Assembly: GCF_014217785.1 (NCBI RefSeq)
Contig: NZ_CP048814.1
Coordinates: forward strand, 1,116,001 to 1,180,000
Origin: Rhodococcus triatomae
GTDB lineage: Bacteria > Actinomycetota > Actinomycetes > Mycobacteriales > Mycobacteriaceae
DNA: 64,000 nt
Reading direction: 5' to 3'
Below the pieces are notes generated by a model, which ran no database searches, had not been told where the DNA came from, and saw only the letters and a list, made by a program, of their open reading frames with translations. The position numbers and the translations under genes are program-made. Positions 1-64,000 of this stretch are shown one piece after another; position 1 is the stretch's first letter; each line of letters begins with the position of its first letter.

Positions 1-202
1 AGATCAACGCGCTCTCGGCATTGCGCGCGATCTTCACGGACACATCACCGGCATTCACGACACGCTCGCCACCGGGCAGCGGCACGAAGGTGTCTGCATG
101 CGCAGCGCCGGTGGACATCAGGCCCAGACCGACGGCTGCCGCAGCGCCGAGACCCGCGATACGGGCGGAGCGGCGCAGACCGGACTTACGGTTCTCGCTC
201 AT
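1..202 (-). CDS. MspA-family porin, N-terminal part only (runs off window)
   Basis: Only the first 67 codons lie in the window. They encode a signal peptide (basic start, hydrophobic core, AHA cleavage site followed by DTFVPL) and the first strand of an MspA-type porin, the family of oligomeric channels in the mycolate outer membrane. The ATG at 200-202 is preceded by a GAGGGG ribosome-binding site. Bases 1-214 are identical to 1646-1859, the 5' end of the porin at 1233-1847, so this is a recent duplicate or a gene-converted copy. It is the third porin in a row on this strand, separated from the second by a hairpin at 372-418. Family assignment is from recognition of the sequence; the identity is seen directly. 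Confidence 0.88.
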   Translation of the reverse strand, partial: MSENRKSGLRRSARIAGLGAAAAVGLGLMSTGAAHADTFVPLPGGERVVNAGDVSVKIARNAESALI

Positions 203-371
203 TCGTTCCCCTCATCAAGGGCTCGTCGCCCCGACCTTCGGGGCGGGAGTTCTACCCTGTGATGGGGAACAAGTTAGCTGAAACAACATCTGAATGTTAC
301 CCCTACGTTGCACATTCCTTTGCGGTGAGAGATCCCGTTGCCCAGGCGTGACATGCGGTGGCCGACATAGA

Positions 372-418
372 ACGAGGTCGGGGGTGTGTGACGTCGTCAC
401 ATACACCCCCGACCTCGT
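372..418 (-). terminator. Hairpin between porin genes
   Basis: A 16-bp perfect inverted repeat (372-387 with 403-418) encloses an inner GTGAC/GTCAC stem. It lies 57 bases past the stop of the porin at 475-1143. There is no T tract, as is common for actinobacterial terminators. It probably separates transcription of the second and third porin genes. Confidence 0.6.
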
Positions 419-474
419 CGGAGAAATTGTTCGGTTGTGGCGAGCGTCTCGCCGCATTCCTGTAACGAATCCGA

Positions 475-1143
475 TCAGCCGAGGCTGAAGGGCTGTCCCC
501 ACAGGGTGACGTTGCCGTCGACCGAATCGGTCGAGACGTTGACCTTCACGTACGAGCGAGCCTGGGCGTACCCGGCGCAGCCGGAGACACCGAAGGTCTC
601 GTCCGCGTAGGTGAAGCCACCGCTGTTGCCGGTGAAGCTGAAGTTGCTCTTGTTCGCCTTGGCGCCGTAGCTGTCCTCGTACTCGATGTCGAGAATGGAC
701 ACCGCTTTCGCCTCGCCGGGCCCGATGGTGAGACCCGCGGAAGCCTCAGCAGAGGGCGCGGGGTCGCCCCACTCCTTGGATTCGGCACCCACCTCGCCAC
801 CGGTCTTGGCACCGAAGCTCAGCTGGCAGGCCACGATGTAGCCGGCATCGATGGTGCCGCCCTTGGCCGACCCACCCGACAGGGTGACGTCGACGGTGCC
901 CGAAGCCCACACATTGCGGTGCAACGGAGTGGAACCGAGCGACGGATTGATCAGAGCGGTGTTCCCGGTCTGCTTGACGGTCACCACCGTGCCGTCGAGC
1001 AGCGTCTGGGTGACCTCACCGTCCTGCAACGGGACGAAGGTGTCGGCATGAGCCGCACCGGTCGAGAAGAGACCGATCGCGACGGTGGCGGAGCCCACCA
1101 CCGCAGCGGCCTTGGCGCCGTGGCGCAGGGTCTTGCTGTTCAT
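475..1143 (-). CDS. MspA-family mycomembrane porin
   Basis: 222 residues. The signal peptide is about 33 residues long with an AHA cleavage site before DTFVPL, followed by the MspA-like barrel and a C-terminus ending in LWGQPFSLG. Family members form oligomeric water-filled pores in the mycolic-acid outer membrane and admit small hydrophilic solutes. The ATG has a strong GGAGGGG ribosome-binding site. It lies 89 bases downstream of a second, diverged porin on the same strand. Paired unequal porins recall Nocardia NfpA/NfpB, which make a mixed oligomer; that this pair does the same is inference. A hairpin at 372-418 follows the gene. Confidence 0.9.
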   Translation of the reverse strand: MNSKTLRHGAKAAAVVGSATVAIGLFSTGAAHADTFVPLQDGEVTQTLLDGTVVTVKQTGNTALINPSLGSTPLHRNVWASGTVDVTLSGGSAKGGTIDAGYIVACQLSFGAKTGGEVGAESKEWGDPAPSAEASAGLTIGPGEAKAVSILDIEYEDSYGAKANKSNFSFTGNSGGFTYADETFGVSGCAGYAQARSYVKVNVSTDSVDGNVTLWGQPFSLG

Positions 1144-1232
1144 TGTTCCCCTCCGGGGGTGTCGCCGCTGACGCGGACGGGAGTGTGACCGCTGACGCGG
1201 ACGTGGTCGAAGATGCTGTTACGCAACAATTC

Positions 1233-1847
1233 TCAGCCGATGCTGAAGGGCTGGCCGTACAGCGTGCCCTTCACGTAGTGGTTACCGGGAACCTCCACCA
1301 CGGTGTAGGCGCGGGCCTGGGCGTAGCCGCCGCAACCCTGCACCTGGATCTCGGCATCCTTGTACTGGATGGCCGCGACACCCGGCTCCTTCAGCTTCTT
1401 GCTCTTGATGCTCGCGAATTTCACCTCACCCGGCTTGATCGGCAGGCTCAGCGAACCCGACAGATCCGCACCGGACAGCGACAGGCCGCCGCTCAGCCCG
1501 GCCTCGAGACCGGTGATGTCCACCTGGCAGCCCACGATGTACCCGGTCTTCAACGTCGCTTCCTCGAAATCGCCCTGGACGTCGGCGAACACGTCGCCCG
1601 TCACCCACGCGACCCGGCCGGCACCATTGGCCGCCAGCGACGGAGAGATCAACGCGCTCTCGGCATTGCGCGCGATCTTCACGGACACATCACCGGCATT
1701 CACGACACGCTCGCCACCGGGCAGCGGCACGAAGGTGTCTGCATGCGCAGCGCCGGTGGACATCAGGCCCAGACCGACGGCTGCCGCAGCGCCGAGACCC
1801 GCGATACGGGCGGAGCGGCGCAGACCGGACTTACGGTTCTCGCTCAT
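1233..1847 (-). CDS. MspA-family mycomembrane porin
   Basis: 204 residues, a paralogue of the porin at 475-1143. It has a signal peptide with the same STGAAHA/DTFVPL cleavage region, an MspA-type beta-rich body and a C-terminus ending in LYGQPFSIG. It would form or co-form a diffusion channel in the outer mycolate layer. The ATG at 1845-1847 is preceded by GAGGGG at normal distance. It is the first gene of the porin series, with about 640 bases of gene-free DNA upstream that must hold its promoter. Its first 67 codons and ribosome-binding site are identical to the truncated porin at the left edge of the window. Confidence 0.9.
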   Translation of the reverse strand: MSENRKSGLRRSARIAGLGAAAAVGLGLMSTGAAHADTFVPLPGGERVVNAGDVSVKIARNAESALISPSLAANGAGRVAWVTGDVFADVQGDFEEATLKTGYIVGCQVDITGLEAGLSGGLSLSGADLSGSLSLPIKPGEVKFASIKSKKLKEPGVAAIQYKDAEIQVQGCGGYAQARAYTVVEVPGNHYVKGTLYGQPFSIG

Positions 1848-2484
1848 TCGTTCCCCTCAAAGGATGTCTAACTCTTTCCCGGCCGGTCTGACCGGGCAGT
1901 GGTCCGTAACGGGCCCAGCGCAGTATTCACAGTCTCGATGACCGCAGCGTGAATTCACGATGATCACAGGATGATTACCGACCCGGCAGGACAGTAACGG
2001 CGAGGTAGAGGATCGGGCAACTGAAGAATTCACGTCGATTGCGGTGACATGGCACACAGTGGGGTTCCCGAGGGGTGAGTTCCCGAGGCCACCAGCGGTT
2101 TTCCCGAGATCAGGGCCCTGCGAGCAGTGCCGTATACCGGTTGTTCACCAGAATGTTCCGGGGAACGTGAGAAAAATTCATCCGGATCTCAACAATTGCA
2201 CTCTCGGCGCTTTTCGTATGCTGATATTCGAATGACGCGACATTGTCCGAATCAGCACCGAAACCGCGGCTTCCGGGAGCTCACCCGTGGTGTGGAGGAA
2301 CCTGCCGTCGCAGCCAATCGTCGCCGTCGCCGGCCTCCCGGTCGTTGCCACGCTCGTCCGACGTCGTCTCCGGCAGGACGTCACCGAAGACACGAGCGAG
2401 CCGGGCCCGATCGATTCGGGCCCGGCTCTTCTCCTCCGGATCGGTGTCCGCTGAGTGCGGTGCGGGGGTCGGCTCCGGTATCGG
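1848..2484. other. Gene-free stretch upstream of the porins
   Basis: No convincing gene on either strand. Short open frames here have no recognisable domain or good start. The left part must contain the promoter of the porin series. The middle (about 2110-2250) is visibly more AT-rich than its surroundings. The right end carries the hairpin terminator of moaB at 2398-2428. Confidence 0.55.
2398..2428 (-). terminator. Terminator after moaB
   Basis: A perfect 13-bp inverted repeat (2398-2410 with 2416-2428) with a 5-base loop. It lies 57 bases beyond the moaB stop codon and would end the mprA-mprB-pepD-moaB transcript. Confidence 0.65.
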
Positions 2485-3045
2485 TCAGCCCTCCAGGCCG
2501 GAGAGTTCGGCGATCACGTGGCTGGCGAGCAGGGTCAGTGTCGCCATTCCGTCGCGCACGGCGGGCCGGGACGAAGCGAGATTGACCACGAGTGTGCTGC
2601 CCGAGACACCGGCGAGCCCTCGGGACAGACCCGCATCGAGCGAACCCGCCGACAGCCCCGACGAGCGCAGCGCCTCCGAGATTCCCGGGATCTCCCGGTC
2701 CAGGATCTCGGCGGTGACGTCGGGCGTGACGTCACGAGCGGAGACACCCGTGCCACCCACCGAGACCACGAGATCCACTCCGCCGATCACCGCCGTGTTC
2801 AACGTGTTCCGGATCGCGACCTCGTCCGCGGCGACGGCGACGATGCCGTCGACGAGGAACCCCGCCTCACCCAGCAGTTCGGTGACGAGCTGACCGATCG
2901 AGTCGGTGTCGGGGCGATCGTCGACGATCACGACCAGGGCACGTCCGGCAGTCGCGGCTTCAATCTCCATGATCCCTACCGTAGCCGGTAGCACCCCGAC
3001 AGATTCCGTCTGTGCTCCCGATCGATCGACCGTGTGGAGATCCAT
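2485..3045 (-). CDS. moaB: MoaB/Mog-family molybdopterin biosynthesis protein
   Basis: 186 residues. It matches the MoaB/MogA fold with the VSVGGTGVSARDVTPD signature at about residues 93-108, the molybdopterin-binding and adenylylation loop of the family. Members act late in molybdenum cofactor synthesis, adenylylating molybdopterin before metal insertion. It is the last gene of the mprA-mprB-pepD-moaB operon. Its ATG (3043-3045) overlaps the pepD stop as TGATG, which indicates translational coupling and supports this start over the internal Met26, although the first 25 residues are not typical of the family. The same order (mprA-mprB-pepD-moaB2) occurs in mycobacteria. Why a MoCo gene travels with an envelope-stress system is not known to me. 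Confidence 0.85.
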   Translation of the reverse strand: MDLHTVDRSGAQTESVGVLPATVGIMEIEAATAGRALVVIVDDRPDTDSIGQLVTELLGEAGFLVDGIVAVAADEVAIRNTLNTAVIGGVDLVVSVGGTGVSARDVTPDVTAEILDREIPGISEALRSSGLSAGSLDAGLSRGLAGVSGSTLVVNLASSRPAVRDGMATLTLLASHVIAELSGLEG

Positions 3046-4463
3046 CAGCGTCCTCCCTGGCTCTCGGCGGTTCCGAGGGTGACGTCCACCGTCTTCGGGT
3101 TGTTCCCGTTCGTGTCCGTGTACGTCACCGAGACGTTCTCCCCGGGTGCGTGGGACCGGATCGTCGCGATCAGCGAATCACCGCTGTCGATGGTGCGGTC
3201 GTCGACCTTGGTGATCACGGACCCCTTCGGGATGCCCGCCCTCTCCGCGGGGCTCCCGGGCGTGACCTCGACGACGGTGGCACCGTTGGCGTTGTCCCGG
3301 TTGGGAACCTGGACGCCGATGATCGCCTGGGTCGCCTTACCGGTCTCGATCAGCTCGTTCGCGATCCGGGAGGCCTGGTCGACGGGGATCGCGAAGCCGA
3401 GCCCGATCGACCCGCTCTGTGCACCGGTACTCCCGCCGCCGACGGTGGCGATCGCGGTGTTGATGCCGACCAGCCGGCCGTCCATGTTCACCAGCGCACC
3501 ACCGGAGTTGCCGGGGTTGATCGCGGCGTCCGTCTGCAAGGCGTCGATGACCGTGTTCTGGTTACCTGCCTCACCGCTCGTCGACACCGGCCGGTTCAGG
3601 GCCGAGACGATCCCCTCGGTGACGGTGCTCGCCAGACCGAGCGGCGAACCGACCGCCACCACCTGCTGACCCACCTGGACGTTCGCGGACGTGCCGAGTT
3701 CGATCGGGGTCAGGTCCGTCTTTCCGCTCGCCTTGACGACCGCCAGGTCGGACACCGGGTCGGCACCGACCAGCGTCGCGGGGGCCTTCGTGCCGTCGGA
3801 GAACGCGACCTGCAGCTCGCCACCGTCGGCCGCGGCACCCACCACGTGATTGTTCGTGAGGATCAGCCCGTCACCGGAGAGGACCACGCCCGATCCCTCG
3901 CCGCCTCCGCGGGGCCCGGCGACCTCGATCTGCACCACGCTGGGCACCACCTTCTGTGCCACTGCCTGCACCGAGCCCTCCGGCGCGTTGGCGGTGGGCT
4001 GGGCTTCGCCGCGTGGCGCGTTCAGGGAGCTCGTCACCTCCGCCCCCGATCCACTCCCGGACGCGAGCCCGCCGACGTAGCCGCCGATACCGCCGGAGAC
4101 CAACGCGAGAGCGACGACCCCCGCCACCAGGGCGGTGCGTCCACGCGCCGGGCCACCCTGCGGAGCATTGCCCGCCGGGGGCGGCGGGGGCAGTGTTCCA
4201 CCGGGTCCACCGGGTCCACCGGGTCCACCGCCGGTGGGTTGGCCCAACTGCCCGGGGTAGGGGCCGAAACCGGAAGTATTCGGCGATCCCGCGTACCGTC
4301 CCGGCGCCGGGTACCCGGGCTGCCACTGCTGCTGCTGGTGATAGCCCTCGGGAACGCGAGGCATCTGCCCCTCGGGAACGCGAGGCATCTGCCCCTCGGG
4401 AACCCGAGGCATCTGCTCGGTGGGGGGATTCTGGTGGTCGTCTCGGCTACGTTCGTCCGTCAT
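3045..4463 (-). CDS. pepD: HtrA-family serine protease with PDZ domain (PepD)
   Basis: 472 residues. Order: Pro/Gln/Gly-rich cytoplasmic N-terminus with three QMPRVPEG repeats, one membrane segment, a trypsin-like protease domain and a C-terminal PDZ domain. The catalytic His is in LTNNHVV, the Asp in SDLAVV and the Ser in GNSGGALVN. HtrA proteases degrade or refold damaged exported proteins. In mycobacteria PepD is a target of MprA and feeds back on MprB signalling. I placed the start at the ATG of MTDERS (4461-4463), because further upstream the frame runs through a direct-repeat operator at 4540-4556 and reads as non-protein; an upstream start at 4592 remains formally possible. It is followed by moaB with a TGATG overlap. 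Confidence 0.92.
   Translation of the reverse strand: MTDERSRDDHQNPPTEQMPRVPEGQMPRVPEGQMPRVPEGYHQQQQWQPGYPAPGRYAGSPNTSGFGPYPGQLGQPTGGGPGGPGGPGGTLPPPPPAGNAPQGGPARGRTALVAGVVALALVSGGIGGYVGGLASGSGSGAEVTSSLNAPRGEAQPTANAPEGSVQAVAQKVVPSVVQIEVAGPRGGGEGSGVVLSGDGLILTNNHVVGAAADGGELQVAFSDGTKAPATLVGADPVSDLAVVKASGKTDLTPIELGTSANVQVGQQVVAVGSPLGLASTVTEGIVSALNRPVSTSGEAGNQNTVIDALQTDAAINPGNSGGALVNMDGRLVGINTAIATVGGGSTGAQSGSIGLGFAIPVDQASRIANELIETGKATQAIIGVQVPNRDNANGATVVEVTPGSPAERAGIPKGSVITKVDDRTIDSGDSLIATIRSHAPGENVSVTYTDTNGNNPKTVDVTLGTAESQGGR
4345..4416 (-). repeat. Three 24-bp tandem repeats inside pepD
   Basis: Three near-identical 24-bp units encode the eight-residue repeat QMPRVPEG in the disordered cytoplasmic tail of PepD. 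One base differs in the third unit. In-frame units like this can change number without breaking the gene. Confidence 0.8.
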
Positions 4464-4539
4464 CGCTTCGCTTTCGTCTCCACGCGACCCGGTCGGACGC
4501 CGGTCGCACTCTCGTCTGTACCCAGAATGCCGCGCCGGA

Positions 4540-4556
4540 CTGAGAGCGTCCTGAGA
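4540..4556 (-). promoter_or_regulatory. Putative MprA box upstream of pepD
   Basis: On the minus strand the sequence is TCTCAG, five bases, TCTCAG, an 11-base-phased direct repeat. The same arrangement, with only the spacer different, sits in front of mprA at 6835-6851. MprA is known to bind short tandem direct repeats and to regulate its own operon and pepD. The site lies 76 bases before the chosen pepD ATG. A small hairpin (4562-4579, 8-bp arms) is just upstream. Confidence 0.7.
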
Positions 4557-4613
4557 CCCAGCTGTCGGTTCACCGACAGTTTCCCGACGCACCGTGTCGG
4601 CGCGGCTCGGGCG

Positions 4614-6125
4614 TCAGCGTGGCTCGGGGGCCCCCGGCAGCACGATCCGCACGAGTGCTCCGCCGCGCTCGGAGACGTCGACGGCGATGGTTCCGCCGTG
4701 CTTGACGACGACCTGGCGGACGATCGCGAGCCCGAGCCCCGATCCCGGCATCGACCGGGACGCGGTGGACCGGTAGAAGCGGTCGAACACCAGCTCGCGG
4801 TCCTCCTCGGGGATACCCGGTCCGGCATCGTCGACGGTGAGTTCGAGCAGCCCGTTGCCGAGGGGCCGGGTCGCCACGCGTACCTGTTCCCCCGGCGGGC
4901 TCCACTTGGCGGCGTTGTCGAGCACGTTGAGCACTGCGCGGGACAGCCCGGAATGGTCGCCGTACACGAACCACGGCACCGTCGCCGCGGTGAAGTCGAT
5001 CTCGTTGCGCCTGCGCCGGGCACGCTCGAGAGACCGCTCCACGACCTCGCTGAGATCGACCAGCTCGTACACGGTTTCCGGAGCATCCTCACGGGCCAGG
5101 TCCACCAGGTCCCCGACCAGGGTGGACAGTTCCTCAATCTGCGCCATCACATCGGTACGCAGTTCGGCCATGTCCTCGTCCGGAACGTGCGGGGCACCGG
5201 GGCGCGAGGAGGCGATGAGCAGCTCCATGTTCGTCCGCAGGGACGTGAGCGGAGTGCGGAGTTCGTGCCCGGCATCCGCGACGAGTCGACTCTGCCGCTC
5301 GCGGGACTCGGCCAGTGCCCGGAGCATCGTGTTGAAGCTCTCGGTGAGGCGGGCCAGCTCGTCGTTTCCGGTGACCGGGATCGGCGTCAGGTCGTCGGTA
5401 CGGGCAACCCGCTCGGCGGCGGCCGTCAGCCGCGCGACGGGACGCAGCCCGGTCCGCCCCACCGTGGTACCCGCGGCCGCGGCGAGCACCACCCCCCAGC
5501 CGCCGACGACGAAGAGCACCCAGGCCAGCCGGTCCAGCACGGCCCCGGTCGGTGCGAGACGTTGCGCGATGACGAGGGTGCTGCCGTCGTGCGTGCGTTC
5601 GGCGAGCACCCTGCGGCCCTCGACGGTACGCAGCGAACTGGGCAGCTCGCCGCGAGCCACCGCCAGCTCCGGATCGCCGATCGGGACCGTCGACCCGGGA
5701 GGAGCATAGGTGTCCAGATTCGGGAAGATCAGTGCCACACTGACATCCGTCGTGTACAGCGTCGCCCCGGCGACGTAGCGCGGATCGAACGTCACCAGAT
5801 TGCTGTCGATCAGGGACGACGCCCGGTTGCGCAGTTGGTTGTCGACGTCGGCGTACAGGGCCCGCGAGACGACCGCGTACGCGGCGATCGCCATCACCGC
5901 CACCGCGATCGCCACCACCGACGCGGCGAGCAGTGTCACCCGCCAGCGCAGCGAGATCGTCCGTGTCAACGGCATGGGCGGGCGCATCTCGTGGATCGGA
6001 CGCATGGGGGCCGGCGGTGGCAGACCCGGCACCTGCGGGCCCGGTGGCGACGGGAAGTGGGCGGGCGGGTTCGCCGGAGCGTTCCTGCCGTTCGCTGCAC
6101 CGCCGCGGTGGAAGGGGCCGGCCAT
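4614..6125 (-). CDS. mprB: MprB sensor histidine kinase
   Basis: 503 residues. Proline-rich cytoplasmic N-terminus, first membrane segment near 60-80, extracytoplasmic sensor region, second membrane segment, HAMP linker, HisKA domain with the phospho-acceptor His in DAGHELRTPLTS, then HATPase with N box (VLNVLDNAAKW) and G boxes (DDAGPGIP, GSGLGLAI). It senses envelope stress and phosphorylates MprA. The ATG (6123-6125) overlaps the mprA stop as TGATG, so this start is preferred to the upstream extension of the frame into mprA. The order mprA-mprB-pepD-moaB matches mycobacteria. Confidence 0.95.
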   Translation of the reverse strand: MAGPFHRGGAANGRNAPANPPAHFPSPPGPQVPGLPPPAPMRPIHEMRPPMPLTRTISLRWRVTLLAASVVAIAVAVMAIAAYAVVSRALYADVDNQLRNRASSLIDSNLVTFDPRYVAGATLYTTDVSVALIFPNLDTYAPPGSTVPIGDPELAVARGELPSSLRTVEGRRVLAERTHDGSTLVIAQRLAPTGAVLDRLAWVLFVVGGWGVVLAAAAGTTVGRTGLRPVARLTAAAERVARTDDLTPIPVTGNDELARLTESFNTMLRALAESRERQSRLVADAGHELRTPLTSLRTNMELLIASSRPGAPHVPDEDMAELRTDVMAQIEELSTLVGDLVDLAREDAPETVYELVDLSEVVERSLERARRRRNEIDFTAATVPWFVYGDHSGLSRAVLNVLDNAAKWSPPGEQVRVATRPLGNGLLELTVDDAGPGIPEEDRELVFDRFYRSTASRSMPGSGLGLAIVRQVVVKHGGTIAVDVSERGGALVRIVLPGAPEPR

Positions 6126-6811
6126 CACGGAGGCGTCTCCCGCAGCACGTAGCCGACGCCGCGGACGGTGTGGATCAGCCGTGGTTCGCCGTCGGCCTCG
6201 GTCTTGCGCCGCAGATATCCGACGTACACCTCCAGGGCGTTGCCCGAGGTCGGGAAGTCGTAGCCCCACACCTCCTCGAGGATCCGGCTACGGGTCAGCA
6301 CTCGCCGAGGGTTGGCCATGAGCATCTCCAGCAGGGAGAACTCGGTACGCGTGAGACTGATGGGACGTTCGCCGCGGGTGACTTCACGGGTGACCGGGTC
6401 GAGGGTGAGGTCCTCGAAGACGAGCGCTTCCGAATCCTCGTCCGGATCCGGCCCGGCACGACGCAGCAGTGCCCGCAGCCGGGCCAGCAGTTCTTCCAGC
6501 GCGAAGGGCTTGGGCAGATAGTCGTCCGCACCGGCATCGAGCCCGGCGACCCGCTCGGACACCGAGTCGCGTGCGGTGAGGACGAGGATCGGCAGGTCGT
6601 CGCCGGTGCTGCGCAGCCGCCGGCACACCTCGAGGCCGTCGAGGCGCGGCATCATGACGTCGAGGACCAGAGCGTCCGGCCGGGACGCGGCGATCTGCTC
6701 GAGCGCATCGAGCCCGTCGACGGCCAGTTCGACCGTGTAGCCGTTGAAGCTGAGCGAACGTCGGAGGGACTCGCGGACGGCCCGGTCGTCGTCGACCACC
6801 AAGATACGCAT
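6125..6811 (-). CDS. mprA: MprA response regulator (OmpR/PhoB type)
   Basis: 228 residues. Receiver domain with acidic pocket (VVDDD), phospho-acceptor Asp in LVLDVMMP and switch Lys in PKPF, followed by an OmpR-type winged helix ending in RGVGYVLR. In mycobacteria it controls sigE, sigB and pepD in response to envelope stress and persistence conditions. I start at the ATG of MRILVVDDD (6809-6811); a longer frame upstream would run through the direct repeat at 6835-6851, which looks like its own binding site. First gene of the operon. Confidence 0.95.
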
Positions 6812-6834
6812 ACCCGACAGTGTGGCTGCTCCGA

Positions 6835-6851
6835 CTGAGATGTGTCTGAGA
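6835..6851 (-). promoter_or_regulatory. Putative MprA box upstream of mprA
   Basis: TCTCAG, five bases, TCTCAG on the minus strand, 23 bases before the mprA ATG and identical in both half-sites to the repeat before pepD. This suggests autoregulation, as described for MprA in mycobacteria. The assignment rests on the two matching copies, not on a computed motif. Confidence 0.7.
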
Positions 6852-6879
6852 AGGGCGGTGCCCGAGAAGGGCCGTGGGG

Positions 6880-7488
6880 TCATTCCGGAATCCGCGGCCC
6901 CGGCAGACTCCAGTGCCGCCACAGCGCGAGCAGCCGCAACGTCGTGGCGAACACGGTGCCGACGACGAGCGCGATGTTGTTCGGTGCTCCCGATTCGGAC
7001 ACCGCCACCACCAGTGCGGCAGCGATCAACGCCGGAACGGCGTACAGATCCTTCTGCAGCAGCAACGGCACCTCGTTGACGAGAACGTCGCGGAGCACTC
7101 CGCCGCCGATGGCCGCGGTGCCGCCGATCAGACAGGATGCCAGCGGGCCCGCACCGTGGTCGAGGGCGATGACCGCACCGGTGCTGGCGAACAGGCCCAT
7201 CCCCACCGCGTCGAGGACCAGGATCTCGCGGCGGAGCCGGTGCACCGCGAAGTGCACGTAGAACACCAGCAGCGAGATCCCGAACGCGGTGCCGAGGATG
7301 GGCCAGCTTCCCAGCGCGGTGGGTGGATGGATGCCGAGCAGGACGTCACGGACGATGCCGCCGCCGACCCCGGTGAAGACGCCGACGACGCACACGCCGA
7401 AGATGTCGAGCCGCTTCGTCACTCCCACGAGAGCGCCGGAGGCCGCGAATGCCGCGATACCCACCAGCTCGAGGATTCTCAGCAGCAC
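6880..7488 (-). CDS. TRIC-type membrane channel (YadS/UPF0126 family)
   Basis: 202 residues with about seven hydrophobic segments in two internal repeats. Each repeat carries the family glycine pattern: [15 protein letters not shown] near residue 40 and [14 protein letters not shown] near residue 125. Prokaryotic TRIC homologues are trimeric cation channels of the inner membrane; the physiological role in bacteria is unclear. It ends 69 bases before the mprA start on the same strand, with the mprA operator between them, so it is probably a separate transcription unit. It follows the rpmF gene by 92 bases. Confidence 0.85.
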
Positions 7489-7559
7489 CTGCTCAGCCTC
7501 GCACGGACCCGGCGCGTCCGGTCGCGACTCGGCCGGCTGCGAGAGCCCGAACTACGCGA

Positions 7560-7582
7560 GAGTGCGGCGGACGCCGCGACTC
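7560..7582 (-). terminator. Possible terminator at end of rpmF
   Basis: Inverted repeat of about ten pairs with one bulge and a two-base loop, overlapping the rpmF stop codon. No T tract. Weak evidence, but it lies at the end of the mrf-rpmE2-rpmF unit. Confidence 0.3.
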
Positions 7583-7754
7583 ACAGCTCGTCGGGATCCA
7601 CCAGTCCCAGCCGGACGGCCTTCACCAACCGGCGCGGCACCCGGTAGGAGGCACCACCGACCTTGACCTCCACGAGATCCGGCGCGGTGGCCTTCCACTG
7701 GGAACGCCTGCTGCGGGTGTTCGACCTCGACATCCGCCTCTTGGGTACTGCCAT
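7581..7754 (-). CDS. rpmF: 50S ribosomal protein L32
   Basis: 57 residues, begins [17 protein letters not shown], full length for L32. It contains no cysteine, so it cannot form the zinc knuckle found in some L32 proteins. Its ATG (7752-7754) follows the rpmE2 stop by one base, so it is translated with the zinc-starvation genes mrf and rpmE2. In M. tuberculosis rpmF is also a close neighbour of mprA, so this may be the ancestral L32 location with the Zur genes added next to it. An imperfect hairpin at 7560-7582 overlaps the stop codon. Confidence 0.93.
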
Positions 7755-7755
7755 G

Positions 7756-8040
7756 TCACTGTCCTCCCTGCGTGTCGCGCCGCGGCGGCGCGACTCTCCT
7801 GCCGTAGCGGCGCTCGAACTTCTCCACCCGTCCGGCCGTGTCGACCAGACGGTGCGCTCCGGTCCAGAACGGATGCGAGTCACTCGTCACGTCGACGACG
7901 ACCAACGGGTACGTGTTTCCGTCCGTCCACTCGACGGTGCGATCACTGGTGATCGTCGACCGGGTGAGGAACGCCTTCCCGGTGCTGCCGTCCTTGAACA
8001 CCACCGGATGGTAGTCCGGGTGACCGATGCTCTTCTTCAT
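7756..8040 (-). CDS. rpmE2: 50S ribosomal protein L31 type B (zinc-independent)
   Basis: 94 residues, starts [17 protein letters not shown], the signature of the type B (YkgM-like) L31, and has no cysteines. Type B L31 replaces the zinc-binding L31 when zinc is scarce and is normally Zur-repressed. The ATG at 8038-8040 is 13 bases after the mrf stop; the stop is one base before the rpmF start. The C-terminus ([16 protein letters not shown]) is typical of actinobacterial copies. Regulation by the Zur boxes at 9318-9390 is inferred from position in the operon. Confidence 0.93.
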
Positions 8041-8053
8041 TGTCCGACCTTTC

Positions 8054-9307
8054 TCATTCTGTGCCCTTGCGGTCGCTCTCGCCGCGAGTGAGCTCGCTCG
8101 GCGAGTACGGCGAGTCCACGGACTCGCACGGGTCGGCGTGGAACCGGCCGAACGGGTCCTCCCAGTCGGCCCACCCGGCCTCGTCCGCCCACTCCTCGTC
8201 GGTGACCAAGGCCCACTGCAGGGCCCGGTCGATCTCGGTCGGGTCGGCGGCATGCACCAGCACCACCATCGACGTGTGCCGGTCGCCGAACCTCTCGGTC
8301 CAGCCGAGCGCGGCCAGTGCCCGCCGAGCGGTGGGCTGCCGGTCCTGTTCCTCCGGTGTCATCGCGGCGAGCCAGCGGTCGGCGCTCTCGACCCGCAGCC
8401 CCTCACCTGCCGATTCCAGCCACAACGCCGCATCGGGCTGCGTCGCGACCCACACCCGTCCGCGGGCACTGACGACCCCGTCGAGCAGGACGTCGATCGC
8501 CTCGTGCAGGCGACCCGGATGGAACGGGCGTTCGGCCGTGAACTCGACGAGCGCGACGCCGAAATCGTTGGTCAACGGTGGTTGCCCCCGCAACAGGGGA
8601 TCGAAGGCGCCGGAGATCTCCCCGCGCCGCGAGGTCGGCGGGATCCGGTTCAGCAGCTTCTCCACATCGGGCGTATCCCCCCAGACGACGGGAGCCCCTG
8701 GCGCGAGCCGGGTGAGCACCGCATGCAACTTCGCCTGTTCCCAGCCGTCCCCGGCGACGCCGTTCGCGACGAGGGCGTCCGCGAACGCGACCTGCCCCAC
8801 CACGATCTGCGCGACCGTGCGGTCGTCGTCGATGTCGTCACCGCCGGTGGCGTCGGCGAGCCACGTCGCTGCGTCGAGGCACGTGACGACCGCCTCGATC
8901 CGCACGTCGCGCTCCACCGGGCCGTCCACCCGACCGGTGACGTCGGCGACGACGACGTGCCGGATCGCCCAGCTGAGCGCTTCCGGTTCGAGTTCGGGAT
9001 CCATCTGCAGGACGATGCGCCGGACCGAACTGCGCTGATGGAGCCGGGCGAGCAGCGGCAGCACGTCCTCGCGCAGGGTGCACGAGACGCAACCGTGCGC
9101 GAGCTCGAGGATCTCCGTCCGCGAGACCGGTCTTCCGTCCTCGATCGTGCGCAGTGTGCGCACGACGATCCCTTCCCCGAGCCGACCGAGGTCGTGGTGC
9201 ACGACGGCCGTGCCCGGGGTCAGGAGTGAGGTCGCGGCCCCGCCGGTGTCGCCACTCCACCCGGCGATCAGGACCAGCGGGGTGCGGGTGTCGGCGTGTC
9301 CACTCAC
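8054..9307 (-). CDS. mrf: MPY recruitment factor (CobW-like, degenerate P-loop)
   Basis: 417 residues, related to COG0523/CobW proteins and, from memory, to mycobacterial Rv0106 and M. smegmatis Mrf, which brings the hibernation factor MPY to ribosomes during zinc starvation. The CxxC-type metal motif is present ([11 protein letters not shown]), but the region where CobW proteins have a GxxxxGKT P-loop reads [12 protein letters not shown] with no lysine, so GTP hydrolysis is doubtful. The C-terminal half has the CobW-C pattern ([13 protein letters not shown]). I chose the GTG at 9305-9307, preceded by AAAGGTGG; the ATG at 9332-9334 lies inside the Zur-like operator. First gene of mrf-rpmE2-rpmF. 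Confidence 0.87.
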
Positions 9308-9317
9308 GATCCACCTT

Positions 9318-9336
9318 TCGACAATGGTTGTCATTA
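9318..9336. promoter_or_regulatory. Zur-like box 1
   Basis: A 19-base site with the inverted repeat GACAA-TGG-TTGTC. It lies immediately before the ribosome-binding site of mrf. It matches the second site at 9372-9390 at 15 of 19 positions. The genes on both sides encode zinc-independent ribosomal proteins, the usual Zur targets. Confidence 0.75.
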
Positions 9337-9371
9337 CTGAATGGAGACGTTACATTGACACGTCGGCTTTG

Positions 9372-9390
9372 TCGAAAACGATTGTCGTTA
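9372..9390. promoter_or_regulatory. Zur-like box 2
   Basis: The 19-base site TCGAAAACGATTGTCGTTA, in the same orientation as box 1, 54 bases apart (about five helical turns). It would control rpmB-rpmG-rpsN-rpsR. The GAAAACGATT core resembles known actinobacterial Zur sites (recalled, not searched). Confidence 0.75.
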
Positions 9391-9438
9391 TGTGTAGGTG
9401 GAACCTCCGCCGACGACCGGGCCGGGAAGGGGATACAC

Positions 9439-9675
9439 ATGTCAGCGCACTGCCAGGTGACCGGCCGCCGGCCGGGATTCGGCAAATCCGTCTCGCACTC
9501 ACACAAGCGCACCAACCGGCGCTGGAACCCGAACATCCAGAAGAAGACGTACCTGCTCCCCAGCGAGGGACGACGGATCACGCTCACCCTGTCCGCGAAG
9601 GGCATCAAGACCGTCGACCGGGACGGCATCGAAGCCGTCGTCGCGCGGATCCGGGCGCGCGGAGAGAAGGTCTGA
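9439..9675 (+). CDS. rpmB: 50S ribosomal protein L28 (cysteine-poor, zinc-independent type)
   Basis: 78 residues, [17 protein letters not shown]..., full length. It has only one cysteine, so it cannot bind zinc through the paired CxxC motifs of the zinc-binding L28. The ATG at 9439 has a GGAAGGGG ribosome-binding site. It is the first gene of rpmB-rpmG-rpsN-rpsR and is expected to be derepressed when Zur loses zinc. The same set of four C-minus ribosomal proteins forms an operon in mycobacteria. Confidence 0.95.
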
Positions 9676-9678
9676 GCC

Positions 9679-9843
9679 GTGGCACGCAACGAATTGCGCC
9701 CCATCGTCAAGCTCCGGTCGACCGCCGGGACCGGGTACACCTACGTGACCCGCAAGAACCGTCGCAACGACCCGGACCGACTGGTGCTGAAGAAGTACGA
9801 CCCGGTGGTTCGCCGGCACGTGGACTTCCGCGAGGAGAAGTAG
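9679..9843 (+). CDS. rpmG: 50S ribosomal protein L33 (zinc-independent type)
   Basis: 54 residues starting at a GTG (9679-9681), three bases after the rpmB stop. The sequence [19 protein letters not shown] and the end VDFREEK are typical of L33. The zinc-binding cysteines are absent, as expected for the Zur-controlled copy. The stop TAG at 9841-9843 is four bases before the rpsN start. Spacing supports co-translation with its neighbours. Confidence 0.94.
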
Positions 9844-9847
9844 AGAC

Positions 9848-10153
9848 ATGGCCAAGAAGTCCAAGATCGCGAAGAACGAGCAACGCAAGGTCGTCGTGGC
9901 CCGCTACGCCGAGCAACGAGCGGAGCTCAAGGAGATCATTCGCAAGCCCACGACGAGCCCCGAGGATCGCGCGCGAGCACAGGCGGCACTGCAGCGTCTG
10001 CCGCGCGATGCGAGTCCGGTACGATTGCGTAATCGAGACGCTGCGGATGGACGTCCGCGCGGCCACCTCCGGAAGTTCGGGCTCTCTCGCGTGCGTGTGC
10101 GCGAGATGGCCCACCGGGGAGAGCTGCCAGGCGTCCACAAGTCGAGCTGGTAA
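9848..10153 (+). CDS. rpsN: 30S ribosomal protein S14 (long, zinc-independent type)
   Basis: 101 residues, the long S14 form without the CxxC...CxxC zinc ribbon (61-residue zinc S14 is the usual actinobacterial form). [14 protein letters not shown] start and [18 protein letters not shown] near the end are family-typical. It replaces zinc-S14 during zinc limitation. Third gene of the divergent Zur operon, ten bases before rpsR. Confidence 0.95.
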
Positions 10154-10163
10154 AGGAAGTTTG

Positions 10164-10418
10164 ATGGCAGTCAAGAGGTCCACCTCGAAGAAGGCGCGTC
10201 CCGTCGAGGGCCGCAAGCCGAAGAAGAACCCGCTTTTCGCGGCGAAGATCGACCGTGTCGACTACAAGGACATCAACCTCCTGCGCACGTTCATCTCGGA
10301 CCGCGGCAAGATCCGCAGCCGCCGCGTCACGGGCCTGACCCCGCAGCAGCAGCGCCAGGTCGCCACCGCGGTGAAGAACGCCCGCGAGATGGCGCTCCTG
10401 CCGTTCACCAGCCGGTAG
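10164..10418 (+). CDS. rpsR: 30S ribosomal protein S18 (zinc-independent paralogue)
   Basis: 84 residues, starts [18 protein letters not shown] and contains [18 protein letters not shown] and [20 protein letters not shown], the S18 rRNA-binding core. It has no cysteine. AAAGGAAG precedes the ATG at 10164. It is the last gene of the Zur-controlled operon, closed by a strong hairpin at 10440-10481. Confidence 0.95.
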
Positions 10419-10439
10419 CAGACAGCCGCACCTTTCCCC

Positions 10440-10481
10440 GAAGGCGCGCACCAGCACTCACCAGTGCCGGTGCGCGCCTTC
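10440..10481 (+). terminator. Terminator of the rpmB-rpmG-rpsN-rpsR operon
   Basis: Perfect 13-bp outer stem (GAAGGCGCGCACC with its complement) continued by an inner GCACT/AGTGC stem with a CACC loop. It is 22 bases past the rpsR stop, without a T tract. Confidence 0.75.
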
Positions 10482-10579
10482 CGGCATTTCGGACACGCCG
10501 CCCCTCTCGTTTCCGGAGGCCGATCCGAGCACTCCCCTCTAGACTCGACACACCCCGCACCGACAGGAGTTGATGCGCA

Positions 10580-10837
10580 ATTGACGCCTTCCTCGCCGCA
10601 GCAGCGTTGGTCCTGCTGGTCAATTTCGTCGTCGCGTCGTACCGCATCGTGCGGGGCAATTCGTCCAGCGACCGATTGATCACCCTGCTCCTGCTCTCCA
10701 CCACCGGTGCCGCCGTACTCGGCGTTCTCGCCGAACTGATGGACATGCCCGCGCTCCGCGATGCGGCGCTCGCCGTCGTCGCACTGTCGTCCCTCATCGT
10801 CGTCGTGTGGACCGTCGGCCGAAGGCAGCAGTCGTGA
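10580..10837 (+). CDS. mrpF: Mrp-type antiporter subunit F, apparent ATT start
   Basis: 85 residues with three membrane segments and the MrpF pattern (YRIVRGNSSSDRLITLLLL). It is a small subunit of the multi-subunit Na+(K+)/H+ antiporter. The frame has no ATG or GTG between the upstream stop (10571-10573) and the first membrane segment. An AGGAGT site at 10565-10570 is perfectly spaced for an ATT codon at 10580; the alternative TTG at 10607 has no ribosome-binding site and cuts the first membrane helix. An ATG at 10573 is out of frame and stops after three codons. Either an ATT start is used or a base is miscalled. First gene of the operon; a TAGACT at 10540-10545 could be its -10 element. 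Confidence 0.8.
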   Translation: MDAFLAAAALVLLVNFVVASYRIVRGNSSSDRLITLLLLSTTGAAVLGVLAELMDMPALRDAALAVVALSSLIVVVWTVGRRQQS

Positions 10838-10856
10838 CGGGCGAGAGGCGGCGCTC

Positions 10857-11144
10857 GTGATCGCCGACGTCGTCACGGTCGTCCTGATCATCGGTGGCCT
10901 CGCCTTCTTCACCGCGGGGACCGTGGGTCTGATCCGCTTTCCCGATCCGGTCACCCGGCTGCACGCCTTGGTCAAGGCGGACAACTTCGGTATCGGGTTG
11001 ATCCTCCTCGGGCTGATGGCCCAGGCCGACTCCGTCGCGGTCGTCGGCAAGCTGCTCCTGATCTGGTTTCTCGCCATGTTCGCCACCGCGACCAACGAGG
11101 CCCTGCTCGCGAGCCGCGCCCGCTCCCGGGAGGACGGCGCATGA
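10857..11144 (+). CDS. mrpG: Mrp-type antiporter subunit G
   Basis: 95 residues, three membrane segments, with the MnhG/MrpG motif TAGTVGLIRFPDPVTRLHALVK shortened here to its core GLIRFPD...LHA. It starts at a GTG (10857) behind GAGAGG, 19 bases after mrpF. Its stop overlaps the next start (ATGA at 11141). It is a small subunit of the antiporter complex, needed for assembly in studied Mrp systems. Confidence 0.87.
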   Translation: MIADVVTVVLIIGGLAFFTAGTVGLIRFPDPVTRLHALVKADNFGIGLILLGLMAQADSVAVVGKLLLIWFLAMFATATNEALLASRARSREDGA

Positions 11145-12076
11145 TCGACCTCGTCCTCGGTATCTCGGTGCTACTCGCCGCACTCGCCGCGCTGTACCTG
11201 CCCCGGCGCGACGCAGCGGTGATGATGTTCCTCGTTCTCGGCCTGTTGATCGCGGTGGTGTGGGCACGCCTGGGTGCGCCGGACATCGCGATCGCGGAGG
11301 CCGCGCTCGCATCCGGGGTGACCGGGGCCCTGCTCGTCGCCGCGGTGACCGAACGGCCGCGCGCCACCCGCCAGCCTTCTCGACAGGTGTGGCGACTCGG
11401 TGTGCTCGAAGCCGCTGTCGGGGGTGCGATCACGTTCTTCGTCGCCTCGGCACTCCTCGATGCGGCACGCGGCGGTGCCACCGTGCCCGACCGGCTGGGC
11501 GTCCTCGCGGGCACCGCCGTCGACGACACCGCGGTGTCGCATCCGATCACGGCGATCCTGCTGGACATGCGCGCCTACGACACTCTCCTCGAGATCGGCG
11601 TTCTCGCAGCGGCGGCGGTCGCCGCGATCTCGTTGCACCGTGGCGGCGTCCTCTCGCGGGTCGAGGCGGAGGAGGACACCCGACCGGTGCTGCGGGTCTT
11701 CGTGCAACTGGCGACCCCGATGGTCCTGCTCGTCGGATGCTGGGTCCTCGTCGCCGGTTCCACCCGCCCGGGCGGGGCCTTCCAGGCGGGCGCGCTCCTC
11801 ACCGGTGTCCTGATCCTCCTGTATCTCGGCGGCTACTCCCGGTGGGTACCCACCGGACGCTGGCTCCGGCCCGGCGCCGTGTTCGGCCTGGCGGCGTTCC
11901 TCGCGGTGGCCGTGGGCACGTTCGTACTCGGCGCCGGGTGGCTCGCCATGGACGAGCCCTGGGCGGGGACGGTGATCCTCTCGCTCGAGGCGGCCCTCAC
12001 CGTCGGGATCGGGGTGGGACTGAGCGCGCTGTTCGTGGCCGGCCGGCCGGACGCACCCGAAGGCGTCGGACGATGA
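11141..12076 (+). CDS. mrpB: Mrp subunit B fused to a DUF4040/MbhD-like domain
   Basis: 311 residues. The N-terminal part carries the DUF4040 pattern (GAPDIAIAEAALASGVTGALLVAAV) that in classical Mrp systems forms the C-terminal end of MrpA. The second half is the MnhB domain (STRPGGAFQAGALLTGVLILLYL). So part of MrpA has been moved onto MrpB, while the large MrpA body is replaced by separate antiporter-like subunits later in the operon. Coupled by 4-base ATGA overlaps at both ends. About nine membrane segments. Confidence 0.83.
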   Translation: MIDLVLGISVLLAALAALYLPRRDAAVMMFLVLGLLIAVVWARLGAPDIAIAEAALASGVTGALLVAAVTERPRATRQPSRQVWRLGVLEAAVGGAITFFVASALLDAARGGATVPDRLGVLAGTAVDDTAVSHPITAILLDMRAYDTLLEIGVLAAAAVAAISLHRGGVLSRVEAEEDTRPVLRVFVQLATPMVLLVGCWVLVAGSTRPGGAFQAGALLTGVLILLYLGGYSRWVPTGRWLRPGAVFGLAAFLAVAVGTFVLGAGWLAMDEPWAGTVILSLEAALTVGIGVGLSALFVAGRPDAPEGVGR

Positions 12077-12438
12077 TGCGCGCCGACTGGCTCGTGGTGC
12101 CCGAGTGGTTCATGGTGATCGGTGCGCTGCTGTTCGTCCTCGGAGCGACGAGATTGCTGCTCACCGAGGATCTCGTCCGCCGCATCGTCGCCCTCAACGT
12201 CTCCGGCATCGGCACCCTCCTGATCCTGGTGGGCCTGGCTGCGTACGACCCGGATACGGAACCGGATCCGGTGCTCCACGCGCTGGTGCTCACGGGAATC
12301 GTCATCACCGTCAGCGTCACCGGGCTCGCCCTCGTCCTCGTCCGCACCATCGAGCGGGCCGAGTCGGCACCCGGATCCGATGGCACTTCCGGCGGAGGCC
12401 GCGACGACGCCCCCGACGAGTGGGGTGCGGGGCGATGA
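12073..12438 (+). CDS. mrpC: Mrp-type antiporter subunit C (NuoK-like)
   Basis: 121 residues with three membrane segments and the MnhC/NuoK-like core (LNVSGIGTLLILVGL, ALVLTGIVITVSVTGLALVLV), including an acidic residue in the first loop. It is homologous to NuoK of complex I. Start ATG at 12073 with a second in-frame ATG at 12076; overlaps mrpB and mrpD by four bases each. The charged, Gly-rich C-terminal tail is not conserved in the family. Confidence 0.88.
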   Translation: MMRADWLVVPEWFMVIGALLFVLGATRLLLTEDLVRRIVALNVSGIGTLLILVGLAAYDPDTEPDPVLHALVLTGIVITVSVTGLALVLVRTIERAESAPGSDGTSGGGRDDAPDEWGAGR

Positions 12439-13931
12439 CCGAACTGATCCCCGTCCTGGTCCTGCTGCCACTGGTGGGCGTCGTCGTCACCGCTCTGACC
12501 CCGGCCCGGGTGGCCCGCGTCCTGGGCACCGCGTGGACGGCGGCCGTCGCCGCGCTCGCCGTACTCCTCGCCGTCGCCGTGTGGCAGGACGGGCCCGTCA
12601 GCCTGGTCCTGGGTGGATGGGACGTACCGATCGGGATCGGACTGCGCGTCGACGGTCTCGCCGCGGCCATGCTGCTGTTGACCGGTCTGGTCGGCACCGT
12701 CGTGTGCGTCTTCGCCACCGCATCCGAGGCGGTGGCCGGCAATCGATGGTTCTGGCCGCTGTGGCTGTTCCTGCTCGCCGGTCTCAACGCCGTGTTCGTC
12801 TCGGGCGACCTGTTCAACACCTACGTGGCTCTCGAACTGGTGACCATCGCGGCGGTCGCCCTCGTCGCCCTCGGTGGTGACGACGCGCTCCGCCCCGCCT
12901 TGCGGTACCTGTTCGTCGCCGTACTCGGTTCCCTCGCCTTCCTCGTGGTCGTCGCCCTCGTCTACGCCCGCACCGGCACTCTGGCTCTGGACGACGCGAC
13001 GGGCGCGCTGCCCTCCGGGCCGGTCCTGCTCACCGTGCTCGGTCTCGCGATCGTCGGGCTCGGCCTGAAGACGGCGTTGTTCCCGATGCACACCTGGCTT
13101 CCGCCCGCACACGCCGGTGCTCCGTCCGCGGTCAGTCCACTCATGTCGGCGCTGGTCATCAAGGCCTCGCTGTACGTGCTGATCCGGATGTGGACGGGGC
13201 TCGCAGGCGACGACGCCACCGAGGCCCTCGGACAACTGCTCGGGGCCGTCGGAGTCGCCGCCGTCCTGTGGGGCAGCTTCCTCGCCCTGCGCCAGACGCA
13301 TCTCAAGCGACTGGTCGCCTATTCCACCGTCGCGCAGGTCGGTTCGTTCTTCCTGATCTTCCCGCTGGCGACACCGGGCCTGCGCGCGGACGCCACACCG
13401 GAGGCGATCGAGGCCGCCCGACTGGCCTGGCAGGGTGCACTGGTCCTCGTGCTCGCCCACGGACTCGCGAAGGCCGCGATGTTCCTCGGCGCCGGAACAC
13501 TCAAATCCGCCTACGGGTCCGACGCGCTCACCGACCTGCGCGGTGCCGTCGGGACCCATCCCGTCGCCGTCATCGCGTTCGGTCTCGCCGGGGTGTGCCT
13601 GGCGGGACTGCCCCCCACGTTCGCCTTCGTCGGCAAGTGGCAACTGCTGTGGGCGTCCCTCGAATCCGGCCAGTGGTGGTGGATCCCGGTTCTGCTGGTC
13701 GGTGGGCTCCTCACGTTCGCCTACACGGCCAAGGCCCTGTGGGTGATGATCCACACGGAACCGATCGATTCCGCCGAACCACGGTGGGACACCGTCGCGC
13801 CGGTTCCGATACCCGCCCGGATGCAGTGGACGACGTTCGTTCTCGCGTTGCTGGCGTTCGTCCTCGGTCTGCACTCGATCGAGATCCTCGAACTCCTCGA
13901 CGTGGGTACCCCGTGGGAGGTGCCGCTGTGA
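12435..13931 (+). CDS. mrpD: Mrp-type antiporter subunit D (proton-conducting, NuoN/L-like)
   Basis: 498 residues with about 14 membrane helices. The proton_antipo_M core is present, with the TM5 glutamate (NTYVALELVTIAA), the TM7 lysine (GLGLKTALFPMHTWLP) and a second lysine in SALVIKASLYV. These residues form the proton half-channels in complex I antiporter subunits. Starts at ATG 12435 within the ATGA overlap with mrpC and ends in a GTGA overlap with the next antiporter gene. Confidence 0.9.
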   Translation: MTELIPVLVLLPLVGVVVTALTPARVARVLGTAWTAAVAALAVLLAVAVWQDGPVSLVLGGWDVPIGIGLRVDGLAAAMLLLTGLVGTVVCVFATASEAVAGNRWFWPLWLFLLAGLNAVFVSGDLFNTYVALELVTIAAVALVALGGDDALRPALRYLFVAVLGSLAFLVVVALVYARTGTLALDDATGALPSGPVLLTVLGLAIVGLGLKTALFPMHTWLPPAHAGAPSAVSPLMSALVIKASLYVLIRMWTGLAGDDATEALGQLLGAVGVAAVLWGSFLALRQTHLKRLVAYSTVAQVGSFFLIFPLATPGLRADATPEAIEAARLAWQGALVLVLAHGLAKAAMFLGAGTLKSAYGSDALTDLRGAVGTHPVAVIAFGLAGVCLAGLPPTFAFVGKWQLLWASLESGQWWWIPVLLVGGLLTFAYTAKALWVMIHTEPIDSAEPRWDTVAPVPIPARMQWTTFVLALLAFVLGLHSIEILELLDVGTPWEVPL

Positions 13932-15463
13932 ACGACGTCCTCGAGGTGCCCGTCGACACCGGCCTGCTCCCGCTCGTCATCGTCCTCACGTCGCTGATTC
14001 CCGGTGCCCTGATCTTCTTCCTCCGCGAGGACCGCGTCGTCGCGCGCACCACCCTCAACCTCACCGGTGCGGTCGCCAAGGTCGTCCTCGTCATCGCCCT
14101 GGTGCCGAGCGTCGTGGCCGGCGAGAGATCCGAATGGCGAACGAGTTTCGTACCGGGCATCGATATCGTGCTGCGCGCGGAGCCGTTCGCCATGTACTTC
14201 CTCGGACTGTCCGCCTTCCTGTGGCTGCTCACCACGATCTACGCCGTCGGCTACCTGGAACAGGGACAGAACCGGAGCCGCTTCTTCGGGTTCTTCAGCC
14301 TCTGTGTGACCGCGACCGCGGGTATCGCCCTGTCGGGCAACCTGATCACGTTCATCATCTTCTACGAGCTGCTCACCCTCGCCACCTATCCACTCGTCGC
14401 GCACAACCAGACCGACAAGGCGCTGCGCGGCGCCCGGACCTACCTCGTCTACACGCTGACCGGTGGTGTGGTGCTGCTCGCCGGGATCGTCTGGCTCACC
14501 GTGCTCGTCGGGCCGGTCGAGTTCTCCGAGTCGGGCAGTCCCGCCGTCGCCGAGCTCGCGCGGGACCGGCCCGGCATCGCCACCGCGATCTTCGTGACGA
14601 TCCTCGCCGGGCTGTCCGTCAAGGCCGCGCTCTTTCCCGTGCACGGCTGGCTGCCCCGGGCGATGGTCGCCCCTGCCCCGGTCAGCGCGTTGCTCCACGC
14701 CGTCGCCGTCGTCAAGGCGGGTGTCTTCGGCATCGTCCTGCTCATCGACGAGGTCTTCGGGGTGTGGGTGGCCGACGAACTCGGCGTGCTGATGCCGCTC
14801 ACCGTGCTCGCCTCCGTCACGATCATCTACGGATCGCTCATGGCCCTGCGCCAGGACGAACTCAAGGCGCGGCTCGCCTACTCCACGGTGAGCCAGGTGG
14901 CGTACGTGACGCTCGGTGCCTCGATCGTGAGCATCCTCGCCACCACCGGTGCCGTCGCCCACATCGTCAACCAGGGCATCATGAAGATCACCATGTTCTT
15001 CTGCGCGGGACTGATCGCCGAGAACCTCGGCATCACCCGCATCAGCCGGATGAACGGGATCGGACGACGGATGCCACTGACCTGCGCCTCGTTCACCGTC
15101 GCGGTACTGGGCATGATCGGCATCCCACCCGTCGCCGGCTTCGTCTCCAAGTGGTATCTCGGGCTCGGTGCCGTCGACGGCGAGGTCGAGTGGGTGCTGT
15201 GGGTGCTCGTCGTCAGCAGCCTGCTCAACGCCGCGTACTTCCTGCCCGTCGTCTATCGCATGTGGTGGTGCGCCCCGGACGACGACGCCGGCTGGAACAC
15301 CCCGAAATCCCGGTACCGCAAGCGCGTCGAGGCCCCGCTGCCGCTGCTGATCCCCACCCTCGTCACCGCCGCGGCGTCCCTGGCGGTCGGCATCTTCGCC
15401 GGACTGCCCTACTCGCCGCTCGACATGGCTCGGGTGATAGTCGAGAGGAGCTACGGCCTGTGA
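13928..15463 (+). CDS. Second MrpD/NuoL-like antiporter subunit
   Basis: 511 residues with about 14 membrane helices. It retains the family residues: TM5 Glu in IIFYELLTLATYP, TM7 Lys in GLSVKAALFPVHGWLP and Lys in HAVAVVKAGVF. In standard Mrp operons this position is taken by MrpA; here it is an MrpD-sized protein without the MrpA C-terminal extension. GTG start at 13928 overlapping the mrpD stop, and a GTGA overlap into the third antiporter gene. It most likely supplies the MrpA antiporter function together with the DUF4040 domain on MrpB. Confidence 0.87.
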   Translation: MNDVLEVPVDTGLLPLVIVLTSLIPGALIFFLREDRVVARTTLNLTGAVAKVVLVIALVPSVVAGERSEWRTSFVPGIDIVLRAEPFAMYFLGLSAFLWLLTTIYAVGYLEQGQNRSRFFGFFSLCVTATAGIALSGNLITFIIFYELLTLATYPLVAHNQTDKALRGARTYLVYTLTGGVVLLAGIVWLTVLVGPVEFSESGSPAVAELARDRPGIATAIFVTILAGLSVKAALFPVHGWLPRAMVAPAPVSALLHAVAVVKAGVFGIVLLIDEVFGVWVADELGVLMPLTVLASVTIIYGSLMALRQDELKARLAYSTVSQVAYVTLGASIVSILATTGAVAHIVNQGIMKITMFFCAGLIAENLGITRISRMNGIGRRMPLTCASFTVAVLGMIGIPPVAGFVSKWYLGLGAVDGEVEWVLWVLVVSSLLNAAYFLPVVYRMWWCAPDDDAGWNTPKSRYRKRVEAPLPLLIPTLVTAAASLAVGIFAGLPYSPLDMARVIVERSYGL

Positions 15464-17253
15464 ACGCCTCGTGGTCGACGGTGCTGTGGGCGAGCAGTGT
15501 GTTCGTCCCACTCGGGTTCGTCTTCGCGCTGTGCCTGCTCGCGCCGTCCCGGCGTCCGCGGGCGGTCTACGCGAAGATCCAGCTCGTGCGGACCGCGCCA
15601 CTGGCGGTGATCCCCACCGCCGCACTGGCATTGCTCGGCCCCGACCGGGTGGGCCCGTTCGAACTACCGTGGATGCTGTTGGGCACGCACTTCGCGATGG
15701 ACGTGCTCGGGCGGCCCCTGCTGTTCGTCACCGCGTTGCTGTACGGCGCGGCGATGATTGCCGTCTACTCGTCGGGCACCACCCGCACCGCGACCCTCAC
15801 CGGGTTCCTGCTGATCGGCTTCGTCGGCAACGCCGGGGTGTTCGTCGCCGCCGACGCCATCACGTTCTACCTGTCGTTCGCGGTGATGAGCCTGTCCGCG
15901 TACGGACTCGTCATCCACGAACGCACCGCCGCCGCCCGCCGGGCGGGGCGCGTGTACGTCGTGCTCACCATGATCAGCGAGGTGGCCGTGCTCGCCGCGG
16001 TCGTCCTCACCGTCCACGCCGGCGGCCTCCTGCTCGCCGACGCGCCCTCCGCCGTCGCCCATTCCGACCAGCGATCACTGATCATTGCGCTGCTCGTCGT
16101 CGGATTCGGTGTCAAGGCCGGCACCTTCCCGCTACACGTGTGGCTGCCGCTCGCCCACCCGGCCGCGCCTCCGCCCGGTAGCGCCGTGCTGTCCGGCACC
16201 ATGATCAAGGCCGGGCTCATGGGCTGGCTCCGGTTCCTCCCGCTCGGTGAAGTCGCGCTGCCCGGCTGGGGCCTGGGCATCGTGGTGGTCGCCTTGATCG
16301 GCGCGTTTCTCGCCCTGCCGCCGGGTCTGTTGCAGAACGATGCGAAGGTGGCCCTCGCCTACAGCAGCATCAGCCAGATGGGGTTCCTGGCCGTGCTCGT
16401 CGGCACGGCGCTCGCGACACCGGAGCTCACCGAGGCGTGCACACTCGCCGCGGTCGTCTACGCCGTCCACCACGGCATGGCCAAGGGCGGGCTGTTCCTC
16501 GGCGTCACGGTGTGGCGCACCCACGGCGAGGGCTGGGTGCGCTGGTGGGTGCTGATCGGCCTCGGTCTCCTCGCTCTCGCGGTGGCCGGTGCGCCACTCG
16601 GCAGCGGTGCGGTGGCGAAATATGCCGCCAAGGAAGCGATATCGACGTCCACCGTGCTCGGCATCGGCCTTGCCGAGCTCCTCCCGCTCGTCGGAACGGT
16701 GTCGACACTGCTGCTCGCCCGAGCAGGGTGGCTGCTGATCACCGGATCGCGCGATCGCGCCTGGGGCGTCGACGGTGCCATCGTGTCCTGGTCGGTCCTC
16801 ATCGTCGGTGGGACGGTGTTCACCTGGTATCTGGCCGGACAGTGGGCATCGGTCCTCTCGGTACCCGGCCTCGACGCCGTCACCTTCTGGGATGCGACCT
16901 GGCCCATCCTGCTCGGGATCGGGTTGGCTGCGGCCGGATGGTGGCTCTCGAGCCGGGACTTCCTCCCCGCCTGGCTCGCACATCCCGACGGGCGCATCCT
17001 GCCGCCGGGCGACCTGGTGGTGCCGGAGGAGGCGATGGCGCGTCGGCTCGGCCGGACGCTGGAGCGGGGCGCGGACGCGCTCTCACACGCGAATGCACGC
17101 GCGACCCGCTCCGCCGTGTCCGTGGCCGAACGACTCCCGTTCTCGGCGGGCGACGCGGCGGAGACACGACTGTCGCGGTGGGTCGCCTCCGGCGTCGCGG
17201 TCCTGGCGGTCACGACACTGGTGGCCGTGGTGATCCTGGTGGGCGCGTCATGA
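15460..17253 (+). CDS. Third antiporter-like subunit (HyfB/NuoL-like), TM5 glutamate missing
   Basis: 597 residues with about 14 core helices plus a C-terminal extension with an extra membrane segment. Proton_antipo_M core, with Lys in GFGVKAGTFPLHVWLP and GTMIKAGLMGW. Where related subunits have an acidic residue in TM5 (W/Y-E-L-x-S/T) this protein reads SFAVMSLSAYGL, so the usual proton-channel glutamate is missing. It may be a structural or modified-coupling subunit, as in hydrogenase-4-type complexes. GTG start overlapping the previous stop; ATGA-type overlap with mrpE. Confidence 0.82.
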   Translation: MNASWSTVLWASSVFVPLGFVFALCLLAPSRRPRAVYAKIQLVRTAPLAVIPTAALALLGPDRVGPFELPWMLLGTHFAMDVLGRPLLFVTALLYGAAMIAVYSSGTTRTATLTGFLLIGFVGNAGVFVAADAITFYLSFAVMSLSAYGLVIHERTAAARRAGRVYVVLTMISEVAVLAAVVLTVHAGGLLLADAPSAVAHSDQRSLIIALLVVGFGVKAGTFPLHVWLPLAHPAAPPPGSAVLSGTMIKAGLMGWLRFLPLGEVALPGWGLGIVVVALIGAFLALPPGLLQNDAKVALAYSSISQMGFLAVLVGTALATPELTEACTLAAVVYAVHHGMAKGGLFLGVTVWRTHGEGWVRWWVLIGLGLLALAVAGAPLGSGAVAKYAAKEAISTSTVLGIGLAELLPLVGTVSTLLLARAGWLLITGSRDRAWGVDGAIVSWSVLIVGGTVFTWYLAGQWASVLSVPGLDAVTFWDATWPILLGIGLAAAGWWLSSRDFLPAWLAHPDGRILPPGDLVVPEEAMARRLGRTLERGADALSHANARATRSAVSVAERLPFSAGDAAETRLSRWVASGVAVLAVTTLVAVVILVGAS

Positions 17254-17750
17254 TCCGGCGCAGGGTGGTGTCGGTGGGCATCCGGCTGCTGGGATTCACC
17301 GTCCTGTGGTGGGTACTCGCCGAGGGCGATGCGTCGATGATGCGGTACGCGATCGTCGCGGTTCCGCTCGCCGTCGCCGTGAGCCTGGTATTGCTCCCGC
17401 CGGTCGTCGTCCCGCAGGGGTGGATTCGGCGGATTCCCGCCACGGTGACGATGGTCGCCTGGTTCCTGTGGCAGTCGATGCGCAGCGGCATCGACGTCAG
17501 CCGCCGTGCCTTCGCCAGGCCGGTGGATACCGACCCGATCATGATCGAGTACCGGATCTCGCTGCGGGGCAGACTGAGCCGCGTCGTGTTCGCCGACCTC
17601 AACGCCCTGATGCCGGGCACGTTGTCGGCAGATCTGGACGGCGACGTACTGCACGTGCACGTCATCGATCGCGCGATGGATGCACGATCGCAACTCGCCG
17701 CTCTCGAGCGGAAGCTGGCCGCCGTCGTCGAGGACGAACACGCGCCGTGA
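17250..17750 (+). CDS. mrpE: Mrp-type antiporter subunit E
   Basis: 166 residues. N-terminal membrane helices followed by the MnhE cytoplasmic domain (SRVVFADLNALMPGTLSADLDGD). Together with F and G, E forms the small-subunit part of Mrp antiporters. Starts inside the stop codon of the preceding gene and ends the eight-gene, fully overlapping operon. The C-terminal helix (AALERKLAAVVEDE) is charged. Confidence 0.87.
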   Translation: MIRRRVVSVGIRLLGFTVLWWVLAEGDASMMRYAIVAVPLAVAVSLVLLPPVVVPQGWIRRIPATVTMVAWFLWQSMRSGIDVSRRAFARPVDTDPIMIEYRISLRGRLSRVVFADLNALMPGTLSADLDGDVLHVHVIDRAMDARSQLAALERKLAAVVEDEHAP

Positions 17751-17879
17751 CCAGGTAACTCGTTGCCGCCAGTAACTTTCCGCCCCTAGAGTGCGACATA
17801 GCTCTCAGAACCGTCCAGCCCATGATCGACACTGCTCGTCATCGAGACGGAGCGGTGATCGAGAGGAAAGTGAGCCGCA

Positions 17880-18341
17880 ATGTCACGCACAGCACTTCGC
17901 GCCGCCGGGATCGTCGCCGCCGCGGGCGCCGCCATCACCCTCGCCGGAGCGGGCACCGCCGCCGCGGACACCGAGGTGACCATGACCCGCTGTCTGGGCC
18001 TGAGTCCCTACATCGCGGATCAGCCGTTCGCACCGGCGCGGCTGTGGCAGAGCCCGGACGGACCCGGCGCCGCCACCTTCACGCTGCACGACGTGTCCAG
18101 CTTCTGGTTCTTCGCCGGCGGCTACCAGTCGGACGTACGCCTGGACTGGCGCAACCTGGACACCGGCGCGAGCGGCACCGCTCACGACACCCGCACCGTC
18201 GCCTACCCCGGCGGCGATTCGGCCCGCCTGCACGTCCCCAGCGGACCCGGCGCCGTGGAGCTGACGCTGTCCGCATACAACCACCACGACCTCTGGGGCT
18301 TCCCGACCACCTCCTGCACCGGTACCGCGCAGGTCGGCTGA
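17880..18341 (+). CDS. Secreted protein of unknown function
   Basis: 153 residues. Clear Sec signal peptide (about 29 residues, Ala-rich core, AAA-D cleavage region), then a small domain with two cysteines (in TRCLGLSP and TTSCTGTAQ), probably one disulphide. I do not recognise a family. The predicted mature part is beta-rich with aromatic residues (SSFWFFAGGYQS). GAGAGGAAAG precedes the ATG. It stands alone, about 130 bases after mrpE, and is followed by the repeated palindrome at 18361-18415, so it is probably its own transcription unit with a possible TAGAGT -10 element near 17789. Confidence 0.72.
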   Translation: MSRTALRAAGIVAAAGAAITLAGAGTAAADTEVTMTRCLGLSPYIADQPFAPARLWQSPDGPGAATFTLHDVSSFWFFAGGYQSDVRLDWRNLDTGASGTAHDTRTVAYPGGDSARLHVPSGPGAVELTLSAYNHHDLWGFPTTSCTGTAQVG

Positions 18342-18360
18342 GCCCGCGCCCCTCTCCCTC

Positions 18361-18415
18361 CTGGGTGAAGGTGGCCTTCGACCGGTCTGACGAGGTGAAG
18401 GCCACCTTCACCCAG
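18361..18415 (+). terminator. Terminator hairpin, copy 1 of a dispersed palindrome
   Basis: A 19-bp perfect inverted repeat (18361-18379 with 18397-18415). Its left 29 bases (18363-18391) are identical to the palindrome at 33004-33054, which also sits at a gene end. It closes the secreted-protein gene upstream. Two copies in one window suggest a genome-wide repeat family used as terminators. Confidence 0.75.
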
Positions 18416-18455
18416 GGGTGGGGGCAACACGCGGGGTGGGGGCAGCGGGTGGGGG
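18415..18455 (+). other. G-run cluster with G-quadruplex potential
   Basis: Six G runs of three to five (GGGG T GGGGG, spacer of 8, GGGG T GGGGG, spacer of 4, GGG T GGGGG) on the plus strand, directly after the hairpin and about 130 bases upstream of the AEC transporter start. A coding-strand quadruplex would affect the transporter mRNA leader. Folding is inferred from pattern only. Confidence 0.55.
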
Positions 18456-18587
18456 CCGGTGGAGGCAGCCGGTGAGCGCATCCCACCCGGCACCGATAGG
18501 CTCGGGCACGTTCAGTGAGAAGTGAGCGCGGGCCCGCCGATACCGGCAGAACGCCGTCGGCGCGGTGCGAATGGGTGGAGCTCGAAG

Positions 18588-19514
18588 TTGTCTGGCGTCG
18601 TGGCAGGGTTCACCGTCATCTTCGTCGTCATCGGCATCGGATACGTGTTGGGCCGGCGCGGCACCCTCGGACAGCACGGCGAATTCGTCCTCGGCCGCCT
18701 CGTGTTCTTCGTCGCCACCCCGGCCCTGCTGTTCGACGTCCTCGCCACCTCCGACCTGTCGGTGATCTTCTCCCCCACCCTCGCCGTCGCCTCGGCCACG
18801 GCGTTCGCCGTCGGCCTGATCTACATCCTGGTGGCGAAGGTGTGGCTGCACCGGCCGGTGCCGGAGCTGACGATCGGGGCCCTGTCCGCGTCGTACGTCA
18901 ACTCGGCGAACCTCGGCATCCCCATCGCGGTCTTCGTTCTCGGCGACGCCTCGTTCGTCGCGCCGCTGCTGCTGTTCCAGATCGTCGTCTACTCGCCGCT
19001 CGCGCTGAGCGTCCTCGACATCTCCACGATGCGCGACGGAGCGTCCCGCTTCGAGACGGTCAGCGCACCGTTCAAGAACCCGATGGTGCTCGCGGGCGCC
19101 GCCGGACTGGCCGTCGCCGTGAGCGGCTGGCACCCACCCGAAGCGTTGATGCAGCCGTTCCGCCTGCTCGGTGGCGCCTCGGTCCCCGGCGCACTGCTGG
19201 CGTTCGGCCTGTCCCTGTACGGCGTGCGGGTCCTCGAACGCGGCACCAGCCCGCGCCGCGACGTCGCGCTGGCGTCCGTGCTCAAGATCGTCGTCCAGCC
19301 GGTTCTGGCCTACCTCATGGCGCGGTACCTGCTCGGCCTCGGCGGCCACGAACTGTTCGCGATCGTGGTCGTCTCCACACTGCCCACAGCCCAGAACGTC
19401 TTCGTCTACGCCAGCCGGTACCAGCGCGGCACCGTCCTGGCCAGGGACAGTGCCTTCGTCACGACACTCGCATCGATCCCGGCAATTGCGCTGGTGGCGG
19501 CGCTGCTCGCGTGA
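18588..19514 (+). CDS. AEC-family transporter (auxin efflux carrier type)
   Basis: 308 residues and about ten membrane helices in two inverted halves. The family glycine and asparagine positions are visible (SASYVNSANLGIPIAVFVLG; VVSTLPTAQNVFVYASRY). Bacterial AEC proteins export or exchange small organic acids or amino-acid derivatives; the substrate here cannot be told. I start at a TTG (18588-18590) behind GGTGGAG because it begins directly with the first helix. A longer GTG start at 18522 adds 22 unlikely residues and would be close to the G-rich stretch. Confidence 0.83.
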   Translation: MSGVVAGFTVIFVVIGIGYVLGRRGTLGQHGEFVLGRLVFFVATPALLFDVLATSDLSVIFSPTLAVASATAFAVGLIYILVAKVWLHRPVPELTIGALSASYVNSANLGIPIAVFVLGDASFVAPLLLFQIVVYSPLALSVLDISTMRDGASRFETVSAPFKNPMVLAGAAGLAVAVSGWHPPEALMQPFRLLGGASVPGALLAFGLSLYGVRVLERGTSPRRDVALASVLKIVVQPVLAYLMARYLLGLGGHELFAIVVVSTLPTAQNVFVYASRYQRGTVLARDSAFVTTLASIPAIALVAALLA

Positions 19515-19553
19515 GCTGCGGCCACCCGCGCGCGGACCGGGTTACGGTGGGTC

Positions 19554-20012
19554 ATGCGCGTATTGACTCTCGTCGTACTGGCCGCACTCGCGCTCTGCGG
19601 CTGTAGCTCCGACGACGACGCCGACCCCGGCCCGGATCCGGACCTGGCCTCCGCAGTCGATCCGGGCCCGTCGTCCCCGTCCGGCATGCCCCGACCCACC
19701 GAGATCCCGGACGCCGAGTTCGGCAGCCGGTTCGCCGCGCGACCGGACATCGTCAACGCGAACCCCACCCCCTTCGAGTCCTGGTCCCGGGTCGACGAGA
19801 ACACCGTCGCCATCCACTTCGTCACCGGTACGCCCGAGTGCTACGGCGCCGACGCGACCGTCACCGAGACCGACACGACGGTCACCATCTCGCTCCGCAC
19901 CGGAACCCTGCCCGAGGCGGCGGACAAGATGTGCATCCTGGTCGCCGTGTTCGGCACGCTCGACGTCGAGCTCGCCGCTCCACTCGGCGACCGCGAGGTG
20001 ATCAGCGCCTGA
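19554..20012 (+). CDS. Small lipoprotein of unknown function
   Basis: 152 residues. Lipoprotein signal peptide with lipobox LCGC (acylated Cys17), an Asp/Pro/Ser-rich linker, then a small alpha/beta domain with two further cysteines (PECYGAD and DKMCIL) probably in a disulphide. It resembles uncharacterised actinobacterial lipoproteins; no enzymatic motif is visible. A TACGGT -10-like element (19543-19548) ends five bases before the ATG, so the mRNA is probably leaderless. Confidence 0.75.
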   Translation: MRVLTLVVLAALALCGCSSDDDADPGPDPDLASAVDPGPSSPSGMPRPTEIPDAEFGSRFAARPDIVNANPTPFESWSRVDENTVAIHFVTGTPECYGADATVTETDTTVTISLRTGTLPEAADKMCILVAVFGTLDVELAAPLGDREVISA

Positions 20013-20037
20013 CCGTGCGGCCGCGGACCGGTCAGGG

Positions 20038-21973
20038 TCAGCGACGTCGCCGCATGTAGTCCGAGACGACAGCCGCCCCGAGCCCGTCCAGATCCGGAGC
20101 CACGACCCGGCCGCCGACTCGCTCGGCCATCCGATCGACCACCCGGGCGAGCCCCGGATCGTCGCCGAGGCGGAAGAACGTCACCTGGGCGCCGATCCGT
20201 TCGAGCGCGTCCAGCCCCCGCACGGTCAGTCCGAGAGTGCGCGGGCTCGGTGGGTAGTCGAAGTACGCGAAACCGTCCGGCTCGAGGTGGGCCGTGGGTT
20301 CGCCGTCGGTGACGATCAGCACCACCGGGGTGGCATTCGGATGCCGGCGCAGATGCCGCGCGGCCAACAGCAGCGCGTGATGCAGATTGGTGCCCTGGTC
20401 CCAGGCCCCGTCCATTCCGGCCAACTCCGCGGGAGTGAGAACCTCCGCGTGCCGCCCGAAGGAGATCAGTTGCAGTTCGTCGCTGCGAAATCGGGTGGTG
20501 ACCAGGTGATTCAGCGCGAGCGCCGTGCGCTTCATCGGCACCCAACGCCCCTCCATCACCATCGAGAACGACGTGTCGACGAGCAGCGCCACCGCCGCCC
20601 GGTCCCGCTGCTCGGTCTCCCGCACCTCGACGTCCGTCACCGACAACCGCACCGGAACCCGACCGGGCCGGCGCAGCACCGCATTGGTGATCGTGCGGGT
20701 GACATCCCACGGCTCGGTGTCGCCGAACGCCCATTCGCGGGTGGCCCCCGGTGGGTTCTCCCTGCGCGCCCGCGCGACGCGTGTCCCGCTCGCCGCCGCG
20801 GCCACCGAGCCCGTCCGCGACGTCGCGGAGGGCGGCCTGACCGAGCTGACGCATCGCCCTCGGCGACAACCGCCATTGCCCGTCGACACCGCGGTCGAAG
20901 AATCCCTGTTCGCGCAGAGCCTTCTCGAGGTCCGCCAACGTGCGGGCGTCAGCGACCGCCTCGTCCCCGAGATGTCTGGCCAACAACTCCGGGTCGATGT
21001 CGTCGAGCTGCGCACCCGGATACTGCTGCGAGAGCTGTTCGGCCAGCGACTCGAGTTCGGCGATCTCCTGCAGTGTCCCGGTGCCCTCGCCCAGCCCCAT
21101 CCCCTCCTCGCCACGGAACCTCTCCGCACCCGTCCAGTCCTCGCCCGGCCGCGCCGACTGCAACAGGCCGTCCAGCCGGGACAGCTCCGAGATCAGTGCC
21201 GGGTCCCCGAAAGCCTGTTGCGCGAGCGCATCCAGCTCGTCGCGCTGCTCCGGAGTCAGCGAGTTGCGCAACCGCTGCGCGGCCGCGGCACGTGCGGCGA
21301 GCGTGTCGATCAATTCCTCCACGGTGCGCGGGTTCTCGGGAAAGTACTCGCCGTACTCGTCCATGAACTCCGTGAACCGGGCGTCGGTGTCCTCACCGCG
21401 GGCGTGCGCCTCGAGCAGGTCGCCCAGATCGGCGAGCATGCGCCTGATCCGCTCGCGGTCCTCGTCCGTCGCTCCTTCGAGCGCCTGCTTCATGCCCTCG
21501 AACCGCTGGTCGAGCACCTCGCGGCCGAGGAGATCCCGGATCTTCTCGTACTCCTCGCGGGCCTCGGAACTGCGCCAGTCGTAGTCGGCGAGCTGGTGAA
21601 CCGCCTGTGCCGTCGACGGGGGCAACTCGGCGATCTGCAGTTCCGCGAACCGGGCGTCGTCGTCGAGGGCGCGGGCCAGCTCCTTGCGTTCCGCGAGGAC
21701 GGCCCGGTCGAGCAGTTCGCGCACCTCGTCGAGCGTCCCGTTCAGGTTGGTGCGCTGCAGTAGTTCCCGGCGGCGCCGGTGCGCCTGGGCCGCCATCTCG
21801 TCGAGACCGCGCCGTGTTCCGTCACCGCGCCGCAGCAGCTCCCGCAGCGCCTGCCGCGGCGAGGTCCCGGCGAGGACGTCGTCGCCGATCGCCGCCAGGG
21901 CATCACGCAGGTCCACCGGAGGCGCCAGGGGGTCGCCGCCGGTGTACGGGCCGTACCGCGCGCCACCGGACAC
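20038..21973 (-). pseudogene. VWA-domain protein (MoxR partner), frameshifted
   Basis: The N-terminal part reads in one frame from the GTG at 21971-21973. The C-terminal part, with the von Willebrand A domain (MIDAS motif DTSFSM, then TNLHH and VTDGEP), reads in another frame down to the stop at 20038-20040. The two join in a run of five C at 20746-20750: with four C the text continues EPTGATREWAFGD without a break. So it is either a recent pseudogene or an over-called homopolymer. The intact product would be about 645 residues, with a helical N-terminal region and a C-terminal VWA domain. It overlaps the upstream MoxR ATPase gene by one base (TAGTG) and would be its metal-dependent partner, as in the mycobacterial Rv0958-Rv0959 pair (recalled). 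Confidence 0.85.
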
Positions 21974-23355
21974 TACGAGTACACCGTCCGGCCGCTCGAG
22001 TCGGTCTCCTTGGAGATGCGCCGCGCCAGATACAGACCCTCGAGCGCGAGTTCGACCGCGGCGGCCCGCTCCCCCTCGGACGTGGCACCCACCCGCTCGG
22101 CGAGTCCGTCGATCAACGAGATCCCGTGCAACTCGGCGAGAAGATCGTGCGCGGACACCCGCTCGCCCGTCACGACCGGGTCGCCGTGCTCGACGACGTC
22201 GACGAGGGGCGCGAGATCGATCCCGCCGAGCCGCTCACGGACCGTGTCCGCGGTCGCCCGCCGCAGCAGGTGTTCGAGGACCTCGACCTCACGGCCCTCC
22301 TCGCCCGCCTCGAACTCGACCTTTCCGCGCAGGACGTCGACGACCGTCCCCAGATCGATCGGGCGCGCCACCGGATCGGGCTCACCCAGCACGGTCGACC
22401 GGTGCACCGCCGCCGCTCCGACGGTCTCCGCCCCGGCGACGGCGAACCGGGCCGACACCCCGGAGCGCTGGTCGACCGACGTCGATTCGCGCAGCAGACG
22501 CGTGAACCGCGCCAGCACCTCGAGGAGGTAGCCCGGAACGGCTGCGGCCAGGTGGGCTTCCTGCGCGATCACCGCGATCTCGTCGTCGAGCCGGATCGGA
22601 TAGTGGGTCCTGATCTCCGCACCGAACCGGTCCTTGAGCGGGGTGATGATCCGGCCGCGGTTCGTGTAGTCCTCCGGGTTCGCACTGGCCACCAGGAGTA
22701 CATCCAGCGGCAGCCGGAGCGAGTACCCCCGCACCTGGATGTCGCGTTCCTCCATCACGTTCAGCAACGAGACCTGGATCCGCTCGGCCAGGTCGGGCAG
22801 CTCGTTGATCGCGACGATCCCCCGGTGAGCACGCGGCACCAGCCCGAAATGGATCGTCTCGGGGTCGCCGAGGCTGCGCCCCTCGGCAACCTTCACCGGG
22901 TCCACGTCGCCGACCAGGTCGGCGACCGACGTGTCGGGGGTCGCCAGCTTCTCGGCGTAGCGTTCGCTGCGGTGTCGCCAGGCGACCGGCAGGTCGTCGC
23001 CGAGTTCGGCGGCACGACGGATCGATGCCGGCGCGATCGGATCGTAGGGGTGCTCGCCGAGCTCGGAACCCTCGATCACCGGGGTCCATTCGTCGAGCAG
23101 CAGGGGCAGCGTACGCAGCAGTCGAGTCTTTCCCTGGCCACGTTCGCCGAGCAGTACCACGTCGTGGCCGGCGATGAGTGCGCGTTCGAGCTGCGGGAGC
23201 ACCGTGTCGTCGAAACCGACGATGCCCTGCCACGGGTCGCGACCGGCGCGCAACGCGTCCAGCAGATTCGCCCGCATCTCCTCCCGGACACCTCGGTGCA
23301 CATGTCCCGAGGCCCGGAGTTCGCCCACCGTCGCGGGTCGTGATTCAGTAGTCAC
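21973..23355 (-). CDS. MoxR/ChlI-like AAA+ ATPase
   Basis: 460 residues. Walker A GERGQGKTRLL near residue 70, Walker-B-like IVAINELPDL (Asn in place of the usual Asp), sensor 1 ASANPEDYTNRG, and a helical lid region. Related to magnesium-chelatase subunit I and MoxR ATPases that work with VWA proteins as chaperone-like machines; no chlorophyll pathway is implied. I start at GTG 23353-23355 (VTTESRPATVGEL) behind a G-rich stretch; the frame could begin further upstream at 23460, but that sequence is not protein-like. Coupled by a one-base overlap to the VWA gene. Confidence 0.87.
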   Translation of the reverse strand: MTTESRPATVGELRASGHVHRGVREEMRANLLDALRAGRDPWQGIVGFDDTVLPQLERALIAGHDVVLLGERGQGKTRLLRTLPLLLDEWTPVIEGSELGEHPYDPIAPASIRRAAELGDDLPVAWRHRSERYAEKLATPDTSVADLVGDVDPVKVAEGRSLGDPETIHFGLVPRAHRGIVAINELPDLAERIQVSLLNVMEERDIQVRGYSLRLPLDVLLVASANPEDYTNRGRIITPLKDRFGAEIRTHYPIRLDDEIAVIAQEAHLAAAVPGYLLEVLARFTRLLRESTSVDQRSGVSARFAVAGAETVGAAAVHRSTVLGEPDPVARPIDLGTVVDVLRGKVEFEAGEEGREVEVLEHLLRRATADTVRERLGGIDLAPLVDVVEHGDPVVTGERVSAHDLLAELHGISLIDGLAERVGATSEGERAAAVELALEGLYLARRISKETDSSGRTVYS

Positions 23356-23477
23356 TCCCCCCACGCTACGAGCGTTGCGTCTGCCCGTCACCCCGACGTA
23401 CCGCGTGAGCGGGCGCGAGGCGACCGGCGTTCGGCCCCGCACGCGATCCGACGGGCCCACCTGGTAGACAAGGCGCC

Positions 23478-24449
23478 ATGCCTGACACCGAGATCACCTT
23501 CGACAGCGGCGCGGTCACGTACCACGGAACGTTCCTTGCGCCCGACGGCTTCGACGGCCCGCGACCTGCGGCTCTGTTGCTGGCCGGCAGCGGTCCCACC
23601 GACCGTAACGGCGACAGCGCACTGCTGCCGGGGAACATCGGTACGCTGCGCTTCCTCGCCGACCTGCTCGCCGAGCACGGTTTCGCGAGCCTGCGTTTCG
23701 ACAAGCTCGGCAGCGGAGCCACCGGTATCGGGCCACACGACGTGGACGACATCGCCGAACTCGGCTTCACCAGTGCCTTCGTCGATCCGGCCGCAGAGGC
23801 GCTCCGCTTCCTCGCCGCCCGCCCCGAGGTCGATCCGTCGCACCTGGTCGTCGTCGGCCACAGTGACGGTGCGCTGGTGGGGCTCGCACTCTCCCAGCAG
23901 GCGGATGCGCCGGACATCGCCGCACTGGCACTGCTCGAGCCGCTCGCGGTACGTCTGCTGGACCTGCTCACGACGCAGATCAACAGTCAACTCGATGCGG
24001 TGACGGCGACGGGCCAGCTCCCCCAGCCGGTCGCCGACGAGCTCCGGCTGGCCCTCTCGGGTGCCGTCGAGGCCCTGCGCGCGGACGGAACGATTCCGGA
24101 CGATCTCCCCGAGCCGCTGCAGAACGCGGGACTGGTCCATGCCAACGCGAAGGCACTCGCGGAGGAGGATGCCCTCGACCCGCGGGTGCTCGCGGGACAG
24201 CTGGCGGACGGCACACCGGTGCTCACCAGCTGCTCCGCGAAGGACATCCAGGTATCGGTCGCCGACGTGGACGGTCTCGATGCCGCCCTCACCGGTGCCC
24301 GGCTGACCTCGGTGCGCATGGCCGATGCCAGCCACGTACTCAAGCACCTGGGTGACGCCCGGTCGAACGGCCAGGACTACGTCGCGGACCTGCCGTGGTC
24401 GACGGAGTTCTCGGAGCCGTTCGCTCGGTGGCTGGACTCACTCACCTGA
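23478..24449 (+). CDS. Alpha/beta-hydrolase fold protein
   Basis: 323 residues. Alpha/beta hydrolase with the nucleophile elbow GHSDGA (Ser near residue 133), an oxyanion region around LLLAGSGPTDRNGD and a C-terminal His in DASHVLKHLGD. The N-terminal layout (PRPAALLLAGSGPTDR) resembles the peptidase S9/serine aminopeptidase-like esterases of actinobacteria. Substrate unknown. Divergent from the MoxR gene with about 120 bases between the starts; ends 24 bases from the convergent amidase gene. Confidence 0.82.
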   Translation: MPDTEITFDSGAVTYHGTFLAPDGFDGPRPAALLLAGSGPTDRNGDSALLPGNIGTLRFLADLLAEHGFASLRFDKLGSGATGIGPHDVDDIAELGFTSAFVDPAAEALRFLAARPEVDPSHLVVVGHSDGALVGLALSQQADAPDIAALALLEPLAVRLLDLLTTQINSQLDAVTATGQLPQPVADELRLALSGAVEALRADGTIPDDLPEPLQNAGLVHANAKALAEEDALDPRVLAGQLADGTPVLTSCSAKDIQVSVADVDGLDAALTGARLTSVRMADASHVLKHLGDARSNGQDYVADLPWSTEFSEPFARWLDSLT

Positions 24450-24473
24450 CGATTCGTCGACGACCCGGCCCGC

Positions 24474-25526
24474 TCACTCGAGCTGTGCGAGCACCGTGGC
24501 GAGCAGCTCGCCCGCGAGATCGGACAGCATGCCGATCGTCTCGGAGTTCACGATCTCCTCGAGGCCGGTGAGCCCACCGGCCGCCAGCAGGTCGGAGAGC
24601 ATCGCCAGGATCGACTCGAGCGACAGCGGGTTCTCGTCCGGCGTCACCGGACCGGGAGAGACGGTTCCCGGTTCGGTGGTTCCCGGCACGGTGGCACCCG
24701 GTTCTGTCGTTCCCGGCGCTGCCGGCGCTGCGGACGCCTGGCCCCCGGTCAACAGGTACGTGACGATCCCGGTGGTCACGGCGATCGCGTGGTCGAGTTG
24801 CCCGTCGGTGCTCTCGAGTCGCGCGGCATCGTCCGGGTGGGAGCCGTTGCCCATCTCGACGAAGACCAGCGGCACCTCGGTGAGCGCGGGGCCGGCGACG
24901 TCCGAGCGGGTCTGGATGCCGTCCACGACGCCCGCGTAGTTGGCGGGCGTGAAGCCGGCACCGAGGTAGGCGTCCCGCATCATCGTGGACGCCTCGAGTC
25001 CGGGTCCCGACTGCGCCGCATCGGCAGCAGGGTTCGGGATCGGCAGGGCCGGCACGATCATGTGGAATCCGTGCTTCGACGGATCGCCCGCCGCGTCGGT
25101 CGAGTCGGCGTGGATGCTCACGGCCAGATCGGCGCCGGACGCGTTGGCCGCCGCGGCCCGCTCGTCGATGCAGCCACCCCATCCGGTGTCGTCCGCGCGG
25201 CTGAGGACCACGTCGGCCCCCAGGGTCTCGAGCCCGCTCCTGACCAGCTGGGTGACGTTCCAGGTGATGGTGTGTTCGGGTACGCCACCGATCGTGGTCA
25301 TACCGCTGGTCTGGCAGTCCTTGGTGCCGCCGCGACCGTCGTCGACCTGCCGCGACAGGTCGTGGCCCTCACTCGACCCCTGGTGCCCGGGATCGAGGAA
25401 GACGGTCTTTCCGGCCAGTTCGGTGCCGGTCGCGGGTTCCACCTCCGGCTCGGCACCTGCGGTCGCGGGGATGAGCAGCGACGCGGCCAGAACACCCGCG
25501 CACAGGGAAATCAGGCTTCTCTTCAT
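24474..25526 (-). CDS. Secreted N-acetylmuramoyl-L-alanine amidase (Amidase_3)
   Basis: 350 residues. Signal peptide from MKRSLISLCAG to about residue 25 (TAGA cleavage), then an Amidase_3 domain with zinc ligands His (DPGHQG), Glu (GVPEHTITW) and His (VSIHADS) and the catalytic Glu (VFVEMGN). After the domain comes a Pro/Thr/Gly linker with GTTEPG repeats and a short Leu-rich helix. It cleaves the amide bond between muramic acid and the peptide stem; it resembles mycobacterial Rv3717/Ami1. I start at the ATG 25524-25526 because it begins the signal peptide; a GTG at 25578-25580 would add 18 residues. Confidence 0.88.
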   Translation of the reverse strand: MKRSLISLCAGVLAASLLIPATAGAEPEVEPATGTELAGKTVFLDPGHQGSSEGHDLSRQVDDGRGGTKDCQTSGMTTIGGVPEHTITWNVTQLVRSGLETLGADVVLSRADDTGWGGCIDERAAAANASGADLAVSIHADSTDAAGDPSKHGFHMIVPALPIPNPAADAAQSGPGLEASTMMRDAYLGAGFTPANYAGVVDGIQTRSDVAGPALTEVPLVFVEMGNGSHPDDAARLESTDGQLDHAIAVTTGIVTYLLTGGQASAAPAAPGTTEPGATVPGTTEPGTVSPGPVTPDENPLSLESILAMLSDLLAAGGLTGLEEIVNSETIGMLSDLAGELLATVLAQLE

Positions 25527-25771
25527 GGCTGGACGGGGCGATCGACGATCGCCGCTCTCCTTCCGGACGGCCTTCGGCACCCGAACGAATCTTCACTCGA
25601 GTCACAGCAGCCCCAAGTGAAACAGCTGTACCCGTCCCGCCACAGGTCCGTGAACGGATCGAGAGCAACCCGTTACGAAGCCGCGTGATACGCGAGATAC
25701 CGGATGCGAACCCTCGACCTGTCCTGTACGGTCACTAACCAACCAGCTCCGGCTCGCAGGAAGGACGGCAC

Positions 25772-25879
25772 GTGGCCTCGCTCGAGAAAGCAGCGTTCGC
25801 CGTGACGTCCGTACCCGCGTGGCGCAGCCGCATCGCCGACAAGCACATCTCCCCGTACGGCGAACCCCGAGAACGTTGA
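25772..25879 (+). CDS. Small ORF (35 residues), possible leader peptide
   Basis: A GTG-initiated frame of 35 codons with a good AGGAAGGAC ribosome-binding site, ending ISPYGEPRER. It is followed 20 bases later by a very strong terminator (25899-25935) and then by the 78-residue gene at 25960. The end of the ORF (25866-25873) is also one arm of a second hairpin that pairs with 25893-25900 and overlaps the terminator stem by two bases. That arrangement looks like an attenuator, but it may simply be a small protein gene with its own terminator. I recognise no family. Confidence 0.55.
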   Translation: MASLEKAAFAVTSVPAWRSRIADKHISPYGEPRER

Positions 25880-25898
25880 CTTCGTACCTCGTTTCTCG

Positions 25899-25935
25899 GG
25901 CACCCAGGGCACATCCCTCGGGTGCCTTTTCTTTT
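25899..25935 (+). terminator. Strong intrinsic terminator with T tract
   Basis: Eleven-pair stem (GGCACCC AGGG ... CCCT GGGTGCC, one bulged C) with a CACAT loop, followed by TTTTCTTTT. This is unusually canonical for a high-GC actinobacterium. It lies between the 35-codon ORF and the 78-residue gene. Confidence 0.85.
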
Positions 25936-25959
25936 ACCTTTCACCTTCAGGAGAACCTG

Positions 25960-26196
25960 ATGAAGCTCCGTATCCACCAACTGTCCACCTCGCCGCCCTA
26001 TCGGGACCTGCCGGACGATCTCACCGGCTACGCCATCACCCTCGACATCTCGCACTGCGACGCCGATCAGCTCGCGGTTCTGGACGCCATCGTGATCGAA
26101 CTGCGGCGGCGGGGAGCCGCACGCGTCGTCGTGACCGGTGCCGGGCGCGAGATGACCGGCAGCCACCGAGGGCACCTCGGCACCAGGGCGGCCTGA
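25960..26196 (+). CDS. Small conserved-looking protein, unknown function
   Basis: 78 residues from an ATG with CAGGAGAAC upstream. The sequence (MKLRIHQLSTSPPYRDLPDD, DISHCDADQLAVLDAIVIEL, RRRGAARVVVTGAG) predicts a beta-alpha-beta layout, but I do not recognise a family. It sits 25 bases after the terminator at 25899-25935, so its expression requires read-through or its own promoter in the AT-rich gap. Convergent with the EspG-like gene. Confidence 0.6.
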   Translation: MKLRIHQLSTSPPYRDLPDDLTGYAITLDISHCDADQLAVLDAIVIELRRRGAARVVVTGAGREMTGSHRGHLGTRAA

Positions 26197-26218
26197 ACGG
26201 GCCGACCGGGCGTCGACG

Positions 26219-26983
26219 TCAGGCCCGGCCGTCGGCCTGCCTGGCCTGCTCTTCGAGGACCCCGCGCACGAGCCGGTCGATCTCCGTCGCCACTGCACCG
26301 GCCGATGCGGGCCGGGCGACGATCTCCTGGGTGTGCAGGATCAGGTATCGGCCGTCGTCGGCATAGTCGATCCATTGCAGTACGGTGCCGTCCAGCGGCG
26401 TCCGGCTACCGCCGCCGCCCGCCCTGGCGACGGCGATCTCCCCGAAACTGCTGTGCGCTCGGTTGAAGAACAGGGCCGCCTCGTCCGGGTCCGTCTCTGC
26501 CCCTGTCCCGCCGTCCGGCCCGGCAGATCGATTGCGGGGCACGGCGATACCTCGATCCCGACCGGCACCTACTCCGGGCATGGCCGCCACCAGCGCGGAC
26601 GACGCACCGTAGCCGACATGCTCCGACAACACGACATCGCCGCCGGAATCCGGCCCCGAGCCCGGCGCCTGGACCACCGCCACCGACGTGCGGTGCCCGA
26701 TGCCGGCGTGCGCCCGGATCATCCGTTCCGAATGCGGACCCGCGAATCCGCACACCGCCACGCGGACGACAGGTTCGGCGAGAGTGGCCAGCGCCCGGTA
26801 GAGATCGTCTCCGTAGCGGTCTCGCAACACCTCCGCAGCCTCGGCACGGCGGCGTTCGAGATCCTGTTCCGATCGCGCCCGATGCTCGCGAAACGCGAGC
26901 GGGAACGGTAATCGGCCACGCCCCAGCGACTCCCAGGCCACGACGAACTCGAGCGCTGACATCTCCCACGACGTTTCAGCCAC
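26219..26983 (-). CDS. EspG-family ESX secretion-associated protein, orphan
   Basis: 254 residues. It matches the EspG (PF14011) layout: N-terminal MSALEFVVAWESLGRGRLP, the middle beta region and the C-terminal pattern GTVLQWIDYADDGRYLI. EspG proteins are cytosolic chaperones for substrates of type VII (ESX) secretion. No ESX core gene is near; the only ESX-related genes in the window are the toxin cassette 30 kb away. Start GTG 26981-26983 behind GGACGGGGAA; a GTG at 26998 is also possible. It lies 117 bases downstream of purH on the same strand. Gly/Ser-rich insert around residues 150-185. Confidence 0.78.
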   Translation of the reverse strand: MAETSWEMSALEFVVAWESLGRGRLPFPLAFREHRARSEQDLERRRAEAAEVLRDRYGDDLYRALATLAEPVVRVAVCGFAGPHSERMIRAHAGIGHRTSVAVVQAPGSGPDSGGDVVLSEHVGYGASSALVAAMPGVGAGRDRGIAVPRNRSAGPDGGTGAETDPDEAALFFNRAHSSFGEIAVARAGGGGSRTPLDGTVLQWIDYADDGRYLILHTQEIVARPASAGAVATEIDRLVRGVLEEQARQADGRA

Positions 26984-27100
26984 TTCCCCGTCCTGCACGT
27001 TGCAGTTTCGTCACGAATATGGAACGAAAGTACCACTCGGCGGTGGTGTGCCGAGTGGTTCCGGGGGAACCGACGAGGAGAGGGATACGAGGCAGGAACG

Positions 27101-28654
27101 CTAGTGCGCGAAGTGCCTCGCGCCGGTGAAGTACATCGTCACGCCCGCTTCCTTCGCGGCCTCGACGACCTCGTTGTCGCGCACGGAACCGCCCGGCTGC
27201 ACGACGGCCGCCACGCCCGCATCGGCGAGCACCTGGAGTCCGTCCGGGAACGGGAAGAACGCGTCCGAGGCCGCGACGGAGCCCGCTACCCGGTCTCCGG
27301 CGCGGGTGACCGCGAGGTGCGCGGAGTCGACCCGGTTCACCTGCCCCATCCCGACACCGACGGCGGCGCCGTCCCGAGCGAGCAGAATGGCGTTCGACTT
27401 CACCGAACGGCAGGCACGCCAAGCGAACTCGAGATCCTTCAACGTCTGAGCGTCGGCGGGCTCACCGGTGGCCAGGCTCCAGTTCGCCGGGTCGTCGCCG
27501 TCCGCGTCGAGGACGTCCCGCTGCTGCAACAGCACCCCGCCCGAGATCTGCTTGAGCTCGATCCCCGCCGCCGACGGTGCCTGCGCCAGCAACACCCGCA
27601 GGTTCTTCTTGCGTTGCAGCACACCGAGCGCCCCGTCCTCGTACGACGGGGCGATGATCACCTCGGTGAAGATCTCCGCGACCTGCTCGGCCATCTCGAC
27701 GGTGACCTCACGGTTCGCGGCGATGACACCGCCGTAGGCGCTGACCGGGTCCGTGGCGTGTGCCTTGCGGTGCGCCTCGGCGATGTCGGTGCCCACGGCG
27801 ATGCCACACGGGTTGGCGTGCTTGATGATCGCGACGGCGGGTTCGGCGAAGTCGAAGGCGGCCCGCCACGCGGCGTCGCCGTCCGTGTAGTTGTTGTACG
27901 ACATCTCCTTGCCGTGCAGTTGCTGCGCCTGCGCGAGACCGTCCGGACCCGAAGGATTCTCGTAGAGCGCGGCTCCCTGGTGCGGGTTCTCGCCGTAGCG
28001 CAGGACCGCGTCCCGCTCCCACGTCGCACCGGCCCACGCCGGGAACGCGGAATCGGATTCCACCAGGGTGGAGGTCATCCAGCTCGCGACGGCCACGTCG
28101 TAGGTGGCGGTGTGTTGGAAGGCCTGCGCGGCCAGGGCGGTGCGCTCGGCCAGGGTGAATCCGCCCGCGCCGATCGCGGTCAGGACGTCCGCGTACCGCG
28201 CCGGGTCGACGACCACGGCGACGGACGGATGGTTCTTGGCCGCGGCCCGCACCATCGAGGGGCCACCGATGTCGATCTGCTCGACGACCTCGTCCGGCCC
28301 GGCTCCCGATGCGACGGTCGCCGCGAACGGGTACAGGTTGACGACGACCAGCTGGAACGCCTCGATACCGAGTTCGTCGAGCTGCGCGAGGTGCTCCGGC
28401 TTCCGGGTGTCGGCGAGGACGCCGGCGTGCACCCTCGGGTGCAGGGTCTTCACGCGCCCCTCGAGGCACTCGGGGAACCCGGTCAACTGTTCGACCGGCG
28501 TGACCGGGATCCCGGCGTCAGCGATCCGCGCTGCCGTCGACCCGGTGGAGACCAGCTCCACCCCCGCTTCGTGCAGGCCAGTGGCCAGCTCGACCAATCC
28601 GGTCTTGTCGTAGACGCTGACGAGCGCGCGGCGTACTGCCTTGCGTTCACTCAC
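27101..28654 (-). CDS. purH: Bifunctional AICAR transformylase/IMP cyclohydrolase
   Basis: 517 residues, normal length. The N-terminal IMP cyclohydrolase domain ([40 protein letters not shown]) is followed by the AICAR formyltransferase domain with the catalytic KHANPCG motif. It performs the last two steps of purine synthesis. The GTG start (28652-28654) overlaps the purN stop by eight bases, so the two genes are translationally coupled, in the same order as in mycobacteria. Ends with [10 protein letters not shown]. Confidence 0.97.
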
Positions 28655-29288
28655 TGGGGATCACGGCCTTTCGTCCATCGGATACAACTCCACGTTCGGC
28701 GACGGCAGCCACCACTTCGACCAACAACCGTCGTTCCACGATCTTGATGCGCTCGTGCAGACCGGCCTCGTCGTCATCGGGGAGCACCCGGACCGCCTCC
28801 TGAGCCAGGATCGGTCCGGTGTCGACTCCCTCGTCGACCAGGTGCACGGTCGAGCCGGTCAGCGCCACCCCGTAGGCGAGCGCATCGGCCACCGCGTGTG
28901 CCCCGGGAAATGCCGGGAGCAGCGCGGGATGGGTGTTGACGATGCGACCGGCGAAGCGGCCCAGGAACGCCGGGCCGAGGATCTTCATGAACCCGGCGGT
29001 GACCACCAGGTCCGGCGCGAAATCGGACACCACCTCGGTCAGAGCCACGTCCCACGCGGCGCGATCGGGATGATCCCGTAGTTCCACGGCGGTGGAGACG
29101 ACGCCCGCGTCGGCGGCGTGGCCCAGCGCGTCGCAGGCCCGGTCGGTCACGACCGCCACGACGTCCGCGGGATAGCCGGGCTCGCGGGAGGCGTCGAGGA
29201 GTGCTCTCAGCAGGGTGCCCGCACCGGATGCGAGGACGACGACGCGCGCCGGTGTCGACGGCCGCAGGGTGTGACGGGAGGCGGTCAG
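28647..29288 (-). CDS. purN: Phosphoribosylglycinamide formyltransferase, apparent CTG start
   Basis: 213 residues. The formyltransferase motifs are present: [12 protein letters not shown] at the N-terminus, GFMKILGP, the catalytic stretch [12 protein letters not shown] with the essential Asn/His, and DTGPILAQ. It makes formylglycinamide ribonucleotide. The frame is open far upstream, but that part is not protein-like. Family alignment and a GAGGAGAAG site (29293-29301), seven bases away, point to CTG at 29286-29288 as the initiation codon; there is no ATG, GTG or TTG nearby in frame. Precedes purH with an 8-base overlap. Confidence 0.92.
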
Positions 29289-29409
29289 CGCACTTCTCCT
29301 CGGGAACGAGACGTGGATCGGCAGGCGGATCGACGCGAGGCCGGCCTGCCCTCGGGAGTTTAGTCGGAGCGGGTTACCCGGACTGTCGCCAGGTCCGACT
29401 CCGGGTCGC

Positions 29410-30999
29410 TCACCGCTCCGGTGTGCCCTCGGCCGTATCGGTGTCGACGATCTCCGGATCGCCGGTTTCCACATCGACGACTTCGGCGTCGACGGCTTCG
29501 GCGTCCACAGCTCCGGCGTCCACAGCTTCGGGGTCCGCGGGCGGCACACCGGCGGGAGCGGGCAGTGCCGGCTCGGGCGACTCCGTGACGATCTCGGCCT
29601 CGAGCACCTCTCCCCGTCGACGTGACGGCCGCTCGGGCTTCTCCCCGGCGGTCCCCTCGTCGGCCTCTTCGTCGGCCTCTTCGTCGTCTGGGCCCTCGCC
29701 GTCACTCACCGTGGCACCGGCAGACGGTGTGGCGATGACCGGCACCTCCTCGGCGGGGACCCCGGGAAGCGCGGCCGGTGCCTCCTGCGCACCGGCCGCA
29801 GACGTGTCCTCCTCCACCGCGGCGGATTCGATGCCCGCCGCGCGGCGCGACCGGATCCAGGTGAACACGATCGCGGCGAACGATCCGACCACCGCGAGCC
29901 AGGCGAACACCAGCAGACCCGCGAGCCACCAGTGCAGGTCCACCGGCCCGATCGCACCCAACATGCCGCCGGCCGCGACGGACACTCCGGCAACCACGAG
30001 CCCCGCAGCGCCGGCGCCGGCCAGCACTACCGCGAGGGCTTCCTGCCCCGACGCACGGCGACAGCAGTCCCTGCCGAAGTACACGCCGACCAACGCGGGG
30101 ATCACGAGCAGCACGGGCCAGAATCCGCCGGAGAGTCCGGCAGGCACGGCGCCGAGCAGCGGCAACGGTGGCAGGTCTCCGCCGATGTTGCCGAACACGC
30201 TCACCGAGACCGTGCCGATCGAGGCACTCGCCCCCACGAGCACGGACACGGCTCCGACGATCATGTTGGGCAGGTACAGGACGGAGAGCAGGGTGAGCCC
30301 GAGAACGTCGACGAGGTGTTCCTCGCGTCCGAGGAGTTCCCCGACGGTCTGCCAGGCGAAGAGCAGCGCGACGGCCGTCGCGAGTGCGCCCGCGGCACCG
30401 AGGATCAACACGGCCCGCACGGCCGGCCGGACCGCCTCACGCAGCCAGGAGGGCACGATGGGTTCCCAGGCCGGTCGCGCGCGCAGCGCGACCCCGGCCG
30501 AGGCCGCCACGGCCTGGAGCACGAGGACCCAACCGAATGCGGCGAGGGGGTTGGCGCCGTCGAGCGGCACGACGGCCGACGCGTCGGCAGCCACCGCCAG
30601 GGCCACGGCGGTCACCACCAGTGGACCCGCCACTGCCGCCCCGACAATACGGGCGGCTGCGCGCGGCCCTCCGTCGGGTTCGGTCACCCGCGCACATCCG
30701 CGGGCGACCGAGTACATCAGGATCGCGGTCGGGAGAAGCGGAAGGACACCGAGGGTGACGCCGTCGATCCGCACCGGCACCTGGTGAATCGCCAGCCAGA
30801 GTGCGGCAATGGCGCCGAACGCCCCGGTGAGGTCGCTGCCCGCGGCGATGAGCGTCACCACCACCACTACCGAGACCAGGGCAACGGTCACCGCCGCCGG
30901 GCGGAAGGCGAGGAGGAGAAGCGTCCGGGTCAACTCCGGGTCGGCGGGGCCCCGGCGCCCCGGCGCGCGCCGCTGCGCACGATCAATCAGAGAACTCAT
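29410..30999 (-). CDS. Polytopic membrane protein, DUF6350 family (Rv0955-like)
   Basis: 529 residues with about ten membrane helices in the first 370 residues, then a long acidic cytoplasmic tail with DEEADEEAD and degenerate EAVDA/EVVDV repeats (bases 29441-29525). The position between the 34 kDa-antigen gene and purN matches mycobacterial Rv0955. Function unknown; a paralogous protein is often described only as a conserved membrane protein. ATG 30997-30999, or the GTG just before it. Upstream gene on the same strand ends 46 bases away. Confidence 0.83.
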   Translation of the reverse strand: MSSLIDRAQRRAPGRRGPADPELTRTLLLLAFRPAAVTVALVSVVVVVTLIAAGSDLTGAFGAIAALWLAIHQVPVRIDGVTLGVLPLLPTAILMYSVARGCARVTEPDGGPRAAARIVGAAVAGPLVVTAVALAVAADASAVVPLDGANPLAAFGWVLVLQAVAASAGVALRARPAWEPIVPSWLREAVRPAVRAVLILGAAGALATAVALLFAWQTVGELLGREEHLVDVLGLTLLSVLYLPNMIVGAVSVLVGASASIGTVSVSVFGNIGGDLPPLPLLGAVPAGLSGGFWPVLLVIPALVGVYFGRDCCRRASGQEALAVVLAGAGAAGLVVAGVSVAAGGMLGAIGPVDLHWWLAGLLVFAWLAVVGSFAAIVFTWIRSRRAAGIESAAVEEDTSAAGAQEAPAALPGVPAEEVPVIATPSAGATVSDGEGPDDEEADEEADEGTAGEKPERPSRRRGEVLEAEIVTESPEPALPAPAGVPPADPEAVDAGAVDAEAVDAEVVDVETGDPEIVDTDTAEGTPER

Positions 31000-31048
31000 C
31001 ACGACGAGGGTGGCACTTCGACGAGTACGGTGCGCTCAGGCGCGCCGA

Positions 31049-32182
31049 CTACTTGCCGTCGTCGTCCTTCTTCGGCGCCTCGAAGGCTTGTGTCGGCGCT
31101 CCGGTGTCGGAGGACTCGCCCTGCGATTGCGGCTGTTCCGCGTCCGGCTCGGGTGTGGGGGCGGCGTGCTGGGCACTGCCGTATCCGGCACCCGCCGGGT
31201 ACTGGTATCCGGAACCGGCCTGGGAGCCCTGGTACGGCTGGTATCCACCCTGGTACGCGGTGGGCGTCGGGGTGCCGCCGGTGGGCTGGTCCTTCTCGCC
31301 CGGGGTGTGCCCGAATCCGGTCGAGTGCTGCCCGTAGCCCGGCTGCCCGGGCTGCTGTGCACCCGGGTATCCGCCCGGCTGGCCGGGAGCGCCCGGAGCG
31401 CCGTAACCCTGGAACGATCCACCACCCTGCTGCGGGTAGCCGTAGCCCTGCGGCTGGCCGTACCCGGGCTGGGCCTGTCCGTAACCCGGCTGCGGCGCGT
31501 ATCCCTGCTGTCCCTGCTGACCGGGTTGGCCCTGCTGACCTTGCTGGCCGTAGCTCTGGATGGCCTCGGTCGGCGGTGCCTGGCCGTACCCCGGCTGGCC
31601 GTAGCCGGCCTGGCCGTACCCTCCCGGCTGCTGCCCGTAGCCGCCGCCGAAGGCACCCTGCTGCGGTGCCCGCGGCGAGGGCGTCGGCTGCTCGAGTACG
31701 CCCGATTCGAACAGCAGCACCACGACCGCGACGACCGCCTGGATGAAGCCGAGCACCAGGATCGCGATGCCACCGAAGGCGAGGGCGGCCTCACCGAGGT
31801 TGAAGAACGTGAAGAGGACGAAGACGAAACCGACGACCGAGGACGCGGCCGCTGCCCCGGCGAGCTTCTGGCCCGGCAGCAGGGACGCACCGGCGAGCAG
31901 ACCACCGAGGAGCAGGAACCCGATTCCGTAGTTGCCGCCCTCGAAGGAGTTGGCCGACGATCCGCCCGCGAATCCACCGGTGAGTTCGAAGAAGGGAGCG
32001 AGGCCGAGCAGGAAGGTCAGCACACCGAGTGCTGCGACGGCGATACGCAGCACGAAGGACAGTCCCGTGGCCGGCTGCTCCGTCGACTCGGACCGATCCG
32101 GCTGCGCAGTCGGCGCGGGCTCGGACGGCGGCGTCGGCTGCGCGGGCGGGCCGTAGTTCTGCCCACCGGACGGGTACGTCAT
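31049..32182 (-). CDS. 34 kDa antigen family membrane protein (DUF5336, Rv0954-like)
   Basis: 377 residues. Short Pro/Gln-rich N-terminus, four membrane helices (residues about 40-180) and a long low-complexity tail rich in Gly, Gln, Tyr and Pro with GYGQP-type repeats, ending in a charged KKDDDGK. It is the family of the M. avium 34 kDa antigen and Rv0954, which has been linked to the cell-division/septum machinery in mycobacteria. ATG 32180-32182 behind GGAGAT. Followed by the DUF6350 gene, same order as in mycobacteria. Confidence 0.87.
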
Positions 32183-32325
32183 GGGATCTCCTCGTGGCGT
32201 CGGTAGTCGTCTGCCGGTGGCGGGTCGGCCGAGGACTCGGCCGACGCGCCCTGTCTGCGACGCTAGCCTACGGCGACGCGCGGGGCACGAATCCCGCCCG
32301 CTCGCGGCCACGAGAGAATGGTCCG

Positions 32326-32949
32326 ATGCCGTACACGATCGCTGCCCACTCCGCCGTGTCGGTCGAGACCGTGGTGCGGCACTCCCGGTTCCTCGCCACG
32401 CTGCGCCGGGTCGAGGACGCGGGAGCTGCGGCCGCGTTCGTCGACGAACAGCGTCGTCGATATCCGGACGCTCGGCACCATTGCTTCGCGTACGTGATCG
32501 GAGACACCCCGAACGCTCGCGTGGAGCGGTCCGGGGACGACGGCGAACCGGGTGGAACGGCGGGCGTGCCGATGCTGCAGGTCCTGCACCACCGGGATCT
32601 GGTGAACGTCGCCGTCGTGGTCACCCGCTACTTCGGGGGCGTCAAACTGGGAGCAGGTGGGCTGGTGCGCGCCTACTCCGGTGCCGTGGCCGCCGCCGTG
32701 GACGCGGCCGACCCGGTGGCTCGGGTGCGCCGGGAATTGTTCACACTCGCGGTGGACCACGGCGATGCCGGGCGAGTCGAATCGGAATTGCGGGCGCGCG
32801 GGGTCGGTGTCCTGGACACCGCCTACGGCGAGCACGCGGTGCTCACCCTGTCCACTCCGGACCCGGGCGCACTGCGGACCCTCGTCGCCGCGGCCACCGC
32901 CGGCTCCGGCGAACTCGAGCCCGCCGGGACCGTCTACACCGACGGCTGA
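32326..32949 (+). CDS. YigZ/IMPACT family protein
   Basis: 207 residues. N-terminal UPF0029 domain with [35 protein letters not shown] and the glycine-rich [17 protein letters not shown], followed by the small DUF1949 domain. The protein family contains E. coli YigZ and eukaryotic IMPACT; a role in translation stress is suggested for the latter, while the bacterial function is unknown. The start ATG 32326 follows the divergent promoter region of the 34 kDa-antigen gene. Ends at a strong shared palindrome with sucD. Confidence 0.92.
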
Positions 32950-33003
32950 CCCCGCGTACCCCTCCCGAGCACTCTCCCGAGAGTTTCCGCGCCCCTCCCG
33001 AAT

Positions 33004-33054
33004 GGGTGAAGGTGGCCTTCGACCGGTCTGACCGGTCGAAGGCCACCTTCACCC
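33004..33054. terminator. Bidirectional terminator, copy 2 of the dispersed palindrome
   Basis: Perfect 24-bp arms (33004-33027 with 33031-33054) and a 3-base loop. It lies between the convergent yigZ-like gene and sucD. It shares 29 identical bases with the hairpin at 18361-18415. Confidence 0.85.
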
Positions 33055-33104
33055 GAGGGAAGAGCAGGAGGAGAACGCGAGAGAGCGGGATGGAGCGAGC
33101 CGCG

Positions 33105-34007
33105 TCAGAGGCTCTGCAGGATCTCCCGTGCCAGAGCGGCGGTCTCGGACGGCGTCTTGCCGACCTTCACACCGGCCGCCTCGAGCGCGTCCTTCTTCGC
33201 CTGTGCGGTACCCGAGGAACCGGACACGATGGCGCCCGCATGGCCCATCGTCTTGCCCTCCGGCGCGGTGAAACCCGCGACGTAGCCGACGACCGGCTTG
33301 GAGACGTTGGCCTTGATGTAGTCGGCCGCGCGCTCCTCGGCGTCGCCACCGATCTCGCCGATCATGACGATGAGCTTGGTCTCGGGATCCTTCTCGAACG
33401 CCTCGATGGCGTCGATGTGGGTGGTGCCGATGACCGGGTCGCCACCGATGCCGATCGCGGTGGAGAAGCCGAAGTCCCGCAGCTCGAACATCATCTGGTA
33501 GGTCAGGGTGCCGGACTTCGAGACGAGACCGATCGGGCCGGTACCGGAGATGTTCGCGGGCGTGATGCCCACCAGCGACTCACCCGGGGTGATGATGCCG
33601 GGGCAGTTCGGGCCGATGATCCGGGTCTTGTTGCCCTTGTCCACGTTGTACGCCCACGCGTATGCGCTGTCCTGCACCGGGATGCCCTCGGTGATGACGA
33701 CGAGCAGACCGATCTCGGCGTCGATCGCCTCGATCATCGCGTCCTTCGCGAACTTCGGCGGAACGAAGACGATCGACACGTCCGCGCCGGTCTTCTCGAT
33801 GGCCTCCGCGACGCCGCCGAAGACGGGGAGCTCGACGTCCGAGCCGTCCTTGGCGGTGTGCGCGACGGTGGTACCGGCCTTACGGGCGTTGACGCCACCG
33901 ACGACCTGAGTGCCGGCCTTGAGCATGAGCGCCGTGTGCTTGGTGCCCTCGCCGCCGGTGATGCCCTGGACGATGACCTTGCTGTCCTTGTTCAAAAAGA
34001 TAGACAT
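33105..34007 (-). CDS. sucD: Succinyl-CoA synthetase alpha subunit
   Basis: 300 residues. CoA-binding Rossmann domain ([15 protein letters not shown]), ligase domain and the phosphohistidine loop [18 protein letters not shown]. Converts succinyl-CoA to succinate with nucleotide phosphorylation in the TCA cycle, as a complex with SucC. ATG at 34005-34007, 14 bases after the sucC stop. Transcription ends at the palindrome at 33004-33054. Confidence 0.97.
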
Positions 34008-34021
34008 TGTGTGTCGTTCCC

Positions 34022-35185
34022 CTACTTCGAAGCCAGCTCGGCGGCCTTGTCGGCGCCTTCGTCCATGGTCGCGGCCAGCGTCACCAGCGGGTGCGCGTAG
34101 TCCTCGAGAATCTTGCGTCCTTCCTCGACCTTGTTGCCGTCGAGGCGGACCACGAGAGGCTTGTCGGCCTCGTCGCCGAGGGTGTTCAGTGCGCCGACGA
34201 TTCCGTTGGCGACCGCGTCGCAGGCGGTGATGCCGCCGAAGACGTTGACGAACACGCTCTTGACCTGTGCGTCGTTCAGGATGACGTCGAGACCGTTGGC
34301 CATGACCTCGGCCGAGGCACCGCCACCGATGTCGAGGAAGTTGGCCGGCTTGGTGCCGCCGTGGCTCTCGCCGGCGTACGCGACGACGTCGAGGGTGGAC
34401 ATGACCAGGCCCGCGCCGTTGCCGATGATGCCGACCTGACCGTCGAGCTTGACGTAGTTGAGGTCGTTCTCCTTGGCCTTGAGCTCGAGCGGGTCGGTCG
34501 CGTCCTTGTCCTCGAACTCGGCGTGGCCGGGCTGACGGAAGTCGGCGTTGGCGTCCAGGGTGACCTTGCCGTCGAGGGCGAGGATCTGGTCGTCGGGCGT
34601 ACGCACGAGGGGGTTGACCTCGACGAGGAGCGCATCCTCCTTGACGAAGACCTCCCACAGCTTCTGGATGGTCACGGCCGCCGCGTCGAGGACCTCGGCG
34701 GGCAGCTTGCCGGCCTCGGCGATGCTGCGAGCGAACGCGAGATCGACACCCTTGGTGGCATCGACGGGGATCTTGGCCAGCGCGTCGGGGTTCTCCTCGG
34801 CGGTGACCTCGATCTCGACGCCGCCCTCGACCGAACACATGGCCAGGTAGGTGCGGTTGGTGCGATCGAGCAGGAAGGAGATGTAGTACTCCTCGGCGAT
34901 GTCACTCGCCTCTGCGACCAGCAGCTTCTTGACGATGTGGCCCTTGATGTCGAGCCCGAGAATCGCTTCCGCGTTGGCCTGCGCCGCGTCGACGTCGGCC
35001 GAGTACTTGACTCCACCCGCCTTGCCGCGGCCGCCGACCTTGACCTGGGCCTTGACCATCACGGGCTTGCCGATCTCCTCGGCAATCTCGCGAGCGCCGG
35101 CAACCGTGTCGGTCACACGACCAGCCGAGGTAGGCACTTCATGCTTGGCGAAGAGTTCCTTCGCCTGGTATTCGAAGAGATCCAT
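34022..35185 (-). CDS. sucC: Succinyl-CoA synthetase beta subunit
   Basis: 387 residues. ATP-grasp domain ([39 protein letters not shown]) and C-terminal flavodoxin-like ligase domain ([23 protein letters not shown]). Nucleotide- and metal-binding half of succinyl-CoA synthetase. The ATG at 35183-35185 fits the family N-terminus exactly; the frame extends 15 codons further but is not conserved. First gene of sucC-sucD. A short hairpin at 35271-35290 precedes it. Confidence 0.97.
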
Positions 35186-35270
35186 CTGCTCACCGTCTCG
35201 TCTGCGTCGACGCCCCGTGGAGCGTCGCACGTCTCATGGGCACCCGCTCGAGGGTTGTGAACGGGCCGGT

Positions 35271-35290
35271 GGCGACTGTAACCAGTCGCC
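35271..35290 (-). terminator. Short hairpin between the membrane-protein gene and sucC
   Basis: Perfect 8-bp inverted repeat GGCGACTG-TAAC-CAGTCGCC. It lies 70 bases past the stop of the gene at 35360-37312 and 86 bases before the sucC start. It may terminate the former or be an operator or leader structure of the latter; no T tract. Confidence 0.4.
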
Positions 35291-35359
35291 GCGTCCTGTC
35301 ATCTTCGACATACATTCGATGTGGTCCACGTCACCGAAATATCGGGTTCGTGGGCGCAG

Positions 35360-37312
35360 TCACCGAGTTTTCGAGCGGACGGCGAGTGCAGTCGCAACCA
35401 GAGACAACACTATGCCGACCGCGGTGGCGAGCGCACCCGGCCCCACCTCCACCTGATCGAGCACGCCTCGCGTGAGCGGGAACGCCGCCAGGTGCACGCC
35501 CGAGAGCAGCGCGACGCCCGCGAACAGGGCCGCCGCGCGGGGCGGCCTCGAGCAGGACGCCACCGCCACGGCGATCACGACCACGGCGGCGAACAGGACG
35601 TGACCCCAGGAGTCGATGTCCCACGGCAGACCGGCGAACGACGTGGCGGCGTGCTCGGTCCCGCGCCGGTCGGTGCCGTGGAAGAGCGGGAACGCCACAC
35701 CCGCCACCGCGGCGATCGCGGCCGCGCCCCCCACCGTCGCCAGGATCGGGTTCGGCGAGCGGCGGGCCGAGGTGTCGACGTCCTCCCGCTCCGCCGATCC
35801 CGCGAACCACACGAGCACCGCGGATCCGGCGGCGGCGAGCGCACCGAGCCAGAGCACGACGGCGCCCGGGCCGATCGAGACGCCGGGGACGTCGGCGGCC
35901 AGCAGCACCGGCTGCGTCACGGCGGCGACCGTCACGGGTATTCCCGCCCACACCACGGCCACCACCGGTCGCACGGCGGCCGCGAACTCGGAGAGCAGCA
36001 GCCACACCGCCGTGACGGCGACGACGAGGGCTGCCACCGGGACGGTGCGTACCGCGAGGATCTGCGGCTCCGGGAGGCCGTCGGCGAGTTCGAGAACCGG
36101 GAGGAATGCGCCGAGGGCCGCGAGCGCGGCGGCACCGAGCGCGCCCACCCCGGCGCTCACGTGCCACCGGATGCGCCGCGACCGTGCCGCCTCGGCTTCG
36201 GCACGCACCGCGGCCTTGGCCACCCCCTTGCCCGATGGACTGACCCGCGCCGCGTCACCGCTCCGCGCCTCGTGTTCGCGGCCGATCTCGTCGAGCGCCC
36301 GGCGACTGCGCTCGTCACGAATCCGGTCCACGACCGGAATCGCCACGGCCGTCACCAACAGAACCGCGGCGCACGCCGTCCCCCAGACCGTTCCACTGCC
36401 CGGTTCGATCCGGTCGCCCGCAGCCACCCCTCCGACGAATCGCGCACCCACCAGCCCCAGCACCGCCGTCGCCGCTCCGACCAGGGCACCGGCGGCGACG
36501 GGCGGGCTGATCGACGCCAGCGCGGAAGCCACCACGACCAGCAGGGCCGCGGAGACCGCCGCCGCTCCGGCGGCCGTCGCGGCGTCGGCGGCGAGAACGG
36601 TGGGGACCAGGATCACCGGGTCGTCGGAGCTGTAGGTGGGCGCGAACAGGGACGCGGCCACGCCGGCCGCGGCGAGGACGACGAGCGCGGCCGGAAGGAC
36701 TCCCACCCGAGCGCCGGTGGCCCGGCCGTCCCGTTCGGCGCTGCGGGCACCGCCGTACCCGTCGGAGAGCGCCGCACGCTGGACGACGAAGAGGCCTGCC
36801 AGCCCGGCTACCGCGGCGAGCACGTGCCCGCCGAGCACGAGATAGGCGCCGGCTCCGGCGTCGAGCGGAGCCGCGGTGTCGGGCCGGAACAGTTCGAAGC
36901 GGTTCGCGTCGAGCGCGCCGGTCCACAGTTGTAGATCCTGGATCGCCATACCGACGGCGATCGCACCGCCACCGGCGAGCAGCGCACCGGACACTGCCGT
37001 GGCACGCACCAGCAGCGCCCCGGCGGCCAGGACCGGCACCAGGAGAGCGAAGACCCCCGCCCACACGGCAGCCGGCGGTACGGCCGACAGCGTCTCGGCG
37101 CCGGGGGCGTTCGCGCGCACCACCCCGGACAGGGGGCCGACGGCCACGGCGACGCCACCGACGAGGGCGAGCACCGCCGCGACGACGGCACCGGCGCCCG
37201 GGCGGGCCGGATCCGACGAGTCGTCGAGCGGGCCGCCCGGCGCCACGCCGGTCGACGGGATGCGCTCGGGTGCGGCGCGACGGCCGCTACGGGGTGGTGG
37301 TGAGGACGCCAC
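35360..37312 (-). CDS. Large polytopic membrane protein, unknown function
   Basis: 650 residues with about 14-16 Ala/Val-rich membrane helices, a charged loop of about 45 residues in the middle (RIRDERSRRALDEIGREHEARSG) and a short cytoplasmic N-terminus. No enzymatic or transporter motif that I can name. The codon use is strongly GC3-biased and uninterrupted, which supports real coding. GTG start at 37310-37312; no clear ribosome-binding site, so perhaps leaderless. It lies upstream of sucC on the same strand. Confidence 0.7.
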   Translation of the reverse strand: MASSPPPRSGRRAAPERIPSTGVAPGGPLDDSSDPARPGAGAVVAAVLALVGGVAVAVGPLSGVVRANAPGAETLSAVPPAAVWAGVFALLVPVLAAGALLVRATAVSGALLAGGGAIAVGMAIQDLQLWTGALDANRFELFRPDTAAPLDAGAGAYLVLGGHVLAAVAGLAGLFVVQRAALSDGYGGARSAERDGRATGARVGVLPAALVVLAAAGVAASLFAPTYSSDDPVILVPTVLAADAATAAGAAAVSAALLVVVASALASISPPVAAGALVGAATAVLGLVGARFVGGVAAGDRIEPGSGTVWGTACAAVLLVTAVAIPVVDRIRDERSRRALDEIGREHEARSGDAARVSPSGKGVAKAAVRAEAEAARSRRIRWHVSAGVGALGAAALAALGAFLPVLELADGLPEPQILAVRTVPVAALVVAVTAVWLLLSEFAAAVRPVVAVVWAGIPVTVAAVTQPVLLAADVPGVSIGPGAVVLWLGALAAAGSAVLVWFAGSAEREDVDTSARRSPNPILATVGGAAAIAAVAGVAFPLFHGTDRRGTEHAATSFAGLPWDIDSWGHVLFAAVVVIAVAVASCSRPPRAAALFAGVALLSGVHLAAFPLTRGVLDQVEVGPGALATAVGIVLSLVATALAVRSKTR

Positions 37313-37474
37313 ACGGCGACGCTAACGCGTGGACCGGACGTCCGGCCCGATGTGACACACCTGCGGGCCCGGATTCTGCTTCCGGAGCCGCCTGGCATCC
37401 CGCCATGTGGCATGTGCGCGGGGCATCGGCCCAGGACGGCTAGTGATGCATGTCACATTCCAGCGTTGCAGCAC

Positions 37475-37510
37475 CGTTACAGGTTGCGGGCATCGCAACC
37501 ATTTCGTTAC
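37475..37510 (+). promoter_or_regulatory. Symmetric operator-like element upstream of the M23 peptidase
   Basis: Two CGTTAC hexamers (37475-37480 and 37505-37510) flank a perfect 7-bp inverted repeat GGTTGCG-GGCAT-CGCAACC (37482-37500). It is 54-90 bases before the peptidase start. GTTAC-type repeats recall MtrA sites, and MtrA controls peptidoglycan hydrolases in related genera; the link is inference. Confidence 0.45.
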
Positions 37511-37563
37511 CGTCGCCAGGTCTGAGTCACAGGCAGGTCACGAACAGGAGGACGGACGGGCGT

Positions 37564-38724
37564 ATGCACGAACGTAGCCAGTTCACGGCCAGCCGATTTG
37601 TGAAGCAACACGCTGACACGGAATTCGAGAGTCCGCTCTCGGCTACGCACGGTCACGGATTCGAGCAGTACCCCGCAGCTTTCGAGTCTTCACCTGTCGA
37701 GCTGCCCGGTCACGCCCGTGACACAGTCCAGTCCGGATACGTCGACGACGACGTCGCGTACGAGTTCCCGAGGTCGGTTTCGTCCCGCTCCGAAACCGAT
37801 AGTTCTGAGATTTCCAGCAGCATGTTCTTCCACGACACCCGCTCGTCCCGGTTCGACGATTCGCAGGACACCGAGTACCTCCCCGTCGACGGCTACGGAG
37901 CCGACAGCGCCCCGTCCGAACAGGACATTCCCGGATTCACTCCGCGCAGCGCGATGGCACCGGCCCGCGGCGGAGCGCACCGACTCCCCACTCCCCCGTC
38001 CGCCCTCAAGGGCCGCGCCGCCGTTCTGGCCGTCGCCGCGGGCGCCGTGGTCGCCGCGGGACAGGCCGCCGTGTCGAACGCTTCCGGCAGCGAGCACTCC
38101 GAGGTCGCACTCGCCAGCGACGAGACCACCACCGTGGCCGCGACGGCAGCGCCCCAGGCCGCCCAGTACACCGATGCCCCGGTCGAGTCGGCCCCGGCGT
38201 CCACCGCTCCGCAGGTCCTCAACATCGCGAACCCGACGGACCTGTCGCAGTTCTCCAACCTCCTCGCCAAGGGCCAGCGTTTCGCCGAGGAGCGTGCCGC
38301 CCGCGAGGCCGCGGCCCGGCGCCCGCTCTTCGTCCTGCCGACCATCGGCACCTTCACGTCCAGCTTCGGCGCCCGGTGGGGCACGCTGCATGCCGGTGTC
38401 GACATCGCCGCCCCCATCGGTACCCCGATCGTCGCCGTGGCGGACGGCACCGTCATCGAGTCCGGTCCGGCATCCGGCTTCGGCATGTGGGTGCGCCTCC
38501 AGCACGACGACGGCACCGTGACCGTCTACGGCCACATCGACCAGTCGATGGTGTCCGCCGGTCAGCGCGTGATGGCCGGTGACCAGATCGCGACCGTGGG
38601 CAACCGCGGATTCTCGACCGGCCCGCACCTGCACTTCGAGGTTCACCTCAACGGCAGCGACAAGGTCGATCCCCTCCCCTGGCTCGCGTCCCGCGGTATC
38701 AGCCTGGGCGTCGAGCGCGACTGA
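37564..38724 (+). CDS. M23-family peptidase (LytM domain), membrane-anchored
   Basis: 386 residues. Long acidic/Ser-rich cytoplasmic N-terminus, one Ala/Val membrane segment near residues 155-180, a linker, a short coiled coil (AEERAAREAAARR) and a C-terminal peptidase M23 domain. Zinc ligands are visible: His in LHAGVDIAAP and Asp next to it, and the HLHFEVH motif. It is probably an endopeptidase of cell-wall cross-bridges or an inactive regulator; all zinc ligands appear intact. Orthologous in position to Rv0950c next to uvrD1. ATG 37564 with AGGAGG upstream at a somewhat long distance. Confidence 0.88.
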   Translation: MHERSQFTASRFVKQHADTEFESPLSATHGHGFEQYPAAFESSPVELPGHARDTVQSGYVDDDVAYEFPRSVSSRSETDSSEISSSMFFHDTRSSRFDDSQDTEYLPVDGYGADSAPSEQDIPGFTPRSAMAPARGGAHRLPTPPSALKGRAAVLAVAAGAVVAAGQAAVSNASGSEHSEVALASDETTTVAATAAPQAAQYTDAPVESAPASTAPQVLNIANPTDLSQFSNLLAKGQRFAEERAAREAAARRPLFVLPTIGTFTSSFGARWGTLHAGVDIAAPIGTPIVAVADGTVIESGPASGFGMWVRLQHDDGTVTVYGHIDQSMVSAGQRVMAGDQIATVGNRGFSTGPHLHFEVHLNGSDKVDPLPWLASRGISLGVERD

Positions 38725-38762
38725 CGCGTCGGCCTCGCCTTCCTGCGCATCCCCCGTTTTTC

Positions 38763-38815
38763 CGGCACGATGTCACATCGGTTTCGTTGAACGAAACCGA
38801 TGTGACATCGTGCCG
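38763..38815. terminator. 53-base near-perfect palindrome, bidirectional terminator
   Basis: Two 26-base arms (38763-38788 and 38790-38815) that are exact reverse complements with a single central base. It lies between the convergent M23 peptidase and uvrD1 genes. In RNA it forms a hairpin of more than 20 pairs on either strand. Confidence 0.85.
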
Positions 38816-38834
38816 TTGAGCAGGGGCGGGGAAG

Positions 38835-41216
38835 CTACAGCTTCACCATCGGTACGCCACCGATCAGCATGAGACGTACCTTGCCCGCGCTGCCGAAGTC
38901 GATGGTCGCCGTCGCGGTCGGCCCGACCCCCTTGGTCTCGAGGACCGTGCCGAGCCCGTACTTGTCGTGACTCACCCGGTCGCCGGCCGCCAGCACGAGA
39001 ATGTTGCCGCGTCCGCGCGCGGAACCGAAGCCCGCGCCCGGGCCGGAAGACCCGTATCCACCGCTGCTGCGGACACGCCCGCCACCGATCGCGGCCCCAC
39101 CGATTCCGGTACCCGGATCCTCACGACGCCAGTCCAGCAGCTCCTGCGGAATCTCCTGGAGGAACCGGGACTCCGGGTTCTGGATCGGCTGTCCCCAGGC
39201 CGAGCGCATGACGGCGCGGGTGACGTAGAGCCGCTGACGGGCACGCGTGATGCCCACGTACGCCAGACGACGCTCCTCGGACAGTTCCGCCGGGTCCCCG
39301 AGCGCGCGCATGTGCGGGAACTGGCCGTCCTCCCAGCCGGTGACGAACACGACCGGGAACTCGAGCCCCTTGGCGGTGTGCAGGGTCATGAGCGTGACCA
39401 CGCCGTCCCCGTCGTCGGGAAGCTGATCGCTGTCGGCCACCAGTGAGACGCGCTCGAGAAAGGCCGCGAGTGAACCCGGATCCGCTTCGCCCTCGCGGTC
39501 CGCTTCCTCCTCGACCCCGCCGTCCTCGACACCGTCGTCCTCCACCCCGGCGGCGTTGCGCGCATCGGAGCTGAACTCGCGGGCGACGCTGACGAGTTCG
39601 TTGAGGTTGTCGAGGCGGGCGCCGTCCTGTGGGTCGCTGCTGGCCTCGAGTTCGGCGCGGTAGCCGGTGCGGTCGAGAACCGCCTCCACGACGTCCCCGA
39701 TATCGCCTTCCTCCTCGTCGCTCGGCATACCGGCGCGCAGTTCGTCGAGCAGTTCCACGAACGACGCGATCGACTTGCGGGCACGCGTCCCCAGCAGAGC
39801 CACCTTGTCGTCGGCCGCGTCCCGCAGGGCATCCGCGAACCCGACACCGCGTTGCTCGGCGTGGACGACGACGCAGGCCTCCGCGCGGTCACCGATCCCG
39901 CGGCGCGGGGTGTTGAGGATCCGCCGCATGCTGACCGTGTCGTCCGGGTTCGCCAGCACCCGCAGGTACGCGACGATGTCCCGGACCTCCTTGCGCTCGT
40001 AGAACCGGACTCCGCCGACCACCTTGTACGGCACGCCGTGCCGGATGAACACCTCTTCGAGCGAACGCGACGAGTTGTTGGTGCGGTAGAAGACCGCGAC
40101 GTCGCCGTACCGCGCGTCCCCGGAATCGGCGAGCCGGTCGATCTCGGAAGCGACGAAGGACGCCTCGTCGTGTTCGTTGTCGGCGACGTATCCGACGATG
40201 AGCTCGCCCTCACCGCTGTCGGTCCACAGTCGCTTCTCGCGCCGGCCGGCGTTGCGGGAGATCACCGAGTTCGCGGCGGACAGGATGTTCTGGGTGGAGC
40301 GGTAGTTCTGTTCGAGGAGGATGGTCTGCGCGTTCGGGTAGTCCCGCTCGAACTCCTCGATGTTGCGGATCGTCGCCCCGCGGAACGCATAGATCGACTG
40401 GTCCGCGTCACCCACGACACACAACTCGGACGGCGCGACCCCGTCCTCGGTCTCGAGCCCCACCAGCTCGCGGATCAGCACGTACTGCGCATGGTTGGTG
40501 TCCTGGTACTCGTCGACGAGTACGTGCCGGAACCGGCGGCGGTAGTACTGGCGGACCTGGGGATACGCCTGCAGGATGCCGACGGTCTCGCCGATCAGGT
40601 CGTCGAAGTCGAGTGCATTGGCGGTGCGCAGCCGGCGCTGGTACTCGGCGAAGACGCGCGCGACCAGCCGGGGCAGTTCGGCGGGTTCGGCGTCCGCGTC
40701 CGTGGCCGCTCGCTCCGGGTCGATCAGTTCGTTCTTCAGGTTCGAGATCGCCGTCGCGAACAGCCGCGCCGAGTACTTCTTGGTGTCGATCTCGAAATCC
40801 TTCGAGATCATCGTGAGAAGCCGGCGCGAATCGTCGGCGTCGTAGATGGTGAAGTTCGAGTTCAGCCCGGGCACCAGACCGGCTTGGGTGCGCAGGATCC
40901 GCACACACGCGGAGTGGAACGTGGACACCCACATCGCGTGCGCCCGCGGCCCGACGAGGGCGGCGACCCGCTCACGCATCTCGGCAGCGGCCTTGTTGGT
41001 GAACGTGATGGCGAGGATCTGCCCCGGAGCGACGTCTCGCTCGGCCAGCAGATACGCGATCCGGCGGGTCAGCACCGCCGTCTTTCCCGACCCCGCCCCG
41101 GCCACGATGAGCAGCGGCGTGCCCGTGTGGACGACGGCCTCACGCTGCTGGGGATTGAGACCTTCGAGGAGCGTGTCCGCCTGACGATATATGGCGGCAT
41201 CGGGGAGAGTGTTCAT
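38835..41216 (-). CDS. uvrD1: UvrD/PcrA-type DNA helicase
   Basis: 793 residues. SF1A helicase with Q motif (LNPQQREAV), Walker A (AGAGSGKTAVLT), motif Ia (ITFTNKAAAEM), Walker B (LVDEYQDTNHAQY), motif III (GDADQSIYAFRGA), motif IV (LEQNYRST), motif V (TLHTAKGLEF) and motif VI (VGITRARQRLYVT). The C-terminal part has a Gly/Ser-rich linker and a Tudor-like end (GDRVSHDKYGLGTV) that in PcrA/UvrD1 binds RNA polymerase or Ku. It acts in nucleotide excision repair and replication-fork processing. Neighbour of the chorismate mutase gene as in mycobacteria. Confidence 0.97.
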   Translation of the reverse strand: MNTLPDAAIYRQADTLLEGLNPQQREAVVHTGTPLLIVAGAGSGKTAVLTRRIAYLLAERDVAPGQILAITFTNKAAAEMRERVAALVGPRAHAMWVSTFHSACVRILRTQAGLVPGLNSNFTIYDADDSRRLLTMISKDFEIDTKKYSARLFATAISNLKNELIDPERAATDADAEPAELPRLVARVFAEYQRRLRTANALDFDDLIGETVGILQAYPQVRQYYRRRFRHVLVDEYQDTNHAQYVLIRELVGLETEDGVAPSELCVVGDADQSIYAFRGATIRNIEEFERDYPNAQTILLEQNYRSTQNILSAANSVISRNAGRREKRLWTDSGEGELIVGYVADNEHDEASFVASEIDRLADSGDARYGDVAVFYRTNNSSRSLEEVFIRHGVPYKVVGGVRFYERKEVRDIVAYLRVLANPDDTVSMRRILNTPRRGIGDRAEACVVVHAEQRGVGFADALRDAADDKVALLGTRARKSIASFVELLDELRAGMPSDEEEGDIGDVVEAVLDRTGYRAELEASSDPQDGARLDNLNELVSVAREFSSDARNAAGVEDDGVEDGGVEEEADREGEADPGSLAAFLERVSLVADSDQLPDDGDGVVTLMTLHTAKGLEFPVVFVTGWEDGQFPHMRALGDPAELSEERRLAYVGITRARQRLYVTRAVMRSAWGQPIQNPESRFLQEIPQELLDWRREDPGTGIGGAAIGGGRVRSSGGYGSSGPGAGFGSARGRGNILVLAAGDRVSHDKYGLGTVLETKGVGPTATATIDFGSAGKVRLMLIGGVPMVKL

Positions 41217-41303
41217 CGCCTCTTCACGCTACCGGCCGGCCCCGACAGGACCGCGCCGGGACACAGTTGGCCCGATCGCGGCGAGCGTGGCAAACTTCTC
41301 TGT

Positions 41304-41375
41304 GTGTTCAGTTGGCAATCGCACGCCCAGTGGCGGTTTTTCTACGGGTACCGGACTCCGGCGCCCGTGACCTGA
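41304..41375 (+). CDS. Aromatic-rich leader peptide of the chorismate mutase gene
   Basis: A 23-codon frame from GTG 41304 to TGA 41373-41375. Seven residues are aromatic: F2, W4, W10, F12, F13, Y14, Y16, with five in a stretch of seven codons. It is followed by a terminator hairpin with a T tract (41385-41420), and then by the chorismate mutase gene. A possible promoter (TTGGCC near 41269, CAAACT 18 bases later) would put transcription start at or just before the GTG, so the peptide is probably translated from a leaderless mRNA. Ribosome stalling at the Trp/Phe/Tyr codons would leave 41347-41356 free to pair with 41395-41403 and disrupt the terminator. Confidence 0.75.
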   Translation: MFSWQSHAQWRFFYGYRTPAPVT

Positions 41376-41384
41376 ACAGCTCAC

Positions 41385-41420
41385 GAGCCCCGCGGTCCGT
41401 ACCGGATCCGGGGCTCTTTT
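41385..41420 (+). terminator. Attenuator terminator of the chorismate mutase leader
   Basis: Stem of eight (GAGCCCCG/CGGGGCTC) plus six pairs with one bulge and one G-U pair, 3-base loop, followed by TTTT. It starts ten bases past the leader-peptide stop. An alternative pairing of 41347-41356 (inside the leader ORF) with 41395-41403 would prevent it. Confidence 0.75.
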
Positions 41421-41507
41421 CGTCAGGGAGCCTGGATCGGTCCGAACGGATTCGGTAACGACTGGGGCCGAAACCACGATCCACGTTCTGACAAGAGGAG
41501 ACGAACC

Positions 41508-41810
41508 ATGAGCACACAGGCGATCGATGTCGACGCCGCCGTCGATTCTGCACAACTTCCCACCAGCGAGGCGGAGATCGACGCCTTGCGCAAGGAGATC
41601 GACCGGCTCGACGCCGAGATCCTCGCCGCGATCAAGCGGCGGTCCGAGGTCTCCCAGCTCATCGGGCGCACCCGCATGGCCTCGGGTGGACCGCGCCTCG
41701 TGCACAGCCGGGAGATGAAGGTCATCGAGCGCTTCAACGAGCTCGGCCAGGAGGGCCACACCCTCGCGATGCTGTTGCTGCGACTCGGGCGCGGCCGGCT
41801 CGGCCACTGA
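41508..41810 (+). CDS. Chorismate mutase (AroQ class)
   Basis: 100 residues. All-helical AroQ fold with IDALRKEIDRLDAEILAAIKRR, SEVSQLIGRTRM (active-site Arg) and SREMKVIERFNELG. Converts chorismate to prephenate for Phe and Tyr synthesis. Size and position match the intracellular mycobacterial enzyme (Rv0948c), which is activated by partnering with DAHP synthase through its C-terminus, here LLRLGRGRLGH. AAGAGGAGAC precedes the ATG. Expression is probably controlled by the leader peptide and attenuator upstream (41304-41420). Ends at a strong hairpin at 41836-41871. Confidence 0.93.
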   Translation: MSTQAIDVDAAVDSAQLPTSEAEIDALRKEIDRLDAEILAAIKRRSEVSQLIGRTRMASGGPRLVHSREMKVIERFNELGQEGHTLAMLLLRLGRGRLGH

Positions 41811-41835
41811 ATTTCTCCGGTTTCTCCGGTGCCTG

Positions 41836-41871
41836 CTCGGCCCGGTCCGCCGTCGTGCGGGCCGGGCCGAG
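41836..41871. terminator. Bidirectional terminator between chorismate mutase and gabD
   Basis: Ten-bp perfect outer arms (CTCGGCCCGG/CCGGGCCGAG) plus an inner CCGC/GCGG stem, located between two convergent genes. No T tract. Confidence 0.7.
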
Positions 41872-41930
41872 TGCGCGCCGTCGGCGTGTCGGCCCCGGCT
41901 GATGCCGCCCTACCCGCCGGGTCGGTGCAG

Positions 41931-43385
41931 CTAGGGCGTGAGCGCGATGTACTTGGTCTCCAGGTACTCCTCGATGCCCTCGGTACCCCCTTCCCGGCCG
42001 AAACCGGAAGCTTTGATCCCGCCGAACGGCGCCGCCGCATCCGAGATGACTCCCCGGTTCACGCCGACCATGCCCGTCTCGATGCGTTCGGCCGCCCGGA
42101 GCGCGCGGTCGAGGTCACGGGTGTAGATGTACGCCGCGAGCCCGAACTCGGTGTCGTTCGCCGCCGCGATGCCCTCGTCCTCGGTGTCGAAGCCGGTGAT
42201 CGGCGCGACCGGCCCGAACACCTCTTCTTTCAGAATTCGCGCGGACACGGGGACGTCTGTCAGGACGGTCGCCGGATAGAACGAGCCCGGCCCGTCCGGG
42301 ACCGTGCCGCCCAGCAGCACCCGTGCCCCGGCGCCGACGGCATCGTCCACGAGCTCGGCGACCTTGCTGCGCTGGTCCTCGTTGATCAGTGGCCCCAGAG
42401 TCGTCTCCGGGTCGATTCCCGGTCCGAGCACGAACTCGGACAGTCGAGCGGTGAGCTTCTCGGTGAACTCGGCGCGCACCGCGTTCGCCACGTGGAACCG
42501 GTTCGCCGCGGTGCACGCCTCTCCCCCGTTGCGCATCTTCGCCAGGACCGCACCGTCGACCGCGGCATCGACGTCCGCGTCGTCGAACACGACGAACGGG
42601 GCGTTGCCGCCGAGCTCCATCGAGGCACGCAGCAGCCCGTGTGCCGACTTCTCGACGAGCATTCGCCCCACTTCCGTGGACCCGGTGAAGGTGAGCTTGC
42701 GGAGCCGGGGATCCTCGAGCAGTGGCCCGGTGACGGCGGACGACCGGGACGTCGGCAGTACCGACAACACCCCGTCCGGAAAGCCGACCTCCGTCATCAG
42801 CTCGCCGAGCAGGAGCATCGTCAACGGCGTGGCCGAAGCGGGCTTGACGATCATGGTGCAACCCGCCGCCATCGCCGGGCCGATCTTGCGGGTACCCATC
42901 GCCAGGGGGAAATTCCACGGCGTGATCGCGAGCGCGGGACCGACCGGCTGCTGCGTCACCAGGATCCGGCCGTTGCCCGCCGGCGCCGGCGTGAATCGGC
43001 CACCGATCCGCACCGCTTCCTCCGCGAACCACCGGAAGAACTCGGCACCGTAGCGGACCTCCGCGCGGCTCTCCGGCAGCGCCTTCCCCATCTCCAGCGT
43101 CATGAGGGCCGCGAAGTCCTCGGCCCGCTCGGTGATCTTCTCGTACACCGCGCGGAGCAGTTCGCCCCGTTCGCGGGGAGCGGTCGCCGCCCAGCCCGGC
43201 TGTGCGGCGGCAGCGGCATCGAGCGCTGCGGCCGCGTCGGAGGGCGACGCATCGGCGACCTCGACGAGGGTGTTCCCGGTGGCCGGGTCGGTCACCGGAA
43301 ACGTCGCACCGTTCTCGGCGTCGCGGCGGGTGCCGCCGAGATGGAGTGTGGTCGGAACGGAGCGCAGGAGTGCGGAGGTGTCCAT
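41931..43385 (-). CDS. gabD: Succinate-semialdehyde dehydrogenase family aldehyde dehydrogenase
   Basis: 484 residues. NAD(P)-dependent aldehyde dehydrogenase with TPWNFPLAMGTRKIGPA, cofactor-loop FTGSTEVGR, general base Glu in MELGGNAP and catalytic Cys in NGGEACTAANRF. The sequence is closest in pattern to GabD/SSADH (Arg in TPWNFP...MGTRK). It oxidises succinic semialdehyde to succinate; other aldehydes cannot be excluded. ATG 43383-43385, with two more in-frame ATG (MMESM) just upstream. Divergent from pgi. Confidence 0.88.
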   Translation of the reverse strand: MDTSALLRSVPTTLHLGGTRRDAENGATFPVTDPATGNTLVEVADASPSDAAAALDAAAAAQPGWAATAPRERGELLRAVYEKITERAEDFAALMTLEMGKALPESRAEVRYGAEFFRWFAEEAVRIGGRFTPAPAGNGRILVTQQPVGPALAITPWNFPLAMGTRKIGPAMAAGCTMIVKPASATPLTMLLLGELMTEVGFPDGVLSVLPTSRSSAVTGPLLEDPRLRKLTFTGSTEVGRMLVEKSAHGLLRASMELGGNAPFVVFDDADVDAAVDGAVLAKMRNGGEACTAANRFHVANAVRAEFTEKLTARLSEFVLGPGIDPETTLGPLINEDQRSKVAELVDDAVGAGARVLLGGTVPDGPGSFYPATVLTDVPVSARILKEEVFGPVAPITGFDTEDEGIAAANDTEFGLAAYIYTRDLDRALRAAERIETGMVGVNRGVISDAAAPFGGIKASGFGREGGTEGIEEYLETKYIALTP

Positions 43386-43512
43386 GGACTCCATCATGCA
43401 CAGCCCCGGCCGCGTCCGGGCCAGGCTGTGAGAGACGGCCTGCGTGCACGACGGGAGCGTGGATCCCTCTGTCCCGCGACGGCGACCGGCGGGCACACTA
43501 AGCTCACACCTC

Positions 43513-45165
43513 GTGACCTCCGACATCACCGAGACCGAGGCCTGGCAGAAGCTGCGCGCCCACCACATCGCGATCGAGCCGCTGCACCTGCGTCGACTCT
43601 TCGCCGACGACCCCGGCCGCGGTGAGGATTTCACGGTCACCGTCGGTGATCTGTACATCGACTACAGCAAGCACCGGATCACGACCGAGACGATCGCGCT
43701 GCTCACCGACCTGGCGCGTACCGCGGGGGTCGAGCAGGTGCGGGAGCAGATGTTCACCGGCGCCCACATCAACACGTCGGAAGACCGCGCCGTGCTGCAC
43801 ACCGCCCTGCGGGCGCCCCGTGAGGGGGTGCTGCACGTCGACGGCCAGGACGTCGTCGCGGACGTCCACGAGGTCCTGGACCGGATGGGCCGGTTCACCG
43901 ATCGGCTGCGCTCGGGCGAGTGGCGCGGCGCCACCGGCGAGCGGATCACCACCGTCGTCAACATCGGAATCGGTGGTTCGGACCTCGGTCCCGTGATGAC
44001 CTACCGGGCGCTCCGGCACTATGCGGATGCCGGGATCGCCCTGCGCTTCATCTCCAACATCGACCCGGCCGACCTGGTGCGCAGTCTCGCGGGGCTGGAC
44101 CCGGCGCGCACCCTGTTCATCGTCGCGTCCAAGACGTTTTCGACCCTCGAGACGCTGACGAACGCGACCGCGGCCAAGCGGTGGCTGCTCGACGGGCTCG
44201 GGACGGGCGACGAGGCAGTCGCCAAGCACTTCGTCGCGGTGTCGACCAACGCGGAGCGCGTCGCGGAGTTCGGGATCGACACCGACCACATGTTCGGCTT
44301 CTGGGACTGGGTCGGCGGCCGCTACTCGGTCGATTCGGCGATCGGCCTGTCGCTCATGGCCGCGATCGGCAAGGACCGGTTCGCCGAGTTCCTCTCCGGG
44401 TTCCATGCCGTCGACACGCATTTCCGCACCGCACCGCTCGAGCGGAACGCGCCGGTCCTCCTCGGCCTCATCGGGCTCTGGTACTCGAACTTCTTCGGTG
44501 CGGAATCGCGCGCCGTCCTGCCGTACTCGAACGATCTCGTGCGCTTCCCCGCGTACCTGCAGCAGCTCACGATGGAGTCCAACGGCAAGTCCGTGCGGGC
44601 GGACGGGTCCACCGTCTCGCTGTCCACCGGGGAGATCTTCTGGGGCGAACCGGGAACCAACGGTCAGCACGCTTTCTACCAGTTGCTGCACCAGGGCACA
44701 CGGCTGGTTCCCGCCGATTTCGTCGGGTTCGCCGAGTCGACCGACGACCTGCCGACGGCGGACGGGACAGGCAGCATGCACGACCTGCTGATGAGCAACC
44801 TGTTCGCCCAGACGAAGGTGCTGGCGTTCGGCAAGACGGCGGAGGAGATCGCGGCCGAGGGCACCCCCGCACACCTGGTCCCGCACAAGGTGATGCCGGG
44901 CAACAGGCCCACCACCACGATCCTGGCGCCGCGGCTGACGCCTTCGGTGCTCGGTCAGCTGATCGCGCTGTACGAGCACCAGGTGTTCGTCGAGGGAGTC
45001 GTCTGGGGAATCGACCCGTTCGATCAGTGGGGTGTCGAACTCGGCAAGGTGCAGGCGGCCGAACTCGAGCCGCTGCTCACCTCGCCGCAACCGCCCGCGC
45101 CGGCGGGCGACTCGTCGACGGATCAGCTGATCCGCTGGTACCGGGCCGAGCGCGGACGTTCCTGA
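43513..45165 (+). CDS. pgi: Glucose-6-phosphate isomerase
   Basis: 550 residues. Both PGI signatures are present: [15 protein letters not shown]... and the second [17 protein letters not shown] region, with catalytic Glu in MESNGKS and His in NGQHAFYQ, plus [14 protein letters not shown]. Interconverts glucose-6-phosphate and fructose-6-phosphate in the cytoplasm. GTG start (43513-43515) with a TAAGCT element eight bases upstream, so it is probably leaderless. Same neighbourhood as mycobacterial pgi. Ends three bases from the convergent ApbE-like gene. Confidence 0.96.
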
Positions 45166-45168
45166 CGG

Positions 45169-45993
45169 TCACCAGTTCTCGGTGGTGTATTCCCGATCGC
45201 GCATGTCCACCAGCCGGGCCCGCAGTGCGTGCTCGTCGATCCACCGCACCGCCGCGATACCCTTCGCGAGTGCGGCAACGCTGGCCGCGTAGGCCCACAG
45301 GGCATCGTCCGCGACGACACTGACCTGCCGCCACCGGGTGGGGTGGCGGCCGTCGGGCACGCTTGCCGGATCGGTGCCCGTCAGTGCGCCGGGCGGGCTC
45401 GCCGCCGTCACGGTGGACAGGGCCGTCCCGTTGCGCAGTTCCACGTCCTCGGCACCGGGAACCGGCATCTGCCACCCTCCCGCCGGTGAGTGTCCGGCCG
45501 TCGCGATCACGTCACCGATGCGGACCGCCGCGCCGCACTCGAGTTCGTTCGCGATGAGCGTCGCCGCCCGATCGACCGTGTCGGCCTTGGCCGTGGCGGT
45601 GATGTCGAACGAGGCACCCCACGGGGCGAACAGCACGTCGCCGTCGAGGCTCACGTCCCGATAGGTGGGTACCGGGTGAATCGGGTGCAGGTCGTCCGCG
45701 TCCAGTCCGTCGAGTCCGTCGCCGGCGAGGGGACCGACCGCACCGTCCGTCATCCGGGCCGCCCACAGCGCGGACCGCAGCAACGCGGCCATCCGTCGAC
45801 CGACCCGCACCGGGGCGCCCTGGGACAGGTTCACGGTGTGGATCTCGGCGTCGCCCCGGGTCAGATCGCACGTCGCCTCGACCTCCTCGAGGACGTCGGC
45901 CAGCAGCGCAGCGGCATCGGCCAGAGCTGCTCCCTCGGTGACGTCGACCTCCACCACCGAGTCCCATACCGTCCACTTCTCGACACTGACCAC
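45169..45993 (-). CDS. ApbE-like FAD:protein FMN transferase family, divergent
   Basis: 274 residues with the ApbE order: N-terminal strand with EVEATCDLTRGDAEIHTVN (normally FS....S-xLN), the mid-region GAVGPLAGDGL (normally TxGxFDP), GASFDITATAKADTVDRA (normally GGxxKGxAVD) and IATAGHSP (normally TSG). Key residues are altered: the lysine/glycine core reads TAKADTVDRA and the metal-binding end is partly changed, so catalysis is uncertain. ApbE enzymes link FMN to Thr/Ser of flavoproteins. GTG start with GGAG upstream. Convergent with pgi. Confidence 0.72.
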   Translation of the reverse strand: MVSVEKWTVWDSVVEVDVTEGAALADAAALLADVLEEVEATCDLTRGDAEIHTVNLSQGAPVRVGRRMAALLRSALWAARMTDGAVGPLAGDGLDGLDADDLHPIHPVPTYRDVSLDGDVLFAPWGASFDITATAKADTVDRAATLIANELECGAAVRIGDVIATAGHSPAGGWQMPVPGAEDVELRNGTALSTVTAASPPGALTGTDPASVPDGRHPTRWRQVSVVADDALWAYAASVAALAKGIAAVRWIDEHALRARLVDMRDREYTTENW

Positions 45994-46116
45994 GATTGGC
46001 TCCGGCGTCCGGCTCCCGACACTCTTCCCGTCACATGCGGTACATGCTGGTTCCTCCAGTATGCGCCCGTTTTCCGTCGGCCCCCTCGCCGTGCGCTCCC
46101 CACCTCTCGCGGTGGA

Positions 46117-47415
46117 TCAGTCGGGGCTCGCGACGACGGCTCGCTCGCGCCTGCTGCCCGAGGCGAGGGTGGCGGACCAGCTGGCGAGGGTGGCGATCCG
46201 GTTCCGGTACCCGGCGAGGAAGGCGATGTGGACGGCGCCCCAGGACACCCAGCCCAGACGTCCGGACACCCGGACGGGGCCGGCCTGGACGATCGCGTTG
46301 CCGCGGGAGATGTACGCGGCGGTGCCGAGGTCGCGGTACCGGAACGGCCGCCGCGGTGCCAGCCCCGTGACGATCTCCTCGCGCAGGCTGCGCCCGACGT
46401 AGCGGCCGCTCTGCATCGCGACCTCCGCGACTCCCGGCAGCTCGTCGAGCGCCATCAGGTCGCCGATCACCCGCACGCGGGGATGCGCGGGCACCCGCAG
46501 GTCGGGTGTGACGGCGATACGCCCACCGGCGACCTGCTCCACCCCGCACGCGGAGGCGAGCGCCTGCGCGAACGGCACCGCCTCCACTCCCGCCGTCCAC
46601 AACACGGTGCGTGCGTCGTAGCGTGCGGTCACGGCGTCGCCCTTGGTGGTCGTCTCCACGCCGTGCTCGTCCACCGCCGTCACGTGCACACCGAGGTGGG
46701 TCTCGACGCCGAGGCCGTCGAGGGCACGCCGAGCGGCCCGGGAGAGGGTCGGTGCGAACGAGGGCAGTACCCGGTCGCCGCCGTGCACCAGCAGTACCCG
46801 CGCCTCGGCCGGGTCGACGGTCCGGAACTCCCGTTCGAGCGCCCGCGTCGCGAGTTCCCGGATCTGACCGGCGAGCTCCACACCCGTCGGCCCGGCCCCG
46901 GCGACGACGAAGGTGAGCCACGGCCGCCGTTCCTCGGCGGTCGGCAGCGACTCGGCCATCTCGAAGGCGGAGACGATCCGGCGACGTATCTCGAGGGCGT
47001 CGTCGAGTGTCTTCATCCCCGGCGCCCAGCGCACGTACTCGTCGTGGCCGTGGTACGCCTGCCGCATCCCGGCGGCGACGACCAGGTGGTCGAATCCGAG
47101 TTCGAACCGTGAGCCGTCGAAACGAGTGGCGACGACGACGCCCCGGCCGAGATCGACATCGGTCGCCTCACCGAGTACGACGTCGACGTTGCGCTGGCGG
47201 CGCAGCAGGTGACGCAGCGGGCTGGAAATCTCGCCTTCGGACAGCAGTCCGGTGGCGCACTGGTAGAGCAGCGGCTGGAAGACGTGATCCGGCCGCCGGT
47301 CCAGGAGGACGACGTCGGCCGGGACGCCACGCAGTTGCCGGGCGACCCGCAGCCCGCCGAAGCCGCCGCCGACGATGACGACCCTGGGACGCGGCCCGCT
47401 GCCGGTCACCGTCAC
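46117..47415 (-). CDS. ndh: Type II NADH:quinone oxidoreductase-like flavoprotein
   Basis: 432 residues. Two Rossmann motifs (FAD: VVIVGGGFGGLRVAR; NADH: FVVAGAGPTGVELAGQ), the NDH-2 signature FQPLLYQCATGLLSEGEIS with the quinone-site region, and the C-terminal RVIGDLMAL plus AVHIAFLAGYRN membrane-associating part. Single-subunit, non-pumping NADH dehydrogenases feed electrons to menaquinone. I take the GTG at 47413-47415, two bases beyond the stop of the upstream SDR gene; a second GTG is at 47409. Probably co-transcribed with that SDR. Confidence 0.88.
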   Translation of the reverse strand: MTVTGSGPRPRVVIVGGGFGGLRVARQLRGVPADVVLLDRRPDHVFQPLLYQCATGLLSEGEISSPLRHLLRRQRNVDVVLGEATDVDLGRGVVVATRFDGSRFELGFDHLVVAAGMRQAYHGHDEYVRWAPGMKTLDDALEIRRRIVSAFEMAESLPTAEERRPWLTFVVAGAGPTGVELAGQIRELATRALEREFRTVDPAEARVLLVHGGDRVLPSFAPTLSRAARRALDGLGVETHLGVHVTAVDEHGVETTTKGDAVTARYDARTVLWTAGVEAVPFAQALASACGVEQVAGGRIAVTPDLRVPAHPRVRVIGDLMALDELPGVAEVAMQSGRYVGRSLREEIVTGLAPRRPFRYRDLGTAAYISRGNAIVQAGPVRVSGRLGWVSWGAVHIAFLAGYRNRIATLASWSATLASGSRRERAVVASPD

Positions 47416-47417
47416 AC

Positions 47418-48170
47418 CTACACGAATCTCGCGGTGACCGGAGCGGGGAGGAACCGCAAGGCGACGTCGATGACCTTCCATTTCGCTCCGGGTAGCGCCA
47501 CCCGTACGCGTTCCTTCTCGATCGCCTCGACCATCGCGCTGACGCCCTCGTCGAGGGTCGCCGTCATCTTCGCGTCGTCACCGGCCTTGCCGGACATCTC
47601 GGTGGCGATGAATCCGGGGAGCAGGGTGGTCACCACGATGCGGGTGCGGGCCAGCTCGGCGGACAACGATTCGCCCAGGGACGACACGGCGGCCTTGCTG
47701 GCCGAGTAAGCGGCCTTCGCCCCGGGCAGGCCGCGATCGGCACTGATGGACGAGACGAGCACCAGATGCCCCGCCTCGCGTGCCCGGAACAGCTCGAGCG
47801 CTGCCTCGCACTGCGACAGCGCGCCGAGGAAGTTGGTGCGGGCCGTGGCGAGGTTCGCGTCGGCACGGCCGGTACCGATCTTGGCGCCCTTACCCAGCCC
47901 GGCGTTGACGACCACCCGGTCGAGGCCACCGAGTTCCGCACTCAGCTCGCCGAACACGCGGCCGACGGCATCGTGGTCGGTGACGTCGAGTTCACCGATC
48001 GCGACGGTGATCCCGGGATGCGCGGCGAGGAGTTCGTCTCGCAGCGTCTCGAGCCGGTCGAGCCGACGGGCGCACAGCGCCAGATCCCGGCCCTTCGCGG
48101 CGAATCGGCGCGCCATCTCCTCCCCCAGCCCCGAGCTGGCTCCCGTGATCAGAATCCTCTGCCGTGTCAT
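47418..48170 (-). CDS. Short-chain dehydrogenase/reductase
   Basis: 250 residues. Classical SDR with cofactor motif TGASSGLGE, NNAG variant VVNAGLG, catalytic Ser in VLVSSIS and YxxxK (AAYSASKAA). Substrate unknown. Position beside ndh and pgi matches mycobacterial Rv0945. A TAGGGT element (48177-48182 on the minus strand) ends six bases from the ATG, so the message is probably leaderless. Confidence 0.92.
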   Translation of the reverse strand: MTRQRILITGASSGLGEEMARRFAAKGRDLALCARRLDRLETLRDELLAAHPGITVAIGELDVTDHDAVGRVFGELSAELGGLDRVVVNAGLGKGAKIGTGRADANLATARTNFLGALSQCEAALELFRAREAGHLVLVSSISADRGLPGAKAAYSASKAAVSSLGESLSAELARTRIVVTTLLPGFIATEMSGKAGDDAKMTATLDEGVSAMVEAIEKERVRVALPGAKWKVIDVALRFLPAPVTARFV

Positions 48171-48176
48171 GCGGAC

Positions 48177-48182
48177 ACCCTA
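48177..48182 (-). promoter_or_regulatory. -10 element TAGGGT of a leaderless SDR gene
   Basis: TAGGGT lies six bases upstream of the ATG at 48170, the spacing expected when transcription begins at the start codon. No Shine-Dalgarno is present. Confidence 0.5.
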
Positions 48183-48249
48183 GGACAGTGAGCGGACGGA
48201 TCAGGCCGGAGCGAGGTTTTCCCGGCCACCGGGCGCCTACCCTGAGGTG

Positions 48250-49707
48250 ATGGCAGGTACCGGAACAGACGCGGTCACCGACGAGTACGACGTCATCGTC
48301 CTGGGCGGCGGCCCCGCGGGTGAGGTGGCGGCCGAGTTCGCGACCGCGGGAAGCCCACGCACCGCGGCGATCGTGGAGCACGAACTGCTGGGCGGCGAGT
48401 GCTCGTATTGGGCGTGTATGCCCAGCAAGGCGCTGCTGCGCCCCGGCGAGGTGGTGCGCAGCGGACAGCACATGGCGGGCGTATCCGCCACCGGGCCCGA
48501 CGTGGAACCCGTGCTGTCCCGGCGGGATTCGTTCACACACGACTACGACGACAGTGCCCAGGTCGAGTGGGCGGATTCGGTCGGTGTCGACCTGATCCGT
48601 GGAAGCGGCCGGATCGACGGGGAGCGCGTCGTCGTCGTGGACGGGACGCGGCGCCTGCGAGCACGGCACGCCGTGATCGTCGCGACCGGCACGACGGCGA
48701 CCGTTCCGGACACCCCGGGCCTGCGCGCCGCGCTGCCGTGGACGTCGCGGGACGCGACCGCCGTGCGGGAGGTCCCGCGCCGGGTCGCCGTCGTCGGCGG
48801 CGGAGTCGTGGGCTGCGAGAGCGCGACGTGGCTCGCGGACCTGGGTGCGGCGGTGACGCTGGTGGTCCGCGGTTCCGGACTGCTCGGCCGCGTCGAGCCG
48901 TTCGCGAGCGAGCTGGTAACCGAGGGCCTGCGCGAGCGCGGGGTGACCGTCCGGTTCGGCACCGAGATCCGTGCCGTGCACCGGCCCGACGTCGAGGACA
49001 CCGGAGTGGGCCGGATACACGGCGGCCCGGTGGCCCTCGAGTTCTCCGGCGGCGGCGGCCTCGAGGTCGACGAGATCGTGGTGGCGACCGGCCGTACGCC
49101 GGCCACCGCAGGGCTCGGCGTGGACGAATACCTCGACGAGCGCGGCTATCTGAAGGTCGACGACCAGCTCGCCACCGCCGCCGGATGGCTGTACGCGGTG
49201 GGCGACGCCAACGGGCGGGCGCTGCTCACCCACATGGGCAAGTATCAGGGCCGGGTGTGCGGGGACGTGATCGCCGCCCGCGCGGAGGGCCGCCCGACCG
49301 ACGGGCGCGGGTTCCGGGCCGACGGGCCCGTGCCCCAGGTGGTGTTCACCAGCCCGCAGGTCGCCTCGGTCGGGCACACGGCGGCACAGGCCCGAGCGAA
49401 CGGATTCGACCCGCAGATCGTCGACGTGGATCTCGCGGTGGCGGGGGCGGCGCTGTTCCGGGACGACTTCACCGGCCGGGCCCGACTCGTCGTCGACCGG
49501 GCCCGCGACGTACTCCTCGGCGCCACGTTCGCCGGGACCGAGGTGTCCGAACTGGTTCACGCCGCCACCGTCGCGGTGACCGGCCGGGTACCCGTCGACG
49601 AGTTGTGGCACGCGGTCCCGGCGTACCCGACGGTCAGCGAGGTGTGGTTGAACCTGCTCACCGAGGTACGGCGCGGACGTGATCGAGGCCACCACACGCA
49701 CGTATAG
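48250..49707 (+). CDS. FAD-dependent pyridine nucleotide-disulfide oxidoreductase
   Basis: 485 residues. Class I disulphide oxidoreductase with FAD motif VLGGGPAGEVAAE, redox-active pair in GGECSYWACMPSK, NAD(P) motif VVGGGVVGCESA, second FAD motif YAVGDANG and the dimerisation domain, where the usual HPT-E catalytic His/Glu region reads ELWHAVPAYPTVSEV. It resembles dihydrolipoamide dehydrogenase and mercuric reductase but belongs to the actinobacterial subgroup with unknown disulphide substrate. ATG 48250 behind GAGGTG; TACCCT upstream could be the -10. Divergent from the SDR gene. Confidence 0.9.
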   Translation: MAGTGTDAVTDEYDVIVLGGGPAGEVAAEFATAGSPRTAAIVEHELLGGECSYWACMPSKALLRPGEVVRSGQHMAGVSATGPDVEPVLSRRDSFTHDYDDSAQVEWADSVGVDLIRGSGRIDGERVVVVDGTRRLRARHAVIVATGTTATVPDTPGLRAALPWTSRDATAVREVPRRVAVVGGGVVGCESATWLADLGAAVTLVVRGSGLLGRVEPFASELVTEGLRERGVTVRFGTEIRAVHRPDVEDTGVGRIHGGPVALEFSGGGGLEVDEIVVATGRTPATAGLGVDEYLDERGYLKVDDQLATAAGWLYAVGDANGRALLTHMGKYQGRVCGDVIAARAEGRPTDGRGFRADGPVPQVVFTSPQVASVGHTAAQARANGFDPQIVDVDLAVAGAALFRDDFTGRARLVVDRARDVLLGATFAGTEVSELVHAATVAVTGRVPVDELWHAVPAYPTVSEVWLNLLTEVRRGRDRGHHTHV

Positions 49708-49708
49708 T
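49703..49708 (+). promoter_or_regulatory. -10 element TATAGT of a leaderless esterase gene
   Basis: TATAGT ends six bases before the ATG at 49715; no ribosome-binding site is seen. It lies inside the end of the preceding reductase gene. Confidence 0.6.
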
Positions 49709-49714
49709 CGCGCC

Positions 49715-51265
49715 ATGGCGAACGGGACGGCGACCACTTCGGCGGGAACCACATCGGCGGGGACACTGGTCCGGACAGCCGAGGGGCTGGTGCGGGGGCG
49801 GAGAAGGGGTGATCTACTCGCGTGGCGGGGCATCCCCTTCGCCGCACCTCCGGTCGGCCCGCTGCGACTGCGGGCACCGCAGCCGGTGACGCCGTGGGAC
49901 GGCGAACTCGACGCGACCAGTTTCGGCGACGCCCCCTACCAGCACCGCAAGTTCACGATGGTGGGCCCGGGCAGGTACCACCCGAGCAGTGAGAACGCGT
50001 TGACGCTCAACGTGCTCGCTCGCCCGGGCACCGGCGGTTCGCGGCCCGTCGTGGTGTTCGTCTACGGCGGGGCGTACACGCTCGGGATGTCCGCGACACC
50101 GATCTACGGCGGGGAGTCCCTGGTACGCCGGGAGGACGTCGTCTATGTCTCGATCAACTACCGGGTCGGCTCGCTCGGCTATCTCGACTTCACCCGGTTC
50201 TCCCGCCCCGATCGGCCGTTCGATTCCAATCTCGGTCTCCGGGACCAGGTTGCGGCACTCGAGTGGGTGCAGCGGAACATCGCCTCGTTCGGCGGGGATC
50301 CGGGCAACGTGACGGTGTTCGGGGAATCCGCGGGAGCCAGTGCCGTCGTCACCCTCATGTCGACGCCTGCCGCCCGTGGCCTGTTCGCCCGTGGCATCGC
50401 CCAGAGCCCGGCAGCGGGCCTGGTCACGACCGAGGAGCGCGCGGCGCAGTGGGCGAGCGAGTTCGTCTCCCTGCTCGACACCGCCGAGTCCGACCCCGCG
50501 ACCGCTCTGGACCGGGCCGCACCGGCCGCACTCGCGAAGGCGGGAAACCGGTTGGGCGCCAAGACTCTCCGGGAGACGCCGGGGCTGTTTCCCTTCGTGG
50601 CGGTGGTGGACGGCGACTATCTGCCCCAGACGCCGATCGACGCGTTCGCCGACGGCAATGCGCACCGGATTCCACTGGTCATCGGCACGAACCGGGACGA
50701 AGGGACCCTCTTCCCGAAGTTCCTCGACGCGCTACCCACGTCCCGGGAGCGGATCGAGAAGATGTTCGCCCTCACCGATCCGGAGGCGGGCCGCCGGATC
50801 CTCGCCACCTACCCGGGTTACCCGGCAGAGGAGGCCGCGATCCGGTTCGGCGGCGATCTGACGTTCTGGTGGCCGTCGGTCGAGTTGGCCTCGTCGCACT
50901 CGCGGTTCGCCCCGACCTACGCCTACCGATTCGACTACTCGCCTCGGCTGCTGCAGCGGGCCGGGCTCGGTGCGACACATGCACTCGAACTGTTCGCGGT
51001 GTTCGGTCTGGCGGATTCGGTGCCGGGCCGCGGGCTCACCGCCCTCGGCGGACGGTCCGGCCTGCGCTCCGTCTCCGACACTGTGCAGCGGCAGTGGCTG
51101 ACGTTCGCCCGCGACGGCGCGCCCACGGCGTCTTGGCCCCGCTACGACATCGACGAGCGCGCGACGCTGGTCTTCGACGAGGTCACCACCGTCGAACACG
51201 ATCCCGCCGCGGAGCGGCGCCGAGCCTGGTCCGGGTACGAGGGGTACCGGGGGCAGAGCCTGTGA
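49715..51265 (+). CDS. Type B carboxylesterase
   Basis: 516 residues. Carboxylesterase/lipase type B fold with oxyanion hole VYGGAYTLG, nucleophile FGESAGASA (Ser), Glu in TNRDEGTLF and His in GATHALELFAVFG. Hydrolyses carboxylic esters; in rhodococci such enzymes act on drugs, pesticides or steroid esters, but the substrate is not predictable. No signal peptide, so cytoplasmic. ATG at 49715 seems leaderless (TATAGT at 49703-49708). The next gene is a tandem paralogue that begins four bases after the stop. Confidence 0.9.
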   Translation: MANGTATTSAGTTSAGTLVRTAEGLVRGRRRGDLLAWRGIPFAAPPVGPLRLRAPQPVTPWDGELDATSFGDAPYQHRKFTMVGPGRYHPSSENALTLNVLARPGTGGSRPVVVFVYGGAYTLGMSATPIYGGESLVRREDVVYVSINYRVGSLGYLDFTRFSRPDRPFDSNLGLRDQVAALEWVQRNIASFGGDPGNVTVFGESAGASAVVTLMSTPAARGLFARGIAQSPAAGLVTTEERAAQWASEFVSLLDTAESDPATALDRAAPAALAKAGNRLGAKTLRETPGLFPFVAVVDGDYLPQTPIDAFADGNAHRIPLVIGTNRDEGTLFPKFLDALPTSRERIEKMFALTDPEAGRRILATYPGYPAEEAAIRFGGDLTFWWPSVELASSHSRFAPTYAYRFDYSPRLLQRAGLGATHALELFAVFGLADSVPGRGLTALGGRSGLRSVSDTVQRQWLTFARDGAPTASWPRYDIDERATLVFDEVTTVEHDPAAERRRAWSGYEGYRGQSL

Positions 51266-51269
51266 CGAC

Positions 51270-52767
51270 GTGGTGGGGCCCGTGACCGCGGGGCCGGTGA
51301 CCGCCCTCGAGGTCACGACGGACACCGGGCGGGTGCGAGGAGCATTCCGCGACGGCCTCCGGCACTGGCACGGAATCCCCTATGCCGCACCGCCGATCGG
51401 CGAGCTGCGGTTTCGTGCCCCGGCCCCGCCGACGCGATGGGTGGGCACGCGCGACTGTGTCGGGTTCGGCCCGCCCGCGGCCCAGGCACAGCGGCGCCGC
51501 GTGGTGGGCAGCGAGGACTGCCTGACCGTCAACGTCACCGCCCCGGGTACCTCCGGATCCGGCCGGCCCGTCATGGTCTTCGTCCACGGCGGTGCCTATT
51601 CGGGCGGAACGGCCTCCGGGCCGCGCTACTGCGGCAGCGAGCTCGTCGCACGGGGCGAGATCGTGCACGTCTCCCTCAACTACCGACTGGGAGTGTTCGG
51701 CTACCTCGACTTCTCCCAGTTCGACACTCCGGAACGGACGTTCGAGCCGAACAACGGTGTGCGGGACCAACTCGCTGCACTCGAGTGGGTGCAGCGCAAC
51801 ATCGCCGCGTTCGGCGGCGACCCGGACAACGTCACCCTCTACGGCGAATCCTCCGGCGCCAACGCGGTGACCACACTGATGGCGACACCGCGCGCGGCGG
51901 GCCTGTTCGCCCGGGCGATCGCGCAGAGTCCCCCCCGCGGCCTCCGCCTACGGACGCGAACGTGGCGGCCAGTGGGCGCGTCGCGTCGTGGCGGCCTCGG
52001 GCACGCCGGAGCCGCAGCGTTGGCTCACCTCGGCCGCTCCGGAGGAGCTGATCCGCGTCGGCGAGGCGCTGGCGACCGACGGCGTCCAGACCGAGCCGGG
52101 CACCCGGATGTTCGCTCCGGTCGTCGGGGACGATCTGCTTCCGGAGCATCCACTGGACGTGTTCGACTCGGGCCGTACGCATCCCGTTCCGCTGATCGTG
52201 GGCAGCACCGCCCACGAGGGGCGGGTGTTCCCCCGCTTCCTCGACATCCTGCCCACCGATGCCGAACGCATCGAGAAGATGTTCTCGCACACGCCCGCCG
52301 AGGTGAAGGCCCGTGCGATCGCCGCCTATCCCGGCTACCCGCACCGCCGGGCGGCCGCGGATCTCGGCGGGGACGTCACGTTCTGGGAGCCGTCGATCCT
52401 GTGCAGCCAGGGCCACTGCGAGGTCGCACCCACGTATGCGTACCGGTACGACTTCGCGCCGCGCCTGCTGCATCTGCTCGGACTCGGTGCCACCCATGCG
52501 ACCGACCTGTATGCCGTGTTCGGGGTGCACGGGCCGATGCGCCGGGCGTTGACCGCGCTCGGCGGTGCGGCCGGGCTGCGCGCCGCCACCGACACCGTGC
52601 AGTCCCACTGGCTGCATTTCGCGCACCACGGCGCCCCGGGCCCCGACTGGCCGCGCTACGACGTCGAGAACCGCCGCACCCTGATCATCGACGACGCGAC
52701 CCGCGTCGTCGCCGACCCCGACTCCGACAAGCGGCAGGCCTGGATCGGCTACCGCCACCGCCGCTGA
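51270..52767 (+). pseudogene. Second type B carboxylesterase, frameshifted
   Basis: Paralogue of the preceding esterase (oxyanion VHGGAYSGG, nucleophile YGESSGANA, His in GATHATDLYAVFG, Glu in TAHEGRVF). The frame that starts at GTG 51270 runs into another frame after IAQSPP. A run of seven C at 51930-51936 is one base too long: with six C the text continues AASAYGRERGGQWARR and then joins the downstream frame to the stop at 52765-52767. So it is a pseudogene or a homopolymer error; all catalytic residues are otherwise present. Intact length would be about 498 residues. The tandem pair suggests duplication. Confidence 0.85.
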
Positions 52768-52836
52768 GCCGGTCCTGGCCACCGCCGTCCGGCGGCGATC
52801 CCCGTCGAATCGGTTCGGTTCCGTCGTGGACCGCGC

Positions 52837-52842
52837 TACCGT
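52837..52842 (+). promoter_or_regulatory. -10 element TACCGT of a leaderless hydratase gene
   Basis: TACCGT is six bases before the ATG at 52849, with no Shine-Dalgarno, in the gap after the broken esterase gene. Confidence 0.5.
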
Positions 52843-52848
52843 TTCCCG

Positions 52849-53631
52849 ATGAGCGTTCGCGTCGAGAAGTCCGGTTCGGTCACCACGGTCGTGCTGTCCC
52901 GGCCGGACGCGCGCAACGCCGTCGACGGCCCCACCGCAACCGCGTTGTTCCAGGCCTTCGAGGCGTTCGACGCCGACGACGACTCGTCCGTCGCCGTGCT
53001 GTACGGCGACCACGGCACCTTCTGCGCGGGCGCCGACCTGAAGGCTCTCGGCACCCCTCGGTCCAACCGCGTCGCCGAGGACGGGCCGGGGCCGATGGGG
53101 CCGACCCGGATGCGGCTGTCGAAGCCGGTGATCGCGGCGGTATCCGGCTACGCGGTGGCCGGCGGTCTCGAGCTGGCGCTGTGGTGCGATCTCCGCGTGG
53201 CCGAGGAGTCGAGCACGTTCGGGGTGTTCTGCCGCCGCTGGGGCGTGCCCCTCATCGACGGAGGCACGGTGCGGTTACCCCGGCTGATCGGCACGGCGCG
53301 GGCGATGGATCTGGTACTCACCGGCCGGCCGGTCGAGGCGCGGGAGGCTCTGGCGATGGGGCTGGTGAGCCGCGTCGTCCCGGACGGGCAGGCGCGGGTC
53401 GCGGCCGAGGCATTGGCCGCCGAGATCGCCCGCCTTCCGCAGACGTGCCTGCGGGAGGACCGGCTGTCGCTGCTCGAGCAGGACGGCCTCGACGAAGACG
53501 TCGCCCTGCGCAACGAGTTGCGGCACGGGATGACGTCGCTGGCGGCGGACGCGCTCGCGGGAGCAGCCAGATTCGCCTCCGGCGCCGGGCGTCACGGCAC
53601 GCCGGAACACGACAGGCCCGACACGGAGTAG
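52849..53631 (+). CDS. Enoyl-CoA hydratase/isomerase family protein
   Basis: 260 residues. Crotonase fold with oxyanion-hole segments GTFCAGADLKAL and SGYAVAGGLELAL. The second catalytic acid position reads FCRRWGVPLIDGG, where FGxxxxxxGVxPxxGG has its Glu, so an Asp or another residue may serve; it may be an isomerase, hydrolase or hydratase. Likely role in fatty or aromatic acid breakdown. Ends nine bases from the convergent glycosylase gene. Confidence 0.9.
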   Translation: MSVRVEKSGSVTTVVLSRPDARNAVDGPTATALFQAFEAFDADDDSSVAVLYGDHGTFCAGADLKALGTPRSNRVAEDGPGPMGPTRMRLSKPVIAAVSGYAVAGGLELALWCDLRVAEESSTFGVFCRRWGVPLIDGGTVRLPRLIGTARAMDLVLTGRPVEAREALAMGLVSRVVPDGQARVAAEALAAEIARLPQTCLREDRLSLLEQDGLDEDVALRNELRHGMTSLAADALAGAARFASGAGRHGTPEHDRPDTE

Positions 53632-53640
53632 AAACCGGAA

Positions 53641-54507
53641 CTACTTGAGCAGCCGGGACATCCGCCGGTCCGCGAGTATCCGTCCCCCGGTCTGACAGGT
53701 GGGGCAGTACTGGAACGAACGTTCGGCGTAGGACACCTCGCGCACGGTGTCCCCACAGACCGGGCAGGTCTCGCCGGTGCGTCCGTGCACCCGCATCCCG
53801 GAACGCTTCTCGCCCTTGAGCCGGGCCGCGTCCTGACCGACCGAGCGGGCGACCGCGTCGACGAGCACCGTCCGCATCACCTCGAACAACGCGTGCACCT
53901 GTTCCTCCCCGAGCGAGCGTGCCGACGCGAACGGCGACAACCGTGCCGTGTGCAGGATCTCGTCGGAGTAGGCGTTGCCGATGCCCGCGAGCACCGACTG
54001 GTCCACGAGGACCGTCTTGAGCCGAGCGCCGCTGCCGGACAGCAGGTCCGCCAGTTGCGGCTCGGTGATCTCGAGGGCATCCGGCCCGAGTCTCGCGATT
54101 CCGGGAACCGACTGCGGATCGTCGACGACCCAGACCGCGAGGCGCTTCTTCGTCCCGGCCTCGGTGAGGTCGAACGCCGGGGTCGCGCCCTCGGGGGTGT
54201 AGAGGTGGACCCGCAGCGCCAGCGGCCCCTTGCCGGGCTTCGGGGGCCGCGGCGACGGGTTGTCCGACCAGCGCAACCACCCTCCGCGAGACAGGTGCGT
54301 GACCAGCCACAGCCCACTGCATTCGAGAGCGAGGAACTTGCCGAACCGGGACGCGCCGGTGACATCCCGCCCCGAGACCGCGGTGATCGGCGGATCGAAC
54401 GTCTTGAGGACACTCATCGCCGCGACGTCGATCCGGCCCACCACGGCACCCACCGCATGCTCGCGCAGGAACTCGGCGAGGGCCTCCACCTCCGGCAGTT
54501 CGGGCAT
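53641..54507 (-). CDS. Fpg/Nei-family DNA glycosylase
   Basis: 288 residues. N-terminal MPELPEVEAL with the catalytic Pro2/Glu3, a central helix-two-turn-helix (QSVLAGIGNAYSDEILH) and a zinc finger (CPVCG...YCPTC) at the C-terminus. It removes oxidised bases and nicks the abasic site. Sequence features (PELPEVEALAEFL, long insert KPGKGP) fit the actinobacterial Fpg/Nei-like group rather than canonical MutM. ATG 54505-54507. Near the pgi/SDR block, as a shorter homologue (Rv0944) is in M. tuberculosis. Confidence 0.92.
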   Translation of the reverse strand: MPELPEVEALAEFLREHAVGAVVGRIDVAAMSVLKTFDPPITAVSGRDVTGASRFGKFLALECSGLWLVTHLSRGGWLRWSDNPSPRPPKPGKGPLALRVHLYTPEGATPAFDLTEAGTKKRLAVWVVDDPQSVPGIARLGPDALEITEPQLADLLSGSGARLKTVLVDQSVLAGIGNAYSDEILHTARLSPFASARSLGEEQVHALFEVMRTVLVDAVARSVGQDAARLKGEKRSGMRVHGRTGETCPVCGDTVREVSYAERSFQYCPTCQTGGRILADRRMSRLLK

Positions 54508-54622
54508 AGCTGCAGGTTACGCCGGGCCACCGACTCGTGTAGCGCAGTTGTAACACGCGGCCCCTACGGTGCCTTCACGGGAACGACACCGTTCGACCGC
54601 TCGACGACCAGGAGATCCACGC

Positions 54623-55918
54623 GTGCACCACATGACCAGAAGACGATTCCTCGCGACGACCGGGATCGCGGCGATCGGCGCGATCGGGCTCGCCTCGTGC
54701 GCCGACGACGCCGACACCACCGAGGCGGCCGACGCCACCGGCGGGGCGGGCGAGGGATTCGACCCGACCATCTGGCGGGAGAAGGGCGACCCGCTGGTCG
54801 CGCCGACCGGTTCGGGCCCGCTGGACGGCGACTCGGTGGCGGTCAAGGATCTCTTCGACGTGGAGGGGCACCGCGTCGGCGCGGGCAACGAGGAGTGGCT
54901 GGCACAGGCGAGCCCCGCAACCACCAGCGCGCCGGCCGTCGCCGCGCTGCTCGCGGCCGGTGCTTCGGTGGCGGGGATCTCCCGCACGGACGAGTTCGCG
55001 TACAGCCTCGCCGGGACGAACGCCCACTACGGGACGCCGCCGAACCCTGCCGCACCCGATCGCATCCCGGGCGGCTCGTCGTCCGGTTCGGCGAGCGCGG
55101 TGGCGTCCGGCGAGGCCACCATCGGGCTCGGCACGGACACGGGTGGATCGATTCGGGTGCCGTCGTCGTATCAGGGGCTGTACGGCATCCGGACGACGCA
55201 CGGCGCGGTGTCGACCGAGGGCCTGCTCCCGCTGGCACCGTCGTTCGACACGGTCGGGGCGATGACCCGCAGCGCCGACGAACTCGAGTCCGTCGTCGCC
55301 GTTCTGCTCCCCGAGGACGCGGCACCGGCCCCGACCCGGGCCGTCTACGCCGATCAGCTGCTCGACGTCGCCGATCCCGACGTCGCGACCGCGATGCGCG
55401 ACGCCGTCGCCTCGTGGTCCGTGCCGGGCCTGCCGATCGAGAAGATCGACTTCGACACCGCGGACCTCGCCCGGTGGGTACAGGCGTTCCAGATCCGCCA
55501 GGGGTACGAAGCCTGGCAGGCACACGGCGAGTGGATCGAGGGGCACTGGGAGTCGCTGAACCCGGACGTGCAGGCCCGGTTCGAGACCGCGTCCACACGC
55601 ACTCCGGACGATCTGGCCGAGGCCGATGCCGTACTGGCGGAGGCGCGCGAGCGCATCGACGGCGCGCTGGGCGAGGACTCCGTGCTGGTGCTACCGTCCT
55701 CGTCCTCGGTGGCGCCGCCGACGGACAGCGCCGCACTCGGTGGTGACGTCATCGAGGACATCCGGGCACGGACGTTCCAGCTGACCTGCCTCGCCGGGAT
55801 CACCGGCCGCCCCGCCGTGAGCGTGCCGCTCCCGACCGACGGCGCTCCGATGGGCTTGTGCCTGGTGGGCGCGCGCGGCTCGGATCGCGCGCTGGCGAGT
55901 CTGCGCCCGCTGGGCTGA
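54623..55918 (+). CDS. Exported amidase (Tat lipoprotein)
   Basis: 431 residues. Twin-arginine signal TRRRFLATTG with lipobox LASC, so it is exported folded and lipid-anchored. Amidase-signature domain with the Ser-cisSer-Lys triad: Lys in VKDLFDVEG, cis-Ser in GGSSSGSASAVASG and nucleophile Ser in GTDTGGSIRVPSS. Substrate unknown (amides or cell-wall peptides). The GTG at 54623 has AGGAG eight bases upstream; ATG at 54632 is also possible. Last gene before the toxin cassette; a remnant of a related amidase gene lies on the other side of the cassette (59409-59573). Confidence 0.88.
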   Translation: MHHMTRRRFLATTGIAAIGAIGLASCADDADTTEAADATGGAGEGFDPTIWREKGDPLVAPTGSGPLDGDSVAVKDLFDVEGHRVGAGNEEWLAQASPATTSAPAVAALLAAGASVAGISRTDEFAYSLAGTNAHYGTPPNPAAPDRIPGGSSSGSASAVASGEATIGLGTDTGGSIRVPSSYQGLYGIRTTHGAVSTEGLLPLAPSFDTVGAMTRSADELESVVAVLLPEDAAPAPTRAVYADQLLDVADPDVATAMRDAVASWSVPGLPIEKIDFDTADLARWVQAFQIRQGYEAWQAHGEWIEGHWESLNPDVQARFETASTRTPDDLAEADAVLAEARERIDGALGEDSVLVLPSSSSVAPPTDSAALGGDVIEDIRARTFQLTCLAGITGRPAVSVPLPTDGAPMGLCLVGARGSDRALASLRPLG

Positions 55919-55965
55919 GGGGGCGGGAGCTGATCAACTGCTCCGAAATACACGCAGGCGGCAGG

Positions 55966-56475
55966 TCAGTTGCCGATCCGGATTGCGTTGAGGCCAGTCG
56001 GGTCGACGCATTTCAGGTAGGAATCGGCATGACTACGCCCGTCGACATACGGCCAGCTGCAATCCCATCCCCGGATCGTCAGGAACGCCCCCTGGCCCTG
56101 TTGCCGACCCGCCGCGATACCCGCCAGATAGTCACGCGCCACGCTCATCGCCTCGTCGCAGTGGACGGCCCCCTCGAGCACAGCTACCGGCGACGTGCGT
56201 CCAGTGTTCGGATTCGAGATCAGGTCGCAGACGACATCGAGCGGGGTCAGCTCCTTCGACGGAGCCACTTCCGTAACCGAAGTCGTTGCTTCGACACTCC
56301 GTGACGACGTCGCCTCGACCACCGAGTTGCCCGGAATGGACTCGACCGAGCTGTGTGTCTGGGTCATCGGGTCAGACGAGGAAGTCGTCTCCGACGAGCA
56401 GCCCGCAAGGTATACCCCGATCACCCCGATCACCCCGATGATCGCACCGATCCTGCAGGCGTCCGACAGACCCAT
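55966..56475 (-). CDS. Lipoprotein at the end of the toxin cassette
   Basis: 169 residues. Lipoprotein signal with lipobox LAGC (Cys26) and hydrophobic core IGVIGVIGV, encoded by a 9-bp repeat; then a Ser/Thr-rich linker and a small domain with four cysteines ending NAIRIGN. I do not recognise a family. ATG 56473-56475 behind GGGGGAG. It is the last gene of the WXG100-toxin-ankyrin-YbaB series (38-base gap), so it could be a surface-side immunity factor or accessory protein; this is inferred from position only. Confidence 0.72.
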   Translation of the reverse strand: MGLSDACRIGAIIGVIGVIGVYLAGCSSETTSSSDPMTQTHSSVESIPGNSVVEATSSRSVEATTSVTEVAPSKELTPLDVVCDLISNPNTGRTSPVAVLEGAVHCDEAMSVARDYLAGIAAGRQQGQGAFLTIRGWDCSWPYVDGRSHADSYLKCVDPTGLNAIRIGN

Positions 56476-56513
56476 GGAATTCTCCCCCTTTGAACCGCCA
56501 ACGGCCGGTTCCT

Positions 56514-56945
56514 TCAACGATCATAGATGCTCCCACCTCGCCGCTCGATCCAGCTCACGTCCGGATCGGACGGCTGCACCGACGACTCGGGTGGATCAGC
56601 CAAACCAGCCCCGAAGAAGGCTTCGGTCAGCCTGCGTGCATCGCGGACCGCCGGATCCTGCTCGAGGTCGGTCAACGCGGCGCGCAACGTGTCGAGGCGA
56701 TTGCGGTCGGCACGCTGGTAGGCATCGATGATCAGTCGCGCAAGCGAGGCAGGGGAATTCCGCATCGCCTGCGGCGTGAGAGCGAGCCCCGCAAGCTTGC
56801 CGTCCACGTCGATCTCGACGGAAACACCCGCCGACGTGCTCACCATCGCCGACGCGTCTGCGGCGGCAGCCCTCGCAGCGGCCACCTTCTCCCGGAGCCG
56901 GTCGAGTTCCGGGCTGTCGGGAAGTGCAGGATCCGGTTGCGTCAT
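56514..56945 (-). CDS. YbaB/EbfC-like protein in the toxin cassette
   Basis: 143 residues. N-terminal coiled-coil helix (LDRLREKVAAARAAA), then VSVEIDVDGKLAGLALTPQAM and LARLIIDAYQRAD, the YbaB/EbfC pattern. The YbaB family contains nucleoid-associated proteins; related proteins are often encoded next to WXG100 genes in actinobacteria and may act as adaptors. Its start overlaps the ankyrin gene stop by four bases, so it belongs to the cassette. Ends with an Asp/Arg-rich tail. Confidence 0.78.
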   Translation of the reverse strand: MTQPDPALPDSPELDRLREKVAAARAAAADASAMVSTSAGVSVEIDVDGKLAGLALTPQAMRNSPASLARLIIDAYQRADRNRLDTLRAALTDLEQDPAVRDARRLTEAFFGAGLADPPESSVQPSDPDVSWIERRGGSIYDR

Positions 56946-57361
56946 TGGTCTCGGGCAGCGAGAGCTTCGGTGATCGCTTCCGTCTTGGGTCCCGGCGCAA
57001 TCACCCTGAGCATGTCAACGACCGACCGACCACTCGTGTTCTTGATCGTGGGATCAGCTCCTCGTTCGATTAACAGCGCCAACAGCAGAGGGTGAGCTGG
57101 ATTTCCCCTAGGTGCCAGCAAAGCGGTCCACAGTGGCGTGTTTCCGTGTCGATTCAGCGCGTTGACATCCGCACCCGCTTCGAGCAGAGTAGATGCTGCC
57201 GCCAACGCGCCGTGTTGTGCTGCGAAATGCAGCGGCGTGACATTCTCCTCATCCTTGGCATCGACATCAGCGCCTGAGGCAAGCTGCACTCGAACCTCAT
57301 CGACATTGTTCTCTCCCGCCGCGTAATGCAGCGGAATACGTCCAGCTTGATCGGTACTCAC
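56942..57361 (-). CDS. Ankyrin-repeat protein, presumed immunity protein
   Basis: 139 residues made of about four ankyrin repeats (RIPLHYAAGENNVDEV, VTPLHFAAQHGALAAA, NTPLWTALLAPRGN, and a C-terminal cap), with the GADVDAKD/GADVNALN turns. It starts in a 4-base ATGA overlap with the toxin gene. Ankyrin proteins are a known immunity type downstream of polymorphic toxins, so it probably binds and blocks the GH-E nuclease. No signal peptide, so cytoplasmic, as expected for a nuclease inhibitor. Base composition is lower in GC than flanking genes. Confidence 0.85.
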   Translation of the reverse strand: MSTDQAGRIPLHYAAGENNVDEVRVQLASGADVDAKDEENVTPLHFAAQHGALAAASTLLEAGADVNALNRHGNTPLWTALLAPRGNPAHPLLLALLIERGADPTIKNTSGRSVVDMLRVIAPGPKTEAITEALAARDQ

Positions 57362-58683
57362 TGTCCCTCCCGGGGTAGCTTCGGCTTTTCGAATCGGTGA
57401 CTTCGGTTCGAAACCGGATCTTCGATTTCATATAGATCAGGATTGTTGTAGTAGTCGTTGAGTTCCTTGCGAGTCCATTGTTCGTCGCGTGCCCTATCTC
57501 GAATCCTCCACCATTCGTCGCCGTATCTGTGTCCGTAGTCGAAGGGACCATCTTTCGGGATGACCGCACCTGTGTTGGGGTCGATATAATCGCCGCCCGA
57601 AGTCTTCTCCGCCTTCTCCTGGATCTCCTCCCGCGTGTTCTTCCGTAGGTAGGGGCGCCGCGAATAGCCATCGGTTCTCGCAGCCCACACACCGACCCCG
57701 CCAGCTGATGCTGCGCCAATCCACTCGGCGCGGGCGGCCAGGACAGGGACGGTCCGCTCGACCGTGCGTCCGAGTGCGCCGGCGGCCGCGACCGCGGGAG
57801 TCCCCGCGGCCCCGGCCGAGACGCGGAAGGCGCGGATCAGCGACGCGACACGCGCACCGGCTGCCGCCATCCGCGCTCCAGCGGCACCCTGTGCAGCGGC
57901 AGCCCCGACACCCGCGGTGAGGAAACCGATAAGTATGGCCGCGATCTCGGTCAGACCTAACTCGATACCCATCGAGATCAGCGCGTCTTCGACCTCGTAT
58001 CGCACCGTCTCGATCTCGAACGCGTAGCCCTCGCACGCTTGGGCGAGTATGTCGAACTGATCAGCGACGTCGCTGTAGTCGGCGGCTAATAGCCGGCATT
58101 GCTCCACCGCTGCGGGAACTTCGGGTGACTGCTGCGCTTCGATGAGTTCGATGGCAGGGCCTGCGTTGAGAACCGCAGTTCTCAGACCGGCACTGCCGAG
58201 GCGCCACGCGCCCGCGAGCGTACGGAGGCGATCGGGATCACCGTTGGGCCACAACTCGCCCTGAACGTAGGAGACGATGAAGCCCCACCAAGACGGTTCA
58301 CCAGTACTACCACCATAGGCCTTCGGGAAAGACGGGACGTAGAACGTGGGGGCGGAATCGAGAGGGACAGCGATGGCATTCGGATCACCGATCACCGACT
58401 CGTTGTTGGCCAGATCGTGGTTGAGGCCGGTTGCCTTCAACAAGTCACTGATCTGTCCAGCGGCGAGGATCAGCGCCGAGGCTGCGTCGATCGCATTGAA
58501 TGCTGCCGGGTCGTAGAGGCTGGCCCAGTTGGCACCGGCAAGGTCGGTGCCTGCACACCCACCGGATGCTTTCAAGGTGCCCGCCACTGCGTTGATGGCG
58601 TTCTCTGCATCATCGTGGATACGACGGAACCCGTCAGCGGCAGTAGTGAAATCGGCAGGCGCACAGACAATCGGGGAACTCAC
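57358..58683 (-). CDS. Type VII-secreted polymorphic toxin with GH-E nuclease domain
   Basis: 441 residues. An N-terminal helical region (about 1-240) looks like a WXG100-type secretion domain with ANWASLYDPAAF. It is followed by a Gly/Ala-rich hydrophobic region (about 245-330) and a C-terminal domain with YGHRYGDEW, LNDYYNNPDLYEIE and NRSHRFE, the GH-E motif of the HNH/Endo VII nuclease superfamily (residues about 384-432). It should degrade nucleic acid in a rival cell. The start at GTG 58681-58683 overlaps the WXG100 stop (GTGA); GTG at 58692 adds three residues. The C-terminal coding part is about 53% GC by hand count over 57361-57600, well below its surroundings. Confidence 0.85.
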   Translation of the reverse strand: MSSPIVCAPADFTTAADGFRRIHDDAENAINAVAGTLKASGGCAGTDLAGANWASLYDPAAFNAIDAASALILAAGQISDLLKATGLNHDLANNESVIGDPNAIAVPLDSAPTFYVPSFPKAYGGSTGEPSWWGFIVSYVQGELWPNGDPDRLRTLAGAWRLGSAGLRTAVLNAGPAIELIEAQQSPEVPAAVEQCRLLAADYSDVADQFDILAQACEGYAFEIETVRYEVEDALISMGIELGLTEIAAILIGFLTAGVGAAAAQGAAGARMAAAGARVASLIRAFRVSAGAAGTPAVAAAGALGRTVERTVPVLAARAEWIGAASAGGVGVWAARTDGYSRRPYLRKNTREEIQEKAEKTSGGDYIDPNTGAVIPKDGPFDYGHRYGDEWWRIRDRARDEQWTRKELNDYYNNPDLYEIEDPVSNRSHRFEKPKLPREGQ

Positions 58684-58970
58684 AAGTTCCACATCCGCAT
58701 GTTGGTTTCGACGGCATCGCTGTAATTGTCATGAGCGATGCGTCCGGCCGCGCGCAAATCTTCGAGGGCTTCGCGCATCTGCTGGACCCCGCGTGTCCAG
58801 TCATCGTGGGCGTCACGCTGCGCTTGCGCCGCTCGACCTGTCCAGGTTTCGTGGAGGTCGGCAAGATGTCCTTCGACGGCAGTGATGATGTCGTCGACGT
58901 TCGAGTCGAACGTCTCGACCTTGCTGATCGTTTCATCGAGGCGGTCGAGGTCGACACGGAACTTCGACAT
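58680..58970 (-). CDS. WXG100 family protein (ESAT-6-like)
   Basis: 96 residues, helix-WTG-helix layout with W43-T-G45, the size and motif of WXG100 proteins secreted by type VII systems. It probably pairs with the WXG100 protein upstream and/or the toxin N-terminus. The ATG overlaps the stop of the first WXG100 gene (TGATG) and its own stop overlaps the toxin start, so all three are translated together. Confidence 0.9.
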   Translation of the reverse strand: MSKFRVDLDRLDETISKVETFDSNVDDIITAVEGHLADLHETWTGRAAQAQRDAHDDWTRGVQQMREALEDLRAAGRIAHDNYSDAVETNMRMWNL

Positions 58971-59284
58971 CAGACCAGCCCGTTGAGGGAAGTGATCGCC
59001 GTGGCATGGTCCTGGTCCTGGTCTTCGTATGCCCCGGCGGTGTCCGAAAGAAGTACCGAAGACTCAGCGAAGGCCTCGCTGACCTGACGAGCACCATCGC
59101 GCCACTCTTCCCACGCCGCGGAGAACGCTTCCGCGGCGACGCCCTGCCAACCGTCATCGAGTAGATCTTCGACCGCCTTCGTGAGCGCATCGAGATCGGT
59201 ACGAAGATCGTCTGCTCGCCCGCCCACGAATGATGACGCCGCTTGTAGACGCTCGACCGACACTTCGAGGCTGTGATCCCCCAT
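58970..59284 (-). CDS. WXG100 family protein (first gene of the toxin cassette)
   Basis: 104 residues with GWQG at 45-48 between two helices, and YEDQD at 86-90, which fits the YxxxD/E export signal of ESX substrates. ATG 59282-59284 with GGGGGAGCGGG upstream. It starts the six-gene series towards 55966. The other partner of the pair lacks a clear YxxxD/E, so the secretion signal seems to be carried by this protein. Confidence 0.9.
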   Translation of the reverse strand: MGDHSLEVSVERLQAASSFVGGRADDLRTDLDALTKAVEDLLDDGWQGVAAEAFSAAWEEWRDGARQVSEAFAESSVLLSDTAGAYEDQDQDHATAITSLNGLV

Positions 59285-59408
59285 CCCGCTCCCCCACTGT
59301 CTTCCTCCGTGCGCGGTCTCAGGTTAACAGCTGGCACAGCTACGAACCGGTCGCTCGCGTGGCTCCGGGCGGACGGTCACGGTCCCGATCAGGCCCGATT
59401 CCTGACCC

Positions 59409-59573
59409 TCGGTGGGTGCAGACGTTCCAGGTCCGGGAGCAGCACGAGGCGTGGCAGGCCCAGGCGAGTGGATCGAGGCGCGCGGACGCATTGACGACGC
59501 TCCGACGGGGCTGTGCCTGGTGAGCGTGCGGATCGGATCGCGCGCTGGCAGGTCTGCGCCCCCTGGGCAACTT
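59409..59573 (+). pseudogene. Remnant of an amidase gene
   Basis: Two fragments homologous to the amidase at 54623-55918 are joined here: 59409-59480 matches its region around 55472-55543 (RWVQ-F-R...EAWQA) and 59498-59573 matches its last codons around 55835-55918 (GLCLV...GSR/DRA). The middle is deleted and the reading frame is broken. The match is diverged, so this is the debris of a second amidase gene, on the far side of the toxin cassette. Confidence 0.75.
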
Positions 59574-59671
59574 CGGTTTCTCAGATGCAGAACACGATGA
59601 ATCCCACCAAGATGGTTCCGATCACACACGGTTCGTGGGTGAAGTCTATTTCGTACCAGTAGGAGTCGTGA

Positions 59672-60561
59672 GTGGTGAGCGTCGTTCCGACGATTGACGG
59701 CAGCCTCGTTCGGCGGCTGATCGCCGAGCAGTTTCCGCACTGGTCGCAGCTGGAAGTGCGCCCCGTCGAGTCGGATGGGTGGGACAACCGCTCCTTCCGC
59801 CTCAGTGCCGAGCTGAGTGCGCGACTTCCGAGCGCAGCCCCCTATGCGCCGCAGGTCGCCAAGGAGGTCCGGTGGCTGCCGGTGCTCGCCGATGTGGTGA
59901 GCTTGCCGATCCCGGAAGTCGTCGGTGTCGGCGTTTCCGGCGCCGGGTACCCGTTCCCCTGGACCATCCGCCGGTGGATCGACGGAACGCCGCTCGCCGG
60001 CGCCCCGCTGACCGATCGGAAAACTCTGGCAGCCGACCTCGCGGGGTTCCTCGGCAAATTGCAACACGCGGACCGCGCCGGCCCCGTTCCGTGGGCACAC
60101 AGCGCCGGACGCGGCCCGTTGCACCAATGGGACGAGCAGACCCGCCGTGCGCTGTCGTCGCTGCGGGACCGGGTCGATGTGGGGAGCGCCCTTCCTGTGT
60201 GGCAGGACGCGCTGGAGGCCGGCGCTGCACAGGCGAGATCCTCGGTGTGGTTCCACGGCGACGTCGCCCCGGGAACTTGCTGACACGAGATGGCCGGTTG
60301 TCCGCGGTGATCGATTTCGGGCTGGCCGGCGTCGGCGATCCCGCCTGTGATCTCGCCATCGCCTGGACCTGGTTCGACCATGAGGAACGCGAGGTTCTCC
60401 GCACCGTGCTCGATGTGGATGATGCGACCTGGCTGCGTGGGAGGGGATGGGCGCTCTGGAAGGCCGTGATCGCACTCGACCACCCACGACACGCAGCCGA
60501 GTCCGCACTCGCCCTGGACGCACTCGGCGTGCCGCGCGATCACACCACCGAAGGAGGGTGA
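59672..60561 (+). pseudogene. APH-family phosphotransferase, frameshifted
   Basis: The N-terminal part (from GTG 59672, AGGAG upstream) reads to WFHGDVAPG and then stops; the next frame continues NLL...AVIDFGLAGVGDPACDLAIAW. The break is at GGG 60271-60273: one extra G would restore HGDVAPGNLL, the Brenner motif. The repaired protein would be about 296 residues with the APH (aminoglycoside phosphotransferase) fold: catalytic Asp in HGD, Mg-binding IDFG. The substrate is unlikely to be aminoglycosides specifically; many actinobacterial homologues are uncharacterised. Pseudogene or a homopolymer error. Confidence 0.85.
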
Positions 60562-60584
60562 CGTGAGCGGAATCGAACCGTCGG

Positions 60585-61328
60585 TCAGCGACGCCGCAAC
60601 AGATACGTGTCCATGATCCAACCCTTGCGCTCGCGTAGTTCGCCGCGCAGGCGCACGATCTCGTCCTCCACGTCACGCAGGTTCCCGGAGACGAGCACCT
60701 CATCGGGGGTACCGAGGTAGGCACCCCACCAGATGTCGACGTCGTCGCCGGGGACCTGGGTGAAGGTGCAGTGTGCGTCGAGCATGACGACGGTGCTGTC
60801 CGGGATCTGCGCCGGGTCCGCGGCAAGGCGCCGACCGGTGGTGACGTGAATCGGTTCTCCGATCCGGTTGAGGACGGTGCGGTGCTGCGCGGCGAGCGAC
60901 TGGACGCTGGTGACGCCCGGCACCACCGAATACTCGAAGGCCACACGACCGCGCGCGAGTACCCGCTCCACGATCCGCAGCGTGCTGTCGTACAGCGACG
61001 GATCCCCCCACACCAGGATCGCCCCGACACCGTCGACGGCCCCGAAATGCTCCTCGAACCGGGCTGCGCGGCGCTCGTGCCAGTCGTCGACCACCCCTTC
61101 GTAGTCGTCCGGTGTCCGGTTCCGCGGCGGATCCGCGATCTCGACGATCCGGTGGGGCCGGCGCACGTGTTCGGCGAGGATCCCGGTGCGCACCGCGACG
61201 AGGTCGTCCTTCTCCGCGCCCTTGCCGAGCACGAAGAACACGTCGGCCCGGTTCATCGCCTTGACCGCCTGGACGGTCACCTGGTCCGGGTCGCCGGCAC
61301 CGATCCCGATCACGAGGAGTTCACGCAT
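60585..61328 (-). CDS. cobF: Precorrin-6A synthase (deacetylating)
   Basis: 247 residues. Tetrapyrrole methylase fold with the SAM-binding GIGAGDPDQVT at the start, the CobF signature FFVLGKGAEKDDLVAVR and GAILVWGDPSLYD, VVPGVTSVQSLAA. CobF methylates C1 of precorrin-5 and removes the acetyl group in the aerobic cobalamin pathway. The ATG at 61326-61328 matches the family start; the open frame upstream is not conserved. No other cob gene is nearby. Convergent with the broken phosphotransferase gene. Confidence 0.9.
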   Translation of the reverse strand: MRELLVIGIGAGDPDQVTVQAVKAMNRADVFFVLGKGAEKDDLVAVRTGILAEHVRRPHRIVEIADPPRNRTPDDYEGVVDDWHERRAARFEEHFGAVDGVGAILVWGDPSLYDSTLRIVERVLARGRVAFEYSVVPGVTSVQSLAAQHRTVLNRIGEPIHVTTGRRLAADPAQIPDSTVVMLDAHCTFTQVPGDDVDIWWGAYLGTPDEVLVSGNLRDVEDEIVRLRGELRERKGWIMDTYLLRRR

Positions 61329-61499
61329 GCCCGGCAGGTTACGCGGCGAGTCGCCGGCCTCCGTCCGGCGGCGGCATCGCGGGGACGGCGTGGGTTCCCA
61401 TCCAGCGGGAAGAGCGCACCGGTTCGGGTGCGATCCGTTGTAGACAGGGGCCGGGGGCGACATGTGGTCGCACGGCAGCGAACGGAGTGCACGGTGCTG

Positions 61500-62357
61500 A
61501 TGAATTCGGACCGGATCGTGGTGGTGACCGGAGCCAGTCGGGGCGCGGGCAAGGGAATCGCCCTCGCATTGGGCGAGACGGGGGCCACCGTCTACGTCAC
61601 GGGCCGCACCCGAACCGAGGGCGACTCGCCGCTACCGGGCACCGTGTTCGCCACTGCCGAGGAGATCACCCGCCGCGGTGGCCGCGGCGTGCCCGTCGTG
61701 GTCGACCACGGCGACGACACCCAGGTGCAAGCCCTGTTCGAGCAGGTACGTCGCGAGCACGGTCGGCTCGACATCCTCGTCAACAACGCGCTCACGGTGC
61801 CGGACGCGCTCGCCACGAAGGGGCCCTTCTGGGAGAAGCCGCTGTCGCTGCAGGACCTGTTCGACGTCGGCATGCGGTCCAGCTACGTATCCAGCTACTA
61901 CGCCGCGCCACTGCTCACCGCGAACGGCGAGGGCCTCGTGGTGAACACCTCGTCCTTCGGCGGCGCGTGCTACATGCACGGTCCCGCCTACGGCGCGGGC
62001 AAGGCTGCGGTCGACAAGATGGCCCACGACATGGCCGTCGACTTCCGCCCCTTCGGAGTCGCCGTCGTCTCGATCTGGATGGGGCTGCTCGAGACTGAAC
62101 GCACGCTCGCCGCGTTCGCCGCGAACCCCGGGGCCTACGAGGGGCTGGCCGCCACTGCGGAGTCCCCCGAGTTCACCGGGCGGGTGATCGACGCCCTCGC
62201 CCGCGACCCGCAGTTGATGAAGCGCAGCGGACAGGTCCTCATCGGCGCCGAGATCGCCGAGGAGCTCGGTGTCCGCGACACCGAAGGCCGGCAGCCACCC
62301 TCGCACCGGCCGTTCCTCGGCAACCCGCCGGTGTTCAGCGACGCCGTCGTCGACTGA
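61500..62357 (+). CDS. Short-chain dehydrogenase/reductase
   Basis: 285 residues. SDR with TGASRGAGKG cofactor motif, NNAL in place of NNAG, and a YGAGKAA catalytic Tyr/Lys pair. Resembles the DHRS1-like subgroup. ATG 61500; a GTG at 61494 with GGAG upstream would add two residues. A perfect 18-bp tandem duplication (62341-62376) covers the stop codon; the first copy supplies it. Divergent from cobF. Confidence 0.9.
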   Translation: MNSDRIVVVTGASRGAGKGIALALGETGATVYVTGRTRTEGDSPLPGTVFATAEEITRRGGRGVPVVVDHGDDTQVQALFEQVRREHGRLDILVNNALTVPDALATKGPFWEKPLSLQDLFDVGMRSSYVSSYYAAPLLTANGEGLVVNTSSFGGACYMHGPAYGAGKAAVDKMAHDMAVDFRPFGVAVVSIWMGLLETERTLAAFAANPGAYEGLAATAESPEFTGRVIDALARDPQLMKRSGQVLIGAEIAEELGVRDTEGRQPPSHRPFLGNPPVFSDAVVD

Positions 62358-62376
62358 CACGCCGTCGTCGACTGAC
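62341..62376 (+). repeat. 18-bp perfect tandem duplication at the SDR stop codon
   Basis: The 18-base unit ACGCCGTCGTCGACTGAC occurs twice in a row. The first copy holds the stop codon of the SDR gene, so the second lies wholly in the intergenic region. Probably a recent slippage event with no coding effect. Confidence 0.85.
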
Positions 62377-62431
62377 ACCACTGCCCGCGCTCTCCCCACC
62401 CGGCACTCTCCCCCACCCGAGAGGAACACCG

Positions 62432-63508
62432 ATGCGGAACTGGACGCACCACTACGCCCGGATCAACGGCCTGGACGTGCATTACGTGGAGGAGGGCGAG
62501 GGGCCACTCGTCGTTCTCCTCCACGGATTCCCGCACACCTGGTTCAGCTGGCGCCATCAGATCAGTGCGCTCGCGGAGGCCGGCTACCGGGTGGTCGCGC
62601 CGGACCTGCGCGGAATGGGACAGACCACGGTGCCCGACGACGTCGAGGAGTACCGGGCCGATCGCATCGTCGCCGACATCTGTGGCCTGCTCGATCACCT
62701 GGGCGAGGAGCGGGCGGTGTTCTCGGGCCTGGACTTCGGGCTGTTCGCCGCGTACGACGTGGCGTTCGAACATCCGGAGCGGGTCCACGGGCTGATCGGG
62801 CTGCAGAACCCCTTCTACGCGGTGTACGACCGGCTGCCGTCCGAGGTGGAGCGCGAACGCGGACGCGAGCACTTCAACCACATGTCCTACTACCTCGACG
62901 ACCCCGCGGGCGCGCAGGCGGATCTCGAGGCACACCCCCGCGAGATCCTCGCCAAGATCTTCCACATCCTGTCCGAGAAAGCCGACTTCACCCAGGTCTG
63001 GGCGCACCCGCCGGGCACCTCGTACCGCCGCGCGCTTCCCGCGCCGCCGGAGCTGCCCTGGCCGTGGCTGACCGAGTGGGAACTCGAGGCGTATGTCGGC
63101 GACTACTCCCGCAGCGGGTTCCGTGGCGGCGTCAACTGGTACCTCGCCGCCGACGCCAACTGGGAGTACCGGCGCCGACGTGCACAGACCCGAACGACCG
63201 TGCCGTTCTACTTCCTCGGCTCCGAAGCGGACGTCGATCTGGCCCACTGGCACGGGGAGAGCCCGACCGAGAGCCTGCGCGAACACCATGCGGACGTGCG
63301 TGCGGTCCGCACCGTCGCCACCGGCGGCCACATGATCGCCATGGAGAATCCCGGCGAGGTCAACCGCGTGTTCGTGGACTTCCTCGCGGACCTCTGCTCC
63401 GCGAGGCCGATAAGCGAGACCTCGATCAGCGCGAGGCCGAACAGCGGGGCTCCCGCTCCGGAAAGCCGAGCGGAGGAGTCCCGGTCGGCGGGCTCCCCGA
63501 CCCGATGA
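62432..63508 (+). CDS. Alpha/beta hydrolase with Asp nucleophile (epoxide hydrolase-like)
   Basis: 358 residues. Oxyanion motif HGFPHTWFSWR, nucleophile SGLDFGLFAAY (Asp) and catalytic His in GGHMIAMENP; the acid is likely in FLGSEADVDLA. This is the epoxide hydrolase/haloalkane-type subgroup rather than the Ser-type esterases. It opens an epoxide or removes a halide through an alkyl-enzyme intermediate; the substrate is unknown. The last 40 residues are a Ser/Ala/Pro-rich tail not expected in the family. ATG 62432 with GAGAGGAAC. Confidence 0.88.
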   Translation: MRNWTHHYARINGLDVHYVEEGEGPLVVLLHGFPHTWFSWRHQISALAEAGYRVVAPDLRGMGQTTVPDDVEEYRADRIVADICGLLDHLGEERAVFSGLDFGLFAAYDVAFEHPERVHGLIGLQNPFYAVYDRLPSEVERERGREHFNHMSYYLDDPAGAQADLEAHPREILAKIFHILSEKADFTQVWAHPPGTSYRRALPAPPELPWPWLTEWELEAYVGDYSRSGFRGGVNWYLAADANWEYRRRRAQTRTTVPFYFLGSEADVDLAHWHGESPTESLREHHADVRAVRTVATGGHMIAMENPGEVNRVFVDFLADLCSARPISETSISARPNSGAPAPESRAEESRSAGSPTR

Positions 63509-63519
63509 CGTCGTGCACC

Positions 63520-63525
63520 TAGACT
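63520..63525 (+). promoter_or_regulatory. -10 element TAGACT of leaderless thyA
   Basis: TAGACT ends six bases before the GTG start at 63532; no ribosome-binding site. It lies directly after the stop of the preceding hydrolase gene. Confidence 0.55.
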
Positions 63526-63531
63526 GGTGCC

Positions 63532-64000
63532 GTGCCGACTCTCCACACTCCGTACGAAGACCTGCTGCGCCTCGTGCTCGAGACGGGCACCCCGAAGTCC
63601 GATCGCACCGGAACGGGCACCCGCAGTCTCTTCGGCCACCAGATGCGGTTCGACCTGTCCGAAGGGTTCCCGCTGGTCACCACGAAGAAGGTGCACCTGA
63701 AGTCGATCGTGTACGAGTTGCTGTGGTTCCTGCGCGGCGACTCCAACGTCACATGGCTGCGGGATCACGGCGTCACGATCTGGGACGAGTGGGCGGACGC
63801 CGCCGGGGAGCTCGGCCCCGTGTACGGCGTCCAGTGGCGCAGTTGGCCCACGCCGTCCGGTGAGCACGTCGACCAGATCACCCAGGTGATCGAGACGCTG
63901 AAGTCCGACCCGGATTCGCGCCGGATGATCGTCTCGGCATGGAACGTCGCGGACATCCCGCAGATGGCCCTCGCCCCGTGCCACGCGTTCTTCCAGTTCT
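63532..64000 (+). CDS. thyA: Thymidylate synthase, N-terminal part (runs off window)
   Basis: The first 156 codons are present from GTG 63532: [17 protein letters not shown], phosphate-binding [37 protein letters not shown] and the catalytic cysteine in [10 protein letters not shown]. It methylates dUMP to dTMP with methylene-tetrahydrofolate. Frame and family match are complete to the window end; the C-terminus is outside. Possibly leaderless. Confidence 0.97.

Follow-up and report, generated by a model that had tools for sequence, protein, structure and literature searches.

Five genes of Rhodococcus triatomae belong together as one cassette, encoding two WXG100 proteins, a CpnT-like toxin, an ankyrin-repeat protein and a YbaB-fold protein, within the stretch of 64,000 nucleotides analysed here (the window; Table 1). 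We consider it probable that this is a CpnT-like polymorphic-toxin cassette, in which a WXG100 pair, a GH-E toxin, an ankyrin immunity protein and a YbaB chaperone would rely on ESX-4-type export, and to which the neighbouring lipoprotein would not belong. The general design of such cassettes is already known, and the recurrent YbaB partner is the less expected part.

Table 1. Cassette genes, toxin domains and bordering features, in window positions
Feature	Positions	Strand	Details
First WXG100 protein, EsxF-position	58970..59284	-	104 aa, PF06013
Second WXG100 protein, EsxE-position	58680..58970	-	96 aa, PF06013
CpnT-like toxin	57358..58692	-	444 aa; PF25547 + PF14410
Toxin secretion domain, EspB/PE-PPE-like	57793..58692	-	AlphaFold2 model + Foldseek
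GH-E (HNH/EndoVII) nuclease tip	57388..57594	-	toxin residues 367-435, PF14410
Ankyrin-repeat protein, putative cognate immunity	56942..57361	-	139 aa, Ank families
YbaB-fold protein, putative chaperone of secretion domain	56514..56945	-	143 aa, PF02575
Lipoprotein, adjacent, judged non-member	55966..56475	-	169 aa, ATG start 56475
Amidase gene bordering cassette (context)	54632..55918	+	PF01425 E 6.2e-56; NF006169 above cut-off
Degenerate second copy of amidase 3' end, cassette's other side (context)	59463..59568	+	direct repeats, alignment

All six open reading frames that the earlier note had placed on one strand were found, on the minus strand (59284-55966), and five of them overlap their neighbours. 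The overlaps of one to four bases also described there were recovered in part: the two WXG100 genes, which immediately precede the toxin gene, share one base, and the toxin/ankyrin and ankyrin/YbaB joins are of four bases each, but the toxin start is ambiguous, GTG 58692 giving a 13-base overlap and 444 aa and GTG 58683 a 4-base overlap and 441 aa. Nocardia asiatica, N. macrotermitis, Rhodococcus ruber and two further genomes have all five genes in this order, and with homologues so arranged in other genomes, the arrangement is not due to chance. Conservation of this order with differing toxin tips, a check which the note had named, was indeed observed, and its reading of the genes as a type VII effector cassette, in which two WXG100 partners and a candidate ankyrin immunity protein accompany a GH-E toxin, is supported.

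CpnT-like N-termini were found in 112 of the 301 genomes of the family and in 19 of the 31 genera, while a single-protein scan of genome contigs returned no toxin relatives. The 124 CpnT-like matches were reduced to 97 cassettes, lying in 89 loci, by removal of short matches (<200 model positions) and identical N-termini; the exchangeable C-terminal toxin domain forms 30 tip clusters in these 97. Two further sets comprised 60 loci, the top-ranked CpnT-like places outside the window's genus among the matches listed, and 38 loci of named genomes, the two sets sharing some genomes (e.g., L213 and L283).

The first WXG100 protein matches PF06013 (E 4.6e-18, Pfam) and TIGR03930 (NCBIfam), and the second PF06013 (E 4.3e-15, Pfam). 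The C-terminal Y...[DE] signature is present in the first and absent from the second; among cassette rows with two WXG100 genes, it was found in 62/86 first and 0/86 second proteins. The two proteins would pair up, and toxin export would depend on them, as that of CpnT on EsxE/EsxF. The toxin's secretion domain also has a Y...[DE] motif, which was discarded because, by our reading, it is not aligned in relatives.

Residues 136-274 of the toxin match WXG100_2/PF25547 (E 8.4e-11, Pfam). The secretion domain appears in the AlphaFold2 model, at moderate confidence, as two helical hairpins (helices 12-43/51-96 and 153-185/192-259), and Foldseek placed EspB first among its PDB matches (E 0.045, TM-score by target 0.57). 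Model quality for the toxin is low, with a mean pLDDT of 62 and long stretches of the tip below 50. We therefore hold, with moderate confidence, that the N-terminal ~300 aa consist of two WXG100-like hairpins of the EspB/PE-PPE-like type, and the double hairpin of the first ~290 residues would bring the protein to the type VII machine. At the other end, GH-E (PF14410) was recognised above cut-off at residues 367-435 (E 1.7e-22, Pfam), and residues G387, H388, E393, N429 and E435 are invariant in seven aligned toxins. The last ~70 residues would act as a GH-E nuclease in a competitor cell, which makes the protein a putative toxin with a presumably bacterial target.

The ankyrin protein has an Ank match (E 2.6e-18, Pfam). 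Published work lists Tox-GH-E paired with Imm-ank and T7SS (WXG) export in a table of Zhang et al. 2012 (PMC3482391, consulted in part), to which the window cassette is alike in toxin domain, immunity type and listed export, and PEST immunity genes were reported to protect M. smegmatis from the toxin in two systems tested, one of them PEST3 (PMC10654092, in part). The prophiGD36-2 homologue of the ankyrin protein also matches Ank and is annotated 'polymorphic toxin immunity protein'. An ankyrin gene adjoins 14/14 GH-E toxins vs 0/83 other-tip cassettes (L271 carrying two), a genetic association which favours the ankyrin protein as the inhibitor candidate named in the earlier note. We propose that it is the cognate immunity protein, which would bind and block the GH-E tip inside the producer.

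In M. tuberculosis, the cpnT operon has the order esxF-esxE-cpnT-immunity. The window cassette is like it in its two WXG100 genes and its toxin, whose counterpart has an N-terminal domain needed for secretion, a likeness drawn from the parts consulted of published descriptions. By contrast with that operon, its tip is GH-E rather than TNT, its candidate immunity protein is an ankyrin protein, and a YbaB gene follows. The N-terminus of PEST3 is reported to superimpose on that of CpnT (PMC10654092, in part). PEST3 cassettes of M. abscessus prophages, e.g., prophiGD36-2 genes 66-63, share with the window cassette the WXG-WXG-toxin-Imm order, the N-terminal family, the GH-E tip and the ankyrin protein. 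The window toxin is 33.5% identical to the prophiGD36-2 polymorphic toxin over 96% of its length, and the GH-E tip and ankyrin Imm stand in the same order in prophiGD36-2 and prophi62-1. PEST3 differs in being prophage-borne and without YbaB in the two M. abscessus prophage cassettes examined. Around the window cassette, the neighbouring genes encode an enoyl-CoA hydratase, Fpg-like, amidase, CobF, alpha/beta-hydrolase-like and thymidylate synthase proteins, and one product that matched nothing; none of them hit a phage structural or integration family (seven genes with NCBIfam, six with PHROGs). A prophage origin was considered unsupported, the neighbours with a match being metabolic or repair genes, and in the absence of prophage carriage the cassette was not filed as PEST.

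The YbaB-fold protein recurs with this secretion module. Alone, the window protein reached YbaB_DNA_bd at E 3.1e-4 and 21.3 bits, under the curated cut-off of 25.5 (Pfam). PF02575 was nevertheless found at E <= 0.01 in 16/16 and 13/13 aligned cassette YbaB proteins, the window's included, the alignment profile matched E. coli YbaB (1pug, E 2.7e-6), and the predicted model (core pLDDT 87-98) had 1pug as its closest fold. On these profile and model matches, we assign the window protein to the YbaB/EbfC fold family (PF02575). A shared tail motif was dropped as a general feature, since the tail varies between clades and some proteins have none.

A YbaB gene lies downstream of the toxin in 29/97 deduplicated cassettes, spread over 11 tip clusters, and is absent there from 68/97, so that it is not universally needed; none was found downstream in 14/14 loci from named mycobacteria. 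This count excludes four matches in the 60 loci that lie on the opposite strand or upstream (L234, L238, L239 and L254) and treats L267 as YbaB-less, its match adjoining, by our reading, a recR-like gene; the match in L214 is short (82 aa). No YbaB match occurred in 34 other control loci (~0.32 Mb; the window completes the set of 35), nor did the plasmid collection yield a relative of the window protein. Mapped on the N-terminus tree, YbaB presence required 8 changes, 4 of them forced by well-supported branches, vs a mean of 25.2 after shuffling (0/500 shuffles as low as 8). YbaB distance followed toxin N-terminus distance with r = 0.89, which, linked genes sharing descent, does not prove contact, and the comparison value for the second WXG100 protein was 0.71, this short protein being a noisy yardstick. 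Given the N-terminus, the value for YbaB distance against possession of the same tip was 0.08. In a split arrangement within the genus, genes for a WXG100-like protein and a short PF25547 protein come after a YbaB gene in 21/21 such loci examined, which indicates that YbaB accompanies the secretion fold even without a recognised toxin tip (checked with Pfam on one locus, L064).

The earlier note knew of no assigned function for YbaB in such systems. The YbaB-like EspD/EspH/EspL have, however, been proposed as ESX-1 chaperones; EspH and EspL, whose genes neighbour those of type VII substrates, are reported to have a YbaB-type fold, and EspL adjoins espK/espB (PMC6107294, PMC6319747, both in part). 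The window case is similar in that the toxin's secretion domain resembles EspB by Foldseek; it differs in that the gene forms part of an effector cassette that lies outside any ESX locus, and the likeness is one of published fold. Because the protein co-varies with the secretion domain and not with the tip, and in view of this precedent, we infer that it is a chaperone of the secretion domain. Modelled on the proposals for EspD/EspH/EspL, it would be a cytosolic chaperone or targeting factor that maintains the secretion domain in a soluble, export-competent state on its way to the ESX-4-type locus. The genome also has nine EspG-family matches, and another chaperone family could therefore serve. 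No link of YbaB to such toxin cassettes was found in the literature consulted, nor any mention of YbaB in the consulted parts of Zhang et al. 2012 (PMC3482391).

YbaB proteins are chiefly known for binding DNA. Like nucleoid-associated YbaB/EbfC, the window protein could accordingly act as a DNA-binding regulator of its own cassette, in line with the name of the family, the closest fold and the fall of whiB6 expression on loss of M. tuberculosis EspL (PMC6319747, in part). We regard this as unlikely, since the gene lies not beside recR but between the ankyrin and lipoprotein genes, and one of the 18 downstream YbaB matches in the 60 top-ranked loci among the matches listed (the dropped L267) reads as recR-adjacent; the co-variation with the secretion domain and the presence beside short PF25547 proteins also argue against it. 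Moreover, EspH binds EspE, which was read as chaperoning, and the authors excluded that EspL acts directly on espE/F/H transcription (PMC6107294, PMC6319747, in the parts consulted). A role as second immunity or toxin-neutralising protein, suggested by its position just after the immunity gene, which it overlaps by 4 bases, is highly improbable, given the 11 tip clusters, the tip-independent divergence and the absence of YbaB from 6/14 GH-E cassettes, all six of which kept the ankyrin gene.

The chaperone reading leaves export to a machine encoded elsewhere. The earlier note's absence of an ESX core is true locally, but an EccB/EccC/EccD/EccE/MycP locus exists in the genome, and the term 'self-contained' does not suit a cassette that has no secretion machine. 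The genome-wide search, made with EccB, gave one match, distant from the cassette and within this ESX-4-type locus, which also holds an Rv3446c-like protein and two WXG100 proteins. It is the likely exporter of the toxin by analogy with M. tuberculosis, where CpnT is exported by ESX-4 (PMC8593097, in part); for M. marinum, ESX-5 has been named as the exporter (PMC8092274, in part).

The lipoprotein is probably a neighbour and not a cassette component. Pfam gave it no family at E <= 1, and its sole NCBIfam match, to LppU, falls far below cut-off (E 0.068); its lipobox is our reading of the sequence. That all six genes form one functional unit, in which the lipoprotein would serve export or immunity at the surface, is suggested by its place on the same strand, 38 bases past the YbaB gene, and by a different lipoprotein-like protein which, in L089 and L090, separates YbaB from a toxin-like gene. 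We find this very improbable, as the lipoprotein was met in 0/60 of the top-ranked loci among the matches listed and in 0/38, and the L089 protein is outside its family. That family occurs in 24/301 genomes, its own included, and on 27 Rhodococcus/Gordonia plasmid records, and no WXG100, CpnT-like or YbaB match was found in 23 neighbourhoods of its relatives (20 of the 28 non-own places in genomes and three of the 27 plasmid records, two of these three being the same plasmid), at variance with the membership claimed earlier. Likewise, the Nocardia and R. ruber GH-E cassettes L271, L274, L275 and L279 share the WXG-WXG-toxin-ankyrin-YbaB order, but none of the four has a lipoprotein of this family.

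The borders of the cassette show direct repeats at 55838-55875/59493-59530 (84%), 55871-55915/59524-59568 (89%) and 55526-55544/59463-59481 (95%). The amidase fragment across the cassette is a possible trace of insertion or recombination; amidase relatives in 28 genomes of the genus are only 45-50% identical, and no empty insertion site can therefore be named. This flanking fragment, the low GC of the GH-E tip (55% vs 69% in the window) and the second cassette of the same genome, broken by IS elements, might point to a decaying remnant without present function. Such decay appears quite improbable, as none of the five frames is interrupted, their overlaps are short and the GH-E residues are intact.

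If the cassette works as proposed, YbaB would travel with a polymorphic-toxin secretion module whatever its tip, and also with a split, seemingly tipless module. Such a tip-independent helper gene may offer a handle on type VII toxins encoded outside ESX loci, as regards their solubility, safety and choice of machine. The chaperone idea for EspD/EspH/EspL would then extend from the ESX-1 of pathogens to interbacterial toxins, and ESX-4 would be pointed to as toxin exporter. More tentatively, and with a little less than even confidence, YbaB-fold proteins may join EspG and EspK as a third general class of type VII chaperones in actinobacteria, serving EspB/CpnT-type domains in both ESX-4 and ESX-1.

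All six reading frames that an earlier note had joined into one type VII toxin unit were recovered where it had placed them, on the minus strand. The five that form the cassette share 1 to 13 bases at their junctions, the figure varying with the toxin start chosen; a GTG start at 58683 gives an overlap of 4 bases. The GC contents of the exchangeable C-terminal toxin tip (55%) and of the ankyrin gene (59%) are both below that of the window (69%). Within the WXG100 pair, the Y...[DE] signature was carried by the first protein in 62 of 86 rows from CpnT-like cassettes and by the second in 0 of 86, a split which we read as a division of labour. An N-x-x-M-W motif recurs at the end of the second WXG100 protein in the rows inspected (about a dozen).

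Coordinates of the cassette genes and of the features beside them
Feature	Position	Strand	Remarks
WXG100, first	59284-58970	-	WXG100 family match
WXG100, second	58970-58680	-	WXG100 family match
Toxin	58692 or 58683 to 57358	-	PF25547 and GH-E matches
Ankyrin protein	57361-56942	-	several Ank models match
YbaB-like protein	56945-56514	-	YbaB_DNA_bd E 3.1e-4, below that family's cut-off
Lipoprotein	55966-56475	-	start at 56475, 38 bases past YbaB; no Pfam family match
Amidase gene bordering the cassette	54632-55918	+	
Degenerate copy of the amidase 3' end, opposite flank	59463-59568	+	

The core of this cassette is not new, because its design is already apparent in PEST3, in prophiGD36-2 and in a 2012 survey of polymorphic toxins. 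PEST3, as described from M. abscessus prophages, lacks an ESX core and consists of a WXG100 gene pair, a CpnT-like toxin and its immunity gene; the two PEST systems tested, one of them a PEST3, were both toxic to M. smegmatis only in the absence of the immunity gene (PMC10654092). The survey entry for Tox-GH-E lists Imm-ank and T7SS (PMC3482391). In prophiGD36-2, the gene order is that of the window cassette, with the immunity gene after the toxin; its polymorphic toxin, annotated "with GH-E residues and WXG motif", shares 33.5% identity with the window toxin (P0001) across 96% of the length of the latter, and its immunity protein matches Ank.

To explore the distribution of such cassettes, the secretion domain of the toxin was used as a search profile; 112 of the family's 301 genomes had a match, spread over 19 of 31 genera. 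Among the matches listed, 60 of the top-ranked places outside Rhodococcus were fetched, together with 38 named loci; a CpnT-like reading frame was seen in all of them (60/60 and 38/38), and at least two WXG100 matches, on either strand, in 57/60 and 36/38. With phage, plasmid, genus and own loci added, 97 deduplicated cassettes held 30 tip clusters. An ankyrin gene followed the toxin in 14 of 14 cassettes with a GH-E tip, against 0 of 83 with other tips, and this genetic association supports the ankyrin protein as the putative cognate immunity protein, in agreement with the earlier note.

In 29 of the 97 cassettes the toxin is followed, at up to 4.5 kb, by a co-directional YbaB gene, and in 26 of these the gene lies within 1.2 kb of the toxin end. 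Counted per locus, YbaB occurred in 17/60 loci outside the genus (one recR-adjacent match removed) and in 15/38 named loci, with 0/14 in the named mycobacterial ones; at E 1e-4, none was detected in a further 34 fetched loci, some 0.32 Mb in total. It accompanied 8 of the 14 GH-E cassettes, six of which have the five-gene order without extras (the window, the comparison loci L223 and L236, N. asiatica L274, R. ruber L275 and N. macrotermitis L279), while N. wallacei (L271) has two ankyrin genes and L227 one extra reading frame. The conservation of gene order put forward in the earlier note as a check was thus found for five genes, and YbaB is kept across differing tips (11 tip clusters). When the presence of YbaB was mapped on a quickly built tree of the secretion domain, 8 changes were required, of which well-supported branches forced 4, versus 25.2 when presence was shuffled (0/500 shuffles as low as observed); near copies contribute to the low count. 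YbaB distance followed secretion-domain distance with r 0.89, the yardstick from the second WXG100 protein being 0.71, and a shared tip added little once the secretion domain was allowed for (0.08).

PF25547 was matched in 22 of 28 Rhodococcus genomes. In this genus, all 21 of the 21 fetched loci of one kind (L062-L082, 20 genomes) have YbaB ahead of a WXG100-like gene, which matches Pfam WXG100 only at E 0.0018 (one checked), and of a gene for a PF25547 protein some 220 to 330 residues long, with PF25547 as sole match in L064 (one checked). These seem to be split CpnT-like secretion domains devoid of a toxin tip, the presence of a tip being indeterminate in L082, where the short gene reaches the contig end. 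The co-variation with the secretion domain, the spread over tips and these split loci together associate YbaB with the secretion fold, not with the tip. Counting against this association, no YbaB match was found in five Rhodococcus loci (L083-L087) where a WXG-WXG-toxin cassette occupies a different site; three of the five hold two CpnT-like genes. In this group the tip looks like the cytotoxic domain of colicin E3 (PF09000 was confirmed in L213, which shares the tip cluster), and in some loci it is followed by several paralogous immunity-like genes of about 81 aa and a second CpnT-like gene. Two loci of another genus (L089, L090) have a WXG-like gene, an alpha/beta-hydrolase protein (PF06259, checked in L089) in the toxin-like place, a lipoprotein-like protein of another family, and a YbaB whose tail resembles that of the window protein.

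Membership of the lipoprotein, also claimed in the earlier note, was not borne out, as it was found in 0/98 fetched cassette loci, and WXG100, CpnT-like and YbaB matches in 0/23 fetched neighbourhoods of its relatives (two being the same plasmid). Counting the present one, 24 of 301 genomes carry this family, which is also found on 27 plasmid records from Rhodococcus and Gordonia; its C-terminal half is conserved and bears cysteines. The lipoprotein is probably a hitch-hiker beside the cassette. In this genome (4.77 Mb, single contig), those genes around the cassette that match a family belong to metabolism or repair, and phage structural and integration families had no match among them. The amidase gene and its degenerate 3' copy bracket the cassette in what looks like a possible trace of insertion or recombination; an empty insertion site was sought and none was found.

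The genome has 16 WXG100 matches, the six strong ones forming three pairs: that of the window cassette, one at an ESX locus with EccB (the sole match of the genome), EccC, EccD, EccE, mycosin and an Rv3446c-like protein, and one opening a second CpnT-like cassette, L025 (C1:1644000-1656000). We call the ESX locus ESX-4 type and, in our reading, it adjoins ribosomal-protein genes. EspG matches number 9, versus one EccB; an EspG-family gene (PF14011) in the window (26219-26998, minus strand) adjoins a gene reading as purine-synthesis (PurH-like). L025 comprises the WXG100 pair, a PF25547 toxin whose tip is Ntox24, a HEAT-repeat protein and YbaB; it is disrupted by two IS/transposon copies of two ORFs each, apparently identical, and by one Mutator-type transposase gene. 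YbaB thus accompanies both cassettes of the genome, which differ in tip and in immunity candidate.

From a structural point of view, the YbaB model (mean pLDDT 81, core 87-98; helix, three strands, helices) had E. coli YbaB 1pug as its nearest solved fold (E 0.014, TM by target 0.63), and the profile of the cassette YbaB family reached 1pug at E 2.7e-6. The toxin model was weaker (mean pLDDT 62, long tip stretches below 50), with two long hairpins; its best PDB matches were EspB structures, an EspB-EspK complex among them, none with E below 0.045. EspE is bound by EspH, and the YbaB-like EspD, EspH and EspL are proposed ESX-1 chaperones (PMC6107294, PMC6319747). For several Mycolicibacterium genomes, a published table has YbaB/EbfC genes in the neighbourhood of ESX-1 genes (PMC11206017), and no published link between YbaB and CpnT-like cassettes was found in a search of mostly open-access journal papers. 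CpnT export is reported to require ESX-4 in M. tuberculosis (PMC8593097), ESX-5 having been found instead as the exporter in M. marinum (PMC8092274).

From sequence and comparison, we infer the toxin activity, ankyrin protection, export route, YbaB chaperoning and kind of target cell. In the most likely scheme, the WXG100 pair and the secretion domain would steer the toxin to the ESX-4-type machine, YbaB would hold the secretion domain before export, the ankyrin protein would block the nuclease in the producer, and the GH-E tip would cut DNA in a competitor.
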